Source: Nocardia ninae NBRC 108245
GTDB taxonomy: Bacteria > Actinomycetota > Actinomycetes > Mycobacteriales > Mycobacteriaceae
Length of the DNA: 64,000 bases
NCBI RefSeq assembly: GCF_007990755.1
Contig: NZ_BJXA01000003.1
Location: forward strand, 186,001 to 250,000
Reading direction: 5' to 3'
Under the pieces are notes generated by a model that was not told the DNA's origin, did no database searches, and worked only from the letters and a program-made list of their open reading frames with translations. Position 1 is the first letter of the stretch; the number at the start of each line of letters is the position of its first letter. Shown in pieces: positions 1 to 64,000 of the stretch. A program made the position numbers and the translations under genes.

Positions 1-2123
1 GGGATGTCCTCGGCCGGAATGAATGTCGCGCCCGCGACGCCGAGCAGCGGAACGGCGGCGGCGATGGCGAGGAAGTAGGTGCTGCGGCGGTCGAGTCGGC
101 GTAGCGCGCGTGCGTCCTGCGCACCGAGTCCGCCGTGACGCAGGAACATCGGGTACAGCGAGCGCACCGCGTAGAAGTTCACCATGAAGTACGGATACGC
201 CATGGCGATGGCACCGCACACGATCTGCGTGATGAAGAAGTGCAGGTACGACTCGGGCGTGATGTGGTTGCCGGAGACCTGTACGGACACCGGCACCGCG
301 ACGCCCGCGATGACCCAAAGCGCGAAGCAGGTCAGCACATTACGTTTGCCCAGTTGCAGGGTGTCGCCGCGTGCGCGGGCGAGGGTCTGCGCGTCGTAGG
401 ACTTGCCCTTGCGCAGTCCGCGCGAAATCGACCACAGGTTCGCGAGCAGCACGTTGGTGACCACGAAGCCGATCAGGAAGCACAGGCCGTAGGTGGTCAC
501 CGCGATCTGATCGAAGCGATGCTGGGCCTGCTCGTCCAGCTTGCTGATGATGAGCGTCCGGTTGTGGTTGTAGCTGTACCAGATCGCGAGCGCGTTCGGC
601 ACCGCGATGGCGAGCGCCATGATCGGATGCATCAGCTTGCGCGCCCGCAATCGCCAACTGGCGGGCGGCGGGTCGACGAGATCGCGGGCTCGGGCGTCGA
701 GGCAGACCTCCAGCTGCTGGGCCATGTCCGCCCCGCACGGCCACCGATTGTCCGGCTCCGGATCGAGCGCGCGTACCAACGCGCGCTCCAGCGCTGCCGG
801 GCAGTCCGGCGGAAGGTCCTGATAGGGCAGTGCTTTCGGACTGCCGGAGCGACGCTCCAGCATGCCGTCCAGTGCCGTGCGGTCGCCGCCGGTCACCGAG
901 TCGTCGTCGAAAGGCTTACGGCCGGTGAGTAATTCCCACAGCACCACGGCGAGCGCGTACAGATCGCTTCGAGTGTCGAGATCCTCGGCTGTGCCGGGGT
1001 GGTCCGGGTGTACAGCTGCGAGTTGTTCGGGCGACATATAGGCGAGCGAGCCACCGAAATAGGCGACCGGGCTGTCGCCCGAAACATTGCCGCTGAAGCT
1101 GATATTGAAGTCGGCGAGCTTGGGAATGCCGTCCGCGGTGAGCAGTACGTTCGCCGGCTTGATATCGCGGTGCAGCACGCCGGCATTGCCCGCGTAATCG
1201 AGCGCTTCGGCCAGCCGCCGCCCAAGCCAGGCGATGGTTTCCGGCCAGGACAGCTGGGCGAGCCGTGCCCGCAGCGGCGATTCGCTCGGCCTGATCTCGC
1301 CCTTGCCCGCCAGCACCGAGTCGATGACGTCGAGCAGCAGCCGCCCGTCCCGCTGTTCCGGCGGCGTCGCCCGAACCCGCTCCAGTACGGTGAACAGGGT
1401 CCCGCCCGGCACGTACTGCATGTACAGCAGCCGCAGCTTGCGGTGCTCCAGCACGCGCTGATCGAAGACTCGGACGATGTAGTCGTGATCCAGTTGCGCC
1501 AGCGTCTGCGGCTCGGTGCCCTTGTCGCGGGAGATCTTCACGGCGACCAGCCGCTGCATCGACCGCTGGCGCGCCAGGAACACTCGCGCGAAGGCACCGC
1601 GGCCGAGTCCGGTCATCAGGTCGAAGTCGTCGATCTGCTGACCGGCGTCGATGTCGTCGAGGTTCACCGGCTCGGCGGCCGACATCATCGTGCTGTGGTA
1701 GTCGTCGGTCGCCAGCATTTCCGAAAGTTGTTCGGCCTGTGCGGGATACGCTGCGGTGTACTCCGCGACCTGCACCGCGGTGCCTGCCCGCCGCCGGACG
1801 TGGAACTCCTCGTAGATGAGATCCGGCGGCAGCGGCCAGGTCCGCAGTTCCGGTAGATCCTCGACATAGTCGGCCAGGCGTTTCGGCGCCGTGCCGCGTC
1901 CCCACCGATGGGCCAGATCGACCTTGATCAACTCGATCAACGACACCCGCCGGATGCCGGGGGAGTCGGGGAGGTAGGCCCGCAGGTCCGGTGGCTCGTC
2001 GCCGGCTCGCCACGCCTCGGTGAACTGCGCCACCACCTCCGCGACACCATTGCCGCGCGAGTTCACGGGCGAACGGTCCGATGCGACCGTCGCCCCCGGA
2101 ACCGGCGGGGCGGGGTGCGCCAT
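1..2123 (-). CDS. Ser/Thr protein kinase-like membrane protein, C-terminus cut by window start
   Basis: The frame is open from the ATG at 2123 to the first base of the window, so the C-terminus is missing. A roughly 165-residue N-terminal region precedes a protein kinase domain with a glycine-rich loop (GLGRGAFARV, about residue 172), a VAVK lysine near 191, an HRDIKPAN catalytic loop near 317 and an SPE motif. The usual DFG metal-binding motif reads DFN near residue 337, which may weaken or change catalysis. After the kinase domain come about five hydrophobic segments starting near residue 494, so the protein is predicted to sit in the cytoplasmic membrane with the kinase domain inside the cell. 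The kinase assignment is secure; substrate and signal are unknown. Confidence 0.85.
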   Translation of the reverse strand, partial: MAHPAPPVPGATVASDRSPVNSRGNGVAEVVAQFTEAWRAGDEPPDLRAYLPDSPGIRRVSLIELIKVDLAHRWGRGTAPKRLADYVEDLPELRTWPLPPDLIYEEFHVRRRAGTAVQVAEYTAAYPAQAEQLSEMLATDDYHSTMMSAAEPVNLDDIDAGQQIDDFDLMTGLGRGAFARVFLARQRSMQRLVAVKISRDKGTEPQTLAQLDHDYIVRVFDQRVLEHRKLRLLYMQYVPGGTLFTVLERVRATPPEQRDGRLLLDVIDSVLAGKGEIRPSESPLRARLAQLSWPETIAWLGRRLAEALDYAGNAGVLHRDIKPANVLLTADGIPKLADFNISFSGNVSGDSPVAYFGGSLAYMSPEQLAAVHPDHPGTAEDLDTRSDLYALAVVLWELLTGRKPFDDDSVTGGDRTALDGMLERRSGSPKALPYQDLPPDCPAALERALVRALDPEPDNRWPCGADMAQQLEVCLDARARDLVDPPPASWRLRARKLMHPIMALAIAVPNALAIWYSYNHNRTLIISKLDEQAQHRFDQIAVTTYGLCFLIGFVVTNVLLANLWSISRGLRKGKSYDAQTLARARGDTLQLGKRNVLTCFALWVIAGVAVPVSVQVSGNHITPESYLHFFITQIVCGAIAMAYPYFMVNFYAVRSLYPMFLRHGGLGAQDARALRRLDRRSTYFLAIAAAVPLLGVAGATFIPAEDI

Positions 2124-2178
2124 CTGCGCATCGTATCCCCGCCGGCGCGCGGAAGCCGGAAGTTTGCCGGGTCGGCGG

Positions 2179-2508
2179 TCAGCCGTCGGCCTGGATCTGG
2201 GGAAAAGCCCAGCGTGCGTAGGTGTTTTCGGGTCGGACGGTGATAACGTCGCAGACCTCGACCAGTGGTTCGGCGGCGCCGTCCAGGTGCTCGAGGGTCG
2301 GCGTTATCAGTGCTTCGGCATCGTGGCGCCGGACGATGTCGCGGAGCTGGCCGAGTCGGTCGGCGGTGTCCGCGCCGAAGACCACGTTCTCGATGAGTTC
2401 GTAGCCGAGTCTTTTAGCGAGACTGCGGATTTGAGTCTCGTCCCAGGTTTGCTGCGCACCTGAGATATCGTGCCGCACGTAACCGAGTGCGGCTGGTTGT
2501 GTCGTCAT
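2179..2508 (-). CDS. Small resolvase-N-domain-like hypothetical protein
   Basis: A 109-residue protein. I chose the ATG at 2508 because an AAGGAGGG ribosome binding site lies just upstream; a longer frame to 2727 has no such site. The start (ALGYVRHD) and the pattern of an Asn/Gln-rich helix followed by a 'DAEALITPTLEHL' segment resemble the N-terminal fold of serine recombinases, but no catalytic Ser-containing YxRxS motif is present (it reads YVRHD), so recombinase activity is unlikely. It follows the kinase-like gene on the same strand but starts upstream of it, so the two could be co-transcribed. Function unknown. Confidence 0.6.
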   Translation of the reverse strand: MTTQPAALGYVRHDISGAQQTWDETQIRSLAKRLGYELIENVVFGADTADRLGQLRDIVRRHDAEALITPTLEHLDGAAEPLVEVCDVITVRPENTYARWAFPQIQADG

Positions 2509-3148
2509 CACCACCCTCCTTGTCGTGAAAGCTACCCCTGGCGCCGTGGATAGCCTCATCTGTAAGCCCCGAGCTTCCTCAAACTTAACTGCTGTTCGGT
2601 AAGGGCGGTAGGGCTCGGCAAACGATTGGGGAACTTTGTGGCCCAAGTTCCAGACGGGAACATTCATATGGTGCCGTCGGGCACCATGATATGTTGCCCG
2701 GCAGTGGGATTCGTAGACTTTATGCAAGCGCCGAGCATGAATGTCTACTTGAAAACGACATCGGTAGGCAGGTCCACAACTGGCGTGGGCAACGTGGAAA
2801 GTTCCTGGATTCGCGCCGGGGTGCTCGATCTGCCGGTGGCGGGAGGTTTGCCGTGACGGAAGTCCGGCTACGTCGTCAGCCAGCTCGATTTATCTGTAAC
2901 CGACGGTTACAGATACTTTCAGGGGGATTCGGTGGGTATGGCGGAGTGTTCACGCGGACCGACCGCACATGATGCTACCTGCTGCGACGATCGGGCGCTA
3001 CGGGGACCCGTGGCAAACGCCGATCGGCGAATATGGCCGCTGGGACGACGCCGATGTGGCCCTGTCGAGTACCTGGCCTAGTGCAACGAGCCCGGATAGG
3101 TTCGCGATTACGGCGTGGGACCGACCAAGCGCTTGCTACGCTCCCGGC
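2509..3148. other. Intergenic region with one strong palindrome
   Basis: About 640 bases between the divergently transcribed small protein and the dehydrogenase. I see no convincing gene here: the open frames lack codon bias and ribosome binding sites. The only clear structure is the palindrome at 2891-2915, listed separately. A weaker GCCGTCGGGCA...TGCCCGGC hairpin lies near 2672-2704. Confidence 0.5.
2891..2915. promoter_or_regulatory. Perfect 12-bp inverted repeat, TetR-type operator candidate
   Basis: The arms are TATCTGTAACCG and CGGTTACAGATA around a single central A. Size and symmetry fit a TetR-family operator. No TetR gene lies next to it; the closest downstream gene is the dehydrogenase starting at 3149. 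Confidence 0.6.
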
Positions 3149-4228
3149 ATGATCTCCACGGCGGTGTGGGGCACCGGCAATGTCGGCCGGGCGGCCATTC
3201 GAGCCGTCGAGGCCCATCCGGCGCTGACACTCACGAATGTGCTCGTCCACAATCCGGACAAGGTCGGGCGCGACGCGGGGGAGTTGGGCGGTCTCGAGTA
3301 TCAGTTGGGCGTCGCGGCCACCGATGACATCGACGCGGTGCTGGCGACGAAACCGTGCGCGGTCGTGTACGCCGCGTCCGGCGACATCCGCCCCGACGAC
3401 GCACTCGCCGACATCGTGCGGGCGGTCCGCGCGGGCGCGATAGTCGTGACGCCCGCCCTGTACGCCCTCTACGACCCACGCAACGCACCCGCGGAGATCC
3501 GCGATCCGGTGCTCGCCGCGATCGCCGAGGGCGGCGGCTCGCTGTTCGTCTCGGGTGTGGACCCCGGGTGGGGCAACGATGTACTGCCCCTGTTGCTCAG
3601 CGGCCTCGGCGGCACCATCGACGTGTTGCGCTGCCAGGAGATCTTCGACTACTCGACCTACGACCAGCCGGACTCGGTGCGCTACCTCGTCGGCATGGGG
3701 CAGCCGATGGACTACCAGCCGCTCATGCTCGCGCCGACGGTGCCGACCATGGTGTGGGGCGGCCAGATTCGGCTGATGGCGCGGGCGCTCGGCGTCGAAC
3801 TCGACGAGATCCGCGAGACCCTGGATCGGCGGCCGCTCGAAGCCACGATCACCACCGTGTCGATGGGTGAGTTCGCGGCGGGCACGCAGGGTGCGGTGCG
3901 CTTCGAGGTGCAGGGCATCGTGGCGGGCGAGCCGCGGATCGTCATCGAACATGTCACCCGGATCCACCCGTCCTGCGCGCCGGACTGGCCCGCACCCGCC
4001 GACGGCGACGGCGCACACCGGGTGATCATCGAGGGTCGCCCGCGCATCGAGGTCACCATCGAGGCGACCGACGAGAACGGCAACCGCTCCGCGGGCGGAA
4101 ACGCCACTGCCGTAGGGCGTTTGGTGAGCGCCATCGATTGGCTCGCCGCGGCCGAACCCGGACTCTACGACGCGCTCGATATTCCCCTGCGTCCGGCAGT
4201 CGGCAAACTCGGAAGGAAGAATCCATGA
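3149..4228 (+). CDS. NAD(P)-dependent dehydrogenase, diaminopentanoate/dihydrodipicolinate reductase-like
   Basis: A 359-residue cytoplasmic oxidoreductase. The N-terminus (TAVWGTGNVGRAAI) is a Rossmann GxGxxG dinucleotide-binding motif and the overall layout matches the DapB-fold '2,4-diaminopentanoate dehydrogenase-like' proteins common in actinobacteria. The frame is open further upstream to 2969, but the ATG at 3149 begins exactly at the Rossmann strand and has a TACGCT element 6-12 bases before it, suggesting a leaderless transcript. The last four bases overlap the next gene (ATGA), so the two are translationally coupled. The true substrate cannot be read from the sequence. Confidence 0.75.
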   Translation: MISTAVWGTGNVGRAAIRAVEAHPALTLTNVLVHNPDKVGRDAGELGGLEYQLGVAATDDIDAVLATKPCAVVYAASGDIRPDDALADIVRAVRAGAIVVTPALYALYDPRNAPAEIRDPVLAAIAEGGGSLFVSGVDPGWGNDVLPLLLSGLGGTIDVLRCQEIFDYSTYDQPDSVRYLVGMGQPMDYQPLMLAPTVPTMVWGGQIRLMARALGVELDEIRETLDRRPLEATITTVSMGEFAAGTQGAVRFEVQGIVAGEPRIVIEHVTRIHPSCAPDWPAPADGDGAHRVIIEGRPRIEVTIEATDENGNRSAGGNATAVGRLVSAIDWLAAAEPGLYDALDIPLRPAVGKLGRKNP

Positions 4229-4713
4229 TCATCGATGTCCCCGAGGGCAAGGACCCGATCGGTTACGTCTGGGGCGAAATGGTGCCCGGTATCGGGGTCG
4301 CCGCCGCCCAGTTCTCGATGGCGGTGTATTCGCACAGCACGCTCGGTTTGCGCGAATTCGAGGCCGCCCGGCTGCGGATCGCGCAAATCAACGGCTGTAT
4401 CTTCTGCCAGGACTGGCGCACCGAACGCGACGGCGCCAAGGTGGAGCCGGAATTCGCCGACGCGGTCACCGAGTGGCGCACCACCGAGGCTTTCGACGAT
4501 CGCACCCGGCTCGCCGCCGAATACGCGGAGCGTTACGCCTTGGACCACCACGGTATCGATGACGAGTTCTGGACCCGCATGCTCGCGGAGTACACCCAGG
4601 TCGAAGTGGTGGAACTCAGCATGAGCATCGGTTCCTGGCTCGCCTTCGGCCGCCTGAATCGTGTGCTCGGACTCGACACCGCCTGTGTGCTGCCGGGGCA
4701 TTCGGCCGCGTAG
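4225..4713 (+). CDS. Carboxymuconolactone decarboxylase / AhpD-like family protein
   Basis: A 162-residue all-helical AhpD-fold protein. The motif INGCIFCQDWR contains the CxxC pair that gives AhpD-like members their thiol redox or peroxidase activity. The ATG at 4225 has GGAAGGA upstream and overlaps the stop of the dehydrogenase gene by four bases, so both enzymes probably act in one pathway. Whether this is a decarboxylase or a peroxidase cannot be decided; the CxxC favours redox. Confidence 0.8.
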   Translation: MIIDVPEGKDPIGYVWGEMVPGIGVAAAQFSMAVYSHSTLGLREFEAARLRIAQINGCIFCQDWRTERDGAKVEPEFADAVTEWRTTEAFDDRTRLAAEYAERYALDHHGIDDEFWTRMLAEYTQVEVVELSMSIGSWLAFGRLNRVLGLDTACVLPGHSAA

Positions 4714-4744
4714 CCGAACGGCACACTGGGTGCGGCGAGACAAC

Positions 4745-5503
4745 CTACAGTTTCGGCACCCAGGCTGGTTGTCCGTCGACGAGTCCCGCCTCGAACAATT
4801 CGGGCGCGTCGATCACGGCCTGCAGGTGATCGTGTGCCTCCTCGCGCGACAGCGTTGCGGGGTAGCGGATGTATTCGAGGGTCGCGGCGATCTCGGCCTC
4901 GAATCGATGACGGAACTCGACGTCACCGGCATAGGTGAGCGCGATGCGCCCGCGCCAGTCGATGTGATGGCTGCCGTCCGGGCGGCGGGTGAAAGACACC
5001 TCCTGGTCGGCGACGGAGTCGTGGCCGAGCAGGTAGATATTGAACGCGAGAAATTCGAGCTGATCGATATCGACGAGAGGTAGCGGATCGGCCGTCAGAC
5101 GTTGCGGCGTCAACGATTTCAAATGGAATGGATTACCCGGCGTGGCGGCGAGAAATCCGGTGCCGTCGTCCTCACCCCAGTATGTGGACGACAGCGTGCA
5201 ACTCCGGTAGTTGCGCCACACTTGCGGCGACGACCAATCCGCGCCGTCCGCAGCACTTTCCGGTGCTGCTTCGGCAGCGTACTCGGCCGACCGCAGGTGC
5301 AGATCGAACCATAAATTGCCGTTCTCGTCGATCCGCCCGGACCACGCGAACTCGTCGATCGCGTGTCCGGCGGGCCACGGGTTTCCCGGAAACACAATCC
5401 GACCTACGGTCGCATTGTCCTCCGGGTCGATCCTTTCCATACTGTCGAACCTAGCGACCGGTACCGACAAGCCGCGAATCAGTAGTCGCTCCGAGCCGTT
5501 CAT
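4745..5503 (-). CDS. Hypothetical protein downstream of an amino-acid permease
   Basis: A 252-residue acidic, soluble protein with no signal peptide or membrane segment. I do not recognise a family. Its start codon directly abuts the stop codon of the permease gene (TGAATG), so it is the second gene of a two-gene operon and probably acts on or near the permease substrate. The centre is rich in Trp/Tyr and has alternating strands (for example GNLWFDLHLRS), suggesting a beta-rich fold. Confidence 0.65.
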   Translation of the reverse strand: MNGSERLLIRGLSVPVARFDSMERIDPEDNATVGRIVFPGNPWPAGHAIDEFAWSGRIDENGNLWFDLHLRSAEYAAEAAPESAADGADWSSPQVWRNYRSCTLSSTYWGEDDGTGFLAATPGNPFHLKSLTPQRLTADPLPLVDIDQLEFLAFNIYLLGHDSVADQEVSFTRRPDGSHHIDWRGRIALTYAGDVEFRHRFEAEIAATLEYIRYPATLSREEAHDHLQAVIDAPELFEAGLVDGQPAWVPKL

Positions 5504-7060
5504 TCAGGCGTTGACCGCCGTTTCGTCGCCGGCCTCCGGCGCGTCCTCGACCGTGCGCCGGGGTCCGGTGAACCAGGTGCGTGCCGAGAGCACCCACCAG
5601 ATGCCGATGGCGCCGACGACGCCGAGCAACGCGATCGGGGCGTAATTGACCGTGTTCCAGGTGAAGTCGCTGTGCCACGGATAGCCCCGGTCGTCCATCG
5701 GCAGGATGAACAGGAAACTGATCAGGGCGATCCAGGCCAGTGCGACGACACCGATCGGTCGGTACCAGCGGCCGAGTTGCCAAGGGCCGGTGCGGAATCG
5801 GGAACCGTGCACCTGCCGCAGCAGAATCGGTATGCCGTAGGCGATGTAGAGGCCGATGGTGGCTACCGAGGTGGCGGCCGCGTAGGCGGTCGGCGCGTTC
5901 TCGGCGGGCACCAGCATCGAGGGAATCAGCAGCACGAACGCGAAGACCGAGATGAACAGCACCGCGTTGACCGGCACCTTCCTGGCCGAAAGTTTCGACC
6001 AGAGCGCCGATCCCGGCACCGCGCCGTCGCGGGCGAACGCGAACAGCATTCGCGAGGCCGAGGTGACCGACGCGTAGCCGCAGAACAACTGCGCGATCGC
6101 GGCGATAATGAGCAGCAGCCCGGACCAGAACGAGCTGAGCGAGTTCTCCAGGATGTAGATCACCGGGTAGCCGCTGTTCTTGGTCGGATCCAGCGCGTCG
6201 TCGAGGTTCGGGATCGCGAAGGTCACCGCCATGATGAGCAGATAGCCGGCGATCGCGGACACCACGATCGTGTTGATGATGCCCTTGGCCGCCATCCGCG
6301 ACGCGTCGTGGGTTTCCTCGGACATGTGCGCCGACGCGTCATAACCGGTGAACGTGTACTGCGCGTGCAACAGGCCGAGCAGGAAGCTGAACGCCACCCC
6401 GCCGAACCCGACACCGCTGTTGTCGATGGTCTCGGTGAACACGAAGTCGACGCTCTGATGGTTTTCGGCGCCGAAGGCGAGCACCAGCACGAAGATCGCC
6501 ACACCGCCGACATGCCACCACGCGGAGATATTGTTGATCACCGCGGACAGATGCGGGCCGATCGCGTTCAACACCGCGTGCAGCAGCAGGATCACCGTGA
6601 AGACCAGGAAGATCGCGGTGCGGTCGGTGCCGATCTCGATGCCGATCACATTGAGCACCGCGGTCGTGAAGATCGCCGCCCCGTAATCGATGGCCGCGGT
6701 CACCGCGATCTGACCGATGAGGTTGAACCAGCCGGTGAACCAGCCCCAGACCGGCCCGCCGAGCTGCGACGCCCACCAGTACAGGCCGCCGGAGGTGGGG
6801 TAGGCGGAGGCCAATTCCGCCATCGCCATGCCGACGAACAGCACCATGATCGAGACCAGCGGCCAGCCCCAGGCCATGGTGATCGGGCCGCCGTTGGCCA
6901 AACCGATTCCGTAACTGGCCAATCCGCCGGTCAGGATGGAGACGATGGTGAAACTGATGGCGAAGTTCGAGAATCCGGACCAGGATCGGGCCAATTCCTG
7001 TTTGTAGCCGAGTTCGGCGAGCCGACGTTCATCATCGGACGGAGACGGTTGATCACTCAT
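5504..7060 (-). CDS. APC-superfamily amino-acid permease
   Basis: A 518-residue inner-membrane transporter with about twelve hydrophobic segments. The first segment carries the APC signature (SGFSNFAISFTIVSI then GGPITMAWGW) and the third contains ELASAYPTSGGLYWW, typical of the GABA/amino-acid permease branch. The ATG at 7060 has GGGAGC upstream; the longer open frame begins in non-coding sequence. It is followed without a gap by the 252-residue hypothetical gene. The exact amino acid or amine is not evident. Confidence 0.88.
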   Translation of the reverse strand: MSDQPSPSDDERRLAELGYKQELARSWSGFSNFAISFTIVSILTGGLASYGIGLANGGPITMAWGWPLVSIMVLFVGMAMAELASAYPTSGGLYWWASQLGGPVWGWFTGWFNLIGQIAVTAAIDYGAAIFTTAVLNVIGIEIGTDRTAIFLVFTVILLLHAVLNAIGPHLSAVINNISAWWHVGGVAIFVLVLAFGAENHQSVDFVFTETIDNSGVGFGGVAFSFLLGLLHAQYTFTGYDASAHMSEETHDASRMAAKGIINTIVVSAIAGYLLIMAVTFAIPNLDDALDPTKNSGYPVIYILENSLSSFWSGLLLIIAAIAQLFCGYASVTSASRMLFAFARDGAVPGSALWSKLSARKVPVNAVLFISVFAFVLLIPSMLVPAENAPTAYAAATSVATIGLYIAYGIPILLRQVHGSRFRTGPWQLGRWYRPIGVVALAWIALISFLFILPMDDRGYPWHSDFTWNTVNYAPIALLGVVGAIGIWWVLSARTWFTGPRRTVEDAPEAGDETAVNA

Positions 7061-7218
7061 GTACAGCTCCCGGATGTAAACGCTGCCCTCACACAGCGTT
7101 TGCCAGAAGATCAGTGTGGAGTAAACCCGAGTCAACCGCATGGCAACCGGAATACCGCGCACAAATCGCGGCGACCCCCTCCGCTCGGCGACCGGCGGTC
7201 GGCCGTAGCGTGAGCCGT

Positions 7219-8589
7219 ATGGAGCGACTGGTGGTCATCGGTGGTGACGCGGCCGGGATGTCGGCGGCCTCGCAGGCACGCAGGCTGAAGGGCGCGAGCG
7301 AACTGGAGATCGTGGTATTCGAGCGCGGCCGGTTCGCCTCGTACTCCGCGTGCGGCATCCCGTACTGGGTCGGCGGTGACGTGCGCGAGCGGGACGCGCT
7401 GATCGCCCGCACCCCCGAGGAACATCGCGCCCGCGACATCGATGTGCGGATGCGCACCGAGGTCACCGAGATCGACGTCGCGGGCGGCCGGGTGCGTGCC
7501 CGCGATCTCGACGCAGGCACCGAATCATGGACGGACTACGACAAACTCGTCATCGCCACCGGCGCCCGCCCGATCCGGCCGCCGCTGCCCGGCATCGACG
7601 CGGCAGGCGTGCACGGCGTGCAGACCCTCGACGACGGGCAGGCGCTGATCGACACGCTCGAAGGCACCGAGGGCAAGCGTGCGGTGGTCGTCGGTGCCGG
7701 TTATATCGGTGTGGAGATGGCGGAGGCGCTGATCAAGCGCGGTTACGACGTCACGATGGTCCAGCGCGGTCCCGAGCCGATGTCTACGATGGATCCGGAC
7801 ATGGGTGCGCTGGTCCGAGATGCCATGTGCGGCATGGGTATCGAGGTGGTCAGTAATGCCGAGGTGACCGAGATCCGGACGGACGAGCAGGGCCGGGTCG
7901 GCGCGGTGGTCGCCGACGGCGTCGAATACCCAGCGGATGTGGTGGTGCTCGGCATCGGCGTGCAGCCGGACACCGCGCTGGCTCGCGCGGCGGGGCTGCC
8001 ACTGGGTGAATACGGCGGGTTGCTCACCGACTTGGCCATGCGGGTGCGCGGTCACGAAAACATCTGGGCCGGTGGCGATTGCGTCGAGGTGCTCGATCTG
8101 GTGTCGGGTCGCGAACGCCATATCGCGCTCGGCACGCACGCCAACAAACACGGCCAGATCATCGGCGCCGATGTCGGTGGGGGTTACGCGACCTTTCCCG
8201 GCGTCGTCGGCACCGCGGTCAGCAAGGTCTGCGACCTGGAGGTCGCGCGAACCGGCTTGCGGGAGAAGGACGCTCGGGCCTCGGGCCTGCAATTCGTCAC
8301 GGTCACCGTCGAATCGACCAGTCGCGCGGGTTATTACCCGGATGCCGCGTCGATGACGGTGAAGATGCTGGCCGAGCGGCGCACCGGCCGGCTGCTCGGC
8401 GTGCAGATCGTCGGCCGCGAGGGCGCGGGCAAGCGCGTCGACATCGCTGCCGTCGCACTCACCGCGCGGATGACGGTCGAACAGATGACCGCCCTCGATC
8501 TCGGCTACGCGCCGCCGTTCTCGCCGGTGTGGGATCCCGTCCTGGTGGCCGCCCGCAAGGCGGTCAGCGCGGTGCGCGAGCGCGGGTAG
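7219..8589 (+). CDS. CoA-disulfide reductase-like FAD/NAD(P) oxidoreductase
   Basis: A 456-residue flavoprotein of the pyridine nucleotide-disulfide family. It opens with VVIGGDAAGMSAA (FAD-binding), has YSACGIPYW with the single redox Cys near residue 45 typical of CoA-disulfide reductases and NADH oxidases, an NAD-binding GAGYIGVEMAEAL, and a C-terminal GGDCVEV FAD motif followed by the dimerisation domain. The ATG at 7219 begins two residues before the first beta strand. It is divergent from the permease gene, with about 160 bases between them. Confidence 0.85.
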   Translation: MERLVVIGGDAAGMSAASQARRLKGASELEIVVFERGRFASYSACGIPYWVGGDVRERDALIARTPEEHRARDIDVRMRTEVTEIDVAGGRVRARDLDAGTESWTDYDKLVIATGARPIRPPLPGIDAAGVHGVQTLDDGQALIDTLEGTEGKRAVVVGAGYIGVEMAEALIKRGYDVTMVQRGPEPMSTMDPDMGALVRDAMCGMGIEVVSNAEVTEIRTDEQGRVGAVVADGVEYPADVVVLGIGVQPDTALARAAGLPLGEYGGLLTDLAMRVRGHENIWAGGDCVEVLDLVSGRERHIALGTHANKHGQIIGADVGGGYATFPGVVGTAVSKVCDLEVARTGLREKDARASGLQFVTVTVESTSRAGYYPDAASMTVKMLAERRTGRLLGVQIVGREGAGKRVDIAAVALTARMTVEQMTALDLGYAPPFSPVWDPVLVAARKAVSAVRERG

Positions 8590-8592
8590 CGC

Positions 8593-9033
8593 TCAGGCCG
8601 CGCTGCGGTAGACCGCGAAGACCGGGATCACCCGCGACGTCTTGGCCTGGTACTCGGCGAAGCCCGGCATGATCTCGACCATCCTGGCGTAGAGCTCGTC
8701 GCGCTCGGCGCCCGAGACGACCTCGGCCTTCGCCTCGTACCGTTCGGTGCCGATCTCGACCGTGAGGTCGGGATTCGCGCGCAAGTTGTGGTACCAGGCC
8801 GGGTGCTTGTCGTTGCCGCCGTTGGAGGCGATGAGCACGACCCGGTCGCCGTCGGGCAGGTAGACCAGCGGGTTGGTGATGCGCCGCCCGGACTTGGCGC
8901 CGGTGGTGGTGATCAGCACCATCGCCGCGCCCTCGAACATGCCGCCGACCTTGCCCGCGTTGGCGCGGAACTCATCGATCACCTGCTGGTTGAAGCTCTT
9001 CGGTTCGAAGTCGGGGCTGTTGGGATCGGACAC
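8593..9033 (-). CDS. F420-dependent nitroreductase (Ddn) family protein
   Basis: A 146-residue split-barrel flavin/deazaflavin oxidoreductase. Family marks are the central TTTGAKSGRRITNPLVYLPDGDRVVLIASNGG-type stretch, the KHPAWYHNLRANP segment and a C-terminal VFAV strand. I prefer the GTG at 9033, seven bases after GGAGG, over an upstream ATG at 9075 that lacks a ribosome binding site. Such enzymes use F420 in mycobacteria and nocardiae. It is convergent with the preceding flavoprotein gene. Confidence 0.85.
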   Translation of the reverse strand: MSDPNSPDFEPKSFNQQVIDEFRANAGKVGGMFEGAAMVLITTTGAKSGRRITNPLVYLPDGDRVVLIASNGGNDKHPAWYHNLRANPDLTVEIGTERYEAKAEVVSGAERDELYARMVEIMPGFAEYQAKTSRVIPVFAVYRSAA

Positions 9034-9103
9034 GTCATTGCCTCCAGTTGTTGCGTTTTCAGGGGCAGCAACCATGAAGTGGGCGGCGAAATTCCGCCGA
9101 CGG

Positions 9104-9496
9104 TCAGTAGTCGGCGAACAGCTCCAGCAGTTCGGGCTTGCCGAACATCAACGCGGCGTCCCGGGCGGACGGGGAGCCCTGGTCCGGGTCGGCCCCGGAT
9201 TCGAGGAGCAAGCGCGCGATCTCGTTCTCCCCCTTGAAGACCGCGCCTGCCAACGGGGTCTGCCCCTTGTCGTTGGCCTTGGTCGGGTCGGCGTCGCGGT
9301 CGAGCAGTGCGGCGACAGCGTCGCGATGGCCGTGGTAGGTGGCGAGCATGAGCAGGGTGTCGCCCGCCTCGTTGGTCAGATCCGCAGGCACCCCCGCGTC
9401 CACGTACGTGGCCAGCGCGGCGGCGTCACCCTGCCGCGCGAAGTCGAACACCTTGGTGGCCAGCTCGATGAGTTCGGGGTCCATGTCAGCGTCCAT
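9104..9496 (-). CDS. Small ankyrin-repeat protein
   Basis: A 130-residue cytoplasmic protein of three to four ankyrin repeats (for example GDTLLMLATYHGHRDAVAALLDRDADP, then GQTPLAGAVFKGENEIARLLLESGADP). Ankyrin repeats bind other proteins; no catalytic domain is attached. It lies between the Ddn-like gene and UdgX on the same strand, but without overlap. Confidence 0.85.
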   Translation of the reverse strand: MDADMDPELIELATKVFDFARQGDAAALATYVDAGVPADLTNEAGDTLLMLATYHGHRDAVAALLDRDADPTKANDKGQTPLAGAVFKGENEIARLLLESGADPDQGSPSARDAALMFGKPELLELFADY

Positions 9497-9515
9497 CCGC
9501 CATTCCTACCAGGAC

Positions 9516-10145
9516 TCACTTCGAGGTCGCGCGCTTCCCCATCTCGGCTCGCACCTTCTTCAGATCGTCGACGAACGCCGCATAGGCCTCGGCCCGGTCC
9601 GGCGCACGTAGCACCGCCGAAGGGTGCACGGTCGCGATCGCCCGGTAGTCGGGCCGCGAAACAACCTCGCCGCGTTGCTGACTCACCTTGAACGCCGGAT
9701 CGATCACCGCCTGCGCGGCGACCGCACCGAGACACACCACCAGTCGCGGGCGGATGAGCGCCAGTTCGGCGTTGATCCAGGCCGAGCAGGCGACGATCTC
9801 GGTACGGCCGGGCGTTTTGTGGATTCGCCGCTTGCCGCGCTCGACGAACTTGAAGTGTTTGACGGCGTTGGTGAGATAAACGGTGTCCCGGTCGATGCCT
9901 GCCTCGTCGAGCGCTTTGTCGAGCAGGTGCCCGGCGGGGCCGACGAACGGGTGCCCCTGCCGATCCTCTTGATCGCCGGGCTGCTCGCCGACCACCACCA
10001 CGGACGCGTCCGGGGGACCCTCGCCGAAGACGGTCTGCGTCGCGTTCTGGTAGAGGTCACACCCTCGGCATCGGCACGACGCTTCTTGCAGGGTCGACAG
10101 GTCCGCGGTGTCGGGAACGAACTCGGCGGCACCCCGGGCCTTCAT
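9516..10145 (-). CDS. udgX: Uracil-DNA glycosylase UdgX (covalent type)
   Basis: A 209-residue family-4-like uracil-DNA glycosylase. It shows the Cys ligands for an Fe-S cluster (CRCRGC near residue 23), the catalytic GEQPGDQED motif followed by GHPFVGPAG, and the KRRIH loop with His at residue 109. That loop and His define UdgX of Mycobacterium smegmatis, which stays covalently attached to DNA after uracil removal. Its ATG overlaps the stop of the preceding flavodoxin-like gene (TGATG), so the two are co-translated. Confidence 0.93.
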   Translation of the reverse strand: MKARGAAEFVPDTADLSTLQEASCRCRGCDLYQNATQTVFGEGPPDASVVVVGEQPGDQEDRQGHPFVGPAGHLLDKALDEAGIDRDTVYLTNAVKHFKFVERGKRRIHKTPGRTEIVACSAWINAELALIRPRLVVCLGAVAAQAVIDPAFKVSQQRGEVVSRPDYRAIATVHPSAVLRAPDRAEAYAAFVDDLKKVRAEMGKRATSK

Positions 10146-10774
10146 CACGCCTCCTGAGACTCGCGCGAATAGGGCGGATATGCCTCGGCGCGCAGTAGCC
10201 CGGCCAGATGCGCGGCATTGCGGGCGACCGCGGCGGTCGTGCTTTCGACGGACTCCGGGACCTGGTACAGGTCCTTGTAATCGACCGTGCCCATCGCCTG
10301 CCCGTTCCAATAGGTGCCGCCCTGCGCGGGAATGGTGAACCCGATGTCGTTCAGCGCCTGGAACAGATCCGCGATGATCTTGTGCGCGCCGTCCTCGTTG
10401 CCGACCACGGCGGCGATGCCGATCTTGCCGACCATGCTCGGCCTGCCTGCGTCGTCGGTCTCCGACAGCTCCGCGTCCAACCGCTCCAGCACGCGCTGCG
10501 CCACCGAGGACATGTGCCCGACCCAGGTCGGCGTCGCCATCAGCACGATGTCGGCGGCGGCGATCATCTCGCGCAACGTCGGCCACGCGTCGCCGTCGCC
10601 CTCGTCGGCCGTCACGCCCGGCCGCACGTCGTAGTCGACCACCCGCACTACGCGGCCGCTCACTCCGTGTCGCTCCAGCTCGTCCATCACCTGCCCGGCC
10701 AGCAGTTCCGTGCTCGACGATTCGGGTGATTTCTTCAAACTGCACACCAGCGCTACGGCCGTCAACGCGGTCAT
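10145..10774 (-). CDS. Flavodoxin-like NAD(P)H-dependent FMN reductase
   Basis: A 209-residue flavodoxin-fold protein: a first strand (TAVALVCSLKKSPESSST) with a phosphate-binding loop, then DIVLMATPTWVGHMSSVAQRVLERLD and the KIGIAAVVGNEDGAHK strand. It matches the 'flavodoxin family / NADPH-dependent FMN reductase' group. The ATG at 10774 has AAGGAGG at good distance. It overlaps udgX, which follows. Confidence 0.85.
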   Translation of the reverse strand: MTALTAVALVCSLKKSPESSSTELLAGQVMDELERHGVSGRVVRVVDYDVRPGVTADEGDGDAWPTLREMIAAADIVLMATPTWVGHMSSVAQRVLERLDAELSETDDAGRPSMVGKIGIAAVVGNEDGAHKIIADLFQALNDIGFTIPAQGGTYWNGQAMGTVDYKDLYQVPESVESTTAAVARNAAHLAGLLRAEAYPPYSRESQEA

Positions 10775-10887
10775 CGGGTCGACCTCCTTCGGTTGGGGGA
10801 CTGCTGTCGACGTACCCGTTTCGGTCGCGCTCACTCCATCGGCCGCCGAAGGCCCTCCCACCTGGTGTACCGGAGGCGATAGGTCGG

Positions 10888-10893
10888 TATAGT
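10888..10893 (+). promoter_or_regulatory. -10 element of a probably leaderless transcript
   Basis: TATAGT lies 9-14 bases before the ATG at 10902 and there is no ribosome binding site between them, so transcription would begin at or next to the start codon. Confidence 0.5.
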
Positions 10894-10901
10894 CGCCGCG
10901 G

Positions 10902-12170
10902 ATGAGTAGTGTCGCCACCCACGTTGAGCCGGAAGCCAAGAATCGTCGACTCGGCGTCGCGATGTGGCTGGCACCGGTGCTCTGTATCGCGTTCTCCGCG
11001 TTCTGTCTGCTGCTGCCGACCTGGCCGTTCGACAAGATCACCGGCGGGTTCATCGACCTGCAGGTCTATCGCCTCGGGGTGGACGCGCTACGGCACGGCA
11101 ACGACATGTACGGACAGCTGCCGCAGACCACCATCGGCGCCGGACTGCCGTTCATCTATCCGCCGTTCGCCGCGCTGGCGCTGAGCCCGTTCGCGCTGCT
11201 GCCGTGGACCGCGGCCGCGTTCACCTTTTTCGTCTCCTCGGTGGCCGCGCTCGGGCTGACCCTGTACCTGGTCGCGCGGCGGGTATGGCCCGGCGCGGAT
11301 CAGCGCAAGCTGGTGCTGATGGTGACCGGGTGCGCGACGCCGCTGGCGCTGCTGCTGGAGCCGGTGCACTCGACGCTGGGCTTCGGTCAGGTGAATCTGC
11401 TGCTGATGGCGTTGGTCGCGGCCGACTGCCTCGCCATCAAACCGCGCTGGCGGCGCGGCATGCTGATCGGCATCGCCGCCGCCATCAAGCTGACCCCGGC
11501 CGCGTTCGTGCTGTATTTCCTGGTGCGCAAGGACTACAAGTCGGCGGCGACGGCCGCGGCGACCGGCGCGGCCGCGACCCTGATCGGCTTCGCCGTGCTG
11601 CCGCGCGACTCGGTGAAGTACTGGTTCGGCGGCATGGGCAATGTGTCCGGGTTGAGCGGGTCGGCATTTCATACCAATCAGTCGATTCAAGCAGTGCTGG
11701 CCCGGTTGCAGGTGCCCGAGCCCGCGTTCACCGCGCTGTGGCTGATCCTCGGCGCCGCGCTGCTGGTGCTCGTCGTCGCGGCGATGCGGCGCGCGGTCGA
11801 CTTCCCGCCGCTCGCGCTGGCCATCAACGCGGTGTTCACCCTGCTGCTCTCGCCGATCTCCTGGTCGCACCACTGGGTGTGGATCGCCCCGGCATTGCTG
11901 GCCTGCATCGGTTACGCCACCCGGCTGCCGCGTCGTCAGGCGATCGGCTGGTCGGTGACTATCGCCGTCATCACCGCGGTCTTCGTGTACGGGCCGCAGA
12001 ACTGGCTGCCCGACGGCGAACATCGTGAAACGCAATGGACGCCATGGCAACACATCATCGGCAACACCTATGTGTGGTTCAGCGTGCTGCTCGTCGCGCT
12101 GTACTTCGTCTCGGGTCGCCGGGCCGCGCGGGCGCCCGAGCCTTCTCCCGCGCTGGTGCCCCAACACTGA
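10902..12170 (+). CDS. GT-C family (DUF2029 / GT87) polyprenyl-phosphomannose mannosyltransferase
   Basis: A 422-residue polytopic membrane protein with about eleven hydrophobic segments. The first extracellular loop holds DLQVYRLG, with the Asp expected as catalytic base in GT-C enzymes, followed by GLPFIYPPFAALALSP, a hallmark of the actinobacterial alpha-mannosyltransferases that build phosphatidylinositol mannosides and lipoarabinomannan. The exact linkage made cannot be told. Confidence 0.85.
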   Translation: MSSVATHVEPEAKNRRLGVAMWLAPVLCIAFSAFCLLLPTWPFDKITGGFIDLQVYRLGVDALRHGNDMYGQLPQTTIGAGLPFIYPPFAALALSPFALLPWTAAAFTFFVSSVAALGLTLYLVARRVWPGADQRKLVLMVTGCATPLALLLEPVHSTLGFGQVNLLLMALVAADCLAIKPRWRRGMLIGIAAAIKLTPAAFVLYFLVRKDYKSAATAAATGAAATLIGFAVLPRDSVKYWFGGMGNVSGLSGSAFHTNQSIQAVLARLQVPEPAFTALWLILGAALLVLVVAAMRRAVDFPPLALAINAVFTLLLSPISWSHHWVWIAPALLACIGYATRLPRRQAIGWSVTIAVITAVFVYGPQNWLPDGEHRETQWTPWQHIIGNTYVWFSVLLVALYFVSGRRAARAPEPSPALVPQH

Positions 12171-12272
12171 ATTCCGACCCTCTAGTGTTTGCTGCCGAGA
12201 TCCCCGGGTAGGGCCGTCAGTGACGGCAACCCAGCCGTCGCCGACAAAGTACTCGAGGCAAGGAGGGATTGC

Positions 12273-12467
12273 ATGGCAGCCCAACGTGGTTTCGCCGCCA
12301 TGGATCCGGAGCAGCAGCGCAAGATCGCCAGCCAGGGTGGCAAGGCGAGTAGCGGCAGCTTCGACAACGACCCCAAGCGCGCCAGCGAGGCGGGCAAGAA
12401 GGGTGCGGCGGCTCAACCGGTCGCGGCCAAACGTCTCGGCGGCGAACGCAGCCACCTGAACCGATAG
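12273..12467 (+). CDS. KGG-repeat general stress protein
   Basis: A 64-residue very hydrophilic protein with the stress-protein motif twice (IASQGGKAS and SEAGKKG), as in the B. subtilis GsiB/YciG family of desiccation- and stress-induced proteins. AGGAGGG stands upstream of the ATG at 12273. A strong hairpin follows the gene, so it is probably monocistronic. Confidence 0.85.
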   Translation: MAAQRGFAAMDPEQQRKIASQGGKASSGSFDNDPKRASEAGKKGAAAQPVAAKRLGGERSHLNR

Positions 12468-12477
12468 CACGATAACA

Positions 12478-12511
12478 GCCGATGGGCGAGGCGCTTGCCT
12501 CGCCCATCGGC
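12478..12511. terminator. Perfect 15-bp stem, terminator-like hairpin
   Basis: Arms GCCGATGGGCGAGGC and GCCTCGCCCATCGGC flank the tetraloop GCTT, starting ten bases after the KGG gene. There is no U-tract, as is usual in actinobacteria. Confidence 0.8.
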
Positions 12512-12534
12512 CGTCCCCAGCCGAGGAATCTCCG

Positions 12535-13545
12535 ATGCGCCTACGCCGCAGCACTGTGTACGGCCCCGGCCTGACCCGAGTCAGACGCGGCCGCGGCTTC
12601 TCCTATGCCACGAGCGACGGTGACGCGGTGACCGACACGGAGACCCTCGACCGCATCAAAGCCCTGGTGATCCCGCCCGCGTGGCGCAAGGTGTGGATCT
12701 GCCCGCACGCCAACGGTCACGTCCAGGCGGTGGGCATCGACGCGGCCGGTCGGCGGCAGTATCTGTACCACGAGCAGTGGCGCCGGGAGCGCGACGAAGA
12801 GAAGTTCGACCGGGTCCTCGAACTCGCCGCCCGGCTGCCCGAGGTGCGGCGGCAGGTCAGGGCGGATCTGGGGGAGCGGGGGCTGAGCAAGCATCGCGCC
12901 GAGGCGGTGGCGATCGATCTGCTGGACCGCGGCGTTTTCCGGGTGGGTGGCGAGGAGTACGCGGAGGAGAACGGGACCCGCGGGGTGGCCACGCTGCTGC
13001 GCGAGCAGGTGCGGCTCTCCGATGACGAGATGCTGTTCGACTACCCGGCCAAGGGTGGCATCCGGCGGCGGGTGCGGATCAGGGAACCGTTGGTGGCCAA
13101 CGCCATTCGGGCCATGCGGCGTTGCCCGGCCGAGACGTCGCGGCTGCTCGTCTATCGGAACGGGACCGGATATCGCGAACTGCACGCCGACGACGTCAAT
13201 CTGCGGTTCAAGGAACTCGCGTGCTGCGAATGCAGTGCCAAGGACTTACGCACCTGGCAGGCAACGGTATTGGCGGCCGCGGACTTCGCGTCGGCCGAGC
13301 GGCCCGAGTCGAAACGTGGTCGTAAAGCGGTGGAGAAGAAGGTGATGGAGGATGTTGCGGCGGCCCTGGGGAACACGCCGACCGTCGCGCGCAACTCCTA
13401 CGTCGACCCGCGGGTGGTGACCGCCTGGGCGAACGGATCGACCATTGCCGCGGCGTTGCGTCGCGCGCGGCGCGCCGATTCCGACGACGAGCGGCGGGAA
13501 TTGGTCGATCGGGCGGTGATTCGGCTGTTGCGCAAGGTGAAGTGA
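12535..13545 (+). CDS. DNA topoisomerase IB (poxvirus/bacterial type)
   Basis: A 336-residue type IB topoisomerase, which relaxes supercoils through a 3'-phosphotyrosine. The bacterial N-terminal domain is followed by the catalytic domain with SKHRAEAVAIDLLD, CSAKDLRTWQAT and the active-site tyrosine in ARNSYVDPRVV. Length and motif order match full-length bacterial members. It begins 23 bases after the terminator hairpin. Confidence 0.93.
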   Translation: MRLRRSTVYGPGLTRVRRGRGFSYATSDGDAVTDTETLDRIKALVIPPAWRKVWICPHANGHVQAVGIDAAGRRQYLYHEQWRRERDEEKFDRVLELAARLPEVRRQVRADLGERGLSKHRAEAVAIDLLDRGVFRVGGEEYAEENGTRGVATLLREQVRLSDDEMLFDYPAKGGIRRRVRIREPLVANAIRAMRRCPAETSRLLVYRNGTGYRELHADDVNLRFKELACCECSAKDLRTWQATVLAAADFASAERPESKRGRKAVEKKVMEDVAAALGNTPTVARNSYVDPRVVTAWANGSTIAAALRRARRADSDDERRELVDRAVIRLLRKVK

Positions 13546-13614
13546 TTCCGTCGTTCGGCACGACGCAAGCGCCATGCAAGTGCGGCGCAATCGACGCGCG
13601 GCACAGTCGGATCC

Positions 13615-15141
13615 ATGCACGAGACATACGACGTGGTGATCGCGGGCGCCGGGCCCGTGGGATTGATGATGGCCTGCGAACTTCGGCTCGCCGGGGTGGA
13701 TGTGCTGGTGGTCGAGCGGCTCGACGAGATCGATCCGACGATGAAGGCGGGTGGGATCAATGTGCCTACCGCGCAGGCGCTCTACCGGCGTGGGTTGCTG
13801 CCGGAACTCGTCGCCGAGAGTGCGCGGATGCGCGACCAGATGGCGAGATTTCTGACGGCAGGCGATGAGTCGGCCGATGAGCCGATAGCGCCGCCGTTTC
13901 TCGGGCATTTCGCGGGCATCATGATCGGGGTCGGCCTTGTCGACTTCGATCATTCCTCGTTCGCGGATCTCGGCCCGGCTGCGGAGGTCTACCTGGTGTC
14001 GCAGCAGAGCATCGAGGCACTTCTCGGGCGACGCGCTGCCGAGTTGGGTGTCATCGTGCGACGTGGTGTCGAGCTCACCGATTTCGAAGACGACGGCAGT
14101 GGGGTCACGGTTCGGCTCGGCGACAACACTGTTCGCGCCGGTTGGCTGGTCGGTTGTGACGGCGGGCGCAGCATTGTGCGCAAGCTGGCCGGCTTCGACT
14201 TTCCCGGCCTCGACCCGGAGCTGACCGGGCATCAAGCCATCGTCGAGATGACCGGAGCCGAAGGGCTGAATCCGGGCTGGACAACGACCGACACCGGGAT
14301 CTATGTGCACGGTCCGGTACCGGGCCGGATTCTCACCGTGGAGCTCGACGGGCCGCCCGCCGACCGTGATGCGCCGATCACCGCGGCGGAATTGCAGGCG
14401 AGTCTGCGCAATGTGTCCGGTGTTCCGGTGGAGATCACCGCCGTGCACTCGGCCACCCGGTTCACCGACAACACCCGTCAGGTCACCGAATACCGCAAGG
14501 GTCGGGTGCTGCTGGCAGGCGATGCGGCACACGTGCATTCGCCGTTCGGCGGGCAGGGACTCGACCTCGGTATCGGTGACGCGGTGAACCTGGGCTGGAA
14601 GCTGGCCGCGGTGGTGCGCGGCTGGGCACGGCCGGAGCTGCTCGACACCTACACCACCGAACGGCATCCGATCGGGGCATGGGTGCTCGACTGGACCCGG
14701 GCCCAGGTGGCGTTGATGCGCACCGATCTGCGCAGTAGGAAACTGCGCGAGGTAATGACCGAACTGCTGGCGACCCGCGATGCGGCAACCGTCATCTTCA
14801 AGAAGATCTCCGGCGTGCTGCACCGCTACGACCTCGGCGGCGGGCACGAGCGCGTCGGTGCGGCGGTACCGGACTTCGAGTTGTCGGATGGAACTCGGCT
14901 CGGCAGGCACTTCGCCGACGGTGCCGCGGTTCTGTTCGACCTGGCTGATTCCGCGGAACTGCGTGCGGCGGTGGGGCCTTGGGTACCGCGGGTGCGGGTG
15001 GTCACGGCGAAGGCGGTCGAGCCGGGGGATTTGACGGGGATGCTGGTTCGTCCGGATGGGTTCGTGGCGTGGGCGGCTGATGGGGGCAGCTTGGCCGGGC
15101 TGGAAGCGGCGTTGGGTCGGTGGTTCGGCGCTGCGGGGTAA
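13615..15141 (+). CDS. Class A FAD-dependent aromatic monooxygenase (Rox-like)
   Basis: A 508-residue flavoprotein hydroxylase. It has the N-terminal GAGPVGLMMACEL dinucleotide motif, the DG motif (VGCDGGRSIVR) and the GD motif (VLLAGDAAHVHSPFGGQGLDLGIGDA), then the C-terminal thioredoxin-like domain of the PHBH branch. The layout resembles the rifampicin monooxygenases and polyketide hydroxylases of nocardiae, so drug or polyketide oxidation is plausible. The substrate is not decided by sequence. Confidence 0.85.
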   Translation: MHETYDVVIAGAGPVGLMMACELRLAGVDVLVVERLDEIDPTMKAGGINVPTAQALYRRGLLPELVAESARMRDQMARFLTAGDESADEPIAPPFLGHFAGIMIGVGLVDFDHSSFADLGPAAEVYLVSQQSIEALLGRRAAELGVIVRRGVELTDFEDDGSGVTVRLGDNTVRAGWLVGCDGGRSIVRKLAGFDFPGLDPELTGHQAIVEMTGAEGLNPGWTTTDTGIYVHGPVPGRILTVELDGPPADRDAPITAAELQASLRNVSGVPVEITAVHSATRFTDNTRQVTEYRKGRVLLAGDAAHVHSPFGGQGLDLGIGDAVNLGWKLAAVVRGWARPELLDTYTTERHPIGAWVLDWTRAQVALMRTDLRSRKLREVMTELLATRDAATVIFKKISGVLHRYDLGGGHERVGAAVPDFELSDGTRLGRHFADGAAVLFDLADSAELRAAVGPWVPRVRVVTAKAVEPGDLTGMLVRPDGFVAWAADGGSLAGLEAALGRWFGAAG

Positions 15142-15249
15142 TGCCGGGTGTCGCAGAGGCAGGGGGAGATATGGGGCAGCGGTGGTTGCAGAGGTGCGGG
15201 CAGGGGAGGGCCGAGCGGCATGTGCGCCCGAGCGGGGCACAGCTGCCGA

Positions 15250-15284
15250 GGCCGGAACCCCATGCCCCAGAAGGGGTTCCGGCC
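15250..15284. terminator. 12-bp stem between convergent genes
   Basis: Arms GGCCGGAACCCC and GGGGTTCCGGCC with an 11-base loop, placed between the monooxygenase and the oppositely oriented PheS-like gene, so it can serve both. Confidence 0.7.
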
Positions 15285-15383
15285 CCATCGATTACTTCGC
15301 TTCGTTGAGTTTCTCCACGCTAGCAGCACTTCGGGTCGGCCGACAGACCGAAATGCGGCCTGAATTCGGCAGGTGCTTCGCGT

Positions 15384-16499
15384 TCATGCCAGCTCCAGCT
15401 GCGGGCCGATATGGATGGCGAGGTACACCTCGTTGCGGAGCGCGTTGGCCTCCTCGTCGGTGAGCGTGCGCGCCAAGGGCCGGAGAACCAGTCGCACAAC
15501 GGCATTCGTCTGCCCGGGCACGATGCCGAGTCTGTCCCTGGCCTTTTCGGAGAGCTCGGCCCATGGCGTCCGGGCGGTGACGAGCACCGACTCGATGTCG
15601 TCGACCCGATCGTGCAGCACCTTTCGCACGGTGTCGCCGAGGGTTTCGTCGTCGGTGTCGTCGGCGATCACCACCGACAGGTCGCGGCGGATCGGCGGCA
15701 GCGTGGAGACCGGCCGCCACGGGGACAGGTCTTGCAGCTGGTCGGCGATGCGTGGGTTCTCGGAGCGGAGGTAGCGGATATCGGGTATTCCCTTGCGCAG
15801 CATGAGGGCTCGGTCCAATCCGAGGCCGAGCGCGGTGCCGGACCAGCGGGCGGGATCGAGCCCGGCACCGGCCAGCACATGGTCGGCGATGAGCCCGCAT
15901 TCGGCCAGTTCCAGCCACTCCGTGCCGAGGCGCACGTCGACCTGTCTGCCGAGAGCTGTGTAGGGGTGCCGGGCCGGCGTGGTGCGCCACTCGGCACCCG
16001 GTAGCACCGCCTCCACCAGGTGCGCGACCATCTCGCGCACGTGGTGATCGCCGGTGTCCGGGCTCGATCGGAGCCGCCACAGATCGACCTGATGGGGTTC
16101 GCCCACATGGATTCGATCGACGACGTCCCTGCGATAGACCAGGCCGGGGACCACGATGAGGTCGTCGACGTCACCGGACACCTCGGCGTAGCACCGTAAT
16201 GTCGCGGGGATGTCGGCAGTGGTGTGACTCCGCAACATGGTGGTCGGGCTGACGTATCGGGTGTAGCGCGCGTCGCGGGTGACGTCGGCCGGGTCGTAGC
16301 CGAGCTTGTCGTAGTTGTCGACGACGGCGACGAGCGGTGAGTTGCGCACGACGCGCACCCTCGACGCCCACGCATCGGCCAGCGTGTGCACCATCGCGTC
16401 CAGCAGCGCCTGCATGGCGTGCGGTCCTTGCGTGACATCGCTGAGGTCGCGCACGGTCAGCGCGCGCGACAAATCGAGTGGAGAGAGATAGGCAGGCAT
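15384..16499 (-). CDS. Free-standing PheS-like class II synthetase core with FDX-ACB domain
   Basis: A 371-residue protein built like the single-chain mitochondrial PheRS rather than the bacterial two-subunit enzyme. Residues about 60-260 hold class II motifs (VYRRDVVDRIHVGEPHQVDLW as motif 2 and SGTALGLGLDRALMLRKGIPDIRY as motif 3). The last 90 or so residues (PPIRRDLSVVIADD onward) are a ferredoxin-fold anticodon-binding (FDX-ACB) domain that normally ends PheT. The ATG at 16499 follows AAAGGA. It may be a spare PheRS, or a PheS paralogue with another amino acid or acceptor. No pheT lies nearby. Confidence 0.8.
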   Translation of the reverse strand: MPAYLSPLDLSRALTVRDLSDVTQGPHAMQALLDAMVHTLADAWASRVRVVRNSPLVAVVDNYDKLGYDPADVTRDARYTRYVSPTTMLRSHTTADIPATLRCYAEVSGDVDDLIVVPGLVYRRDVVDRIHVGEPHQVDLWRLRSSPDTGDHHVREMVAHLVEAVLPGAEWRTTPARHPYTALGRQVDVRLGTEWLELAECGLIADHVLAGAGLDPARWSGTALGLGLDRALMLRKGIPDIRYLRSENPRIADQLQDLSPWRPVSTLPPIRRDLSVVIADDTDDETLGDTVRKVLHDRVDDIESVLVTARTPWAELSEKARDRLGIVPGQTNAVVRLVLRPLARTLTDEEANALRNEVYLAIHIGPQLELA

Positions 16500-16551
16500 G
16501 AGTAATTCCTTTGGTAGCCAGTCGGATTCGGTAAAACCCCCGAACCGGCGA

Positions 16552-16600
16552 CGGCCACAGGAACTACGTGCGCGACCGCACGCGGCAGACCCCGTGGCCG
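16552..16600 (-). promoter_or_regulatory. Nested hairpin with short leader ORF, possible attenuator
   Basis: Outer arms CGGCCACAGG and CCCGTGGCCG pair over ten positions (one G-U); inside them CGTGCG and CGCACG form a second stem. A 25-codon leader frame runs on the minus strand from 16641 to 16564 and its stop codon lies inside the hairpin, about 65 bases before the PheS-like gene. The leader has only one Phe codon, so a classical Phe attenuator is not proven. Confidence 0.4.
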
Positions 16601-16666
16601 ACTGACGGCCCGGGGCGCAGAAATCGCCTGCACGCGTTCATGGATTCAGCTTAAGGGACTGCACGG

Positions 16667-17332
16667 TCACTCGGAAGCTGTCGACAAGCGGTGGGCGACG
16701 TCGGGCAGCCGCCCGACCATCGCGATGGTGAAATCGGCGAGCAGGTCGGTCAATCCCGCACGGTCGACGTCGAGGCCGCCATCGAGCCAGACCAAAACGA
16801 GTTCCGCGGCGCCGCCGGTGATCAGCTGCGAGGTCGCGGCGACGGCGGTGTCGTGGCCGGCGGGGAGGTCGAGCACCAGGCGGGTCTGTTCGATGATGAC
16901 GTCGGCGACGCGGCGCATGCCGTCGAAGCGGCTGCGCATCAAGACCTCGTTGCCGTAAGCCTGGGCGAAGACGACCTGGGCGCGGCGCGGGTCGTCGGTG
17001 AGTTCGATGATGAGGGCGGCGACGCCGGCGCGGATCTTGTCCGCGGGTGAGCCCTCGGTGGTGGCGACGGCGGCGCGGGCGATGTCGAGAGCGGCGTCCT
17101 GGATCTCCAGGAGCATCGCGGAGGCGAGGGCGTCCAGGTCGGGGAACGCCTCATAGAAAAAGCGGGGTCCGACCCGGGCCTGTTCGCAGAGACCGCGCAC
17201 GGTCAGCGCGGACAGGCCCTGGGTGCCGACGATGTCGAGAGCGGTGTCGAGTAGCCGCCTGCGCCGATCTTCCCGGCGCTCTGCAGTAGATGTGCCGCGG
17301 TACGTGCCGGTGAATACGCGGGTCACGACCAT
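16667..17332 (-). CDS. TetR-family transcriptional regulator
   Basis: A 221-residue repressor. The N-terminal helix-turn-helix is clear (RRRLLDTALDIVGTQGLSALTVRGLCEQARVGPRFFYEAFPDLDAL), followed by an all-helical ligand domain. The ATG at 17332 is internal to the last copy of a repeat, so the extreme N-terminus could also begin a few codons later. It faces the P450-ferredoxin operon across a palindrome (17575-17592) and is the natural candidate to control it. Confidence 0.9.
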   Translation of the reverse strand: MVVTRVFTGTYRGTSTAERREDRRRRLLDTALDIVGTQGLSALTVRGLCEQARVGPRFFYEAFPDLDALASAMLLEIQDAALDIARAAVATTEGSPADKIRAGVAALIIELTDDPRRAQVVFAQAYGNEVLMRSRFDGMRRVADVIIEQTRLVLDLPAGHDTAVAATSQLITGGAAELVLVWLDGGLDVDRAGLTDLLADFTIAMVGRLPDVAHRLSTASE

Positions 17333-17528
17333 GCCTCGCGGACGCTCGGCTCCGTAGCACCCCGGGGTGCTGTGCCGATGGCTCGCTCGCTCACGACTGC
17401 ACCTCGCTGACTTGCGGCCTGGTCGCGCCCCGGGTGCCGAGGGTTCGCTCGCTGTGCCCGCCCACGACCGGGCCTCGCCGGCACTCGGCACCGGCGTTCC
17501 TGGACGCTGCGTGCAGGGTTCGCTCGCT
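17333..17528 (-). repeat. Three diverged tandem repeats ending in the TetR start
   Basis: Read on the minus strand, three units of about 60-75 bases each begin with GCGAGCGAACC or GCGAGCGAGCC (at about 17526, 17452 and 17390) and close with GCGAGG....GTCGTG. Units adjoin head to tail, and the last one provides the start region of the TetR gene (GGCATGGTCGTGACC). This resembles MIRU-type intergenic repeats of mycolic-acid bacteria. Confidence 0.6.
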
Positions 17529-17574
17529 CACCCGAAGCAGCCTTGCACAAGATAAGTCGGGAAACAACTGTGTA

Positions 17575-17592
17575 CGGAAACGTATGTTTCCG
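17575..17592. promoter_or_regulatory. TetR operator candidate before the P450 gene
   Basis: CGGAAAC and GTTTCCG arms are perfect inverted repeats around GTAT, in the intergenic region between the TetR gene and the P450 gene, 42 bases before the P450 start. Confidence 0.65.
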
Positions 17593-17633
17593 ATATGGTC
17601 GAGGAGTCGCAGCGTCGCGAAGGGACGGCCGCC

Positions 17634-19100
17634 ATGAGTCTTCTGATTTCTCCCAAGGTCACCGAGGTGCAGGGGGATGTCCGCCGCTTGCGGGCGCGCG
17701 TTGCGAAACACGCGCAGACGTGGGGCGCTCGCGTCGCCGGTCGGTACCCGTCGGTCGAGCGGCCGCTGGCCGAACCGCCACCGGGGAGCGGATTGCGCCC
17801 GATGCCAGGCGATTTCGGCGCACCGGGAATCGGGTACACCTTGCACGCGCTGAGTGATCCGATCGGATTGACGCGCAAGCGATTTCAGCAGTACGGCCCG
17901 GTGAACTGGATGGGCGTGCTCGGTCGCGAGGTGGTCGGTGTGAGCAGTCCGGCCGCCATCGAGGCGGTGCTGATGGATCGGAACAAGGTCTTCTCGGCGC
18001 AACGTGGCTGGGAGTTCTTGATCGGCCCGTTTTTTCGTGGTGGCCTGCTGCTGCGGGACTTCGACGAGCATCTGTTCCACCGCCGGATCATGCAGCAGGC
18101 GTTCACCCGGCCCCGGCTGGTCGGTTACCTGGACCTGACCACCCCGCGCATCACCCGCGGCGTCGCCGAGTGGCGGCCGGGCCCGCACTTCCCGGTCTTC
18201 GACGCGATCAAGCAGATCCTGCTCGCGCAAGCTACCGAGGTCTTCGCCGGTGCCGAGCTCGGCCCCGAAAGCGTGGTGCTGGAACGGGCTTTCGAGGACG
18301 CTGTACACGGCGCGACCGCGCTCATCCGCACCAATGTGCCCGGCGGGGTGTGGTCGCGCGGGGTGCGCGGACGGCGCATCCTCGGCGAGTACTTCCGGCG
18401 CGAGCTACCCGCCAAGCGGGCGGGCGAGGGGAACGACCTGTTCAGCGTGCTGTGTCACGCCGAGACCGAGGAGGGCCACGCGTTCTCGGACGAGGAGGTG
18501 ATCGAGCACATGATCTTCGTGATGATGGCCGCGCACGACACCAGCACGATCGCCGCGTCCATGCTCGCTTACGAACTCGCCCGCCACCCGCAGTGGCAGG
18601 AGCGGTTGCGTGTGGAGTCCAGGGCGCTCGGCAAGCCCGCCCTCGACTACGGCGATCTGGACCGACTACCCGGTCTGGACCTGGCGTTCAAGGAAACGCT
18701 GCGCATGTATTCGCCGGTGGCACAGCAGATTCGCGAAACCATCGCCGACACCGACATTCTCGGCTACTACGTGCCGCAGGGCACGCTCGTCATGGTCGGC
18801 GCCTACCCGATGATGCGCACCGACGACTACTGGGCCGACCCCGATGTGTTCGACCCGGAGCGGTTCGCCGCCGACCGCCGCGAGGACAAATCGCACCGGC
18901 TGGCCTGGGCGCCGTTCGGCGGCGGCGCGCACAAATGCATCGGCCTGTACTTCGGTGGCATGACCGTCAAAGCCGTGCTGCACCAGATGTTGCTGCAATA
19001 CCGCTGGTCGGTGCGCCCGGACTACCAGGTGCCGCTCGTCGCGGGCACCGGGCCGATGCCCGCCGACGGCCTGCCCCTCCGGCTGGAACGGCTGCGGTGA
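17634..19100 (+). CDS. Cytochrome P450
   Basis: A 488-residue cytoplasmic haem monooxygenase. The I-helix oxygen motif reads AAHDTST, the K-helix ExxR is ETLR, and the haem loop FGGGAHKCIG places the Cys ligand at about residue 435. I chose the ATG at 17634 (GAAGGG upstream); a start at 17595 would add 13 residues. The ferredoxin that follows overlaps its stop codon, giving a ready electron donor. The substrate is unknown; TetR control suggests induction by a small molecule. Confidence 0.93.
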   Translation: MSLLISPKVTEVQGDVRRLRARVAKHAQTWGARVAGRYPSVERPLAEPPPGSGLRPMPGDFGAPGIGYTLHALSDPIGLTRKRFQQYGPVNWMGVLGREVVGVSSPAAIEAVLMDRNKVFSAQRGWEFLIGPFFRGGLLLRDFDEHLFHRRIMQQAFTRPRLVGYLDLTTPRITRGVAEWRPGPHFPVFDAIKQILLAQATEVFAGAELGPESVVLERAFEDAVHGATALIRTNVPGGVWSRGVRGRRILGEYFRRELPAKRAGEGNDLFSVLCHAETEEGHAFSDEEVIEHMIFVMMAAHDTSTIAASMLAYELARHPQWQERLRVESRALGKPALDYGDLDRLPGLDLAFKETLRMYSPVAQQIRETIADTDILGYYVPQGTLVMVGAYPMMRTDDYWADPDVFDPERFAADRREDKSHRLAWAPFGGGAHKCIGLYFGGMTVKAVLHQMLLQYRWSVRPDYQVPLVAGTGPMPADGLPLRLERLR

Positions 19101-19288
19101 TGCGCGTCGTCGCCGACCGCACCCGCTGCGAGGGGCACGGCATGTGTGAGGCGCTGGCACCCACCCTGTTCCGCGTCGGCGACGACGGTATCGTCGCCCC
19201 CCTTGCCGACACCATCGACGAAATTGCGCACGACCTGGTGGAGCTGGTGATCGACAGCTGCCCAGTCGAAGCCTTGCGCCGCACCTGA
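19100..19288 (+). CDS. 3Fe-4S ferredoxin for the P450
   Basis: A 62-residue ferredoxin. Three cysteines (C10, C16, C54, the last in SCPVEAL) with CEGHGMC spacing mark the 3Fe-4S type that pairs with actinobacterial P450s. The start overlaps the P450 stop (TGATG). The frame is nested in a longer meaningless frame and is easily missed. Confidence 0.9.
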   Translation: MRVVADRTRCEGHGMCEALAPTLFRVGDDGIVAPLADTIDEIAHDLVELVIDSCPVEALRRT

Positions 19289-19496
19289 CGACTGTCGCAT
19301 TTTTTTCGGGACCTGCACTGATTGCGGGCGGCCGAAGCCGGTGCGGATCCCGAGAGAAGCTGTGGGGTCTTCCGCGCGGAAACCGCTGGGCCTGCTGCGA
19401 TCCCAGTGGGTGACATCGAAGCGTGATCAAGAGTTTGGAACCTCGGCGGCGAGGCATTACCTGTCCGAATACGACAGGCTCGGCGAGGAGGTCCAA

Positions 19497-20096
19497 GTGT
19501 CGTCTGGAGTATTGATCACGGTAATCGTTCTGGTGGTACTGGTGGCGGTGGTCATCGCCCTGGTGGTGTGGCCGATGGTGCGCAGGCAGCGGTTACGCAG
19601 CCGCTTCGGCCCGGAGTACGACCGGACGGTCGAGGAACACGACGACCGGCGCGCGGCCGAACGCGAACTGGCCGAACGCGAACGCAGGCACGCCGAGCTC
19701 GAACTGCGCGCGCTGAGCCCGGAGCAGAAGCAGCTCTACACCGCGCAGTGGGTCGAGGTGCAGGAGCGGTTCATCGACGACCCGGTCGAGGCGTTGCAGT
19801 CCGCAGATCGGTTGCTGACCACGGTGATGGCCCAACGTGGTTATCCCACTGAGAATTTCGATCAGCAGGTCGCCGACCTGTCCGTGGAGCACGCGGAAGC
19901 GCTCGGTCATTACCGCGCCGCGCACGAGATCGCCACCAGGGCCACCGGTTCCGAGGTGTCCACCGAGGACCGCCGCACCGCCATCGTGCACTACCGGGAC
20001 CTGTTCCAGGACTTGCTGAATGGCGCCACCGACGACAAGAAGCCCGAGCACGACAAGGACAAGAAGTCCGAGCACGACAAGAAAGCGCTGTCATGA
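19497..20096 (+). CDS. Membrane-anchored coiled-coil protein, first of two paralogues
   Basis: A 199-residue protein with one N-terminal membrane segment (residues 5-27), a charged coiled-coil stretch (ERELAERERRHAELELRALSPEQ) and a conserved helical domain, ending in a Lys/Asp-rich tail (KPEHDKDKKSEHDKK). I start at the GTG 19497, which follows GAGGAG; the frame upstream has no coding character. The helical domain (YTAQWVEVQERFIDDPVEALQSADRLL) recurs in the next gene, which overlaps by four bases. Function unknown; likely cell-envelope. Confidence 0.75.
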   Translation: MSSGVLITVIVLVVLVAVVIALVVWPMVRRQRLRSRFGPEYDRTVEEHDDRRAAERELAERERRHAELELRALSPEQKQLYTAQWVEVQERFIDDPVEALQSADRLLTTVMAQRGYPTENFDQQVADLSVEHAEALGHYRAAHEIATRATGSEVSTEDRRTAIVHYRDLFQDLLNGATDDKKPEHDKDKKSEHDKKALS

Positions 20097-20980
20097 GCAC
20101 CGAATACGAACGCACCGCGCATTCCGACCGTTCCGCGACGCCCAGCGCGGATATCCCGATGAGTGAGCAGGAGGCACGGTCTTCGTCCTGGCAGGAGGGT
20201 CGCGAAAACGATTGGGCCGCAGGCGAGTCGGGGAGCCGCTCCACCGAAGGCGCGACGGATGCGACCGGTACCGGAGGTGCGAGCACGACAGCCGATGACG
20301 CCGAACGTGCGCGCACGACCGACGTGGACGTCGAACCGGAGCACGTGCGCACCACGGAATACGACGCGGACCGATCCCGCACGGCCGATCACGACGCCGA
20401 GACCACATCGACGGCGGACTACGACGCTGAGACCGCGCACCCGCGCACAGCGGATCACGACGCTGAGACCGCATCGGCAGGCGCGGCGGACTACGACGCC
20501 AAGGCCACCCAGACGGGCACGGCCGATTACAAACCGGGAACTGTGCACCGGCCCACCGCCGATCACGACGCTGAAAGCCCTGCTGCGGCAACAGATCAGG
20601 TCCCGGCGACAAGCACCGCCGACACCGACCAGGTGACCACGCCAGACGAGACAACCACCGCAGGAAACGGCACTGAGCAGCAACGGATTTCACTCGACGA
20701 CGTAGGCACCCCGCTCTTCGCCGACACCGACCTCGACCGCCTCCGCACCCAATGGCGCGAGGTACAGGGTGCCTTCGTCGACAGCCCGCGCGACGCAGTC
20801 ACCCAGGCCGACAAGATCGTCGCGGACATCATCTACCAGTTGACCACCGCCTACGCCGAACGCAAGCGCGTCCTCGAGGAGCACTGCGCCGGCCTGCAAG
20901 ACGGCGACACCGAGGAGCTGCGGCAGGCCCTGCGCGGCTATCGCGGTTTCTTCCGCAGGCTCCTGGTGATCGAGTCGTGA
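20093..20980 (+). CDS. Low-complexity repeat protein sharing the domain of its upstream neighbour
   Basis: A 295-residue acidic protein. Residues about 90-165 are imperfect repeats of the type ADHDAET/ADYDAET, encoded by roughly 30-75 base DNA repeats at about 20,360-20,580. The C-terminal 90 residues (LRTQWREVQGAFVDSPRDAVTQADKIV) are clearly related to the conserved domain of the preceding gene. It has no membrane segment of its own, and starts inside the preceding stop (ATGA), so the two proteins probably form one complex at the membrane. No family with a known function recognised. Confidence 0.75.
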   Translation: MSTEYERTAHSDRSATPSADIPMSEQEARSSSWQEGRENDWAAGESGSRSTEGATDATGTGGASTTADDAERARTTDVDVEPEHVRTTEYDADRSRTADHDAETTSTADYDAETAHPRTADHDAETASAGAADYDAKATQTGTADYKPGTVHRPTADHDAESPAAATDQVPATSTADTDQVTTPDETTTAGNGTEQQRISLDDVGTPLFADTDLDRLRTQWREVQGAFVDSPRDAVTQADKIVADIIYQLTTAYAERKRVLEEHCAGLQDGDTEELRQALRGYRGFFRRLLVIES

Positions 20981-21000
20981 TCTAACGGAAAGCGTTGCCC

Positions 21001-21876
21001 ATGAATTGGTTTCGATTGCCGACCGACCGGATCGACCAGGTGACCGACTGGGTCGCCGAGCAGGTGAACGCGCGCGTGCCCGCGCCCGACCCCGCCGACC
21101 GGGATCCCGAGTTCATCATCGACACGGTGGGTCCGGGCTGGTGGTTCGCGCGGCTGTACTTCCGCGCGGAGGTCCGGGGCCTGAACCGGATTCCGGAGGA
21201 CGGCCCGGTCCTGTTGGTCGGCAATCATTCCGGGGGCAACGTGTCGCCCGAGGTATTGGTCGCCACCTTGGCGTTCGTGCGGCGGTTCGGTCCGCATCGC
21301 CCGTTCTTCCAGTTGGCGCACGACATGGTGATGGCCTATCCGGTCATCGGTACGTTGTTGCGCCGCTTCGGCACGGTAGGCGCGGACCCGAACAGCGCAC
21401 GGCAGGTGTTGCGCGACGGCGCGGCGGTGCTCGTCTATCCCGGCGGTGACTGGGAGGTGCATCGGCCGACCTGGAAAGAAGACGAGATCGACTTCGCCGG
21501 CCGGACCGGCTTTCTCCGCTTGGCCTGGGACGAGAAGGTTCCCATCGTGCCGATGGTCAATATCGGTGCTCAGCAGACCGCCCTGATGCTGTCGCGCGGG
21601 GATCGGCTGGCCAAGCTGCTGCGGCTGGATCGGATGTTGCGGCTGAAGGTATTTCCCATCTCGATCGCCCTCCCGTGGGGACTCAATATCGGTGACCTCG
21701 CGGGGCACATCCCGTTGCCGAGCAAGGTCACCGTCGAGTTCCTCGAGCCGATCGATCTGCACGCCGAACTGGGACCGGAACTGGATGTCGACGCGGCCTA
21801 CGAGCTCGTCACCGGCGTCATGCAGGACGCACTGTGCGAGCTCTCCGCGGAACGCGGGCTACCGATTGTCGGTTGA
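21001..21876 (+). CDS. Lysophospholipid acyltransferase-family protein
   Basis: A 291-residue acyltransferase of the PlsC/DGAT2-like group. The catalytic region reads LVGNHSGGNVSPEVL: the His is present but the Asp four residues on, usual in HxxxxD, is absent, as in the NHSGG branch of actinobacteria. PGGDWEVHRP supplies the third conserved block. The ATG at 21001 has GGAAAG upstream. It follows the coiled-coil pair by 20 bases and could belong to the same operon. Confidence 0.8.
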   Translation: MNWFRLPTDRIDQVTDWVAEQVNARVPAPDPADRDPEFIIDTVGPGWWFARLYFRAEVRGLNRIPEDGPVLLVGNHSGGNVSPEVLVATLAFVRRFGPHRPFFQLAHDMVMAYPVIGTLLRRFGTVGADPNSARQVLRDGAAVLVYPGGDWEVHRPTWKEDEIDFAGRTGFLRLAWDEKVPIVPMVNIGAQQTALMLSRGDRLAKLLRLDRMLRLKVFPISIALPWGLNIGDLAGHIPLPSKVTVEFLEPIDLHAELGPELDVDAAYELVTGVMQDALCELSAERGLPIVG

Positions 21877-21898
21877 TATCGGCTGGGCCGCAGCGCAT

Positions 21899-22345
21899 TC
21901 AGCTCGCGCCCGGCACCGCCTGTGCGAGGAACATGTAGCTCTTCTCCTCGACCCGGCGCGCGATGCGCCACTGCCCGTCGACCCGGGCGAACGTGTCGAG
22001 GTACCAGAGCCCGCACAGCATGAGGCTGGGCGGGCCGTCGCCGCCGGACAGCATCATCGGGTTGTGACACATGGTCCGCCCGGTGGCGCTGTCGCCGTCG
22101 AGGGTGATCGAGGAGTTGCTGATCAGGTGTTGAAAGGCGGGGAAATTCGGCAACATGGCGGCGAGGAACTTCTTCGTCGCCGCCACGTCGCCGGCCGGTC
22201 CGCCCATCGCGGTGTAATCGATGTGGGCGTCCTCGGTGAAGATGTCGTCGAGCAGGTCCCACTGTCCGGTGTCGACCGCGTGGGAATACCGGACCATCAG
22301 GTCCTGGATCTCCAGACGGTCCGAAATCTCTGGTAAGGACAGCAT
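21899..22345 (-). CDS. SnoaL-like / NTF2-fold protein
   Basis: A 148-residue small polar-pocket protein with the typical start EISDRLEIQDLMVRYSHAVDTGQWDLLDDIFTEDAHIDY. Such folds serve as isomerases, dehydratases or ring hydroxylase beta-like subunits; the Tyr/Asp/His combination here suits a SnoaL-like enzyme, but no substrate can be named. CGGAGG stands before the ATG at 22345. Confidence 0.85.
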   Translation of the reverse strand: MLSLPEISDRLEIQDLMVRYSHAVDTGQWDLLDDIFTEDAHIDYTAMGGPAGDVAATKKFLAAMLPNFPAFQHLISNSSITLDGDSATGRTMCHNPMMLSGGDGPPSLMLCGLWYLDTFARVDGQWRIARRVEEKSYMFLAQAVPGAS

Positions 22346-22452
22346 GATGCCTCCGAATCGCGCCGACTTTCTTGGCGCTATGCCACCAGGCGCGAGTCCG
22401 GGAATCAAGAGCCGGACCTTCGAAGCCGTTGCGGTGGCGGAGGCGAGAAGGG

Positions 22453-22650
22453 TCAAGCCTTGTGCGGCAGGATGTTCAGTACGAGTACGAGCCCGGCCGC
22501 GATGCTGGCGCATGCGAGGACCGTGGTCACAGCAGACTGCGTGAGAGTAGCGATGCCGATCGAAAAGGCAAGGCACAGAGCGAATGCCAGTACCGCGGTC
22601 CCCGGCTCCACGCCGGCGATCCGGGCGGGTCGGTGATCCGTCGATGTCAT
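22453..22650 (-). CDS. Small two-helix membrane protein
   Basis: A 65-residue protein with two hydrophobic segments (about 16-36 and 40-60) after a short polar N-terminus. No family recognised. The ribosome binding site is weak (GAAG), so expression is less certain than the open frame. Confidence 0.45.
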   Translation of the reverse strand: MTSTDHRPARIAGVEPGTAVLAFALCLAFSIGIATLTQSAVTTVLACASIAAGLVLVLNILPHKA

Positions 22651-22800
22651 ACTTCTGTTAGTACCCAGCGGCGCCCGTTACGAAACCGTGACTGTTGAAT
22701 CTGTGCTTCGATCGCTGCTCAGGTGGGGTTGCCGGCGCGGCGGCCCGGCGCGAAAAACGGACGAGACGGACATCACACGCGCAGGCGCGCATTGACAAAC

Positions 22801-22819
22801 TTAGGTATCGCTAACTTAA
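22801..22819. promoter_or_regulatory. IdeR/DtxR iron box
   Basis: TTAGGTATCGCTAACTTAA agrees at 15 of 19 positions with the IdeR/DtxR consensus. It sits between a TTGACA -35 element (22792-22797) and the GTG start at 22831, where binding would block transcription in iron-replete cells. Confidence 0.85.
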
Positions 22820-22830
22820 GCTCACGTCCC

Positions 22831-23844
22831 GTGACCTCCGTCGACACCACCCGCACGGCCGCGTTATCGCGCCGCATCCCGATGCTGATGCTCGGGTTTG
22901 CCGCGTTGCTGCTGTGCGTCGTGTTGAGCCTGGCACTCGGCGCCCGCTCGGTGTCGATCGGCACCGTCGTGCAGGCCCTGCTCGGCGATGCGGACGGCCG
23001 CGACGCCATGGTGGTCACCGGTATGCGATTGCCGCGCACCCTGGTGGGACTGGCGGTGGGCGCCGCGCTCGGCCTCGCCGGTGCGCTCGTGCAAGGCATC
23101 ACCCGCAACCCGCTCGCCGCGCCGACCACCCTCGGCATCAACGCCGGCGCCGGGCTCGCCGTGGTGATCGCCATCTACGCGCTGCGTTTGACCCGTCCCA
23201 TCGAGTACCTGGGTTTCGCGTTCGCGGGCGCGGCCGCCGCCGCGCTGTTCACGCTGACGCTCGGGCGCCGGGCCGGCGACCTCGATCCCGTTCGGCTGGT
23301 CCTCGGCGGCACCGTCCTGCAACTGGTGCTCGTCTCGTGGACCTCCGCCGTGCTGCTGTTCAGCGAACGCACCCTGGACGAGGCGCGCTTCTGGCTGGCC
23401 GGATCGATCGCCGAACGCGACCTCGACGTGCTGGTCCCGATGTTGCCGACGCTGATTATCGGCGCGGTGATCGGCCTGGTGATCGCACCCGCGCTCAATA
23501 CTCTCGCCCTCGGCGACGAAGCCGCGGAGGCGCTCGGTATGCCGGTGGGGCGCATCCGGCTGGCGGGGATGGTCGCGGTGGTGTTGCTCGCCGGCTCCGC
23601 GGTGGCCGTGGCCGGGCCGATCGCGTTCATCGGACTGGCCGCGCCGCACCTGGTCCGGCTGGTGCTCGGCGGCGACCACCGGGTGCTCGTGCCCGGCTGC
23701 CTCATCGCGGGCCCGCTGCTGCTACTCGCCGCCGACATCCTCGGCAGGCTTGTCGCCCGGCCTTCGGAGCTGGAGGTCGGCATCGTCACCGCGTTCCTCG
23801 GTGCGCCGCTGCTCGCCGTGCTCGCTCGACGGGTGGGCCGATGA
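22831..23844 (+). CDS. FecCD-family iron-siderophore ABC permease, first subunit
   Basis: A 337-residue inner-membrane protein with about nine helices and FecCD marks (MRLPRTLVGLAVGAALGLAGALVQGITRNPLAAPTTLGINAGA and GLAAPHLVR). The GTG at 22831 lies 12 bases after the iron box and lacks a ribosome binding site, suggesting a leaderless start. It overlaps the next permease gene by four bases. With the second permease, the ATPase and the binding lipoprotein it forms a complete ferric-siderophore importer. Confidence 0.9.
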   Translation: MTSVDTTRTAALSRRIPMLMLGFAALLLCVVLSLALGARSVSIGTVVQALLGDADGRDAMVVTGMRLPRTLVGLAVGAALGLAGALVQGITRNPLAAPTTLGINAGAGLAVVIAIYALRLTRPIEYLGFAFAGAAAAALFTLTLGRRAGDLDPVRLVLGGTVLQLVLVSWTSAVLLFSERTLDEARFWLAGSIAERDLDVLVPMLPTLIIGAVIGLVIAPALNTLALGDEAAEALGMPVGRIRLAGMVAVVLLAGSAVAVAGPIAFIGLAAPHLVRLVLGGDHRVLVPGCLIAGPLLLLAADILGRLVARPSELEVGIVTAFLGAPLLAVLARRVGR

Positions 23845-24971
23845 TCGATGCGCCGCCGCCGCGCAACGGCCGAACACTGTTGCGTCCCAAGCGCTCCGCT
23901 GATCCGATCGATGCCGCGTCGCTGCGGAATGGTCGAACACCATTGCGTTCCGGCGCGAATGTCCTGGTGCGGCAGCGCAGGCGCGCGATCCTGATCGGCG
24001 CGGTGTGCGCGGCGGCGATCGCCGTGCTGTCGACCGTGGCGCTCAGCGTCGGCGAGGTCGAGATGTCGGCGGTGACGGCGTTGCGCGCCTTGTTCGGCTT
24101 CGGCGACCAGGGCGACGTCTATGTCGTCCAGGAGTTCCGTGCGCCACGGCTGGCCGCCGCGCTGCTCGCGGGCGCGGGACTGGCCACCGCGGGTGCCGTG
24201 CTCCAGCGGCTGTTCCGTAACCCGCTCGCCTCGCCGGACGTCATGGGTGTCACCGGTGGCGCGTCCTTCGGGTCGGTGCTCGTGCTCGCTCTCGGCGCGA
24301 GCCAGTCGTTCATCCCGCTCGGCGCGCTCGGCGGCGGGATGCTCACCGCGCTGCTGCTCGGCATCCTGGGCTGGCGGTCCGGGTTACCGGTTACGCGGCT
24401 GGTGCTCGTCGGATTGGCAGTGCAGGCAGGGTTGGCCGCGGCGGTGAATCTGATGGTGGTGCGCTTTCCGCTGGAGCTCGCCGGGTCGGCGGTGCAGTGG
24501 ACCACCGGTTCGCTCTACGGACGCACCTGGCCGGAGATCCAGGCTGCCGCGGTGGCCTGCGTGCTGGTGCTGGCTCTGCTGTATCTGCAATACCGCACGC
24601 TGTCGGTGCTCGACCTCGGCGACGAGTCGGCGGGCACGCTCGGTGTCCGGGTGTCGCATTCCCGGTTGGCCTTGCTGGGCACCACCATCGCGCTCGCCGC
24701 GCTGGCCGCCGCCCTCACCGGCCCGATTTCCTTTGTGGCGCTGGCGGTTCCGCACCTCGTGCGGCGACTCGCCGGTCCGCCCACCGCCGGCACGCTCGCC
24801 GTCACCGGTCTGGCCGGGGCGACGCTGCTGCTCGTCTGCGACTTGATCGTGCAGCACGCGCTGCCGATCGAGGGGTTGCCCGTCGGCGTGGTCACCGCGA
24901 CTGTCGGCGCTCCGTGGTTGCTCATTCTGATGCTCCGTGAGAGCTCGCCCGTCTCCAGGAGGACCGCATGA
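23841..24971 (+). CDS. FecCD-family iron-siderophore ABC permease, second subunit
   Basis: A 376-residue permease with the same FecCD signature (EFRAPRLAAALLAGAGLATAGAVLQRLFRNPLASPDVMGVTGGA). It has an unusual 48-residue polar N-terminal extension made of a tandem duplicate (see 23844-23969). It starts at the ATG overlapping the first permease (ATGATC) and overlaps the ATPase gene at its end, consistent with a coupled operon. Confidence 0.9.
   Translation: MIDAPPPRNGRTLLRPKRSADPIDAASLRNGRTPLRSGANVLVRQRRRAILIGAVCAAAIAVLSTVALSVGEVEMSAVTALRALFGFGDQGDVYVVQEFRAPRLAAALLAGAGLATAGAVLQRLFRNPLASPDVMGVTGGASFGSVLVLALGASQSFIPLGALGGGMLTALLLGILGWRSGLPVTRLVLVGLAVQAGLAAAVNLMVVRFPLELAGSAVQWTTGSLYGRTWPEIQAAAVACVLVLALLYLQYRTLSVLDLGDESAGTLGVRVSHSRLALLGTTIALAALAAALTGPISFVALAVPHLVRRLAGPPTAGTLAVTGLAGATLLLVCDLIVQHALPIEGLPVGVVTATVGAPWLLILMLRESSPVSRRTA
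23844..23969 (+). repeat. 63-bp tandem duplication in the permease N-terminus
   Basis: Two adjoining 21-codon units start with IDAPPPRNGRTLLR and IDAASLRNGRTPLR. DNA identity is high around the shared GGTCGAACAC-like core, so the duplication is in frame and fairly old. Confidence 0.7.
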
Positions 24972-25807
24972 GTGACACACCGGACGACGGGGTCGGCCGC
25001 AACGAATTGGCCGCGCAGGCAGTCGATCTGCGGTACGGCGACCGCGTCGTGATCGACGGGCTCGACCTGGTGCTGCCGGGCGACTCGGTCACCGCCATCG
25101 TCGGCCCGAACGCCTGCGGCAAGTCCACGCTGCTGCGCGGACTCACCCGGCTGCTTCGGCCGTCGGGCGGCACGGTCACCCTCGACGGCGCCGACATCCA
25201 TCGAATGTCCGCCCGCGCGTTGGCCTTACGGATGGGCCTGCTGCCGCAGCAGCCGATCACGCCGGAGTCCATCACGGTCGAGGCGCTGGTGCGGCTCGGT
25301 CGCTATCCGCACCAGCGGTTGCTGCGGCCCTGGTCGGCCACCGACCAGTCGGCCGTCGAGGACGCGTTGCGGCGCACCGGCACCGCCGATCTGCGTGAAC
25401 AACAGGTCGACCGGCTCTCCGGCGGCCAACGGCAGCGAGCCTGGATCGCGCTGGCCCTGGCCCAGGACACCGACCTGCTGCTGCTCGACGAGCCGACCAC
25501 CTTCCTCGACCTGCGCCACCAACTCGACGTGCTCGACCTCGTTGCCGACCTGCACGCCGAGGCTGGGCGCACCGTCGTCATGGTGCTGCACGATCTCGGC
25601 CAGGCCGCCCGCTACGCCGACCACCTCGTGGTACTGCACGAGGGCCGCCTCGCCGCGGCCGGGCCACCCGCCGAGGTGCTGGACGCCGAACTCGTCCGCA
25701 CCGTCTTCGGGGTCGATGCCCTGGTGATACCCGACCCGGAAACCGGGACCCCCCTGGTGGTTCCGCGCAGCAGGGCCGCCCGACTGTCCGCCGCCGCTCC
25801 CGTCTGA
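24968..25807 (+). CDS. ABC ATPase of the siderophore importer
   Basis: A 279-residue ATP-binding subunit: Walker A GPNACGKST, Q-loop LLPQQPIT, ABC signature LSGGQRQRAWIALALAQ, Walker B LLLLDEP and H-loop HDLGQ. Its start overlaps the stop of the permease gene (ATGA). It belongs to the FepC/FecE group that powers ferric-siderophore uptake. Confidence 0.92.
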   Translation: MSDTPDDGVGRNELAAQAVDLRYGDRVVIDGLDLVLPGDSVTAIVGPNACGKSTLLRGLTRLLRPSGGTVTLDGADIHRMSARALALRMGLLPQQPITPESITVEALVRLGRYPHQRLLRPWSATDQSAVEDALRRTGTADLREQQVDRLSGGQRQRAWIALALAQDTDLLLLDEPTTFLDLRHQLDVLDLVADLHAEAGRTVVMVLHDLGQAARYADHLVVLHEGRLAAAGPPAEVLDAELVRTVFGVDALVIPDPETGTPLVVPRSRAARLSAAAPV

Positions 25808-25877
25808 GCGGACTACCCCCAGCGTCGCCTCGCTCGAGCTGATGCACCACCCACTCCCAAGAGATGAGGGACTGCTC

Positions 25878-26879
25878 ATGTCCACCCGACCCCGCGGCCG
25901 CCGACTCGGCCGCATCGGTATCGCGACACTTGTTGTGGCGGTAGGCCTGTCCTGCCTCGCGGCCTGTGGCAACAACTCCGCCGATACGGATTCCGCTGCC
26001 TCCCCGGCCGATTCGGCCAGCTTCCCGCGCACCCTGGACACCCTGATGGGCCAGGTGACCATTCCGAAGGCGCCCAAGCGCGTGGTGGTGCTCGACACCG
26101 CCGAGCTGGACTCGGTCACCCTGCTCGGCATCAAGCCGGTGGGTGCCGTTGTCCCGCATACCAAGACCAGGGGCGGGTTCCCGGAATACTTGGCGGGCAA
26201 GGTCGATGGGGTGACCGACGTCGGCCCGCTGCTCGAGCCGAACCTCGAGCGGATCGCGTCGCTGAAGCCCGACCTGATCCTGTCCTCGAAGGTCCGCCAC
26301 GACAAGATCTACGACAAGCTCAGCGGCATCGCGCCGACGGTGTTCACCGAAACCACCGGTGGCCCTTGGAAAGCCAACCTCGCGGTGCACGGCAAGGCGC
26401 TCGGCCTCGAGCAGCAGGCCGCCGACGCGTTGAAGGGTTACGAGGATCGGGCCCGCGCGCTCGGCGACGCCATCAAGGCCAAGAACAACGGCGTGCTGCC
26501 CACCGTCTCGGTGGTCCGCTTCCTGGCCGGCCCGACCCGGCTGTACCAGAGCAACTCCTTCAGCGGCGTGGTGCTGGCCGACATCGGCCTGCCGCGACCG
26601 GAGTCGCAGATCTCCACCGACCCGAAGAAGATCATGAAGGACGTCAGCCCCGAGCAGATAGATCAGGCCGACGCCGACCTGATCTTCGTCGCCACCATCG
26701 ACGACCCGGGCAAGACCGAGAAGGGCGCCGTCACCACCAGCCCCGTCTGGCGTGACCTGCGCGCCGTCAAGAACGGCAAGGCCATCGACGTGCTGGACGA
26801 GACCTGGATGTCGGGCATCGGCGTGCAGGCCGCCGACCAGATGCTCGCCGACGTCGCCAAGGCCACCGGCGTCCAGTAG
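25878..26879 (+). CDS. Ferric-siderophore-binding lipoprotein (FecB/FhuD-like)
   Basis: A 333-residue secreted solute-binding protein. The signal peptide ends in the lipobox LAAC (Cys at about 30), so it is anchored to the outer face of the membrane. The fold has the class III binding-protein pattern: GQVTIPKAPKRVVVLDTAELDSVTLLGIKPVG, then PNLERIASLKPDLIL. It ends the four-gene importer and is followed by a strong terminator. Confidence 0.9.
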   Translation: MSTRPRGRRLGRIGIATLVVAVGLSCLAACGNNSADTDSAASPADSASFPRTLDTLMGQVTIPKAPKRVVVLDTAELDSVTLLGIKPVGAVVPHTKTRGGFPEYLAGKVDGVTDVGPLLEPNLERIASLKPDLILSSKVRHDKIYDKLSGIAPTVFTETTGGPWKANLAVHGKALGLEQQAADALKGYEDRARALGDAIKAKNNGVLPTVSVVRFLAGPTRLYQSNSFSGVVLADIGLPRPESQISTDPKKIMKDVSPEQIDQADADLIFVATIDDPGKTEKGAVTTSPVWRDLRAVKNGKAIDVLDETWMSGIGVQAADQMLADVAKATGVQ

Positions 26880-26889
26880 CCGCACCCGC

Positions 26890-26928
26890 CCGAACGGGAC
26901 ATGACACGCTCGGTCATGTCCCGTTCGG
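26890..26928. terminator. Terminator of the siderophore operon
   Basis: A perfect 16-bp stem (CCGAACGGGACATGAC / GTCATGTCCCGTTCGG) with a 7-base loop, ten bases after the lipoprotein stop. Confidence 0.85.
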
Positions 26929-26985
26929 CGTATCCAGGTACCGATCAGCTACCTGGGTGGGGCGCAGGGTCGGCTGGTGTAAGTG

Positions 26986-27001
26986 GAGTACGGAAGTACT
27001 C
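26986..27001. promoter_or_regulatory. Short operator-like palindrome
   Basis: GAGTAC and GTACTC surround GGAA, about 80 bases before the CAO-like pair. A regulator-binding site is possible; none is encoded next to it. Confidence 0.35.
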
Positions 27002-27081
27002 GCGACCTGTTCAGTGCGGCGTCGAAGGATGAGGGGGCGCGGAAAACCGCGCGCTAGTTACCAAGAGCATGGAGTTCGCTC

Positions 27082-27741
27082 ATGGCCGAAAGATTCACCC
27101 TTCCGCCTCCGGGATTTCTGCGCACCGAGATCATCGACCTCGGCCCCGTCATCGACCCGAAGTTTTCCGACGCGCGCGACTGGAGCGAACTGCTCCCGCC
27201 GGTGCAGACCACCCCGGTGTACTCCGAGGCGCGGGATCTGCGATCGACCGACGAAGCGGCGGCCGTCGCACCCGAGGTGGCGCTGAGCCAGGCGGGCGTC
27301 AACGACCTGCTCGACGGCAAGCGCTACGAGATCATCAGCGTCGGAACCCGATTCCTGGACCGGGACACCGAATATCCGGTGGTCGTCATCTACAACTACT
27401 CCGACGATGTCGTCATCGAGGCGATCGTCGACGTGACCACCCGGTCGCTCGTCGAGCTGCACGAGACGCTGACCCAGCCCGCCATGTCCGAGGTCGAGGA
27501 AGCTCGCGCCATCGAATTGGTGCGCCGGGACGGCCGGCTCGCCGAGCGCGGAATCGACGTCGACACCGGCGCCGGGCTGATCGTCGAGGACGTGAATTTT
27601 CACAGTTCGCGTTATCGGCATCGGCTAGTGGACCTGCGGTTCGGGCCCGCGGATCGGCGGTTGCCCACCGCCTTCGCGATCGTGGATCTCAGTGCGGAAG
27701 ACGTGGCCGAGGTCGGCCTGATTCCTGGGGTGATTTCATGA
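27082..27741 (+). CDS. Copper-amine-oxidase N-terminal-domain-like protein
   Basis: A 219-residue soluble protein of strands and short helices (for example GKRYEIISVGTRFLDRDTEYPVVVIYNYSDDVVIEAIVDVTTRSLVELHETLTQP). Regular repeats of 'hydrophobic strand, then Asp-rich turn' and its place before a CAO-like domain gene suggest the N2/N3 (PepSY-like) domains that precede the catalytic domain of copper amine oxidases. It overlaps the next gene by four bases (ATGA), so the two are made together. Assignment by context and pattern only. Confidence 0.55.
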   Translation: MAERFTLPPPGFLRTEIIDLGPVIDPKFSDARDWSELLPPVQTTPVYSEARDLRSTDEAAAVAPEVALSQAGVNDLLDGKRYEIISVGTRFLDRDTEYPVVVIYNYSDDVVIEAIVDVTTRSLVELHETLTQPAMSEVEEARAIELVRRDGRLAERGIDVDTGAGLIVEDVNFHSSRYRHRLVDLRFGPADRRLPTAFAIVDLSAEDVAEVGLIPGVIS

Positions 27742-28580
27742 GTAGCTCAGGGACAGTCAGTTGGCCGCCCGAGGCTCCGGTCTGGAGGTTCTATTGGGAG
27801 GTCCTCGACGGCAAGAGCGAAGCCATCGCTTTCCGCGACGTCTTCTACAAGGGCATCAAGGTGCTGCACCGGGCCAGCCTGCCGATGATCCGCGTGCAAT
27901 ACGACGGCGGCGCGGGCGGACCGTACAAGGACCCGCTCAGCAGCGGCAATATGCAACGGCCCGTGGCGATCTACGAGGGCAGCGCTCCGGACCACCGCTT
28001 CCTGGTGGTGGAGAGCTATCACGTCATCGGGCGCTACCGCCTGCTCAACCGGTGGATCTTCCGCAGTGACGGCATCATCCTGCCGCAGCTCTACAGCGCC
28101 GGTCTGCAACATCCGGCCAACCATCGCCACCACACCTATTGGCGATTCGACTGGGACATCGACGGTGCCGCGAACAACCTCGCGCTGCAACACGCACTGA
28201 CGAGCCAGGATTGGGGTTACGGCCCCGGCTGGATCCCACGGAAGAACGAACTGTCCTCGATCCACATCGGCGACAATCGTTGGGCGGTCATCAAGAAGGG
28301 CACCGGCCGCGGTTTCCTCATCGACAAGGGACCGTTCGACGGTGCCAGCGACTGGTTCTCCCGGCTCGACGTCGCGATCACCGCCTATCACGGACCCGAA
28401 GATCTCGGTGGTGCGCTGGGCAACGCGAACGACGACGAGATCTGGCGGCACGTCAATGGTGAGAACACCGACGGTCAGGACATCGTGATGTGGTACGTCG
28501 CGCACCTCTATCACGAGGCGCACGACGGCGGTGATGAGTGGCACGTGTGCGGGCCGATTCTGCGGCAGTTCGGTTACTGA
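27738..28580 (+). CDS. Divergent copper-amine-oxidase catalytic-domain-like protein
   Basis: A 280-residue protein that resembles the C-terminal domain of copper amine oxidases but is about 120 residues shorter. The segment VVESYHVIGRYRLLNRWIF aligns with the topaquinone region TxxNYD, with Ser in place of the Asn before the Tyr. HPANHRHHTYWRFDWDIDG matches the HxH copper-ligand strand, and YHEAHDGGDEWHV the third His. Whether cofactor formation is possible is unclear. It is coupled to the N2/N3-like gene before it and ends at a bidirectional terminator. Confidence 0.65.
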   Translation: MSSSGTVSWPPEAPVWRFYWEVLDGKSEAIAFRDVFYKGIKVLHRASLPMIRVQYDGGAGGPYKDPLSSGNMQRPVAIYEGSAPDHRFLVVESYHVIGRYRLLNRWIFRSDGIILPQLYSAGLQHPANHRHHTYWRFDWDIDGAANNLALQHALTSQDWGYGPGWIPRKNELSSIHIGDNRWAVIKKGTGRGFLIDKGPFDGASDWFSRLDVAITAYHGPEDLGGALGNANDDEIWRHVNGENTDGQDIVMWYVAHLYHEAHDGGDEWHVCGPILRQFGY

Positions 28581-28589
28581 TCAGCGGGT

Positions 28590-28620
28590 TACGCGCCCCG
28601 GTCACCGGCCGGGGCGCGTA
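28590..28620. terminator. Bidirectional terminator
   Basis: 12-bp arms TACGCGCCCCGG and CCGGGGCGCGTA between the convergent CAO-like and carboxypeptidase genes. Confidence 0.75.
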
Positions 28621-28645
28621 TTCGCCTGTCCGCCTCCACCGAGTG

Positions 28646-29965
28646 TCAGACGGGTCGACCGTCGCGTAGTCGCGTGACGGCGGTGACGATCGCCATCGAT
28701 TGGATCGTGACCAGGCGGTGCACCGGGATCGAGTGCCCAGGGGCGTTGGTTTCGATATCGGTGCACCACTTTTCGAAGATCGCGGTGAACCGAGCGCGTT
28801 CCGCGGCGCAGCCCTCGCGCGGTTCGCTGTCGAGCAGGCGCAGCAGCATCCCGCCCGCACGCAGGCGGGCGACGCCGACCCACACGTACTCCTCGATGAA
28901 GACCTCGCCGCGGGTGGCGATGCGCGACTCGGTGGCGGAGCGTTTGGCAATGGCGTTGCCGCGCAGGGCGCGCACCGTATCCGTCAGTGCCCGCGCGAAC
29001 GGCGACCGACCGGGGACTCGCTCGAGCACGCCGCTCACGATCTCGGCGATCTCCTCGTAAGCGGTTGCGGTGGAATGCAGCACGCTCGCCAGGGAGCGTC
29101 CGCTGGGCGCGTCGTCGGTAACCCGCGAGTCGACCCACATCGGCAACTCGCACACCAGCAGCGCGGTCCCGTGGGCCGTCGCATAGTCACGAATGCCGCC
29201 GCCGTACATCATCGCCAGCGGCTCGACGCCCTCGGCGGCCAAGGTCTCGGCGATCCGCTGGAACGACGGCAGCTCGAACACGCCCGGCGCCCAGGTGCGC
29301 GCGCCGGGCACGTCGGGTGGTCCCTGGTAAATGGGCACACCCGCCGCGGTCAGCTGGTCGGTGAGCGCGGACCAGTAGTCGCGATCGCCGCCGGTGGCGT
29401 AGAAGAACCCGCCGCCGAAATCGGCATTGTGCAGCGAAACGATCAGCGCGGGCCGGGTCTGATCGATCAAACCCATCAGCGCCAGCGTCTCCGGGAGCGG
29501 CGCACCGACCGCGGTGCCGAGCCAGCTGGTCGGAAAGCACCACTCCGGCTGCTCGGCCGCGGGCGGACGGTAGAAGCCGCGCGCGACGCCGGATCTGGTG
29601 CGCGCACCGGCGAACCATCCTTCGTTCAGCCGGGTGCCGTCGGGATCCAGACACAGCAGGAAATGCCAGGTAGCGCCGAGGGTTTGCGCGGCATCCCCGG
29701 TCAGCCTGCCGAGCAGGTGGCGGATCGTCGCCATGCCGATCGGCTCGTTCGGATGCGGATTGCCGATGATCACCACCTGCGGAGCGCCCGCGCCGACCCG
29801 CACCGTCCGGATCGGATCGCCCGCACGCGATCTGCCGATCTCGGTGACCGTCACCCGATCCGGCAGCGCGCCGGCGAGTTTGTCGACGTATTCGTTCAAT
29901 TCGTCCACTGTCGGAAACGTGTCGATCCGCTCGACCACGCCGACGATTTCGCTGACCTCGTCCAC
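28646..29965 (-). CDS. M14-family zinc carboxypeptidase-like protein
   Basis: A 439-residue metallopeptidase. HPNE (near residue 72) gives the HxxE zinc ligands and LHNADFG the third His; DPDGTRLN matches the substrate-binding Asn/Arg area. No signal peptide is present, so the enzyme is cytoplasmic. Substrate unknown. It is convergent with the CAO-like pair; the ORF starts at the ATG 29965 close to an AT-rich upstream stretch. Confidence 0.8.
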   Translation of the reverse strand: MDEVSEIVGVVERIDTFPTVDELNEYVDKLAGALPDRVTVTEIGRSRAGDPIRTVRVGAGAPQVVIIGNPHPNEPIGMATIRHLLGRLTGDAAQTLGATWHFLLCLDPDGTRLNEGWFAGARTRSGVARGFYRPPAAEQPEWCFPTSWLGTAVGAPLPETLALMGLIDQTRPALIVSLHNADFGGGFFYATGGDRDYWSALTDQLTAAGVPIYQGPPDVPGARTWAPGVFELPSFQRIAETLAAEGVEPLAMMYGGGIRDYATAHGTALLVCELPMWVDSRVTDDAPSGRSLASVLHSTATAYEEIAEIVSGVLERVPGRSPFARALTDTVRALRGNAIAKRSATESRIATRGEVFIEEYVWVGVARLRAGGMLLRLLDSEPREGCAAERARFTAIFEKWCTDIETNAPGHSIPVHRLVTIQSMAIVTAVTRLRDGRPV

Positions 29966-30101
29966 CGCCGAATAACCTCATCCTCCGCCCTTATCAATAG
30001 TGGCCGCGGTCGGCGTCGAATGGGTCAGTTTGCCGTCAGCGGAACGGGTTCCGCACAATTGCTATCCGTTTTTAACATCCGATGACCGAATGAATGGGTG
30101 C

Positions 30102-32402
30102 CTAGCGGGGCACGCCGAACGAGGGCGGCGCGTCGGCTGCGGCGGTACCGAACCGTGCGTCCGGTTCGGCGCCCATGGTGAAGTCGAGGCGGCCGCCGGA
30201 CAGTGCGAAGGATTCGGGTAGCCAAGCCTTCGTCGTGTCCGCGCCGTTGACCCGCAACGCCCGGATGTACGGTGCGGCATCGGTGGCTTCGGGCGCGCTG
30301 ATGGTGATCCGCTCGCCGGAGGAGCGGCGGATCTCGGCGTTCGTGAAGGCCGGCCCGTGCACGAAAAGCTCGGCGCGGCCGGGGATTACGGGGTAGAGGC
30401 CGAGCGAGGCCCAGACGTACCAGGCCGACATGGTGCCGAGATCGTCGTTGCCCGCCAGGCCGTTCGGCGTCGGGCTGAAGAGTTCGGTGCGGGCGCGCCG
30501 GACGACCTCCTGGGTCCGGTCGGGGAGGCCGGCCCAGGCGTACAGCCACGGCGTTTGCAGCGTCGGCTCGTTGCCGAGGTAGGCGAAGGGGGCGTGCGGG
30601 CCCGCGTTCAGCTGGCTGAAGAAGGTGTCCAGCCGTCCGGCCGCCTCGGCGTTGCCGCCCATCATGTCGAAGAGGGCGCGGACATCGTGGAAGGTCATCC
30701 AATGGTATTGCGCGCCATTGCCTTCCACATATCCGTCGGTGCCTGCCGGGTCGAAGAAAGGATTGAAGAGGCCTTCGGCGGACCGGGGTTGCAGCCATTT
30801 CGTCAGGGGGTTGTACAGATGTTGCCAGCCATGGGAGCTGCGCAGGAACTTGTCGTGGACGCTGCGTTCACCGAGCCGGTGCGCCAACTGTGCGATGCCG
30901 AAGTCGGCGATGTTGTATTCGAGGGTGTCGGAGACCTGACCGGGCACCCAGCCGAGCCGCTGGTAATGCTCGTTGGCCGGTCGTTCGGTATAGCCGGACT
31001 TCTCGCCGATGCGCAGCGCACCCTCGACCATCGAATCGAGTGCTTCCCGAGCGTCGAAGTCACGCGCTCCGAAGGCGTACGTGCTGGCGATGATCGAGTG
31101 GTACGGGTCGCCGTTCATCACACCGGTGACGGTGTTCTGATGCGACCAACGGTCCCAGACGTTGCCGAGGACGCGCGCGTTGTCATACATCGACTGGGCT
31201 ATGTCGGAAGCGACATCGGGTGCCAACCAGGCGAGTAGCTGGGTCTCGCTGCGGTAGATGTCCCAGCCGGAGAAGGTGGCGTAGTAGTGGTGTCCGGGGC
31301 GCACTCGGTGTGTCTGGCCGTCGAAGCCGGTGTAGCTGCCGTCGACGTCGTCGAAGATGTACGGCTGCAGGAACACGTGGTAGAGCGCGGAATAGAAGGT
31401 GCGCAACCGATCCTGGTCGCCGCCGGTCACCTGGATCTGATCGAGCCTGCGCCGCCACGCCTCGCGCGCGTCCACCCGGACGGTGTCGAAGTCCTTCGGG
31501 CCGATCTCGGCGGTGAGATTGGCGCGCGCACCGTCGAGGCTGACATAGGACAGGCCGGTGCGCATCTGTACCGGCTGGGCGGAGTCGAATTGCAGGAAGA
31601 CGCCGGTGCCGAGGCCGTTGCTCGCGATCTCGCCGGATTTCGTGCGCCGGGTCGGTGCCGCACCACGGGTGGTGGTCGTGCCCGGCTTGATGACGTTGTC
31701 CTGCCAGCTGCCCGAGGCGGTGAACGGGCGGTCGAAGGTGGCGTGGAAGTAGACCCGGTAGCGGCCGCGCGAGCCGCAGAAACCGCCGGTGAGTGCCCAG
31801 CCGGAGACCGTGTTTCCGTCGATGGCGATCTCGGCGTCGTCGACTCCGCTCACCGAGCCGGTGACATCGAGCAGCAGCGTGCCCGGCTTGTCCTTCGGAA
31901 AGGTGAAGCGTGCGACACCGGCCCTGGTCGACGCGGTCAGTTCGGTTTCCACGCCGCTGTCGGCGGTGACCCGGTAGTAGCCGGGGCTGGCCTGTTCGTT
32001 CGCATGATCGAAGGTTTGCAGGTAACCGGCGCCGTCGACGGCCGGTGACCGGCCGATGATGCCGGAGATCGGGAGGACCGGAAAGTCCTGCGCGCCGGTG
32101 CAACCGGGGCCGGAAATGTGCGTCATCGAGAAGCCGTAGAGGCGGTTGTCCTCGTATTTGTAGCCACCGCCCGCGGTGCGCACCGTGTCCGGGCTCCACT
32201 GCATCATTCCGAACGGTGCGACCGCGCCGGGGAAGGTCATGCCCGCGCCGCCGCCGTGGCCGAAATCGGGTCCGCCGTCCTGCGTTCCGACGAATGGGTT
32301 CACGTACCTGCTGGAATCGACCGCCGTCTCGGCGTGTGCGGCAACGGGAATGAAGGGGAGCAACAAGGGAACAACGATGCCGGCAAGACGGCGACGCGAC
32401 AT
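30102..32402 (-). CDS. GH92 family alpha-mannosidase, secreted
   Basis: A 766-residue exo-alpha-mannosidase of glycoside hydrolase family 92. It begins with SRRRLAGIV followed by a hydrophobic stretch and AHA at the signal cleavage site, so it is exported, perhaps by Tat. Family motifs are YVNPFVGTQDGG, FPGAVAPFGMMQWSPDT, GYVEGNGAQYHWMTFHDV and GNDDLGTMSAWYVWASLGLYPV. I start at the ATG 32402, which has AGGAGAGG directly before it; a start at 32450 is also open. It probably trims mannan-type glycans. Confidence 0.9.
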   Translation of the reverse strand: MSRRRLAGIVVPLLLPFIPVAAHAETAVDSSRYVNPFVGTQDGGPDFGHGGGAGMTFPGAVAPFGMMQWSPDTVRTAGGGYKYEDNRLYGFSMTHISGPGCTGAQDFPVLPISGIIGRSPAVDGAGYLQTFDHANEQASPGYYRVTADSGVETELTASTRAGVARFTFPKDKPGTLLLDVTGSVSGVDDAEIAIDGNTVSGWALTGGFCGSRGRYRVYFHATFDRPFTASGSWQDNVIKPGTTTTRGAAPTRRTKSGEIASNGLGTGVFLQFDSAQPVQMRTGLSYVSLDGARANLTAEIGPKDFDTVRVDAREAWRRRLDQIQVTGGDQDRLRTFYSALYHVFLQPYIFDDVDGSYTGFDGQTHRVRPGHHYYATFSGWDIYRSETQLLAWLAPDVASDIAQSMYDNARVLGNVWDRWSHQNTVTGVMNGDPYHSIIASTYAFGARDFDAREALDSMVEGALRIGEKSGYTERPANEHYQRLGWVPGQVSDTLEYNIADFGIAQLAHRLGERSVHDKFLRSSHGWQHLYNPLTKWLQPRSAEGLFNPFFDPAGTDGYVEGNGAQYHWMTFHDVRALFDMMGGNAEAAGRLDTFFSQLNAGPHAPFAYLGNEPTLQTPWLYAWAGLPDRTQEVVRRARTELFSPTPNGLAGNDDLGTMSAWYVWASLGLYPVIPGRAELFVHGPAFTNAEIRRSSGERITISAPEATDAAPYIRALRVNGADTTKAWLPESFALSGGRLDFTMGAEPDARFGTAAADAPPSFGVPR

Positions 32403-32626
32403 ACCTCTCCTCGGCGAGCTGGCGACAACGTTGCCTCTGTGCGGGTTCATCCTGGCATCGGATTGTTCGCCGGAACGATCGACACGCCGCTGATCTGCGG
32501 TTTTGTTGTTTGCCGGTGATAGTGGGCGTTGCGTGGGGGTTTCGAGACCGCGCGGCCGGTTACGCAGCAGCAGTACAAGATCGAGCCGGAGCGCGGGCTG
32601 GATCGCGACGGCGGGAGGTATCGATC

Positions 32627-33466
32627 ATGGGTGTGGGGGAGCTGTTGGCGTTGGCTTCGGCGGTGTGCTTCGGGACGACGCACTTTCTGAGCGCGTTGCT
32701 TTCTCGTCGCGCTGATGCCACGGCGGTGGCGTTGTATGCGCAGATCGGCGGAAGTGTGCTGATTCTTGCTGCGGTCCCGTTGGTGGCGGCGCCGCACGTT
32801 ACGGCGTCGGCATTGGCGTGGGGGGCGTTGTCCGGCATCGGGACCGGGCTCGGGGTCACGTTCCTTTATCGCGGGGTCAGTGGGGGACGGTTGAGTGTCG
32901 TGGTGCCGTTGAGTGACGTCGGTGCGTTGATGCTGCCGGTGATGGTGGGTGTGCTGCTGTTGGGGGAGCGGCCGTCGTTGCTGAGCTGGGCTGGGATCGC
33001 CGCCGCCGGGCCGGCGATGTGGTTGGTTTCCCGGTCGTGCGACGACGATGATCGCCTCAGTGGCGGCAGCGGCGATGGGCTGATCGCGGGGGCCGGGTTT
33101 GCTTTGCAATTCATCGCGTTGGCCCGGATCGACCCAGCGGCTGGGTTGTGGCCGCTGGTGGTCAGCCGGTTCGCCTCGGTGGTTGCGATCGTGCCGCTCG
33201 CGGTGGGGGTGCACGCGTCGCTGCGGATGCGTCCGCGGCTGCTGCTCGGGGCGGTCGGTACCGGGGCGCTCGGTACGGTGGGGGTGGTGCTCTATACCTG
33301 GGCCACTTGGCAGCAGCTGCTCGCGATCGCCGTGGTGCTGGCGGCGCTGTATCCCGTCATTCCAGTTGTGCTCGGGCTCACGGTGTTACGGGAGCGCGTG
33401 ACTCGAACGCAGATGGCCGGGCTGGTTCTGGCGGCTGCCTCCATTACGGGGATCGCGCTCGCTTGA
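32627..33466 (+). CDS. EamA/DMT-family transporter
   Basis: A 279-residue membrane protein of ten predicted helices in two EamA halves (first ends at GERPSLLSWAGIAAAGPAMWLVS; second at LRERVTRTQMAGLVLAAASITGIALA). Members export metabolites or amino acids. GGGAGGT precedes the ATG at 32627. It is convergent with the saccharopine-dehydrogenase-like gene, with a one-base gap. Confidence 0.85.
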   Translation: MGVGELLALASAVCFGTTHFLSALLSRRADATAVALYAQIGGSVLILAAVPLVAAPHVTASALAWGALSGIGTGLGVTFLYRGVSGGRLSVVVPLSDVGALMLPVMVGVLLLGERPSLLSWAGIAAAGPAMWLVSRSCDDDDRLSGGSGDGLIAGAGFALQFIALARIDPAAGLWPLVVSRFASVVAIVPLAVGVHASLRMRPRLLLGAVGTGALGTVGVVLYTWATWQQLLAIAVVLAALYPVIPVVLGLTVLRERVTRTQMAGLVLAAASITGIALA

Positions 33467-33467
33467 G

Positions 33468-34397
33468 TCAGCTCTCGAGATGGATTGCGTTGTCGTGCAG
33501 AGTATCCCGCAAGTCGGCGAGGGTGAGAATTTCGTGGATCCAGGTGGGCGCGGTGAGGGTAGTGTTGAGGACCGCGCGCACGACGGCGGCGGTGACCACG
33601 GCGGTGGCCAGGGATTGGCCGCGGCCCGCCGCCCAGCGGACCGAGCCGTCCGTCGCGCGGGCGAGCACCACCCAGCGGTCGCTGCCCGGCATGCGTTTCG
33701 GCGTAAGCGAACTCAATGCTGGTGCCCGGGTGAGCAGGGCGAGACCTGTGGTGGCCGAGCGGGAGTCGAGACGTAGGTAGGTGCGGACCGGGACCCCGAA
33801 TTCTCGAGTGAGGCGGTGCTGGTCGGCGAAGTCGGCGCGCAGGGCCGCGGCGGGTTTGTAGCCGGACTCTTTCGGTGTCTCGAAACGTGTTGGCTTGGTG
33901 AAGTTTCGGATACTGGTGCCGTCGGGGTCGGGGAAGTGCTTGCCGAGTAGGCCGTAGGTCCAGGCGGTTGCGGCGGGGCCGTGCTTTTCGCCGGATCCGA
34001 GGCCGGTCATGATGTCGACCGGGCCGCGGTGGTTGGCGAGGGTTTCCACGGCGAGCAGGGTGGTCAAGCCGGGGGCCAAACCGACGCCGAGGACGACCGG
34101 GCCTGCGATCTTCTCCAGGCTCTGCACGTATTCGCTGGTGGCAGAGATATCCAGGAACGGGATGCCGCGTCCGGCGCATGTCTCGGCCAGCCGGATGTCC
34201 TCGGAGCCTGCGCAATTGACCACTGCGGCAACGTCGTTCAGTGCGGCACCGAAGCTGTCCGGCGCGGACAGGTCGAGTACTACGTCCGCTCGGGCGGGGT
34301 CTCGGCCTGCGGCCAGCGCCGTTAGGCCATCCGCTCGCAGCAGGCGCACGACGTGTGCGCCGACCGCTCCATAGCCGCCCAGTACCAGCACGTTCAT
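33468..34397 (-). CDS. Saccharopine-dehydrogenase-like NAD(P)-binding protein
   Basis: A 309-residue Rossmann protein starting with VLVLGGYGAVGAHVVRLL (GxGxxG) and followed by DISATSEYVQSLEKIAGPVVLGVGLAPGLTTLLAVETL, as in the short saccharopine-reductase-like group. GGAGGT precedes the ATG at 34397. Substrate unknown. Confidence 0.8.
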   Translation of the reverse strand: MNVLVLGGYGAVGAHVVRLLRADGLTALAAGRDPARADVVLDLSAPDSFGAALNDVAAVVNCAGSEDIRLAETCAGRGIPFLDISATSEYVQSLEKIAGPVVLGVGLAPGLTTLLAVETLANHRGPVDIMTGLGSGEKHGPAATAWTYGLLGKHFPDPDGTSIRNFTKPTRFETPKESGYKPAAALRADFADQHRLTREFGVPVRTYLRLDSRSATTGLALLTRAPALSSLTPKRMPGSDRWVVLARATDGSVRWAAGRGQSLATAVVTAAVVRAVLNTTLTAPTWIHEILTLADLRDTLHDNAIHLES

Positions 34398-34490
34398 CGA
34401 AAGACCTCCGAAAGTTGTTGCACCGTGAGGTCGTGGACCAGGCGCGCAATGCCCACTGTAGTGAATCTCGCGCCGCGCCCTCAGGGAAGC

Positions 34491-34564
34491 GAGCCGCACA
34501 CCCTTCGTGTGAACCGCACACCCGGTATAGCGGGTGTGCAGCTCACAGAAAGGGTGTGCGGCTC
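34491..34564. repeat. Nested inverted repeats with four GCACACCC half-sites
   Basis: Outer arms 34491-34512 and 34543-34564 match at 20 of 22 positions. Inside, GCACACCCG (34516-34524) and CGGGTGTGC (34531-34539) form a second perfect stem around GTATAG. GCACACCC thus occurs four times in 74 bases. It lies between the antitoxin stop and the dehydrogenase start, so it could end the TA transcript, bind a regulator, or both. Confidence 0.65.
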
Positions 34565-34583
34565 TCCGTTCGAACCGGAGGAG

Positions 34584-34916
34584 TCAACTAGCGCGCGGGT
34601 GGATCGGACGGACGCCGGCGAGCGCGCGCAACGCGTCGGCGCGGGAGATGGGTTGGTCGTCGGCGAGGGCGGCGAGTTCGACGGCGAGCCAGTCGCGGAT
34701 GAGTTCGCTCATGCTGATGCCGCGGGCCTGGGCTTCGGCTTTGATGGATTGGTCCATGTCGAGGGGGAGGCGCAGGGAGCGCACCACCATGATGTCCTCG
34801 CCGGGCGTCATCGGCGGCGGCACGTCGGCATCGCGTACCGGTGCGTCGTCGAAGACGAGGCTGTCCATCAACTCGTCCACGCCCTGCGGGGTGGCCGGAA
34901 AGTCGTTGTCGCCCAT
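34584..34916 (-). CDS. RHH antitoxin, BrnA/CopG-like
   Basis: A 110-residue protein with a C-terminal ribbon-helix-helix (VRSLRLPLDMDQSIKAEAQARGISMSELIRDWLA), the DNA-binding fold of many antitoxins. It starts at an ATG that overlaps the stop of the toxin gene (TGATG), in toxin-first order as in brnTA. The toxin binding region is probably the polar N-terminus. Confidence 0.75.
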   Translation of the reverse strand: MGDNDFPATPQGVDELMDSLVFDDAPVRDADVPPPMTPGEDIMVVRSLRLPLDMDQSIKAEAQARGISMSELIRDWLAVELAALADDQPISRADALRALAGVRPIHPRAS

Positions 34917-35203
34917 CACTGGTTCTCCTGTTCCCACTTTTCGAACTCGGCCACCTGCTCCGGGCTCATCGGTCGGGCGGCGACGATCTGCCATTGCCAA
35001 GGTTCGGCTTGGCGCAGGCCCACGATCAGCGGTCGGCCCGCGGCCGTGCGACCCCAGATCGTGAGCATCTCGATGCCCGTACTGCCGCGACCGCGGCGTG
35101 GCCATCGTCGCTGCTTGGTCAGCACCTGCATCACCTCGTTCGGAGAGATCCCGATGAGCATGTCCAACGCCCAATCAGGCCACTCGAAACCCACACTCCG
35201 CAT
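34916..35203 (-). CDS. BrnT-like toxin candidate
   Basis: A 95-residue basic protein. The second half (GRTAAGRPLIVGLRQ then WQIVAARPMSPEQVAEFEKWEQ) follows the strand pattern of BrnT/RelE-type ribonucleases, which cleave mRNA. Identity to described families is low and the call rests on size, gene order and the adjacent RHH gene. Its start codon lies inside a palindrome expected to bind the RHH antitoxin. Confidence 0.6.
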   Translation of the reverse strand: MRSVGFEWPDWALDMLIGISPNEVMQVLTKQRRWPRRGRGSTGIEMLTIWGRTAAGRPLIVGLRQAEPWQWQIVAARPMSPEQVAEFEKWEQENQ

Positions 35204-35218
35204 AATACGCGTGTATTA
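35203..35218. promoter_or_regulatory. Autoregulatory operator of the toxin-antitoxin pair
   Basis: TAATAC and GTATTA surround GCGT. The site overlaps the start codon and promoter region of the toxin gene, as expected for RHH autoregulation. Confidence 0.6.
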
Positions 35219-35304
35219 CGCCTGGTGGCTATAGGTACCGGCCTGGCGCGTCCTGCCGCGAAATCCAGCTGCGTCCCGATCTGCCGCGCTGGTAGAAGTA
35301 ATGC

Positions 35305-36186
35305 GTGATCTACGTCGACCTTCCGCTGACCGAGGACATCCGCGCCGCCGTTGCCGCCGAATGGGGGTACAAGGGTGACGGGGAGCGATTGCACGGCGGT
35401 GAGGAGTCCGCGGCCTATCGCGTCGGCGATGTGGTGGTGCGGATCGGCGCCTTGGATCGCGACCCGGCCGAGGTCGAATGGTGCAACAGCATTGCGGTCG
35501 CCACTGCCCGCACGGTGCCCGAGGCGGTGGCGCCGTTGCCGCGCGCGGACGGATCGACGGTGCAGGTGGTGGCGGGCCGCCCGATCACCGTGTGGCCACT
35601 GATCGCGGGGCAGTGGGCCAGCAGTGAGGATCCGGTGCAGTTCACCGAGGCGGCCCGGCTCTTGGCCCGCGTGCACCGTGCGCTGGCGGACCATCGACCG
35701 CCGCCGCGACCCAAGCAGTCGTTTCTCGAGATCGGGCTCGACGGTGCACCGTCTCCGGAACTGCCGGATCCCGACCTGGACCGGTGGCTCGCCGAGTTCA
35801 GCAGCACCGCCCGCCCGCAACCCTTGCACGGCGACTACTACGAGGGCAATCTGCTGGCTCGGGACGGCCATGTCACCGCTGTGCTCGACTGGGATGAGGC
35901 ACTGGTCGCCCCGCCGGAGGTCGAACTGGCTTCCGCCGCATTGGAGTTCGCCGATGTTCTGGGTCGTGATCTCGCCGACGCGCGCGAGTTCGTCGACCAT
36001 TACCACGCCGAAGGCGGGACAGCCGGGCAGCTGGACGATTTGGCGCTCGCGCAACTGATGCGGCACCGATTGCGCAGGGAGGCAGTCTATTTCGGCATCG
36101 CGGTCGCGCGCGGCGTCGAGCACGACGAGGACGATCTCGAGTACCATCGAAAGCGTATGGATACGTTTCATCTCCTCCGACCGTGA
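35305..36186 (+). CDS. Aminoglycoside phosphotransferase-fold (APH) protein
   Basis: A 293-residue kinase-fold enzyme. The catalytic loop LHGDYYEGNLL (HGDxxxxN) and the metal-binding LDWDEA are intact. Members phosphorylate antibiotics, choline or other small alcohols; nothing here points to drug resistance specifically. The GTG at 35305 lacks a ribosome binding site, so a leaderless start is likely. Confidence 0.8.
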   Translation: MIYVDLPLTEDIRAAVAAEWGYKGDGERLHGGEESAAYRVGDVVVRIGALDRDPAEVEWCNSIAVATARTVPEAVAPLPRADGSTVQVVAGRPITVWPLIAGQWASSEDPVQFTEAARLLARVHRALADHRPPPRPKQSFLEIGLDGAPSPELPDPDLDRWLAEFSSTARPQPLHGDYYEGNLLARDGHVTAVLDWDEALVAPPEVELASAALEFADVLGRDLADAREFVDHYHAEGGTAGQLDDLALAQLMRHRLRREAVYFGIAVARGVEHDEDDLEYHRKRMDTFHLLRP

Positions 36187-36382
36187 ATCGAACGGACCGC
36201 GATACGGAATCACTGAAAACTCCAACATTCAACGGCTATTGCCGTATCCGGAGGACCGGCCGCCAATTATGTAGCGGCGGGGGCAATTTACATATTTTCC
36301 CCACTTCGGCTGGGGAGCTGCGGGCGGGTTTAAACGACTTACAGTGAGTTCCATCCGATCCCGGAGCACTGTGAGGCACCAA

Positions 36383-37042
36383 ATGTACAAAAAAGCAACA
36401 ATCCTCGGCGCAGCAATATTCGCGCTTGCTATTCCGCTGGCGGGTTCGCCGGCTTCTGGAGCGCCTGCGCCCGGTCGGGACATGCCGACGCCCCCCGACA
36501 AGATTGTCATCGACGTGGTGACCGTCAATGGCACCGGCTGCCCACAGGGAACCGCGGCGGTCGCGGTATCGCCCGACAACACCGCCTTCACTGTCACCTA
36601 CAGTGCGTACACCGCGCAGGTGGGTGTGGGGTCGAACCCGACCGACTTCCGTAAGAACTGCCAGATCAACCTGGATGTCCATGTCCCACAAGGCTTCACC
36701 TACGGGATCGCGCAGGCGGACTACCGCGGCTTCGCGCACTTGGAGAAGGGGGCGACGGCGCTGGAAAGGGCAAGATACTACTTCCAGGGCAACTCGCCGA
36801 CCTCATTCATCGACCACACGTTCAAGGGTGGCATGAACGACGACTGGCAGGTGACCGACACGACCGAGGTCGGCGCGATCGTCTACAAGCCGTGTGGCGA
36901 ATACCGCAATTTCAATATCAACACCCAATTGCGGGTGGACGCCGGGACCTCGGACCCGAAGAAGACCACCAGTTTCATCACCATGGATTCTGTCGACGGA
37001 GCAATCAACACCACGTATCACTTCGCGTGGAAGAAATGCTGA
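36383..37042 (+). CDS. Secreted DUF4360 protein
   Basis: A 219-residue exported protein: signal peptide (residues 1-26, ending ASGAPA) then a cysteine-bearing beta-sandwich with DUF4360 marks (VNGTGCPQGTAAVAVSPDNTAFTVTYSAY, then RKNCQINLDVHVPQGF and a C-terminal KC). Such proteins are found in actinobacteria and fungi; function unknown. A 16-bp hairpin terminator follows. Confidence 0.8.
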   Translation: MYKKATILGAAIFALAIPLAGSPASGAPAPGRDMPTPPDKIVIDVVTVNGTGCPQGTAAVAVSPDNTAFTVTYSAYTAQVGVGSNPTDFRKNCQINLDVHVPQGFTYGIAQADYRGFAHLEKGATALERARYYFQGNSPTSFIDHTFKGGMNDDWQVTDTTEVGAIVYKPCGEYRNFNINTQLRVDAGTSDPKKTTSFITMDSVDGAINTTYHFAWKKC

Positions 37043-37101
37043 TACCTCGACAATAGCGATGCCCGCTTAGCATCCATTCAGTCGCGCAAGACCTCTTCGA
37101 A

Positions 37102-37152
37102 ATGGACCAGACCTCTATCCGTGCCTCATTCGCGGGTAGGGGTCTGGTCCAT
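37102..37152. terminator. Long hairpin terminator
   Basis: 16-bp arms at 37102-37117 (ATGGACCAGACCTCTA) and 37137-37152 (TAGGGGTCTGGTCCAT), with one mismatch, 60 bases after the DUF4360 gene. Confidence 0.75.
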
Positions 37153-37206
37153 GCCCGAAATACGTCCCACCTTTTCCCGTGGCGGCGAACGCGCGAAGAT
37201 GGGGGG

Positions 37207-37749
37207 ATGGAGCTGATCGGTGGCATTGAGAAACGGGACATCCGCATCGTCGACTACGACCCTGCTTGGCCACAACGCTTCGCCGAGGAGCGGGCGCGCA
37301 TCGCCCGCGCACTCGGCACCACCGCCCGCCGCATCGACCACATCGGCTCGACCTCGGTGCCCGGACTCGCCGCCAAGCCGATCGTCGACATCGACGTCAG
37401 CGTGCCCGACGTCGAGGATGAGACGGCGTATCTTCCCCCGCTACTGGCCGCGGGGTACCGGCTTCGCGTCCGCGAGCCCGCCCACCGCATGGTCCGAACC
37501 GTGCAGCGTGACGTGCACGTCCATATCGTCACCGTCGGCAGTGACTGGGAACGCCGCCAACTCCTGTTCCGTGACTGGTTGCGGCACAGCGTTGATGACC
37601 GCGCCGCCTATGAGAAGCTCAAAAGGCAACTTGCGCAGCAGAACTGGCCCGACATGAACGCGTATGCCGATGCCAAGGGGCCATTGATCGCCGAGATCAT
37701 TCAGCGCGCGGAAGCGTGGGCAGCGTCGATCGCCTGGACGCCTCGGTAA
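37207..37749 (+). CDS. GrpB/UPF0157 nucleotidyltransferase-fold protein
   Basis: A 180-residue GrpB-family protein, with the family block RIDHIGSTSVPGLAAKPIVDIDVSV (GS and DxD of the nucleotidyltransferase fold) and HVHIV strand. ATG 37207 follows a GGGGGG stretch. In other bacteria it is found alone or fused to CoaE. Function unproven. Confidence 0.85.
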   Translation: MELIGGIEKRDIRIVDYDPAWPQRFAEERARIARALGTTARRIDHIGSTSVPGLAAKPIVDIDVSVPDVEDETAYLPPLLAAGYRLRVREPAHRMVRTVQRDVHVHIVTVGSDWERRQLLFRDWLRHSVDDRAAYEKLKRQLAQQNWPDMNAYADAKGPLIAEIIQRAEAWAASIAWTPR

Positions 37750-38039
37750 GCCGGCATCGACGGCGCGGGTGCCAGCTTGTCTGTAGACATCGGGGGCCGA
37801 CCGGTCGGCAGCGGGCTGATCTGGATGTCGACTCGCGGCGCGGTCGGGAGCGGTCCTGGTTCGAAGCGGCCATCGAGGAGGCGTCTACGCCGACCGCCGC
37901 GAGAGAGCTGTTCGACCAGGTCCACCCCATTGGGCCAGCACCTCAGCGAGCTACCGAGGAATGGCAGTCGCCAACGCGGCTGCGGCGGAGTGCTGAGCGG
38001 TTCGTTGGAACCGGCGCGAGCAAGTACGCACCAGCGTCG
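37750..38039. other. Gap without a supported gene
   Basis: About 290 bases between GrpB and GH20. One plus-strand frame has a protein-like stretch (RSWFEAAIEEASTPTAARELFDQVHP), which may be the worn remnant of a gene, but it lacks a start and a ribosome binding site. Confidence 0.35.
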
Positions 38040-39467
38040 CTAGCCGGCCCGGCTGGGGGTCGGTAGGTGGTTGGGCCGGTGGGCGGTTGACGGGACGTCA
38101 GGGCGGGTTTGCCAGGGGTGCGGGCCGTTCAAGGGCCGGTATTCGACGCCGAGGGCGGCAAGGCGGGGGAGGTGGTGGTCGCGTAGCCGGGGGAGGAACT
38201 CGGTGTAGCTGCGGCCCGGTGGGCTCCACGCGACTTCGGCGACCGCGCAGAGGCGCGGGAAAGCGGCGTAGTCGACTCGCCGCACCGTATCGAGGTGCTC
38301 GCTCCACAGCTGAGCTTGCATACCGATGATTTGCGGTCCGTCGAGCGGCGGCTCGTAGCCGTACACGTCCTCCAAGGTGCGCAGGTAGCCCACGGGGATC
38401 GGCTCATCGGGGTGATCGGACTGCCGGTGGTCGAGGTAGAAGTGGTCCTCCGGGCACAGCACCACCTCGTGGCCCGCTGCGACCGCGCGGGTGGCTGCGG
38501 CATCGTCACGCCAGGCGCCGATCACCATGGGCGGCAACGTACCTGCGTCGAGCACCTCGTCCCAGCCCAGCGCCCGGCGGCCGCGGGAAGCCAGATAGGT
38601 GGCGAGGTCGGCGACGAGGCGGGCGTGCGCCGGTGTCGCGCCGGGAACCTCGTCGCCGCCGATTCCTATGACGGGCGACGGGAACACGGACAGCGCATGA
38701 TCGAAGACCCGGCGGAAGAAGTCGAGTGTGTGCGCAGTGGGATCGAGCAGCGAGGTGCTGATACCCCAGGAAGTCCATACCTCCCAGGCATTTTCGGGTT
38801 CCGGCCCGAGCTCTGGGTAGGCGGCGATCGCCGCGCGAGCATGCCCCGGCACATCGATCTCCGGCACCACGGTGATCGACCGTCCGGCCGCGTACGCGAC
38901 GATCTCGCGAAGGTCGTCGCTGGTGTAGAAGCCACCGTGCGGTCGGCCGTCACGCTCTGGCCCGTCATGCCGACCGACCATCGATCCCGTTCGCCAGGAG
39001 CCGATTTCGGTCAGCTTCGGGAACTCGGGAACCTCGAGACGCCAGCCTTGATCGTCGGTCAGATGGAGGTGCAGCACATTGAGTTTGTGCGCGGCGAGTA
39101 GGTCGATGAACCGCAGGACTTCGGCTTTCGTGCGGAAGTTGCGGGCGACATCGAGCAGGCAACCGCGCCAACGGAACCGCGGATGATCCTCGATCACCCC
39201 GCACGGCACGGTGTGCCCCTCGGCTCCGATCACCGCGGCCCGGAATGCATCCGGCCCGGCGAGTTGACGCAGAGTCTGCTGCGCGTGGTTCCGGCCCGCA
39301 TCATCCGTCACGGTGAGCGTGATACCGCTGGTCGCGATCTCCAGCCGGTACCCCTCCGGCGGCAGGCCGGTGTCGGTGCGCACGTCGAGCTCCGACGGCC
39401 ATGCGCAGACGCCGGCTTGCGGGACCGCCGAAACCGGCCGGGGGAGCAGCGTGTCGAATCCTGGCAT
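38040..39467 (-). CDS. GH20 beta-N-acetylhexosaminidase
   Basis: A 475-residue glycosidase. The N-terminal GH20b-like domain precedes the barrel with FRWRGCLLDVARNFRTKAEVLRFIDLLAAHKLNVLHLHLTDDQGWR and the catalytic Asp-Glu in IGIGGDEVPG near residue 272. There is no signal peptide, so it works inside the cell on imported oligosaccharides. It is the last gene of a four-gene operon with the ABC importer, one base after the permease stop. Confidence 0.92.
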   Translation of the reverse strand: MPGFDTLLPRPVSAVPQAGVCAWPSELDVRTDTGLPPEGYRLEIATSGITLTVTDDAGRNHAQQTLRQLAGPDAFRAAVIGAEGHTVPCGVIEDHPRFRWRGCLLDVARNFRTKAEVLRFIDLLAAHKLNVLHLHLTDDQGWRLEVPEFPKLTEIGSWRTGSMVGRHDGPERDGRPHGGFYTSDDLREIVAYAAGRSITVVPEIDVPGHARAAIAAYPELGPEPENAWEVWTSWGISTSLLDPTAHTLDFFRRVFDHALSVFPSPVIGIGGDEVPGATPAHARLVADLATYLASRGRRALGWDEVLDAGTLPPMVIGAWRDDAAATRAVAAGHEVVLCPEDHFYLDHRQSDHPDEPIPVGYLRTLEDVYGYEPPLDGPQIIGMQAQLWSEHLDTVRRVDYAAFPRLCAVAEVAWSPPGRSYTEFLPRLRDHHLPRLAALGVEYRPLNGPHPWQTRPDVPSTAHRPNHLPTPSRAG

Positions 39468-39468
39468 G

Positions 39469-40338
39469 TCAGCCCTTCACCGCCCCGCCGAGCCCGGAGA
39501 CCAGCTTGCGCTGCACGAGCACGAACAGCACCAGCGCCGGAATCGTCATCAACGTCGAGGCCGCCATCACCGCGCCCCAATCGGTGTCCTCCGGTTTGAA
39601 GAACACCAGGATCGCCTGCGGCAGCGTCTGATTCTCGGTTTTGGAGATGATGAACGTCTTGGCGAACAAGAAGTCGTTCCATGCGTGGATGAACGACAAC
39701 ACACTCACCGACACCAGCCCGGGCGCCACCAGCGGCAGCAGGATCTGCCAGGCGAACCGAAGTCGGCTCGCCCCATCGAGTTTCGCCGCCTCCTCCAGCT
39801 CGACCGGCACCGCCGCGACGAATCCGCGCAGCAGCCAGATGGCCAGCGGCAGACTGAACACCAGATCCACCAGCATGATCGAACCTAGTTCGTTGAGCCC
39901 CAAGGCCGGAACCGTACCGCCGACCGAACGCATCAGGAAGAACAGCGGAATCGTCAGTGCTTCCACGGGAACCATCTGCGCCACCAGGATCATCACCAGC
40001 AGCACCGTCCGCCCGCGAAACCGGAAGCGGGTCAACGCGACCGCGGACAGGAACGACAACAGCAGCGAGAGAAACACCACGACAACGGCGATCAGCAAGC
40101 TGTTGAGGAAGAATCGTCCGAAACCGTTCATCGACAGCACCCGGGTGAAACTGTCCAGGCTGGGTGCCAAGGTCCACGGCCTCGGGTCGGCGGACTGAAT
40201 CTCGCCGGGCGGCTTGAGCGCCGACAGCGCCATCCAATACAGCGGGAAGGCGACGAACCCGGCAATCACCACCGCGACTACTTCGGCGACAAGACGGGCC
40301 GGCTTGCGCGGGGTACGCGGCATCAATTTCACTGCCAT
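39469..40338 (-). CDS. Sugar ABC transporter permease (MalG type)
   Basis: A 289-residue inner-membrane protein of six helices with the EAA loop EEAAKLDGASRLRFAWQILLPL. The ATG at 40338 follows AGGAG and overlaps the preceding permease stop by ten bases. Together with the neighbours it imports a sugar, most likely GlcNAc or chito-oligosaccharides given the GH20 enzyme. Confidence 0.9.
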   Translation of the reverse strand: MAVKLMPRTPRKPARLVAEVVAVVIAGFVAFPLYWMALSALKPPGEIQSADPRPWTLAPSLDSFTRVLSMNGFGRFFLNSLLIAVVVVFLSLLLSFLSAVALTRFRFRGRTVLLVMILVAQMVPVEALTIPLFFLMRSVGGTVPALGLNELGSIMLVDLVFSLPLAIWLLRGFVAAVPVELEEAAKLDGASRLRFAWQILLPLVAPGLVSVSVLSFIHAWNDFLFAKTFIISKTENQTLPQAILVFFKPEDTDWGAVMAASTLMTIPALVLFVLVQRKLVSGLGGAVKG

Positions 40339-41288
40339 GGGGTGCTCCTGCGCTGGGACCGGACGTAGAGCCCGGTGATCGACAACAGCAACAGCGTCAT
40401 CAGGACTCCGATCGCTGAGCCGAGCCCGTATTCCTGCCCGGCGAAAGCCTTTTGGTAGGCGTAGACATTGAGCACCAGGTTGCGCCCGGCGACACCGCCG
40501 CCATTGGTCATGACGTAGATCTGGGTGAACACCTTGAAGTCCCAGATGATCGACTGGATCGTCGCGATCAGCAGCAGTGGCTTCAGGATCGGCAGGATCA
40601 CCGAGCGAGCCGCCCGCCACGTCGACGCGCCGTCCAGCGCCGCGGCCTCCAGCACCTCCTCCGGGATCGCCTTGATGCCCGCGTACATGGTCACCATGAC
40701 GAACGGGAACGAACACCAGATCACCTCGGCGGCAACCAGTCCGAACGCGCTGAGCGTGCCGAAGGTCCACGAGTGCCCGTCCATCGAACGGAACCCGAGA
40801 CCGGACAGCGCTTCGTTGACGATGCCGAAGTCGGCATCGAACAGGAAGAGCCAGACGTAGGAACCGGCCATGGCCGGGGTCGCCCACGCGCCGAGCGCCG
40901 CGAGGAACAGGATCATCCGCGGCACCGCCCGGATGCGCGTCGCCAGGACGGCCAACGCCGTGCCGACCACCAGTCCGCCGACCACACACACCCCACCGAA
41001 CACGAAGGTGTTGGCCAGCACGAGCCAGAACTGACTGTCCGAGAGCAGTTCTCGGTAATTACCCAGCCCGATGAACTCCAGCGGCGCGGCACCGGTGGCC
41101 TGCGCCTGCCCGTAGTCGTAGAACGAGATCAGGATGATCTGATAGATCGGGTAGATCAGCACGGCGGCGAGTAGCACCCCCGCAGGCGCAAGGTAGAGCC
41201 ATGCGGTGAGCGTGTCCCGGCTGACGCGACGCCGTTTCACCGGCGGCCGCGGCGCGGGAGTGATGATCGGTATTTCCTGGATTGCCAT
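40329..41288 (-). CDS. Sugar ABC transporter permease (MalF type)
   Basis: A 319-residue permease of six helices with the EAA loop LEAAALDGASTWRAARSVILPI. It begins six bases after the binding-protein gene and overlaps the MalG-type gene. The ATPase is not encoded here; a shared MsiK-type ATPase elsewhere would be expected, as for actinobacterial sugar importers. Confidence 0.9.
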   Translation of the reverse strand: MAIQEIPIITPAPRPPVKRRRVSRDTLTAWLYLAPAGVLLAAVLIYPIYQIILISFYDYGQAQATGAAPLEFIGLGNYRELLSDSQFWLVLANTFVFGGVCVVGGLVVGTALAVLATRIRAVPRMILFLAALGAWATPAMAGSYVWLFLFDADFGIVNEALSGLGFRSMDGHSWTFGTLSAFGLVAAEVIWCSFPFVMVTMYAGIKAIPEEVLEAAALDGASTWRAARSVILPILKPLLLIATIQSIIWDFKVFTQIYVMTNGGGVAGRNLVLNVYAYQKAFAGQEYGLGSAIGVLMTLLLLSITGLYVRSQRRSTPWQ

Positions 41289-41294
41289 GTGCGC

Positions 41295-42620
41295 CTACCT
41301 GAATGCCTTGTTCATCGCGGCGGCCGCCGCGTTCAACGCCGCCGAGGGTTCCTTGGCCCCGGTGGCGATCTGCTGTACCGCGGTCGGCAGCAGGTTCTGG
41401 CTGTCGATCGTCGACCACGCCGGTGTGCTCGGCACGAACTTCGTTCCCGCGCGGAGCGTTTCGACGAACGGTGCGAGAAAGGGATCGTTCGCCGCCAGCT
41501 GCCGCTGCACGCTGGTCAGCGTCGGCAGGTTCCCCATCGCCCGGTACATCTTTTCCTGATACTTTGCGCTGCCGAGCAATTGGACGAAGTCGACCGCCAG
41601 ACCGCGCCGCATGCTCGCGCGGAAGACGCCGAGCAGGTTCCCGCCCGCGAAGGCCGGTGCGACCGAGCCAGGTTCGGTGCCTGGTAGCGGGATCACCGAG
41701 TATTTGTCCTTGGACGCACCCTGATCCATGGCCTTGCGACTGAAGTCGCCGCCGATCGTCATCGCGGCCTTGCCGCCCGCGAAGGCCTGCACGCTCTGGG
41801 TTCCGGTGAAGTCCGCGCACTGCGCGGGCGGGCAGATGTCGTCTTTGATCAGCTCCGCGTAGCGGGTGACCCCCTCCTTCGCCCGGTCGGCGTTGAGCGT
41901 GGCGTTCCACATCGTGCCGTCGTTCTCGGCGATCTCGCCGCCGTGTGCCCAGAGGAACGGCAGCATGGCGTAGGTGTACTTGCCGCCGACCGAAATGCCG
42001 TACAGGTCAGGGCGTTTCGCACGAACGCGGCGTGCGGTGTCGGTGAGTTCGGCCAGCGTCGTCGGCGGTCGCAGGCCGAGTTCGGTGAAGATGTCGGTGC
42101 GGTAGTACAGCGCGCGAATGCCGGTGTACCAGGGCAGCCCGTAGACCTTCCCACCGGATTTCGCGGTCTCCAGGACGGACGGGTCGATGTCCTTGCCCTC
42201 CGGCCACGCCGCGAGATCGGCGCCGAGATCGGCGAAAGCGCCGGTGACGGCGTAACCGGCGAGGTCGGTATTGCCGAACTCGGCGAGATCAGGCGCGCTG
42301 GCCGGGTCGTTGAAGGCGCCCGCGAACTTCTCGGCACGTGCGGCCACCGGCACCCACTGCACGTCGACTTCGACATCCGGCCGGGTCGCCTTGAACTCCG
42401 CGATCGCCTCGTTGACCACCGTTTCCTTCGGCGCGCGGTTCGCCTCGTCGAACAGCCAGACCCGGACGGTACCGGTCTTCTCGTCACCACCCGAGCCCGC
42501 CGGGCCGGACTGCACCGGCGCGCACCCGGCGAGCAGGAACAGTGCGGCCCCGAGCGTCAGTGCGCGTCGCACGGCCCCGCCCGACCGGAATTCACGGTGC
42601 AGCATCAATCTTCGGTCCAT
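41295..42620 (-). CDS. Sugar-binding lipoprotein of the ABC importer
   Basis: A 441-residue extracellular solute-binding protein of family 1. The signal ends in the lipobox LLAGC (Cys near 33). The pattern GTVRVWLFDEANRA, then IAEFKATRPDVEVDVQWV and VYGLPWYTGIRALYYRTDIF is typical. The ATG at 42620 is used here; an ATG five codons on has an equal claim. A palindrome just upstream is the likely operator. Confidence 0.9.
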   Translation of the reverse strand: MDRRLMLHREFRSGGAVRRALTLGAALFLLAGCAPVQSGPAGSGGDEKTGTVRVWLFDEANRAPKETVVNEAIAEFKATRPDVEVDVQWVPVAARAEKFAGAFNDPASAPDLAEFGNTDLAGYAVTGAFADLGADLAAWPEGKDIDPSVLETAKSGGKVYGLPWYTGIRALYYRTDIFTELGLRPPTTLAELTDTARRVRAKRPDLYGISVGGKYTYAMLPFLWAHGGEIAENDGTMWNATLNADRAKEGVTRYAELIKDDICPPAQCADFTGTQSVQAFAGGKAAMTIGGDFSRKAMDQGASKDKYSVIPLPGTEPGSVAPAFAGGNLLGVFRASMRRGLAVDFVQLLGSAKYQEKMYRAMGNLPTLTSVQRQLAANDPFLAPFVETLRAGTKFVPSTPAWSTIDSQNLLPTAVQQIATGAKEPSAALNAAAAAMNKAFR

Positions 42621-42625
42621 TCATT

Positions 42626-42644
42626 CGTTGCATATATTGCAACG
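42626..42644. promoter_or_regulatory. LacI/ROK-type operator of the sugar operon
   Basis: CGTTGCA and TGCAACG arms surround TATAT immediately before the binding-protein gene; a further TTGCGTTGC half-site follows at about 42,649. The symmetrical TTGCA...TGCAA form suits LacI-family regulators. No such regulator is encoded beside it. Confidence 0.7.
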
Positions 42645-42820
42645 TGTATTGCGTTGCGTGCCACAATGTTTAGCACCAAGCTGGGTCACATTCAATAGGC
42701 GAATGTGACGCGCATCGCAGCGGTAACTCGGCGCGGAAGTTTGCCTCGGGTAAACCGGCCGGGGTCTATCGTCGGTAGTGGCCGAGTTGCCGCGCGGGAG
42801 GAGGGCCGACACTGCTGTCC

Positions 42821-43705
42821 GTGATCGGGGCGCCGTTCAACTCCGCGGGCACGACCGGTGGAGTGGCGAACGCGCCTGCCGAGTTGCGAGAAGCCGGACT
42901 CCTCGGCGCATTACGAACTCGCCGGTCCGACGTACGCGATCTGGGCGACATCGATGTCGGTACGCCCCGGCCGACGCGTGACCCGGCGAGCGCCCTGCTG
43001 TCCCAGGAATCTCTCACCGCCACAACAATTTCCATCCGCACCGCAGTGATCGAAAGCGTTGCGGCGGGGGAGTTCCCGCTGGTGCTCGGCGGTGACTGCC
43101 CCGTCCTGCTCGGCGCTCTGCGCGGTGCTCAGGACGCACTCGGTGACGTCGCGCTGGTCTTCGTCGACGGACACGAGGACGCGTGGCCGCCGGATCGCAG
43201 CACCACCGGCGAAGCTGCCGACTGCGAACTAGGCCTGATGCTGGCGCCCGCCGACCTACCGCCCGAGCTGACAGCCCAGCTGCCCACCCTCGACCCCACT
43301 CGCGTCGTCGCCCTCGGCCCCCGCGACGCGGCAGAATTGCAGGACGCCGACGTGCCGTCGCTCGTCTCCACCATCGCGTTGCTCACCGACCGCGAGTTGC
43401 GCGGAAAAGCCGCCGTTCCCACGGAAATCGCCGTCGGTCGTTTCCGTCGCCGCGGCTTCCCGTGGTGGTTGCACGTCGACTTGGACGTGCTGTCCACCGC
43501 GGCGATGCCGGCCGTGGACTACCCGCAACCCGGCGGCCTGGACTGGCCGGACCTTATCGCCATCACCAGCGCTGCCATCCAACCCGGTTGTGTCGGAATG
43601 ACATTGACGATCTACAACCCCGACCTCGACAGGGGCGGCCTGCAAGCCCAACGCATTGTCAGCTACCTTGCGGATGCGCTGGCTGCAACCCCGGAAGTGG
43701 CCTGA
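42821..43705 (+). CDS. Arginase/agmatinase-fold (ureohydrolase) protein with altered metal site
   Basis: A 294-residue ureohydrolase-fold protein. The three metal-ligand blocks are recognisable: GGDCPVLLG, FVDGHEDAW and HVDLDVLS. In active arginases the first is GGDHS; here the His is Cys, and the last block lacks the usual SxDxDxxDP ending. Activity as arginase is therefore doubtful, although related formiminoglutamase-like proteins vary at these positions. The GTG at 42821 is the best start. Confidence 0.75.
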   Translation: MIGAPFNSAGTTGGVANAPAELREAGLLGALRTRRSDVRDLGDIDVGTPRPTRDPASALLSQESLTATTISIRTAVIESVAAGEFPLVLGGDCPVLLGALRGAQDALGDVALVFVDGHEDAWPPDRSTTGEAADCELGLMLAPADLPPELTAQLPTLDPTRVVALGPRDAAELQDADVPSLVSTIALLTDRELRGKAAVPTEIAVGRFRRRGFPWWLHVDLDVLSTAAMPAVDYPQPGGLDWPDLIAITSAAIQPGCVGMTLTIYNPDLDRGGLQAQRIVSYLADALAATPEVA

Positions 43706-43763
43706 GGCAAGCACATTCGCGTTTCCGGGTAACGGATCGAGCTCCGGTGCCGATCATCCGCAT

Positions 43764-43961
43764 GTGCTCGTTTACTGGCGACCGATCCTCGGTGGATCGG
43801 CGGCCCTGCTGCTCGTCATCCTCGCTGTGTGGCTGATGCCCACGACCGAGCACCCGGTACCGGCGACCGATCAGCATGTGCGGACCTTGCCCCACATCCC
43901 GTCACCCACCGGTGAAAACCCTGCTACCGCAACAGTTCAGCCCGATTCCCGGCGCCAATAG
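43764..43961 (+). CDS. Small single-pass membrane protein
   Basis: A 65-residue frame from the GTG 43764 with one strong membrane segment (ILGGSAALLLVILAVWLM) and a Pro/Thr-rich outer tail. It ends three bases before the convergent HxlR gene. No ribosome binding site stands out, so it is tentative. Confidence 0.4.
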   Translation: MLVYWRPILGGSAALLLVILAVWLMPTTEHPVPATDQHVRTLPHIPSPTGENPATATVQPDSRRQ

Positions 43962-43964
43962 ACG

Positions 43965-44324
43965 TCACGCGTTCACCGGATGGACCCGATCGGCGCCGAT
44001 CCGGTCGATGCGGTCCCGACCCCAGGCGCCGAGCGGCTCCAGCGCGCGGTTGAGCGCGGAACCCAACGCGGTGAGCTGGTATTCCACCCGCGGCGGCACC
44101 TCGCGATACACCTCCCGCGACACGATCCCGTCTTCCTCGAGCTCGCGCAGCTGCTGGATCAGCATCTTCTCCGAGACGCCCGGCAGGCCGCGGCGCAGCT
44201 CGCCGAAGCGACGGATCCCATGCGTCTCCAGCTCCCACAGGATCAGCGCCTTCCACTTGCCACCGACCACATCCATCGCCGCGTCGATGCCGCAGAAGTA
44301 TGGTCCGGATCTCTTTTCGCCCAT
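43965..44324 (-). CDS. HxlR-family transcriptional regulator
   Basis: A 119-residue winged-helix regulator with the HxlR block CGIDAAMDVVGGKWKALILWEL, which contains the conserved Cys at position 11 that senses electrophiles in this family, then FGELRRGLPGVSEKMLIQQLRELEEDGIV. It is divergent from the imine-reductase-like gene with an inverted repeat between, so it probably controls that gene. Confidence 0.9.
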   Translation of the reverse strand: MGEKRSGPYFCGIDAAMDVVGGKWKALILWELETHGIRRFGELRRGLPGVSEKMLIQQLRELEEDGIVSREVYREVPPRVEYQLTALGSALNRALEPLGAWGRDRIDRIGADRVHPVNA

Positions 44325-44360
44325 CGCCCGACCTCGCTACCTGTTCACACACCCATGGGT

Positions 44361-44387
44361 AAGTACCGGACTAAATAGTAGGTACTT
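44361..44387. promoter_or_regulatory. HxlR operator candidate
   Basis: AAGTACC and GGTACTT are perfect inverted arms 13 bases apart, with an AT-rich -10-like TAAATAGTA between them, in the divergent promoter region. Confidence 0.7.
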
Positions 44388-44469
44388 GTCGCCATAGCGG
44401 GCAAAGAGCAGCCTTGGTTCCAGCGCGCTGACCCCCTGTTCACAAACTTGCCAAGGAGTTGACCCCGCA

Positions 44470-45339
44470 ATGGCGGAGACCACGAACACCCCCGTGACCA
44501 TCCTCGGACTCGGCGCGATGGGCCAGGCGCTGGCCGCAACCCTGCTGAAGGCCGGCCACCCGACCACCGTCTGGAACCGCACCCCCGGCAAGGACGCCGA
44601 CCTCGTCGCCGCCGGCGCCAACAGCGCCACCTCCGTCGCCGAAGCCGTCCAGGCCGGCGGCCCGATCATCGCCGTCCTCTTCGACCACGCCTCCGTGCAC
44701 GCCACCCTCGACCCCGTCGCCGACCAATTGTCCGGCAAGCAGGTCATCAACCTGACCAGCACCGCCCCCGGGGAAGCCAGGGAACTCGCCACCTGGGCAG
44801 CCGCACACGGCATCGACTACCTCGACGGCGGCATCATGGCAGTCCCGCCCATGATCGGCCAGCCCGGCGCCTCCATCCTCTACAGCGGCTCCCGGACCCT
44901 CTTCGACCAGCACCGCGCCACCCTCGAATTGCTCGCCGCCGCAGAATATTTCGGCGACGACGCCGGACTGGCCTCCACCTACGACTTCGCCCTGCTCGCC
45001 AACATGTACGCCATGTTCGGCGGCTTCATGCACGGCGCCGCCATGATGCGCTCCGTAGGCGTCTCCGCCAGTGCCTTCGCCGAACGAGCCATGCCCTGGG
45101 TGACCGCCATGGCCCAGATGCTCCCCGCCTACGGCGAAATCATCGACAGCGGCGACTACACCACCCCCACCCAATCCCTCGCCTTCCACAAAGCCGCCCT
45201 CGACGCCATCAACCGCGCCACCCGCGACGCAGGCGTCACCGTCGACTTCGTCGCCCCCATCAAAAACCTCATCGACCGCCAGGTCGCCGACGGCCACGGC
45301 GCCGAAGAGTTCGCCAGAACCATCGAAGAACTCCTCTGA
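44470..45339 (+). CDS. Imine-reductase-like NADPH-dependent dehydrogenase
   Basis: A 289-residue beta-hydroxyacid-dehydrogenase-fold protein of the imine reductase group. It has the Rossmann motif GLGAMGQALA, the NRTPGK loop that favours NADPH, the IRED-typical DYLDGGIMAVPPMIGQPGASILYSG, and YDFALLANMYAMFGGFMHGAAM, which carries the catalytic Asp/Tyr position. AGGAG precedes the ATG at 44470 by 11 bases. Native substrates of such enzymes are mostly unknown. Confidence 0.85.
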   Translation: MAETTNTPVTILGLGAMGQALAATLLKAGHPTTVWNRTPGKDADLVAAGANSATSVAEAVQAGGPIIAVLFDHASVHATLDPVADQLSGKQVINLTSTAPGEARELATWAAAHGIDYLDGGIMAVPPMIGQPGASILYSGSRTLFDQHRATLELLAAAEYFGDDAGLASTYDFALLANMYAMFGGFMHGAAMMRSVGVSASAFAERAMPWVTAMAQMLPAYGEIIDSGDYTTPTQSLAFHKAALDAINRATRDAGVTVDFVAPIKNLIDRQVADGHGAEEFARTIEELL

Positions 45340-45346
45340 CCGGACC

Positions 45347-45372
45347 GGGCTCCCGACTCACCCCGGGAGCCC
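45347..45372. terminator. Terminator of the imine-reductase-like gene
   Basis: GGGCTCCCG / CGGGAGCCC stem with an eight-base loop, eight bases after the stop. Confidence 0.75.
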
Positions 45373-45429
45373 ACCAACCCCCGGTAAAACACATGGTCAG
45401 CCCGCGATTTGGTCCACGCCGCCACATCC

Positions 45430-45435
45430 TATAAT
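45430..45435 (+). promoter_or_regulatory. -10 box of the tRNA-Leu gene
   Basis: TATAAT, 17 bases before the tRNA 5' end, with a weak TTTGGT -35 element at 45408-45413. Confidence 0.65.
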
Positions 45436-45452
45436 CTTGCTGAGCACCACCG

Positions 45453-45537
45453 GTCCGGGTGGCGGAATGGCAGACGCGCTAGCTTGAGGTGCTAGTGCCC
45501 TTTAACGGGCGTGGGGGTTCAAGTCCCCCTCCGGACA
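45453..45537 (+). tRNA. tRNA-Leu (anticodon GAG)
   Basis: An 85-base class II tRNA. The acceptor GTCCGGG pairs with TCCGGAC (last pair G-U); the anticodon loop is CTTGAGG within the CTAGC/GCTAG stem; the long variable arm is TGCCC..GGGCG; the T-arm is GGGGGTTCAAGTCCCCC. CCA is not encoded. It stands at the boundary of an island and is the probable attachment target of the recombinase that follows. Confidence 0.95.
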
Positions 45538-45545
45538 CGTTTTTG

Positions 45546-45594
45546 GGGCGAATTCGCCCTAGCGCCGGTGTCAAAGCATCGCTTCGACACCGGC
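45546..45594. terminator. Two hairpins after tRNA-Leu
   Basis: First a perfect 14-bp palindrome GGGCGAATTCGCCC (45546-45559) after a T-run, then a long stem from GCCGGTGTC (45564-45572) to GACACCGGC (45586-45594) with AAGC/GCTT nested inside. They may end the tRNA transcript or act as arms of the attachment site. Confidence 0.6.
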
Positions 45595-45647
45595 ATTCAC
45601 GTAATGTCGGTCGATCAGTGGTTTCCCTTCCTCGGCGGGGGGCCACT

Positions 45648-46127
45648 GTGACTGCGAATCCGCTCGCTCCGGTGATCCCGAGCAGGGCCGTTTCGGCCCG
45701 CGCGAATACGACGCGAACGGAACCAATTCCCGCGCGGCAGACCGCGATCGGTTTGCCGCTCTCACCGATGCGTGGACGCCGCGAGGGGACCGGCGTGTAC
45801 GCGGTGCAGGCAATCGATCGAGATGGACGGGTACGCGCTCGGGTCGTGGTGGATGCCCTGGGCTGGGTACCGTCAGATCTGTTGCAGTGGAGGGTATTCA
45901 ACGGGCTCATCTGCGTGTCCCGTCCCGGTGATCGGCTCGGTATCACGCGCGCAGGGTGTCTTCGATTGCCCGCGCAGCACCGACGTGCCACTCGTCTGGT
46001 TGCTGGTGACCGTGTACTACTAGCGGCTCACCTCGGCCGCGGCGTGCTGATCATCGTTCCTCCGGGCGAACTCGATGCGATCGCAGGCGATCGTCTTGCC
46101 GACGTGGCCGGAGCTGATGAGTCATGA
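45648..46127 (+). CDS. AbrB/MazE/SpoVT-like protein next to the recombinase
   Basis: A 159-residue protein whose second half (GRVRARVVVDALGWVPSDLLQWRVFNGLICVSRPGD, then RLPAQHRRATRLVAGDRVLLAAHLGRGVLIIVPPGELD) holds two swapped-hairpin AbrB/SpoVT-like modules. The same gene is often found beside integrases in actinobacterial islands. The GTG at 45648 follows a G-rich stretch. It overlaps the recombinase gene by four bases, so it is probably a regulator or directionality factor. Confidence 0.7.
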   Translation: MTANPLAPVIPSRAVSARANTTRTEPIPARQTAIGLPLSPMRGRREGTGVYAVQAIDRDGRVRARVVVDALGWVPSDLLQWRVFNGLICVSRPGDRLGITRAGCLRLPAQHRRATRLVAGDRVLLAAHLGRGVLIIVPPGELDAIAGDRLADVAGADES

Positions 46128-47206
46128 CCGGCGACTCGGTACATGAGGACAACGTCGCTGCCGCGGTGTTGCTGTTGGGCCGTCTTGGGCTCACCCCCGA
46201 TGACTTGCGGGGTGGGGTGGTTGCTCGTGCGCCTGCGCCGACGTTTGCCGCTTACATCCCGGTCGTGTGGGCGGCGATGCCTGATGGGCGAACACGGCGG
46301 GAATACAAGTCCACGTGGGACAGGCTCCTCGGGCAGGAAGGTTGGGCCGACCGCCGGATCGACCAACCCACGGTGAGCGAGCTGAAGGCACTCGTTGAAC
46401 ACTTCAAGGCAACACGGCTGATTCGCCGATCCGATATCGGGGGGCGAGGCACTGTCAGGCAATCGATCCACGCTTTGCGCTGCCTCTACCGTCACGCAGA
46501 AGCGGACGGACTGATCGCCGCAATCGACAATCCCGCTGCCAAGCTGGAGGTACCTCGCCGGGTGCCGTCGAACCGGCGGGCTCTGCCCGAACAGCTCCTC
46601 GCCGAGATCAACCGGATTGCCGGTACCACGGGAAATGATCCCGATCTTGATGTGTTGCTGCTGCGCCTGCACACCGAGACTGCCTGTCGGCGTGGTGGTG
46701 CACTGGCGTTGCGTCCCAATGATCTCGACCCTGATCAGTGCTTGGTGCGATTGCGTGAGAAGGGTGACCTCATGCGTTGGCAACCGGTGTCACCGACTTT
46801 GATGGCTGCCCTGCAAGCCCACGCCAAGGAACGCCGGAGCAGACCCAATACGCCGCTGCTCCGGTTTCGTAACGGAAATCCCCTGACACGGCGTCGCTAC
46901 GACCATTTGTGGACACGCCTGGGAAAGTACATACCGGCCGTTGCCACTCATGGCATCAGCACGCACTGGCTGCGTCACACAACATTGACATGGGTGGAAC
47001 GGAACTTCGGAAAGGCAGTCGCCAAAACGTTCGCCGGGCACACCGACAACGGCGGCGGGGCAACAGACATCTACACACGCGCACACATTGACGAGGTCGC
47101 CGAAGCAGTCGCGACACTCACCGGTGAGCCCCACCCACTCGCCAACCGTAACGGTGATTGGACGCGGATCAGCCCGGAGTTGCTCCAGGCAACGGAGATC
47201 TATTGA
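46124..47206 (+). CDS. Tyrosine recombinase/integrase
   Basis: A 360-residue site-specific recombinase. The catalytic set is complete: Arg in ETACRRGGALAL, HxxR in STHWLRHTTL, His in AGHTDN and the nucleophile Tyr in TDIYTRAH. The N-terminal core-binding region precedes it. It starts in the preceding stop (ATGA), 590 bases after tRNA-Leu. It is the likely integrase of the island, with the tRNA 3' end as target. Confidence 0.9.
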   Translation: MTGDSVHEDNVAAAVLLLGRLGLTPDDLRGGVVARAPAPTFAAYIPVVWAAMPDGRTRREYKSTWDRLLGQEGWADRRIDQPTVSELKALVEHFKATRLIRRSDIGGRGTVRQSIHALRCLYRHAEADGLIAAIDNPAAKLEVPRRVPSNRRALPEQLLAEINRIAGTTGNDPDLDVLLLRLHTETACRRGGALALRPNDLDPDQCLVRLREKGDLMRWQPVSPTLMAALQAHAKERRSRPNTPLLRFRNGNPLTRRRYDHLWTRLGKYIPAVATHGISTHWLRHTTLTWVERNFGKAVAKTFAGHTDNGGGATDIYTRAHIDEVAEAVATLTGEPHPLANRNGDWTRISPELLQATEIY

Positions 47207-47896
47207 AATACCCCGGATCATCATGCGATTGCTTAACAGATGTAATGAGCGCTATTGCGATCGAGGACTACCGAGCGGTGCCGGCGTTTGCTGTGCGAGT
47301 CCTCGACACACTTGACGAACCACAGCACTCGAGTGCGGATCCATGACGGTGTCAACCTGCAGTACCAGCAGCCTGTGTGAAGCGCTTCATGGCGCCAGCT
47401 GAGGCGTTGCCCGCGCGGCAAGCTGCCGGGCGGGCGGCTGGCCGCCCTTAGTCACATGTGCCCGCAACTGACGAACGGCGCCACCCCCGCCGATCGGATC
47501 GAGCGGGGCACCGTCGATGGCGAGCGGTACGGCAGTATCGCGAGCGGGCAACCAGGATGCTGAACCTGCGTCAGCTCGAATCAACTGTCGAAGACACTCA
47601 CGTGCCAACTACAACGAGACAACGCCGCTCACATGACAACTACATCTGGCCACGACGATGCTCAGTGAGCGTGGCATCGCCCACCGATCCGCGTCATCAC
47701 TGGCCCCAATCTCTTGCATCCAAAGCAATTCCAGCGGGCGAACGCCGACCTTGCGCGTGCCGAGGTCTCGGCTCGGCATATGGAGTGATAGCCAGTCATG
47801 AGGCAACGGCTCAACGGCTCCGTCTACTCAGAGCGGGTGCTCGGCCTCGGCCACCGACGATGTTCTCGTAGGGTGAACCTTAAGGAGGAGGTGATT
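47207..47896. other. Gap without a supported gene
   Basis: About 690 bases between the recombinase and the membrane gene of the defence cassette. The open frames have no consistent codon use or ribosome binding site. The last 20 bases hold TAAGGAGGAGGTGATT, the strong ribosome binding site of the next gene. Confidence 0.5.
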
Positions 47897-48400
47897 ATGT
47901 TCGTGAAACCGCTGTTGTTCGTATCTTCCTATGCACCATTGTTCGGACTACTCGCGGTTCGCTTCCAGACGGACTGGTTACGTTTGAGCTGCGTTGTGCT
48001 GTCAGTTCTGGGAATCTGCGCCGCAGTGGCGTTGATCCGTCTCAACGCCCAAGACCAACCGGCCTCTTACCGGTTGGTCGAAGTAAGTAACGCGGGCAGT
48101 GAAGCGTCCAGCTACCTCGCCAGCTACTTGCTACCATTTCTGACGGTCTCGGCACCTTCAGTGTCCGATATCGCCGCGTATGTGGGATTTTTGGTTGTCG
48201 CAGGGATCGTCCATGTGAAAACTGCTGTAGTGCAGATTAATCCAACACTGTACTGTCTCGGATGGAGCGTTCTGAAGGTTCGCGACGACCAGGGGTTCGG
48301 ATCGTATCTACTTACTCGTCAACCGGTTGCGGTAAATACGCGGGTGCTCGCAACAAGATGGGCCGACGATATACTCGTGCTCCGCAGAATCGAGGAGTAG
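47897..48400 (+). CDS. kwaA: KwaA-like membrane protein of a Kiwa-type anti-phage system
   Basis: A 167-residue protein with about four hydrophobic segments. Marks shared with KwaA are SSYAPLF near the start, the SSYLASYLLPFL segment in the middle, and INPTLYCLGWSVLKVR after the last helix. In Kiwa, KwaA is the membrane sensor. AAGGAGGAGG precedes the ATG at 47897. Base composition is visibly less GC-rich than in the chromosome arm, as for acquired defence genes. The identity is by motif and neighbour, not by a database match. Confidence 0.7.
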   Translation: MFVKPLLFVSSYAPLFGLLAVRFQTDWLRLSCVVLSVLGICAAVALIRLNAQDQPASYRLVEVSNAGSEASSYLASYLLPFLTVSAPSVSDIAAYVGFLVVAGIVHVKTAVVQINPTLYCLGWSVLKVRDDQGFGSYLLTRQPVAVNTRVLATRWADDILVLRRIEE

Positions 48401-48439
48401 CATCTTCGGAGCAACCTTTCATCCGGACGAAGGGGGATC

Positions 48440-49357
48440 ATGCAAACGATATGCGCCCCTGAGGTGGAGGGCCCGCTGACGTTGGTAGTCGCGTGGCGGA
48501 CAAGCGCCGGTACGCATGGCCGATACGTGAAGATAACGAACGCAGTGGCAGAAGCGTTGCGCGATGACGTTGTGCGCACAGCTGCGGGTTTGATCGTCGG
48601 GGAGGGCCAAGCCTACGATCCCGACTTGCCCGACGACGAGTATCAGTTCCTCACGGCAAACCACGAAGAATTGTTGGACATAGACCTCTTGTCGACGTTG
48701 GAGCAAGGGCAGTCCTTGCCGACTTCAACGGATGACGAGCTCAGAACCCATCATCTCGCCTGTTATGGGCTAGTCCTGGGCAACGGAACCCGCCGAACGC
48801 TCTACGTCAGGCACGGTAGCCCCATTAAGTTAGCGAGAAAGACACTGCTGGCTCGCCTGGCAAGTGAATCGCTCGATCTCCTGACCACGCCCTTGTTCGC
48901 CTACGATCAGCGCGTCGACCTGATCGTCACGCCGGCGACCGTGTATGTATTGGACAAACGTAACTTCGAGATGCTGTTCAAGGATTCCGAGACTGTCTTA
49001 GCCAAGGCCGAAACGTGGGTTGAAGAGTTTTCAGAACTCTTGCCGCTATCGTCTGACAGCAAGGACTATCTCGCACAAGCACTTCGAACAAACTCAGTGC
49101 TGAGGCGGAAGGTGCATAGTGTTCTCCGGCGGGGCTACATTGCAACCCTGACACCTCAAACAATCGAAGCCAAGATGCGTGACCACGGTTTGGATCCGTC
49201 GTTTCTCATGCCAGACGGAGACGTGGTTTTCACCAGAGAAACAACACCGGATCTACTCCGCTTGCTGAACGAAGACTTGTTCGCTGGCGATTTCTCGGGC
49301 CAGCAATACGCGGCTGGAACAAAATCTCGCGTACGCGCAGTCCAACCGACGCGTTGA
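48440..49357 (+). CDS. kwaB: KwaB-like (DUF4868) protein of a Kiwa-type anti-phage system
   Basis: A 305-residue soluble protein, the usual KwaB length. The centre (RRTLYVRHGSPIKLARKT, then LFAYDQRVDLIVTPATVYVLDKRNFEMLFK) follows the DUF4868 pattern of a strand with 'FDxxIDxIIxxDxxxIxNKxxFExIF'. KwaB binds DNA and stops late replication of phage. It starts 40 bases after the kwaA stop behind AAGGGGGA. Both genes are less GC-rich than their surroundings. Confidence 0.72.
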   Translation: MQTICAPEVEGPLTLVVAWRTSAGTHGRYVKITNAVAEALRDDVVRTAAGLIVGEGQAYDPDLPDDEYQFLTANHEELLDIDLLSTLEQGQSLPTSTDDELRTHHLACYGLVLGNGTRRTLYVRHGSPIKLARKTLLARLASESLDLLTTPLFAYDQRVDLIVTPATVYVLDKRNFEMLFKDSETVLAKAETWVEEFSELLPLSSDSKDYLAQALRTNSVLRRKVHSVLRRGYIATLTPQTIEAKMRDHGLDPSFLMPDGDVVFTRETTPDLLRLLNEDLFAGDFSGQQYAAGTKSRVRAVQPTR

Positions 49358-49712
49358 CCGAACTCCACTGCGGCCCATCCCCTGGCCAGACTCCTCTGCT
49401 GACGGGCAGAGTATCCAACCTGGCAACAGACAGCTGTCCGGCACCAACGACCGACATCTTCGTCAAGGACACCGAGCTGTCATGGTCGACACTCGAGACA
49501 CTGCGGAGCACCCGCGCTATCCGGGTCGCGGAGGCCCACGGAATCACGGCGGCCTTGCTTAGCCCGGCCCCCCTCGATGGGTGTTCCGCGTCGCCATCGT
49601 CGCAGCGTGGAGGTGTCTACGCCGAGTATGCAAGACTTGCCCGGTCGTGTACATCCGCTGCTCGAGCAGCGACAGAGGTTCGTGGTCTGTCTCCGCCATG
49701 GCAGACCCCTGC

Positions 49713-49735
49713 TGACAGGATTTGAACCTGCGACC
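49713..49735 (-). pseudogene. 3' remnant of a tRNA-Pro-like gene
   Basis: On the minus strand GGTCGCAGGTTCAAATCC then TGTCA reproduces the variable loop, T-arm and first acceptor bases of actinobacterial tRNA-Pro. The bases after it (GCAGG) do not match an acceptor, and no 5' half or anticodon arm is found upstream. It may be an old attachment-site scar. Confidence 0.55.
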
Positions 49736-49943
49736 ACCTGACACCGGTTCAGGGCGTTATGTCCGGTTCCTGATGCTTCCCATGATCACCCGAAATCGCC
49801 CGCTACCAGCGGCGATTCGGAAACCAATCAGCTCTGCTCGTCGCTTCCCGCTGGTTCCCATCCATTCTGTGCTGTAGTTGTGCTGTGGGTTCGAGTGCTC
49901 CCGAGCTCTCGGGGAGTGATGCTTCGCCCCGCCGAGCGGCCTT

Positions 49944-49969
49944 CCGCGTGTCGCGGAACCGACACGCGG
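49944..49969. terminator. Terminator-like hairpin before the transposon
   Basis: CCGCGTGTCG / CGACACGCGG, ten pairs with a six-base loop, about 60 bases before the left end of the transposon. Confidence 0.5.
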
Positions 49970-50026
49970 CGCGATTTCAGGTATAGCAGACCTTCAGCAA
50001 AGTGTCCTGTGCCAACCGATCCGACG

Positions 50027-50031
50027 CATCC
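50027..50031. repeat. Left target-site duplication, CATCC
   Basis: CATCC directly before the transposon's first TGT; the same five bases follow its last ACA (54745-54749). A 5-bp duplication is what Tn7-like transposases make. Confidence 0.85.
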
Positions 50032-50037
50032 TGTCCG

Positions 50038-50107
50038 GTCTCATTTGATTTGATGCAGTCTCACTGACCTGATACATCGGCGTGTCTGTCTCATATGACT
50101 TGATACA
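50038..50107 (+). repeat. Three left-end TnsB-type binding sites
   Basis: Direct copies at 50038-50057, 50058-50076 and 50088-50107: GTCTCATTTGATTTGATGCA, GTCTCACTGACCTGATACA and GTCTCATATGACTTGATACA. The last lies 18 bases before the tnsA start, where the transposase could repress its own operon. Confidence 0.8.
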
Positions 50108-50125
50108 CGGCATAGTGTTCGGCAT

Positions 50126-50872
50126 GTGACGAGCGCGGCGCTCGATCTGGGCGTGGTTGGTCACGGCGGTTTCGAAGTCGAGTTTCGTACCGCCGACGGT
50201 GGCCGTGCCCGCGGCTCCTTGGCCATGTGCTGGAGCGATCTGCTGAACCGGGGCGGGCTGCCTGTGCGGTCATTTCCGTCCTATCGCGGGCAGCGCAACT
50301 GTTCGGGGTGGTGGTGGTTGTCGCACACCGGAACCCACGTCGGTTACGAGTCCTGGCTCGAGCGTGACAATCTGATGGTGCTCGATGCCGATCCGGATGT
50401 GGTATCGGTTGTGTCACAGCCGTTCTGGCTGCACTGGTTCGATGCTGATCGGCCGAAACGGCATGCCCCGGATTTCCTTGTTCGGCATCGGGACGGCACC
50501 GTAGCCGTTATCGATGTGCGCGCCGACGACCGTGTCGAGGTCGATGATGTGGCCGTGTTCGCTATGACAGGGCGCGCATGTGAATCGGTGGGGTGGGGCT
50601 ATCGCCGGGTTGGGACTGTTGATCCGGTGCTGGCGGCGAATCTGCGGTGGTTGTCGGGGTATCGGCATCCGCGCAACCGCTCGGACTCCGCAGCTGCGAA
50701 CTTGATGGCCGCTTTCAGGTGCGGACGTCCGTTGTTGGAGGGCTGCTGCGAGGTTGGCGACCCGATTGAGGTGTTGCCGACGCTGTTCCATCTGTTGTGG
50801 ACGGGTTCCCTGGTCGTGGACTTGCTCACCCTGCCTTTGGACGCGTGGACGTCGGTGAGGTCGGGGCCATGA
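50126..50872 (+). CDS. tnsA: TnsA-like heteromeric transposase endonuclease subunit
   Basis: A 248-residue protein of the actinobacterial TnsA-like group. The nuclease core has YESWLERDNLMVLDADPDVV, the metal-binding HAPDFLVRHRDG (Asp near 115) and VIDVRADDRV, where the usual lysine is Arg. TnsA cuts the 5' strands so that the element leaves by cut-and-paste. Start is the GTG 50126. It overlaps tnsB by four bases. Confidence 0.85.
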   Translation: MTSAALDLGVVGHGGFEVEFRTADGGRARGSLAMCWSDLLNRGGLPVRSFPSYRGQRNCSGWWWLSHTGTHVGYESWLERDNLMVLDADPDVVSVVSQPFWLHWFDADRPKRHAPDFLVRHRDGTVAVIDVRADDRVEVDDVAVFAMTGRACESVGWGYRRVGTVDPVLAANLRWLSGYRHPRNRSDSAAANLMAAFRCGRPLLEGCCEVGDPIEVLPTLFHLLWTGSLVVDLLTLPLDAWTSVRSGP

Positions 50873-52974
50873 CCGGGTTACGCCAGGGCGTGGTGCGGGT
50901 GGGCGATGAGATCGAGATCGCTGGTGTCGGGTATGTCGTTGGCGCGGTGACCGGTTCGGGTGTCGAGTTGGTCGATACCCTCGGTGGGGTCGCGTCGGTT
51001 TCGGTGTCTGCGTTGGTCAATGATCCGGGGTTGAACTTGGTGTCCGCTGTCCGCGCGCCGCTTGTCGCCGGGGATGTCTTGGCGGGAATCCCGGCGGCGG
51101 CGGTGAAGCGGGCGAAATGGTGGGAGATCCAGGTCGTGGAGATTCTCACCGGCCGCCCGCCTGGTTGTTCACCGTCGACCCCGGTCCGGCCGGAATACCG
51201 ATCCGACCGGACGCTGCGGCAGCGTGAGATGGCCAAGCTCGCCGAATTACGGGCAGCGGGTGAGGATCTCACCTTGATCACACTGCAGCGTCAGCGGCGG
51301 GCATATCAACAGGACGGCTTGTTGGGTGTTCTCGACCGCCGCTGCCGGCCGCGAAACTCGACGGTGGGTCGCGTTGATGAGCGTGTGGTCGACGCGCTGC
51401 GGCGGGTCATCGACGCCGAGACCGACCGCTCCACCGGCACGGGGACACGGTTGATGCGCCGCACCCACCAGATGCTGGAGACCCAGCATGGGGCCGATGC
51501 ACCGGCGATGCCGTCACGGGCGACTTTCTACCGGCTCGTGCGACGCTTGTCCGAGGGCAAGCACACCCTCGGGTCGGCTCGTACGCGCCGATCGTTGGCC
51601 AAACAACCCGACGGCCCGTTCTCGGCGGTCAGTGTCGCCCGACCGGGCGAGGTGATGGAGATCGACTCGACACCGCTGGACGTGAGGGTTGTCCTCGACG
51701 ACGGCACCGTTGATCGTGTGGAACTGACCGGCCTGGTGGATATTCGGACACGCACCATCGCGGCGGCCGTGCTGCGGCCGACCACGAAAGCGGTCGACGC
51801 GGCGTTGCTGTTGGCCCGGGCGTTGACACCCGAACCGATGCGGCCGGGATGGCCGGACGCACTACGGCTGTCGCGGTCGGTGCTGCCGCACCGGCGGCTG
51901 ACCGGCATCGACCAGCGGTTGGCCGATGCCGCCGCTCGTCCGGTGATCGCGCCGGAAACCATCGTCGTCGATCACGGCAAAGCGTATCTGTCGCAGACGT
52001 TCCGATCGGCGTGCTTGTCGTTGGGCATCAATCTGCAACCGGCCCACCCCGACACTCCTACCGACAAAGCGAAAGTGGAACGCACCCTGGGGTCGGTGGG
52101 CACGTTGTTCGCCCAGTATGTCGCGGGCTACGTCGGCCCCTGCGTCGAGCGGCGCGGCAAAAACGCTGAGCGCCACGCCGTCTGGTCGATGCTCGAACTG
52201 CAGCAGCTGCTCGACGAATGGATCGTCGCGGTCTGGCAGAACCGGCCGCACGACGGGCTTCGCGATCCGGTCACCCCAGCCAAGGCGCTGACCCCGAACG
52301 AAATGTATTCGGCGATGGTCGAACTCACCGGATATGTCCCGATTCCGCTGTCACCCGATGACTATATCGAGCTGTTGCCAGCGACTTGGCGGACCATCAA
52401 CTCCTACGGGATCAAGCTGAACAACCGCACCTACGACACGAAAGCGCTCAACCCGTTGCGCCGCCAACACTCCGGCGTCGAGCATCGCAACGGACGGTGG
52501 GAGGTCCATCACGACCCCTACGACGTGTCGCGGATCTGGGTCCGCAACCACCACGGCGGCGGTTGGATCACCGTCAGCTGGACCCATCTGCGCACCGCCC
52601 CAACCCCATTCGGGGAACTCGCATGGCAACACGCTCGGACCGTGTTGGCTCAACGAGGACACGACAAGGCCACCGAAGCCGAAATCGCCTCGTCTGCAGC
52701 CGATCTGCTCGACCGCGCCGAACGGGGACCATCGGGACCAACTACACCGGCACAGCAGCCGTCGGCGCGGGATCGCAGGGTCACCGGACGCACCAAGGCA
52801 ACCAATGAACCGTCCTGGCCTCGGCCCGAGGCACCACCACCGGAACCCGACGACGGCATCTGCCCCGCTCCAACGCGGACAGGCGTCGATTCCGGCGACG
52901 AACCGGCAGCGGCGAAAGTCATCCCCCTGCCCATCTTCGATGCCCGGAAAGAAGCCGAACGATGGCCGTTTTGA
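50869..52974 (+). CDS. tnsB: TnsB-like DDE transposase
   Basis: A 701-residue transposase. N-terminal DNA-binding helices are followed by an RNase-H-like core with Asp in MEIDSTPLD (about 265), Asp in VVDHGKAYLS (about 368) and Glu in KAKVERTLG (about 402), then the Mu-type C-terminal barrel. The ATG at 50869 overlaps the tnsA stop. The Pro/Ser-rich C-terminal tail may contact TnsC, whose gene overlaps by 13 bases. Confidence 0.92.
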   Translation: MTGLRQGVVRVGDEIEIAGVGYVVGAVTGSGVELVDTLGGVASVSVSALVNDPGLNLVSAVRAPLVAGDVLAGIPAAAVKRAKWWEIQVVEILTGRPPGCSPSTPVRPEYRSDRTLRQREMAKLAELRAAGEDLTLITLQRQRRAYQQDGLLGVLDRRCRPRNSTVGRVDERVVDALRRVIDAETDRSTGTGTRLMRRTHQMLETQHGADAPAMPSRATFYRLVRRLSEGKHTLGSARTRRSLAKQPDGPFSAVSVARPGEVMEIDSTPLDVRVVLDDGTVDRVELTGLVDIRTRTIAAAVLRPTTKAVDAALLLARALTPEPMRPGWPDALRLSRSVLPHRRLTGIDQRLADAAARPVIAPETIVVDHGKAYLSQTFRSACLSLGINLQPAHPDTPTDKAKVERTLGSVGTLFAQYVAGYVGPCVERRGKNAERHAVWSMLELQQLLDEWIVAVWQNRPHDGLRDPVTPAKALTPNEMYSAMVELTGYVPIPLSPDDYIELLPATWRTINSYGIKLNNRTYDTKALNPLRRQHSGVEHRNGRWEVHHDPYDVSRIWVRNHHGGGWITVSWTHLRTAPTPFGELAWQHARTVLAQRGHDKATEAEIASSAADLLDRAERGPSGPTTPAQQPSARDRRVTGRTKATNEPSWPRPEAPPPEPDDGICPAPTRTGVDSGDEPAAAKVIPLPIFDARKEAERWPF

Positions 52975-53987
52975 CCCCCGTCAGTCAGCTCGACGACCGC
53001 CGCCAACCCACCACCACGCTGGAAGGCTGGCGGCGATTCGTCCAAACCGAACCATCCCCGCAGTTCGAGCTGCTCCCCGAACGGGAATGGAAGACCCTCG
53101 ACGAGCAGAAACGAATCGAATACGACGAGGCCCGCATCGCGCATCACGCCGAACTAGTCGTGGTCACCACCTCCACGATCACCGAGATCACCAACGAAGG
53201 ACGACTGCTCACGCTGCTCAATCAGCGCGAGATCGGCGCTCGACGCGGCCTGATCATCTCGGGGCCTGCCGCCACCGGAAAGACCACCGCGATCAAGCAA
53301 CTCGGCAGATTCCACGAGCACCGCATCCAGATGCGGTTCCCAGGCACCGACCGCATCCCGGTCGTCTATGTCACCGCCCCGCCGAAAGGTTCACCCCGCA
53401 AACTGGCGATGGAATTCGCGCGCTTCCTCGGACTGCCCTCGATACGGTCCCGCCACAACGTGACCGACATCGCCGACGCAGTCTGCCAGGTCCTCATCGA
53501 TGCCCGCACCGACATCGTCGTGATCGACGAAATACATAACATTTCCCTGGCCACCAGCGCCGGTGAAGACATGTCCGACCACCTCAAATACTTCACTGAA
53601 CACCTCCCCGCGACATTCGTCTACGCAGGCATCGACGTCGAACGCTCCGGGCTGTTCACCGGGCTGCGAGGCCGCCAGATCGCCGGACGCTGCCTGGTCG
53701 TCAATACCCGCCCGTTCCCCTACAAAACCGAATGGCAGCAACTGGTCGGCGCGATGGAATCAACGCTGCGACTGCACCACCACAAGCCCGGCGCCCTGGT
53801 GAACGCGGCTGATTACCTGCACCACCGCACCGGCGGGATGATCGGAAGCCTCGGCCACCTCATTCGCGCCAGCGCAATCCGCTCCATCCTCGACGGCACC
53901 GAACAGATCACCCAAACCAGCATGGACACCGTCCGTGTCGATCACGCCGCCGAATCCATGGCCCGCCGCGGCGGAGTCACCCACTGA
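52962..53987 (+). CDS. tnsC: TnsC-like AAA+ ATPase
   Basis: A 341-residue AAA+ regulator of transposition. Walker A is GPAATGKT (about residue 101) and Walker B VVIDEIHN (about 186). It passes the target signal from TniQ to the transposase and helps provide target immunity. It overlaps tnsB by 13 bases and tniQ by one base (TGATG). Confidence 0.9.
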   Translation: MAVLTPVSQLDDRRQPTTTLEGWRRFVQTEPSPQFELLPEREWKTLDEQKRIEYDEARIAHHAELVVVTTSTITEITNEGRLLTLLNQREIGARRGLIISGPAATGKTTAIKQLGRFHEHRIQMRFPGTDRIPVVYVTAPPKGSPRKLAMEFARFLGLPSIRSRHNVTDIADAVCQVLIDARTDIVVIDEIHNISLATSAGEDMSDHLKYFTEHLPATFVYAGIDVERSGLFTGLRGRQIAGRCLVVNTRPFPYKTEWQQLVGAMESTLRLHHHKPGALVNAADYLHHRTGGMIGSLGHLIRASAIRSILDGTEQITQTSMDTVRVDHAAESMARRGGVTH

Positions 53988-54658
53988 TGACCACCGCCGA
54001 ACGATTCTGGAACCCCGGCCCCTACCAGCAGCTTCCACGCCGCATCCCACTCTTCCAGAACGAAACCATTGCTTCGTTCATCACCCGCTTGGCTGCCGCC
54101 AACCACATCGCCGTCGACGACATGCACGATCACCTCGGCGGATGGGAACCTGACCGGGACTGGATCAACCTCGAATGGACGTCCTTCGCCACCGGCTACT
54201 CCATCGAAACCCTCATCGATCGACTCCCCGGATTCACCCGCCCCGACCTCGAACGCCTGCCCATCGGCACGGCCTGCCGGCGATGCGCAGTCCGGCGCGG
54301 AGTCCTCGGGCCCGTGACGATCTATCGCGACCTGCACCTCAATGTCTGCCTGCGCCACCGACTTTGGATCGGAGGCGACAGCCATGCAACCCAGAAGGAT
54401 GTGACGTCCTTTCCCGACCTGATCCGAGCTCAGCGCCAGCACAACCTGCTCATGCATCGACACGGCGTCCAAACAACGACAGCCGCCTTCACTACTGCCT
54501 CCCAGGCACTGCAACACGGGACCGACTTCGCCACCTACCCCGACGCAGTCGCTCTGACCGGCATCCTCATCAGCGAGCGCCAGCCGCCCCCAGAACCCTC
54601 GAATCCTCGACCCAGGTCGCCGCGACGAGCCGGTGCCGACATACATCAGATCATTTGA
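53987..54658 (+). CDS. tniQ: TniQ-family target-selection protein, short form
   Basis: A 223-residue TniQ protein. It keeps the N-terminal family block (PRRIPLFQNETIASFITRLAAANHI) and the zinc-finger cysteines/histidine (CRRC...CLRH) but is shorter than most TniQ/TnsD proteins, ending in a Pro/Arg-rich tail just before the right end. A loss of C-terminal target-binding repeats would leave it with low target specificity. The stop lies 86 bases inside the element. Confidence 0.85.
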   Translation: MTTAERFWNPGPYQQLPRRIPLFQNETIASFITRLAAANHIAVDDMHDHLGGWEPDRDWINLEWTSFATGYSIETLIDRLPGFTRPDLERLPIGTACRRCAVRRGVLGPVTIYRDLHLNVCLRHRLWIGGDSHATQKDVTSFPDLIRAQRQHNLLMHRHGVQTTTAAFTTASQALQHGTDFATYPDAVALTGILISERQPPPEPSNPRPRSPRRAGADIHQII

Positions 54659-54676
54659 AACGGCTGATTCGCCGTC

Positions 54677-54744
54677 GTCTCAATGGAACTGATGCAGTGC
54701 AGCTCAGCGGCTCGCCTCCGCATCAGGTCAGCTGAGACCGGACA
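54677..54744. repeat. Right end of the transposon with two TnsB-type sites
   Basis: The terminal site reads GTCTCAGCTGACCTGATGC on the minus strand (54720-54738) just inside the ACA end, inverted relative to the left end as expected. A second site, GTCTCAATGGAACTGATGCA (54677-54696), is in the opposite (plus) direction, so the two face each other, which is not the Tn7 pattern. Confidence 0.7.
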
Positions 54745-54749
54745 CATCC
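54745..54749. repeat. Right target-site duplication, CATCC
   Basis: Identical to 50027-50031; directly after the terminal ACA. Confidence 0.85.
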
Positions 54750-54757
54750 GACCTGCG

Positions 54758-54778
54758 GTCTGCCATCGAGTTGATGCA
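54758..54778 (+). repeat. TnsB-like site outside the transposon
   Basis: GTCTGCCATCGAG followed by TTGATGCA resembles the left-end sites in the same direction but has an extra base and several changes. It lies 14 bases beyond the right boundary and may be a relic of an earlier insertion. Confidence 0.4.
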
Positions 54779-54792
54779 GTAGTGCTCGGACA

Positions 54793-55152
54793 TTTGCGCG
54801 CCGCTCGGCCGGGTAGGCAGAGTCTTTTGGCTGGTGAGGGCAGAGTTTGACGTCTAGTGGGTTGGTGCCTGAATCACCGGAGGTTCGAATAGATCACGGA
54901 AGATCAGCCTGAATACGTTCGCGAAAACGTTCGCGGGCGATAGGACGACCTTTGGCGTGTCGCTGAGCGACACGCCAAAGGTTTTGTTGTACAGCAACCT
55001 CTGGCGAACAGGCTTGCATTCGGGGCTGCACTAGGAATCGGCGGGACGCGGAGTCCTATGGTGTTCAAGCAGGTGATGGATCGCCACCTGTGCCCGAATC
55101 GTGGACGGAGTACCGGATGGGACCATGCCTCGCGCCTGGGATGGGCGCAGGG
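54793..55152. other. Gap with an orphan terminator
   Basis: About 360 bases without a supported gene. It has a direct repeat of ACGTTCGCG near 54,915-54,935 and a strong terminator (54948-54982) without an evident upstream gene, which suggests that the transposon or an older event removed the gene it served. Confidence 0.5.
54948..54982 (+). terminator. Rho-independent terminator
   Basis: 16-bp perfect stem (ACCTTTGGCGTGTCGC / GCGACACGCCAAAGGT), TGA loop and a following T-rich TTTTGTTG tract. Confidence 0.85.
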
Positions 55153-55173
55153 TTACACGATTTCGTGTAATAG
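55153..55173. promoter_or_regulatory. ArsR-type operator, first copy
   Basis: TTACACGA and TCGTGTAA flank TT in a perfect palindrome, followed by TAG, eight bases before the regulator start. The same sequence recurs at 55860-55880 with 18 of 21 positions equal. Confidence 0.75.
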
Positions 55174-55180
55174 TGAAGGC

Positions 55181-55561
55181 GTGTCAGAGGTTATCGGACT
55201 CAGCCCTCGAAGTGCTTCGCTGGCAGCGGGGAAGCCGTCGTTGGCGCAGCGGCCGCTGGTCACTGGTGAGCAGGCGGCGGCGTTGGTGTCGCTGTTCAAG
55301 ATGCTGGGCAACGATACTCGGCTGCGACTGCTGCATGTTCTGCATCGCCAGGGTGAAGTCACAGTGGGCGGGCTGGCCGAACAGGTGCAGATGCGCCCGC
55401 AGGCTGTCTCGAACCAACTACAGCGCCTGGCTGATCGCTCGATGGTCGCAGCCCGACGTGACGGCAATCGGATCTTCTACTCGATCGCCGACCCGTGCCT
55501 GCCAGCGGTCTTGGAACTGGCGTTGTGTTTGATCGAAGATTCAGCCACTGACGGCCGCTGA
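55181..55561 (+). CDS. ArsR/SmtB-family metal-responsive repressor
   Basis: A 126-residue winged-helix regulator: LFKMLGNDTRLRLLHVLHRQGEVTVGGLAEQVQMRPQAVSNQLQRLADRSMVAARRDGNRIFYSI. Cys residues in DPCLPAV and LALCLIED near the C-terminus resemble the ArsR-like repressors of Streptomyces mercury operons. The GTG at 55181 sits just after the palindrome, so autoregulation is likely. The ligand could be Hg, Cd or As(III). Confidence 0.85.
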   Translation: MSEVIGLSPRSASLAAGKPSLAQRPLVTGEQAAALVSLFKMLGNDTRLRLLHVLHRQGEVTVGGLAEQVQMRPQAVSNQLQRLADRSMVAARRDGNRIFYSIADPCLPAVLELALCLIEDSATDGR

Positions 55562-55562
55562 C

Positions 55563-55812
55563 CTCAGCAACACCTATACGCCGCAGCACCTCGTCGGCGA
55601 TCTCCACGCCGCCGATATGGATCGTCGGCGAACTCACCCCCAGCTCCGCCTGCCGGATCGTGGCTACCGCGGCCACGCTGCATGGTGAGTTCGATGCCGA
55701 TCGTTCGCATGCCGGGGTGCCCAGATCCACTGCCTCGTCGAGGGTTTCGGCGGTGGCCTCGCACCGTGTGCAGCCATCGACATCGAGATGCATAATCTCG
55801 ATCTTCGTGATC
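55563..55812 (-). pseudogene. Frameshifted thioredoxin/glutaredoxin-like metal-locus gene
   Basis: On the minus strand MHLDVDGCTRCEATAETLDEAV is the start of the short redox protein (CxxC) common in mercury and arsenic loci, and GVSSPTIHIGGVEIADEVL its cis-Pro part. Between them the reading frame shifts twice: a neighbouring frame carries the missing IGIELTMQR piece. The end is cut off next to the ArsR stop. It is convergent with the regulator gene. Confidence 0.5.
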
Positions 55813-55859
55813 CGTGCGCCTGATCTGGTGTTGACTTCTTCGACTCTTCCATTCCACTA

Positions 55860-55880
55860 TTAAACGAGTACGTGTAATAG
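55860..55880. promoter_or_regulatory. ArsR-type operator, second copy
   Basis: TTAAACGA, then GTA, then CGTGTAATAG. It matches the site before the ArsR gene at 18 of 21 positions and lies 25 bases before the CadI-rhodanese gene, so that gene is probably under the same repressor. Confidence 0.7.
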
Positions 55881-55905
55881 TTGTCTACGGTTTCGAGGAA
55901 GTCTC

Positions 55906-56643
55906 ATGTCGCGTTTTCAGTTGTCGCTCAACGTCTCCGACGTCGAGGCCGCCGTCACCTTCTACACCGAGCTCCTCGGGGTCGAGCCCGCCAAACATCG
56001 CGACGGTTACGCGAATTTCGTGGTGTCCGATCCGCCGCTGAAGCTGGTCCTCATTGAAGGGGAAGGCGCACCCGCCACCATCAACCACGTCGGCATCGAG
56101 GTCGCCGACAGCGAAGCGGTTGTGCGCCAAGCCCACCGGCTCGCCGAGGCGGGCCTGCACACCCGCGTCGACCCCACCCACACCTGCTGTTATGCCACCC
56201 AGGACAAAGTGTGGGTCGCCGACCCCGATGGCACCCCATGGGAGGTCTACAACGTCATCGGCGACACCGGCTACTTCGGTGCCGCCGGTAGCGACCGCGC
56301 AGACCTCGCACCGGTCGTCCCGATCGAGCGAGACGAACTCATAGCCAAGATGGGGGCGGGCACGGTCGTGCTGATCGATGCCCAAGGGCCGGGCTGGTAC
56401 GACAAGGGCCACCTGCCTGGCGCGCATGCCGTCGACTGGGACGACATCACCGCCACCGCCACCGCGCACCTGCCCAGCCGCGACACCGAAATCGTTGTCT
56501 ACTGCTGGAATTCGACATGCAGCGGATCAGAAACCGTCGCCGCCGAGCTGACCCGCCTGGGCTACCGCAACGTGCGCCGATACATCGAGGGCAAACAGGA
56601 CTGGCAAGCCCACGGGCAGCCACTCGCCGTCACGGCCCGCTGA
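55906..56643 (+). CDS. CadI/ArsI-like VOC protein fused to a rhodanese domain
   Basis: A 245-residue fusion. Residues 1-125 follow the mycobacterial CadI/ArsI pattern: FQLSLNVSDVEAAVTFYTELLGVEPAKHRDGYANF, INHVGIEV and the vicinal cysteines in THTCCYATQDKVWVADPDGTPWEVY. ArsI-type proteins cleave C-As bonds; CadI is Cd-induced. Residues about 140-245 are a rhodanese domain with a YCWNSTCSGS loop whose Cys would carry persulfide. The fusion suggests sulfur chemistry joined to metal or organoarsenical handling. It is expressed from the second ArsR-type operator. Confidence 0.8.
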   Translation: MSRFQLSLNVSDVEAAVTFYTELLGVEPAKHRDGYANFVVSDPPLKLVLIEGEGAPATINHVGIEVADSEAVVRQAHRLAEAGLHTRVDPTHTCCYATQDKVWVADPDGTPWEVYNVIGDTGYFGAAGSDRADLAPVVPIERDELIAKMGAGTVVLIDAQGPGWYDKGHLPGAHAVDWDDITATATAHLPSRDTEIVVYCWNSTCSGSETVAAELTRLGYRNVRRYIEGKQDWQAHGQPLAVTAR

Positions 56644-56720
56644 CCTACCGGTGCAAGTCCTGGCTATCGTCGCGGATCGGGCGACAGTGGAGGTAGACCG
56701 TTCGAAGAGATGAGTCCGCC

Positions 56721-57263
56721 ATGGCCGAGATCGATCGATCCCCGATCCACGCCGAACTGGAACGAGTCCGCGCCGACTTGCACCGGCTCCTCGACTCCGC
56801 GATGCCAGCGGACTTCGACCGGGTCTCTGACGGTACGCGCTGGACCAACGAGCAATTGTTGTTCCACATGGTGTTCGGCTACATGGTGGTCCAGCGCCTG
56901 CTGATCCTGATGCGGCTGTTCGATCGGCTACCACCCAGGATCAGCCGGGGCTATGCCCGGCTCCTCGACGCCGGAACCCGCCCTTTCCACTGGGTCAACT
57001 ATCACGGATCGTGCGCGGCAGGCCGGGTCTACAACAGAGGCCGTATGGGCGCCAAGCTCGACCGTGTCATCGCCAGCCTGCACCGCCGCCTCGACAGTGC
57101 ATCCGAGCGGGACATGGCCCGCGGCATGTACTTCCCCACCCGGTGGGACCCCTTCTTCACCGAGTACATGACCCTGACAGACCTATTCCACTACCCGGCA
57201 CAACATTACGACTTCCACCGCAACCAACTCACCATCACCGGGCGCACAGGCCGCCAACCCTGA
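56721..57263 (+). CDS. DinB-like (YfiT/bacillithiol-transferase fold) protein
   Basis: A 180-residue four-helix protein of the DinB superfamily: WTNEQLLFHMVFGYMVVQRLL and the C-terminal FTEYMTLTDLFHYPAQHYDFHRNQL supply the metal-binding histidines. Related proteins are mycothiol- or bacillithiol-dependent transferases or isomerases. It follows the CadI-rhodanese gene by 77 bases and may be in the same transcript, which would fit a thiol-based detoxification role. Confidence 0.7.
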   Translation: MAEIDRSPIHAELERVRADLHRLLDSAMPADFDRVSDGTRWTNEQLLFHMVFGYMVVQRLLILMRLFDRLPPRISRGYARLLDAGTRPFHWVNYHGSCAAGRVYNRGRMGAKLDRVIASLHRRLDSASERDMARGMYFPTRWDPFFTEYMTLTDLFHYPAQHYDFHRNQLTITGRTGRQP

Positions 57264-57386
57264 CCGCTCGCCCGGCGTGGCTACTCCTCATCCAGCGAGG
57301 CGGAACCACCGGGTCCGGATTAAGAAGACTCGACAATCCGAGGATCAGCGGCCGACTGATCACCGGCTCATCGAGCTCGACTGTGG

Positions 57387-58382
57387 TCAGTCGCGAAGCA
57401 GGCTTGCGAAGATGCGGCTGCCCAACTCGTGTGCCTCGGCAAGATCCATCACCGCACCACCGATCTCGGGATGGCCCGCAGCCCAGGCGTGGGCGCCGGA
57501 CCGGTCGGTGAAGAAGTTCAGATAGCTACAGCACGTGTCCGCCGAGGGACCTCGAGAGGCTGTTCCGCCGACGAACACCACCGTGGTGACCGGGTGTACG
57601 AGGAGATGCTCGGCCTCGATCGAGACCGTGATCGGCGCGCCGGTGACCGGGTCCGCGGAGGTGATGTACACATCGGTGTCGAGCATGGCGGCCAGGCCGA
57701 GGGCATCGATCGCACACATGGTGTAAACGGTTGCCCCGCCTGCGATCTGGGCTCGATGCGGGGTCGGTGCGGTCGAGAACGGATAGGCCGAGACGATTGC
57801 CGACCCCTCCACATCCAGGCGGAGGACATCGCCGTCATGCAGACGCCGCAGCACCTCGGCGACCGAAGCGCTATGCCCGGTAAGCACTTCGGTGAGCGCA
57901 CCCAGGGTCGGCGGGACACCGTGCGCAACAAAACTGCGCAGGATCGCCTGATGCACTGCCTTTTCTGCCGGATCGGCCGGTCGGGCAGCACCGCGCCACG
58001 TGTCCAGGGTATCGACCGGCCCTCGATCCGCGGCTGAGGAGCAACACGGCGTGGGCTGGTCGCTGTCGCACGATCCGGCGGCCACTGGCAGGCTCAACGC
58101 TTCGCGCAGCGCAGCGACCGACGGTGCACCATCGAGCCTGCCGTCCTCGTGCGAGTACAGCCGGCACGACAGGCTCGGCAACTGACCGGTGGTCGGGAAG
58201 GGGTCGTGTCCGTCGATGAGCAATGTCGGTGATCCCGTCATTCCCGCTGCGGCGGCTTGGTCCGAGTCGTCGATGACACGGTGGGCGATCTGGACCGGTT
58301 CACCGGCGCTGGCTTGGCGGATGCGGTCTTCGAGGACCGCCACGTTCGGGCAGTCCGGCACCTGAAGGATCTCCAGTCTCAT
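57387..58382 (-). CDS. merB: Organomercurial lyase MerB with N-terminal thioredoxin-like domain
   Basis: A 331-residue enzyme, about 120 residues longer than ordinary MerB. The first 100 residues form a thioredoxin-like domain with one Cys (VPDCPN) and a cis-Pro SPTLLIDG. The lyase domain keeps the catalytic set: Cys and Asp in YTMCAIDALG, and the second Cys in DTCCSYLNFFT, used to split C-Hg bonds. It starts in the merR stop codon (TGATG). No merA reductase is in the window, so the Hg(II) released must be reduced or bound elsewhere. Confidence 0.9.
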   Translation of the reverse strand: MRLEILQVPDCPNVAVLEDRIRQASAGEPVQIAHRVIDDSDQAAAAGMTGSPTLLIDGHDPFPTTGQLPSLSCRLYSHEDGRLDGAPSVAALREALSLPVAAGSCDSDQPTPCCSSAADRGPVDTLDTWRGAARPADPAEKAVHQAILRSFVAHGVPPTLGALTEVLTGHSASVAEVLRRLHDGDVLRLDVEGSAIVSAYPFSTAPTPHRAQIAGGATVYTMCAIDALGLAAMLDTDVYITSADPVTGAPITVSIEAEHLLVHPVTTVVFVGGTASRGPSADTCCSYLNFFTDRSGAHAWAAGHPEIGGAVMDLAEAHELGSRIFASLLRD

Positions 58383-58780
58383 CAGCATTCTTCCTTGTGT
58401 AGTGAGGTCAGTAGCGGACACGATCGGCGCGAGCGCGGCAGCTCGCAGGTCGCGACGAGCTCGGTCAGTGACTGCTGCATGCGTTGCAGATCAGCGATCC
58501 GCTGGGCCAGCTGCCCGATCCGCGCCTGGGCTAGTGCGCGGGCGGTGTCGCAGTCGGCGGGGCCGCCGTCGGCCAAATGCAGCAACTCCTCGATCTCGTC
58601 GAGGCTGAACCCCAGCTCTTGAGCGCGTTTCACGAACCGCACCGTCTCGACCGCCTCGTCGGGATAGCTGCGGTAGCCACCCGCAGACCGCGGGGGTCGC
58701 GCGAGCAGGCCGCGACGCTCGTAGTAGCGCAACGTCTGCGCGCTCACTCCCGCACGCGCCGCCAGTTCACCGGTCCGCAT
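58382..58780 (-). CDS. merR: MerR-family mercury-responsive regulator
   Basis: A 132-residue MerR protein: helix-turn-helix (MRTGELAARAGVSAQTLRYYERRGLL), a dimer helix, and the three Hg(II) ligands in the expected places, one Cys in PADCDTARAL and two nine residues apart in ATCELPRSRRSCPLL. It shares a transcript with merB downstream. The promoter-operator just upstream has MerR-type geometry. Confidence 0.9.
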   Translation of the reverse strand: MRTGELAARAGVSAQTLRYYERRGLLARPPRSAGGYRSYPDEAVETVRFVKRAQELGFSLDEIEELLHLADGGPADCDTARALAQARIGQLAQRIADLQRMQQSLTELVATCELPRSRRSCPLLTSLHKEEC

Positions 58781-58793
58781 CCGCCCATTCTCA

Positions 58794-58818
58794 ACCCTGT
58801 ACCCAGGAACAAGGTCAA
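58794..58818 (-). promoter_or_regulatory. MerR-type promoter-operator
   Basis: On the minus strand TTGACC (-35) is followed by a dyad with arms ACCTTGT and ACAGGGT. The dyad fills the long -35 to -10 spacer, the layout that MerR proteins twist to activate. The -10 itself is weak (TGAGAA). Confidence 0.75.
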
Positions 58819-58826
58819 CCCACCAC

Positions 58827-58949
58827 GTGAGAACGCTCGGTGCTCGTCGAGTGTTCGGCGTGGGCTGGTTGATCCTGTTGGCCGGATCGGTAATCGCCGG
58901 CGCTGCAGTGACTGGGCGCTGGTTCCTCGGCCGGTCAGTGTGCAGCTAG
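58827..58949 (+). CDS. Tiny membrane protein divergent from merR
   Basis: A 40-residue frame from the GTG 58827 with one hydrophobic segment (FGVGWLILLAGSVIAGAAV) and a Cys near the C-terminus. It begins nine bases from the MerR operator on the other strand. It may be a real small protein or the trace of a mercury transporter; there is no ribosome binding site. Confidence 0.35.
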   Translation: MRTLGARRVFGVGWLILLAGSVIAGAAVTGRWFLGRSVCS

Positions 58950-59163
58950 TGCCGCTACCCAGCAGCGCGTGGTCTGCGCTTGGGGTTAGCTGGGCGGTGA
59001 ATCAATCCATGGCTGCACAGGAAAAGTCCTCGCAGAATCCCCTCTCAGCCCTGTCGCGATTGGGATGCTCGATGCTTGTCCGCCGGGTGTCGTCGCGAAC
59101 ACGTTGCGCCGCTGGCGGCGCAGACCGTTGCGGGATCGTGCATGCATTCGCGTGCAGTGGGTA

Positions 59164-59182
59164 ATACGAGGTTGTTTAGTAG
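59164..59182. promoter_or_regulatory. BlaI-type operator candidate before the 26-residue peptide
   Basis: TACGA, seven bases, TAGTA: same spacing as the perfect site at 62678-62696, with one changed base in the left arm. It lies about 25 bases before the peptide start. Confidence 0.5.
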
Positions 59183-59205
59183 GTTATGCGAAGGAGATGA
59201 TTTCG

Positions 59206-59286
59206 ATGGCGGAGATGTGCATGCAGACGATGGGCATGATGCGTGACTGGTGGAACCGAATGTTCCCTGGCATGCCCATGCTGTGA
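59206..59286 (+). CDS. Met/Cys/Trp-rich 26-residue peptide
   Basis: A very short gene with a good ribosome binding site (AAGGAG, ten bases before the ATG). Of 26 residues eight are Met, one is Cys and two are Trp (MAEMCMQTMGMM, then DWWNRMFPGMP). Such richness in thioether and thiol ligands is typical of copper-, silver- or mercury-binding peptides. It shares the WWN core with a 33-residue peptide at 63312. The BlaI-type site upstream suggests regulation by the nearby BlaI-M56 pair. No described family recognised. Confidence 0.55.
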   Translation: MAEMCMQTMGMMRDWWNRMFPGMPML

Positions 59287-59593
59287 TCGTGTAGTGGTCG
59301 CGGGCTTCGCGAGCTCGACGTTGCTCGTCAGTGCCGTCGGGCAGGGTGGAGCTGCGTAGAGCGTCCCTACTGTTGGGATGCATCAGGATTAGCTTGCGCG
59401 CCGGATCGCCATCGGCGCCGTTCTGGCGTCCAGGCGGCGCCATCTGAGAGGCGACTGCCAGTGATGGGCTCCTCCCTGTCAGTTGGGACGAGCCCACCCG
59501 TTCCTGTCCTGCTGAGCGGGACGGCTGGGCGTTGGGTCATATGTTCGGCTGCGGCACCCGACGGTCGGAACTGTCGACGTCGAGGGTACTGCT
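59287..59593. other. Gap without a supported gene
   Basis: About 300 bases. One minus-strand frame has a protein-like stretch (SSTLPDGTDEQRRAREARDHY), possibly a gene remnant, but it has no acceptable start or ribosome binding site. Confidence 0.4.
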
Positions 59594-59612
59594 CTACTAA
59601 CCTATATAGTAT
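59594..59612. promoter_or_regulatory. BlaI-type operator candidate before the methyltransferase
   Basis: TACTA, seven bases, TAGTA: identical arms and spacing to the site beside the blaI gene. It is about 160 bases before the methyltransferase gene and overlaps a TATAGT -10-like element. Confidence 0.6.
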
Positions 59613-59772
59613 GAATGGCCGCGTGGGGCCGCCCCTATGTGGGGTTCGGAACTCAGGTGGGCAGGCATCCGCGCTGTCCGCGCGCAATTTCGAACGGTGG
59701 CGGATACGGCGGGGTCGTGGTTCGGGTACCGGCCAGATCGACTCGTCCTGTTGAATGGGAGAACCGGGATCA

Positions 59773-60534
59773 ATGTCGAATCCTGCTCGGCACGAACCGA
59801 AGCCAAGGCTGAGAAAGAGAGTGCTCGCGTCAGCGAATGTGTTGCTGACTCCGTCCGGCTTTCAGTTGGTCAGACGAACCGACGAGTTCGAGGACTACAT
59901 ACCCTTCGAGCAGACGCAAGCGGCCGCAACGGCAGCAGGATTGTCAGTTGGGGACTACATCGATCGGGAGTACAACGTCCCCGGCTGCACGCAGGACACC
60001 ATCGATCAGATGGCCGAATTAGGGGCCTTCGACCGGCCGATTTGCCGCGTATGTGAAATTGGACCGGGATCGGGGCGATACCTGGAGAAAGTGATCGCCA
60101 GGTGCGCACCGCAGTCCTATGAGATATACGAAACTGCTGGCCCATGGCGTGACTGGCTCACGACGACATACAACGTCACGGCGCGGCCGACCGACGGTGT
60201 CAAACTTTCGGCGACCCCCGATGGCACAGTGGATCTCGTCCATTCCCACAAGGTCTTGAACGGCCTGAAGATCTTGGATATCTGCAGCTATTTTTACGAG
60301 ATCGCGCGAATCGCCGGCCCGGAGAGCGTGGTGGTCTTCGATATCTTGACCGAAGACTGCCTCGACGAAGACACGTTGCGCCGCTGGCTCGATTCGGGTG
60401 CCGGTTACGTCACCAGCATGACCACCAAGCAATTCGCGGTCGACTTCTTCGGCCGACGCGGATTCGAATGTGTAGGAAGCTTTTTCGCGACATCGATGCC
60501 GGGGAAGACACACTATCTGGTGTTCAAACGATAG
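59773..60534 (+). CDS. SAM-dependent methyltransferase-like protein
   Basis: A 253-residue protein with the class I motif VCEIGPGSGRYLEKV near residue 97 and a following strand (VVVFDILTEDCL). The rest does not resemble a named family. I prefer the ATG at 59773 (GGAG upstream) over the ATG six codons earlier. It may be controlled by the BlaI-type site upstream and leads into a DUF218 gene 42 bases later. Confidence 0.7.
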   Translation: MSNPARHEPKPRLRKRVLASANVLLTPSGFQLVRRTDEFEDYIPFEQTQAAATAAGLSVGDYIDREYNVPGCTQDTIDQMAELGAFDRPICRVCEIGPGSGRYLEKVIARCAPQSYEIYETAGPWRDWLTTTYNVTARPTDGVKLSATPDGTVDLVHSHKVLNGLKILDICSYFYEIARIAGPESVVVFDILTEDCLDEDTLRRWLDSGAGYVTSMTTKQFAVDFFGRRGFECVGSFFATSMPGKTHYLVFKR

Positions 60535-60575
60535 GCCGTGACCGAGGAGAGGCCATCGAGCTACGTCGAACAGGG

Positions 60576-61148
60576 GTGACCGGGGCACGCAGAGTCTTTC
60601 GTCGCGTGCTTGTGGTCGGCTCGGTGCTGTCGGTGGTTGCAGCCGTCTACGTGACCGCGTTGTGGCCGGTGTATGTCCGACCTCGAGCCGACCACCCGGC
60701 GGCGGCGGACGCGGTTGTGGTCCTCGGTGGTGCACATCCTCGTGACCGTGAGCAGCTGGGCTTCGAGCTTGTCCGGGATGGCTATGCGCCGCAGCTGATT
60801 TTGTCGAACTCCCATTACGGCGACGACCTGCCGGATCACGATCAAACGCTGAACCGGATCTGCGCCAGCACTTATAGCTTCAAGGTGCATTGCTTAGCGC
60901 CTGTGCCGGATACCACGCGCGGTGAGGCCCGCGAGATCGTCCGCTTGGCGCGCGAAGAACGGTGGCAGCGGGTGATCGTGGTGACGTTCATCCCGCACCT
61001 GTCCCGAGCTCGGTACATCATCGGCAAGTGCTTCGCCGGCGAGGTCTTGATGGTGCCTGCTCGCTCGCGCCTGTCAGTGCGTGAATGGGCTTACAACTAC
61101 GTGCATCAGTCGTTTGGATATGGGCGGGCGTACTTCGAGAACTGCTAG
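60576..61148 (+). CDS. DUF218 / YdcF-like membrane-anchored protein
   Basis: A 190-residue protein. One N-terminal membrane segment (VLVVGSVLSVVAAVYVTALWPVYV) is followed by the DUF218 core (ADAVVVLGGAHPRDREQLGFELVRDGYAPQLILSN, then TRGEAREIVRLAREERWQRVIVVTFIPHLSRARYI). Members such as SanA/ElyC act in envelope biogenesis. Start is the GTG 60576. It is convergent with the M56 gene. Confidence 0.8.
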   Translation: MTGARRVFRRVLVVGSVLSVVAAVYVTALWPVYVRPRADHPAAADAVVVLGGAHPRDREQLGFELVRDGYAPQLILSNSHYGDDLPDHDQTLNRICASTYSFKVHCLAPVPDTTRGEAREIVRLAREERWQRVIVVTFIPHLSRARYIIGKCFAGEVLMVPARSRLSVREWAYNYVHQSFGYGRAYFENC

Positions 61149-61180
61149 CCCGCATCGTTGTCGGCGAGCCTGGCGATCTG

Positions 61181-62143
61181 CTAACTGGTGAAAGGGAGGC
61201 ACATCACGGCACCATGCGCGGCTCCGGAGAGCGCCAGTACCGGTGTGGATGCGACGACGACGCCGAACGCGGTGAGCTGAATAAGGCTGCGCACGCGTCG
61301 AACTGTATTAGCGGGTGCGGCGAGCCGGACGACCCGCGCGCTGATGCTCACCGTTGCGGCGCCGAGCGCCCCTCTGGGGATGGGCACCGCCCCGGCGAGG
61401 CTCAGAATCGCGCCGAGGACCGCAGGCTTGCCATGGTCTTGGGCGGCCCGATCGTCGGCGCACATCTCGAGCAACCGGGCGACTTCGGTTTCAGCAACGG
61501 TGAACAGCTTGACCCGGGGGAGGGCACCGGCGAGGGCGCGGGTCGCTGCCAGTATGAGGTGATGCCGTCCGGTCAAATGAGCCCGCTCATGCGCGAGAAC
61601 GGCATCGAGATGGCTCTTTTCGAGCACGGCTAAGGCGGCCGTGGTGATCACTACCGTTCGGTGGCGTCCAGCCACCGAGTAGACAGCCTTTTCCGGAACA
61701 TCGATCACCAGCCCGTCCACGCCTTGCACCCGGCGGCCGATGATCTGCACCGACCGAGCGTGCCGAGTGCTGGTCACTCGTGTGCGGGCGACCGACCGAA
61801 GAACGCGGAAGCCGAGCACCGCGACGAACCCTGACAGCGTCGACGTCAGCACTATCACTGCAAGCCGCGCTGCGGAACCGTCATTGCCGGAAAGGACCGA
61901 ACGCAACACGGCAAAACACGTGCCGAGCAACGACGAATCCGGCTTGTGCCAGATACGGATGGCATCGGCGATCAAGGCGACCGCAGCAGCCATCCATGAG
62001 GCCAGAACACTGGTGAGGGCTGCAAGCCAGACCGCCACCGCGAACGCTGGAGCCCGGCCGCCGGCGGTCACACGCGGTAGCAGCCGCGGCGTCATCACAG
62101 AGACGAGGGCGGAGTACACCAGCAGGCAGACTGCGGAACTCAC
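61181..62143 (-). CDS. M56 (BlaR1-like) membrane metallopeptidase
   Basis: A 320-residue membrane protein with about four helices around a zinc-protease core: HERAH (HExxH) and EMCADDRA for the third ligand. It lacks the penicillin-binding sensor domain of true BlaR1, as in the short actinobacterial form. It starts in the blaI stop codon (GTGA). Its probable task is to cleave BlaI on a signal and free the BlaI-type operators. Confidence 0.88.
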   Translation of the reverse strand: MSSAVCLLVYSALVSVMTPRLLPRVTAGGRAPAFAVAVWLAALTSVLASWMAAAVALIADAIRIWHKPDSSLLGTCFAVLRSVLSGNDGSAARLAVIVLTSTLSGFVAVLGFRVLRSVARTRVTSTRHARSVQIIGRRVQGVDGLVIDVPEKAVYSVAGRHRTVVITTAALAVLEKSHLDAVLAHERAHLTGRHHLILAATRALAGALPRVKLFTVAETEVARLLEMCADDRAAQDHGKPAVLGAILSLAGAVPIPRGALGAATVSISARVVRLAAPANTVRRVRSLIQLTAFGVVVASTPVLALSGAAHGAVMCLPFTS

Positions 62144-62514
62144 CGTTTCTTCCTCTTGGCAGCCAATCCACGCAATACCGTTCGCAACGCGGCCGATTCG
62201 TCTTCGGTGATCTGCTCGACGAAATGAGCGAGCACGAGATCCGAGCGTCCGCCGCCGCCGAGTGCATCACGCATCAGCTTGGCGCTGTATTGCTCACGGC
62301 TGAGTGTCGGCCAATAATCGTAGGCTTTGCCTTGCCGTGTTCGCTCCAGCCAACCTTTGCGATGCAAGTTGTCCATGATGGTCATCACGGTGGTGTATGC
62401 GATCTCCCGGTCGCGGAGCAGATGTTCGTAGACCTCCCGCACCGTGATGGTGTCGTCAGCCGACCAGACGCGGTCCATCACGACCGCTTCCAGATCCCCG
62501 AAACGATGGGCCAT
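62140..62514 (-). CDS. blaI: BlaI/MecI/CopY-family repressor
   Basis: A 124-residue winged-helix repressor: FGDLEAVVMDRVWSADDTITVREVYEHLLRDREIAYTTVMTIMDNLHRKGWLERTRQGKAYDYWP. The ATG at 62514 has GAGGAGGATCG before it. The CTACTATG...CATAGTAG palindrome stands 165 bases upstream. Family members react to beta-lactams or copper; the setting here, among metal genes, favours metal or envelope stress. Confidence 0.9.
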   Translation of the reverse strand: MAHRFGDLEAVVMDRVWSADDTITVREVYEHLLRDREIAYTTVMTIMDNLHRKGWLERTRQGKAYDYWPTLSREQYSAKLMRDALGGGGRSDLVLAHFVEQITEDESAALRTVLRGLAAKRKKR

Positions 62515-62677
62515 CGATCCTCCTCGTTCTCGGTCAGCCCAGTCTACGACCGTGCCTCCGAACAATCGGCACTGCCGGACCCCAGTAGGCAGACCGACGT
62601 ACTGTCACCTACCTGGACGTTAGGGCCAGTTTGGGACGCAACGACACCTCGCTCACCACCAACCACCGCACTTATTT

Positions 62678-62696
62678 CTACTATGTATCATAGTAG
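62678..62696. promoter_or_regulatory. BlaI-type operator, perfect copy
   Basis: CTACTATGTATCATAGTAG: eight-base perfect arms around TAT. The TACTA-N7-TAGTA core recurs at 59594-59612 and, with one change, at 59164-59182. Confidence 0.75.
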
Positions 62697-62739
62697 CTAG
62701 AGCTATTGGCTCGCAGAGAAAAGTGGGTTCGGGTCCAGT

Positions 62740-62887
62740 GACGATCGCGCAGTGGCCGATGCGGCGTTGGATAGTTGCCGCCGCGGCCTGCCGGTGCTCG
62801 AACGCGGAGCCCACGCCGGTGCCGCGGTCGCTGAGTGATTGTTTTTGCTGTGATTCCGCTGGCTTGGGATATTTGACCGATCCTCAT
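62740..62887 (-). pseudogene. Decayed cueR-like copper regulator
   Basis: From the ATG 62887, with GGAGG just before it, MRIGQISQASGITAKTI is a normal CueR/MerR start. Then the helix-turn-helix partner and most of the protein are gone: the following bases match only a late part of such regulators and only after a frame change (SDRGTG... on a neighbouring frame). The gene cannot give a working regulator. Confidence 0.6.
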
Positions 62888-62928
62888 GACACCTCCGGTT
62901 CGCGGAGGAGATTCGGACGGATTCACCC

Positions 62929-62953
62929 TTGACATTCCACCTTACTGGAAGGT
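62929..62953 (+). promoter_or_regulatory. CueR-type copper promoter, left intact
   Basis: TTGACA (62929-62934) followed by the dyad ACATTCCA / TGGAAGGT in a 19-base spacer and a TCATGA -10-like element. This is the promoter of the copA remnant and still has MerR-family geometry. Confidence 0.7.
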
Positions 62954-62955
62954 TC

Positions 62956-63180
62956 ATGATGGTGGCAGAGCCCGCCGAATGCAGCAACAGATGAGGTCAC
63001 CGACCCCGATCCCCGCAGCCCGCGGCAGGTCGAGTTCTCGATCGCAGGCATGACATGCGCGTTGTGCCCGGCTGCGGCCGGCCTGTTGAACCCTTGATCG
63101 CTGGGCTCGGCGATGGCGTTCTCCAGCGTGTTCGAGTTGTCGAACAGCCCGCCGCTGCAGCGGCTCCGCGCCGCGGACCA
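62956..63180 (+). pseudogene. Copper P-type ATPase (CopA) with a large internal deletion
   Basis: After a shifted first stretch (MMVAEPAE) the frame gives RQVEFSIAGMTCALC, the start of the copper-binding HMA domain with its CxxC. It runs at once into AAAGLLNP and, after another frame change, LGSAMAFSSVFELSNS, which is the last membrane helix and tail of CopA ATPases. So about 600 residues, including the phosphorylation and ATP domains, are missing. The gene is dead, though its copper promoter survives. Confidence 0.65.
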
Positions 63181-63311
63181 AGTCTTGGCAGAGGAGCGTG
63201 ATGTCCCTGCCAGTGCGATAGTGCCGGCGTTCGGCACAACGCAGAGCGGCAACAAGGCCGGACCCGGTAGGCGAGTCGGAACAGATGAAACACACCAGAG
63301 GAGATAGAACA

Positions 63312-63413
63312 ATGACACCGAACATGTTGGCCGGCCTGCAGTCCTGGTGGAACTGCCAGCTGATGATGCTCGGCCTCGCCGAATGCGGTATGTGCTCCAA
63401 GATGCCCCAGTAA
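63312..63413 (+). CDS. Met/Cys/Trp-rich 33-residue peptide
   Basis: A short gene with a strong ribosome binding site (GAGGAGATAG before AACAATG). It has six Met, three Cys and two Trp in 33 residues, in the segments LQSWWNCQLMMLG and ECGMCSKM. CGMC and the Met pairs are plausible soft-metal ligands. It follows the copA remnant by about 130 bases and shares the WWN core with the 26-residue peptide at 59206. It could be a metal-binding peptide of the copper operon that outlived the ATPase. Confidence 0.55.
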   Translation: MTPNMLAGLQSWWNCQLMMLGLAECGMCSKMPQ

Positions 63414-63616
63414 CCGGCGGTTGATGGAATCGTTACCTGTCACGCTGGCGGTGCTGGTCGGCATGAGTATCGGGGAAGCCCGGTATTAAACCGGTTCATC
63501 ATGTCGGTGCTCGTGTTGATTTCCGAGAACACGAACGCGAATTGCCATGCCCAGCAGCCGATCATAATCCGGCTGCCCGTCGACTGGAAATCGCACAGCG
63601 GCCACGCGCCTTGACC
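63414..63616 (+). other. Gap with membrane-protein fragments
   Basis: SLPVTLAVLVGMSIGEA from 63424 and, in a neighbouring frame, NRFIMSVLVLISENTN look like two pieces of one membrane protein broken by a frameshift. There is no complete gene. Confidence 0.35.
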
Positions 63617-64000
63617 TCAGCGCAGTGCTTGATCGAGTGCGTTGGAGAGGTCTTGATAGCTGCGCGGTGTGATCCGTTGTCCGTTGAGGAAGAAGGTGGG
63701 GGTTGCGTCCACTCCGAGGGCTGTGCCGTCGGCGATGTCGGCGCGGATTCGGTCGAGGGTGGCGGGGTCGTTGTATGCGGCGTCGAATGCGGCTAAGTCG
63801 AGTCCGAGGTCGGCGGCGAAAATCCGGAACACGTCGTCCTTCGGTGTCCGCTGCTCACCCCATACGGACTGTGTTTCGTAGAGTCGCTGATACATCTGCT
63901 CGAACTTGCCTTGTTGTGCCGCCGCTTCGGCGGCGCGGGCTGCTCGTTCGGCGTTGACGTGGGAAGGAATCGGGAAGTAGCGCACGACGAAACTGACCCT
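63617..64000 (-). CDS. DsbA-like thiol-disulfide oxidoreductase, N-terminus outside window
   Basis: The frame is open to the end of the window on the minus strand (VRYFPIPSHVNAERAARAAEAAAQQGKFEQMYQRLYE), so the real start and the CxxC active site lie beyond 64000; an internal ATG at 63985 is not a start. The helical insert and the cis-Pro loop VDATPTFFLNGQRI identify the DsbA-like thioredoxin fold of mycobacterial-type secreted or membrane-bound proteins. Confidence 0.8.
   Translation of the reverse strand, partial: RVSFVVRYFPIPSHVNAERAARAAEAAAQQGKFEQMYQRLYETQSVWGEQRTPKDDVFRIFAADLGLDLAAFDAAYNDPATLDRIRADIADGTALGVDATPTFFLNGQRITPRSYQDLSNALDQALR

Follow-up and report, generated by a model that had tools for sequence, protein, structure and literature searches.

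A cargo-free actinobacterial Tn7-like transposon in Nocardia ninae, with a possible common plan of the tniQ-side end

Genes and boundaries of the element

The window analysed here, a 64,000-nucleotide stretch of Nocardia ninae NBRC 108245, contains four genes of Tn7 type between inverted termini, with further Tn7-type features in the flanking DNA. These are, by position, strand, feature and basis:

49944-49969, no strand: palindrome, arms of 10 bp, located 62 bp ahead of the element and 33 bp ahead of the relic end
50003-50029, +: TGTCCTGTGCCAACCGATCCGACGCAT, relic end left by a different and older Tn7-like element (end profile)
50027-50031, no strand: CATCC target duplication, left copy (exact sequence)
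50032-50043, +: terminal inverted repeat TGTCCGGTCTCA, left, tnsA side (exact, 12/12)
50038-50057, +: tnsA-side TnsB-type site 1 (+6), direct (site scan, end profile)
50058-50076, +: tnsA-side TnsB-type site 2 (+26), direct and shorter by one base (identified by eye; unscored in the scan)
50088-50107, +: tnsA-side TnsB-type site 3 (+56), direct (site scan, end profile)
50126-50872, +: tnsA, GTG start, 248 aa, PD..DxR motif (NF033179)
50869-52974, +: tnsB, DDE transposase, 701 aa, ATG start chosen in this analysis (Mu-transpos_C)
52962-53987, +: tnsC/TniB, AAA ATPase, 341 aa (PF05621, TniB)
53987-54658, +: tniQ, 223 aa, C-terminal half short (TniQ Pfam and family comparison)
54642-54661, -: tniQ-side TnsB-type site 3 (+83), oriented as site 1 (site scan)
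54677-54697, +: tniQ-side TnsB-type site 2 (+47), inverted (site scan)
54697-54706, -: conserved box between tniQ-side sites 1 and 2, here TGAGCTGCAC, in the family TGACCTGCGG (family comparison)
54719-54738, -: tniQ-side TnsB-type site 1 (+6) (site scan, end profile)
54733-54744, -: terminal inverted repeat, right, tniQ side (exact, 12/12)
54745-54749, no strand: CATCC target duplication, right copy (exact sequence)
54954-54976, no strand: second palindrome, sharing the core arms, some 210 bp to the right of the element

The inverted site, the box, the third end at 50003 and the palindrome had all been missed by the first-pass annotation.

The open reading frames follow the order tnsA-tnsB-tnsC-tniQ, overlap head to tail and are all open. 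TnsA belongs to the actinobacterial TnsA-type endonuclease family NF033179 (1e-84, 283 bits; cut-off 110) and carries DxR where a solved TnsA has ExK, a motif common to the whole family, including elements that have spread. TnsB matches Mu-transpos_C above the cut-off (1.1e-7), is itself matched by the TnsB of Tn6677 at 2.7e-9, and has the triad D266, D368 and E404, which is invariant in 24/24 elements, while TnsC matches PF05621 (3e-17, 63.1 bits; cut-off 22.4). The predicted product of the fourth gene scores below the TniQ Pfam cut-off on its own (0.0022), but we count it as a TniQ/TnsD-type target selector because members of its family do match (17 of the 20 aligned proteins at 0.01 or better, the best at 1.9e-13) and because the CxxC..CxxH zinc motif is invariant in all 20; ShTniQ matches it at 0.0035. 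Its segment from CxxC..CxxH to YPD has 59 residues, against 89 in the nearest relative (L078), i.e., 30 fewer, and is 18-19 residues shorter than in L005, L008, L013, L014 and L012; the length of this segment varies across the family. With 223 aa, the protein is the shortest among 26 recognisably similar TniQ proteins; a TniQ-like protein of 220 aa in L017 is differently built. The complete tnsABC-tniQ set described earlier thus stands as a set of four genes, with a tniQ that can be called complete only with reservation, given this shorter segment.

The element proper covers 4,713 bp, 50032-54744. The first-pass annotation had placed its boundaries exactly, in a span (50027-54749) that takes in both CATCC duplications, and the perfect inverted termini and perfect duplication that it reported are present as described. 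TGTCCGGTCTCA occurs exactly twice in the window, both times at the termini of the element, and 11 times when up to two mismatches are allowed, against 6.6 expected. Scored with a 27-base end profile that was derived from 23 relatives and excluded the window element, the two ends reach 33.7 and 27.8; block-shuffling 174,638 bp of the contig six times gave 19.3 at best. Sequence preference in the duplication is mild across the family, with G at the fourth base in 15/26 and C at the fifth in 13/26. A tRNA gene as target was rejected, as ARAGORN found none when run on 57 flank sequences, each no longer than 1 kb. An Rfam search of 49400-55300 gave no match at E 0.1.

At the level of sequence, the boundaries, the duplication, the gene set, the DDE triad and several TnsB-type sites per end are established, and the Tn7-like identity proposed at the outset is confirmed by the gene set, the inverted termini, the 5-bp duplication and these multiple sites. 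We read the locus, with a probability of roughly 0.7, as a self-contained, cargo-free actinobacterial Tn7-like transposon, amounting to an insertion sequence driven by a Tn7 machinery of four genes. In such an element, TnsB would pair the ends and perform the 3' cutting and joining, TnsA would cut the 5' strands and so allow the element to leave its donor, and the target would be selected by TnsC together with TniQ.

Known relatives, copy number and mobility

The element is a member, in Nocardia, of the known actinobacterial Tn7-like transposons defined by TnsA family NF033179, with which it shares the TnsA type, the gene order, TGTCC termini, 5-bp duplications, several TnsB-type sites and the plan of the ends, and from which it differs in having no cargo. 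Transposons of the Tn5053/Tn402 family have no tnsA and carry a resolvase with a res site; they share TniB- and TniQ-type helper proteins and compact size with our element, and are ruled out by the presence of tnsA and by family matches that reveal no resolvase among the four genes filling 50126-54658. A CRISPR-associated transposon is likewise excluded, as 50032-54744 holds only tnsA, tnsB, tnsC and tniQ and no Cas effector genes. The consulted excerpts of PMC8649781 report cargo in 96% of 6,549 Tn7-like elements and describe an Actinobacteria-dominated TnsB clade 2, to which, judging from pairwise identities only, the group probably corresponds; according to the same excerpts, experiments had, as of 2021, yet to characterise any member of the Actinobacteria-dominated clade. 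A 4.7-kb element with all parts placed to the base would be a convenient first member to characterise. Excerpts of PMC12915292 describe Tn7706 of Rhodococcus erythropolis, a multicopy element of 19,377 bp and 19 genes, which shares tnsA, tnsB, tniQ and tniB with the window element (TnsB about 51% identical). From the matching length we infer that L142:16988-36364 is Tn7706; it fits the end plan by position. The element in the excerpts of PMC6794481 was rejected as a relative, its transposase being of the IS481 family.

The nearest relative, in N. uniformis (L078:7232-11980, 4,749 bp), is cargo-free and has the same layout, with TnsB 74% and TniQ 53% identical; it differs in having no target duplication and in the longer TniQ segment. 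The cargo-free layout also occurs in L017 (4,682 bp), in L019 (4,697 bp, ending at contig edges) and in a Streptomyces element (L066, 4,507 bp), and overall in 5/24 non-redundant elements, four of them from Nocardia. The absence of cargo noted earlier is therefore real, but the recent insertion deduced from it is unsupported, since the nearest relative is cargo-free without a duplication and the layout recurs; the intact duplication tells no more than that no rearrangement of the flanks followed the insertion. The further claim of an active element finds no support either, with a single copy, a nearest relative 75% identical and a short tniQ. The ends recur nowhere else in the draft genome at up to three mismatches. 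Outside this genome, the highest match in 150 genus genomes (scoring the two best candidates of each) has 75% identity across most of the element, and none of 72,556 plasmids has one place covering 80% of it. For the empty site, each flank was used in a search of its own against the 150 genomes, and no match among those listed (two best candidates per genome) spans the junction; compared with the fetched loci, the joined 202-base site matched in its right flank only. The first-pass annotation had named the lack of an empty site in any relative as the outcome that would refute it, and this is the outcome obtained. It carries little weight in either direction, since the flanks consist of strain-specific DNA and the relic of another transposon.

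These observations bear on whether we are looking at a decayed element with good boundaries, whose short TniQ or unusual TnsA would leave it immobile or make it rely on proteins supplied by a different element, for example C160, which lies in the same genome and also belongs to the family. The TniQ segment that lacks 30 residues, the single copy without a close relative and the presence of C160 would all fit. Against this, the four frames are open with the catalytic DDE intact, both ends and the duplication are perfect, the TniQ segment is variable in length across the family, DxR is found family-wide including in elements that have spread, and the terminal sites of C160 differ in sequence from those of the element; we thus regard decay as unlikely. 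Movement within the family is indicated by L008, L009 and L010, which are nearly identical 10-kb elements found in three species with differing duplications, and by the multicopy state of Tn7706 in Rhodococcus.

Arrangement of TnsB-type sites at the tniQ-side end

The TnsB-type sites that had been noted before are not arranged alike on the two sides. To count the arrangement, 32 elements were delimited and eight dropped (seven with at least 90% longest-frame identity to a kept element, plus L081, which has a doubtful end), leaving 24 non-redundant elements. Among the kept elements L026 and L056 have no duplication, and neither has L078; L019 and C160 end at contig edges. The best inverted match lies at +45 to +48 from the tniQ-side terminus in 17/24 and at the other end in 0/24; the best match to the TGACCTGCGG-like box (position +37/38) lies within +36 to +40 in 21/24, again with 0/24 at the other end. 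The inverted site is not best placed in C160, L022, L047, L050, L055, L056 and L065 (7/24), the shuffle fraction is not small in three well-placed elements (L017, 0.065; L031, 0.135; L039, 0.235), and two of the 21 box matches (C160 and L047) comprise only 6 of 10 bases. Twelve plasmid elements were tried in addition: seven had no delimitable ends, L141 was doubtful, and the four held-out elements all fit by position (4/4; inverted site at +47, box at +38), with weak inverted matches of 10-12 of 21 bases.

It could be argued that the inverted site and box are regulatory DNA, for instance an operator or a terminator following tniQ, as in the window element they lie directly after this gene and tniQ-side sites 2 and 3, facing each other, form an inverted repeat. 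Their position is fixed to the terminus even where much cargo follows tniQ, as in the 19,377 bp of L142, and the inverted site is closer to the terminal sites of its own element than to those of other elements (15.4 versus 11.5 of 21 bases, a comparison biased upward, its 17 elements having been chosen by their own match). We consider the regulatory explanation distinctly improbable and prefer a role in transposition, in which the tniQ-side end would probably assemble via a head-to-head TnsB pair on site 1 and inverted site 2. By analogy with VchCAST/Tn6677, where IHF sits between left-end TnsB sites 1 and 2 (excerpts of PMC10201428 and PMC13370975), a host protein that bends DNA, or else a conserved transposase surface, may bind the box. 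That type I-F CAST has Tn7-type ends too and, in the interval from left-end site 1 to site 2, a conserved box that is no TnsB site; it differs, as far as these excerpts go, in its CRISPR parts, its box sequence and the protein likely to bind it.

No description of this end plan was found in the literature searched, which also yielded nothing of use on Mu end orientation; 'actino' is absent from the main text of PMC10293859. It is tempting to speculate, at somewhat less than even odds, that the plan is new for the actinobacterial group (site 1, invariant box, inverted site 2 and direct site 3 at fixed spacing, with synapsis by a head-to-head TnsB pair) and, jointly with this, that a short palindrome, about 33-62 bp away from the tnsA end, serves the Nocardia branch as its target. 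A family-wide end pattern could reveal how such elements assemble for moving.

The relic end and the palindrome in the flanks

A third Tn7-type end starts at 50003, 29 bp outside the left end of the element. It has the third-highest profile score in the window (25.2; the next position scores 14.0), and the next score in 174,638 bp of contig is 16.5. No partner was found in the genome at up to three mismatches or, by profile, in C3:126001-300638, and a box-like GACCTGCGG past the junction is closer to the terminus by about 9 bp than the box of other elements, as might be expected of a chance match; yet the score exceeds that of every shuffle (19.3 at most) and the sequence directly abuts the element, making coincidence very improbable. 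Judged by its sequence, the element was inserted 29 bp into the end that a different and older Tn7-like element left as a relic. As the TnsB-type site of the relic differs from the element's own, TnsB-dependent immunity would not be expected to protect the relic, in line with one insertion hot spot having been used repeatedly.

The palindrome has the core GCGTGTCG-N-CGACACGC, and its two copies in this genome both flank the element. In N. uniformis, a single copy with the same arms lies in the tnsA-side flank, 41 bp from the end of the nearest relative, and in G023, one of 30 listed palindrome loci scanned for ends, a single copy lies 74 bp from another Tn7-type end. We regard the palindrome as a candidate target site, with less certainty than we attach to the end plan; located in the tnsA-side flank, it may be read by this TniQ lineage. 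If so, such elements would represent compact insertion systems whose address can be read. There is nearly an even chance, on the other hand, that the transposon does not read it and that it belongs to the hot-spot DNA as a plain terminator or operator: T-rich DNA follows the right-hand copy, which lies within a block conserved in other Nocardia that have no such element, and by our own count 148 genus genomes contain 74 palindrome sites (in 62 genomes), against 40 for the reversed control. Such a terminator would have to account for identical 8-bp arms beside two diverged elements in genomes otherwise free of the palindrome, and for the Tn7-type end near the only copy in G023. Long stems divide between the two explanations. 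Those of at least 8 bp occur in 7/29 tnsA-side and 1/29 tniQ-side flanks, which speaks for a target, and 7 of 11 represent one Streptomyces site beside a helix-turn-helix-like regulator gene (judged by eye), which speaks for regulatory DNA. These 11 come from 46 tnsA-side flanks, the remainder of 81 loci after removal of 31 without an end scoring 13, three short flanks and one duplicate; the other 35/46 have no stem of this length. Seven of the 11 stems are located 33-43 bp from the end, compared with 62 bp for the palindrome of the window element. The conserved right-flank block is present in L116, L117, L118, L119 and L121.

A minimal element of a known kind

The interest of this element lies in a relic end beside it and in an end plan common to its relatives, beyond the reach of a single window. 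The element itself is confirmed and correctly typed, and it belongs to a kind already known. The inverted termini and the CATCC duplication reported by the first-pass annotation are both present, with CATCC directly flanking each terminus:

50003-50029: relic end, oriented as the element's left (tnsA-side) end
50032-54744: Tn7-like element, 4,713 bp, GC 0.644 (window, 0.657)
50032-50043: left terminus, exact TGTCCGGTCTCA
50126-50872: tnsA
50869: ATG of tnsB, sitting on the tnsA stop
54733-54744: right (tniQ-side) terminus, TGTCCGGTCTCA inverted, with no further mismatch-free copy in the window

The four genes overlap, tnsB and tnsC by 13 bases, and the first base of tniQ is also the final one of the tnsC stop. 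The annotated Tn7-like type is likewise correct, since TnsA belongs to the curated actinobacterial family NF033179 (1e-84) and TnsB, TnsC (TniB) and TniQ are recognised. TnsB, whose best-matching relative of solved structure is Tn6677 TnsB (2.7e-9), has a Mu C-terminal domain and the residues D266, D368 and E404, invariant in 24/24 non-redundant elements. TniQ by itself falls below the Pfam cut-off; the family is matched by 17 of 20 aligned members, its profile finds ShTniQ at 0.0035, and its four zinc ligands are invariant in 20/20. It is 30 residues shorter than TniQ of the nearest relative, in Nocardia uniformis (L078), within a segment of variable length. TnsA reads D-V-R or D-C-R in all 24 members compared, a family-wide DxR, at the place where one solved TnsA reads E-Y-K (ExK) in a family-profile alignment that is itself a weak match (E 0.084). 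Because the element codes for no resolvase, an inactive TnsA would leave cointegrates. Elsewhere in the genome, contig C117 holds a weak TnsA-family match (L137:8720-9085; 42.9 bits, below the cut-off of 110).

A single copy of the element was found in the draft genome, and none of 72,556 plasmids covers 80% of it in one place. The best DNA relative among 150 genus genomes, the N. uniformis element (L078/L082; 4,749 bp), is 75% identical, likewise cargo-free and without a duplication. The annotation had also taken the lack of cargo to suggest a recent insertion, a reading that we do not retain: downstream of tnsC, 5 of 24 non-redundant elements have at most 800 bp, enough for a single short tniQ (the window element, L078, L017 and L019 in Nocardia; L066 in Streptomyces), and therefore lack of cargo is recurrent and tells nothing of age. 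The minimal kind accounts for four of this set's six Nocardia elements; for Tn7-like transposons at large, PMC8649781 gives a figure of 96% of 6,549 carrying cargo. Members of the family do move: three 10-kb elements in three species (L008, L009 and L010) are 99% alike in their longest frame and have different duplications, and Tn7706 is described in PMC12915292 as multicopy in Rhodococcus.

Contig C160 of the same genome (L095:1-5323) is filled by another member of the family, which measures 5,322 bp between its perfect 12-bp ends; since its ends coincide with the contig edges, C160 suggests a collapsed repeat with several genomic copies. By eye, a seemingly TniQ-like gene and a kinase-like gene follow its tnsC.

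An older end beside the element

A 27-base end profile, built from both ends of 23 relatives with the window left out, scored 33.7 at 50032, 27.8 at 54718 and 25.2 at 50003, the next score in the window being 14.0. The next best score was 16.5 when 174,638 bp of the contig were scanned, and six block shuffles reached at most 19.3. From the span of the relic match and the start of the element, the insertion point lies immediately past an older end's first TnsB-type site. To the right of the right-hand duplication stands GACCTGCGG, a nine-base part of the tniQ-side box, about 9 bp closer to the terminus than the usual box position; this box-like sequence points, short of proof, to a tniQ-side origin of the relic. 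The relic's TnsB-type site, GTGCCAACCGATCCGACGCA, is unlike the element's own and should for that reason escape TnsB-dependent immunity. No partner of the relic end was found at up to 3 mismatches in the genome, or by profile in the 174,638 bp of contig. Among 28 relatives' elements checked, four have an extra end-like match of at least 14 within 300 bp outside the element (L040, 27.1; L046, 17.6; L065, 17.6; L067, 14.3).

An inverted site and a box at the tniQ-side end

On the tnsA side, the TnsB-type sites are all direct and lie near +6, +26 and +57 from the terminus. When the tniQ-side end was scanned with each element's own terminal sites, 17 of the 24 non-redundant elements had their best inverted match at +45 to +48, as against 0/24 at the other end. 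The window's inverted site matches 17/21 bases, equalled by none of 200 shuffles; three placed sites are individually weak (shuffle fractions: L017, 0.065; L031, 0.135; L039, 0.235), and seven elements lack the placement (C160, L022, L047, L050, L055, L056, L065). Inverted sites resemble their own element's sites (15.4/21) more than those of others (11.5), a comparison biased upward because the 17 were picked by own match.

A box, TGACCTGCGG, separates sites 1 and 2 at the tniQ-side end. Its best match falls at +36 to +40 in 21/24 elements (missed in L031, L050 and L055) and in 0/24 at the other end, with a consensus derived from the same elements that were counted and matches of just 6/10 in two of the 21. 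In four held-out plasmid elements (L138a, L140, L142, L146), the best inverted match is at +47 throughout (10-12/21) and the box at +38 (7-10/10); a doubtful fifth (L141) has the box at +38 (10/10) and its inverted match off place, at +52. The box occupies the same relative place as the IHF site of VchCAST, which lies between left-end sites 1 and 2 and is reported to stimulate transposition (PMC10201428, PMC13370975); by analogy, a host factor may bind it. Our literature search, in the portions of the papers available to it, found inverted TnsB sites nowhere described for the actinobacterial Tn7-like group. In PMC8649781, the Fig. 1B legend has one end's sites drawn as same-direction arrows, and PMC13370975 states that, in general, asymmetric ends can differ in site orientation.

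Target choice and surroundings

Sequence preference at the duplications is no more than mild, and none of 57 flank sequences contains a tRNA gene. A palindrome, GCGTGTCG-N(3-8)-CGACACGC, has two copies in the 9.7-Mb genome, one either side of the element (49946-49967 and 54955-54975), its pattern having been picked after both flanks had been viewed. It occurs in 62 of 148 genus genomes (74 sites vs 40 for the reversed control), and in N. uniformis, which has one copy, 41 bp separate it from the tnsA end of the nearest relative. A scan of 30 other palindrome loci turned up one, the single copy of genome G023, with a lone Tn7-type end (L178:9676-9796; score 23.7) 74 bp away and no tns genes in 19.5 kb; the genes behind this end look defence-like by eye.

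More generally, a perfect stem of at least 8 lies within 110 bp in 11 of 46 tnsA-side flanks (1.2 expected); because a single Streptomyces site, TTGCAAGC-N-GCTTGCAA, accounts for seven of these (beside the elements L023, L025, L026, L027, L032, L033 and L062), the count by site is 5/40. In a smaller set, stems occur in 7/29 tnsA-side vs 1/29 tniQ-side flanks. Seven of the 11 stem-to-end gaps measure 33-43 bp; the gap is 33 for the relic end, 62 for the window element and 61 for L027. The minimal Nocardia element L017 is without such a stem. We put palindrome targeting at about even odds for the window element and its N. uniformis relative; as a rule it is unproven. By eye, the Streptomyces palindrome lies upstream of a helix-turn-helix regulator-like gene.

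Surrounding features in the window are:

45453-45538: tRNA-Leu
46124-47206: phage-type integrase gene
48440-49357: KwaB-like gene (PF16162, 5.8e-11), near the element and downstream of the two preceding features
49711-49754, minus strand: 3' part of a tRNA gene by eye, widely matched in the genus; a possible attachment remnant
54765-54980: intergenic block ending in the second palindrome, with 70-79% homologues in four genus genomes (G104, G116 in two places, G077, G069)
55058-58780: ArsR/MarR-like regulator, glyoxalase-rhodanese fusion, DinB, alkylmercury lyase MerB and MerR regulator

Among plasmids, one of Rhodococcus carries three adjacent tnsA-tnsB-tnsC-tniQ sets within 15 kb (L138:3747-18658). 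Three of ten plasmid regions examined, from Pseudonocardia, Nocardia and Mycobacterium avium (L139, L143, L144), have tnsA near a divergent mobF relaxase gene, the tnsA start 216-349 bp past the mobF start, possibly marking an oriT-side insertion hot spot on those plasmids.
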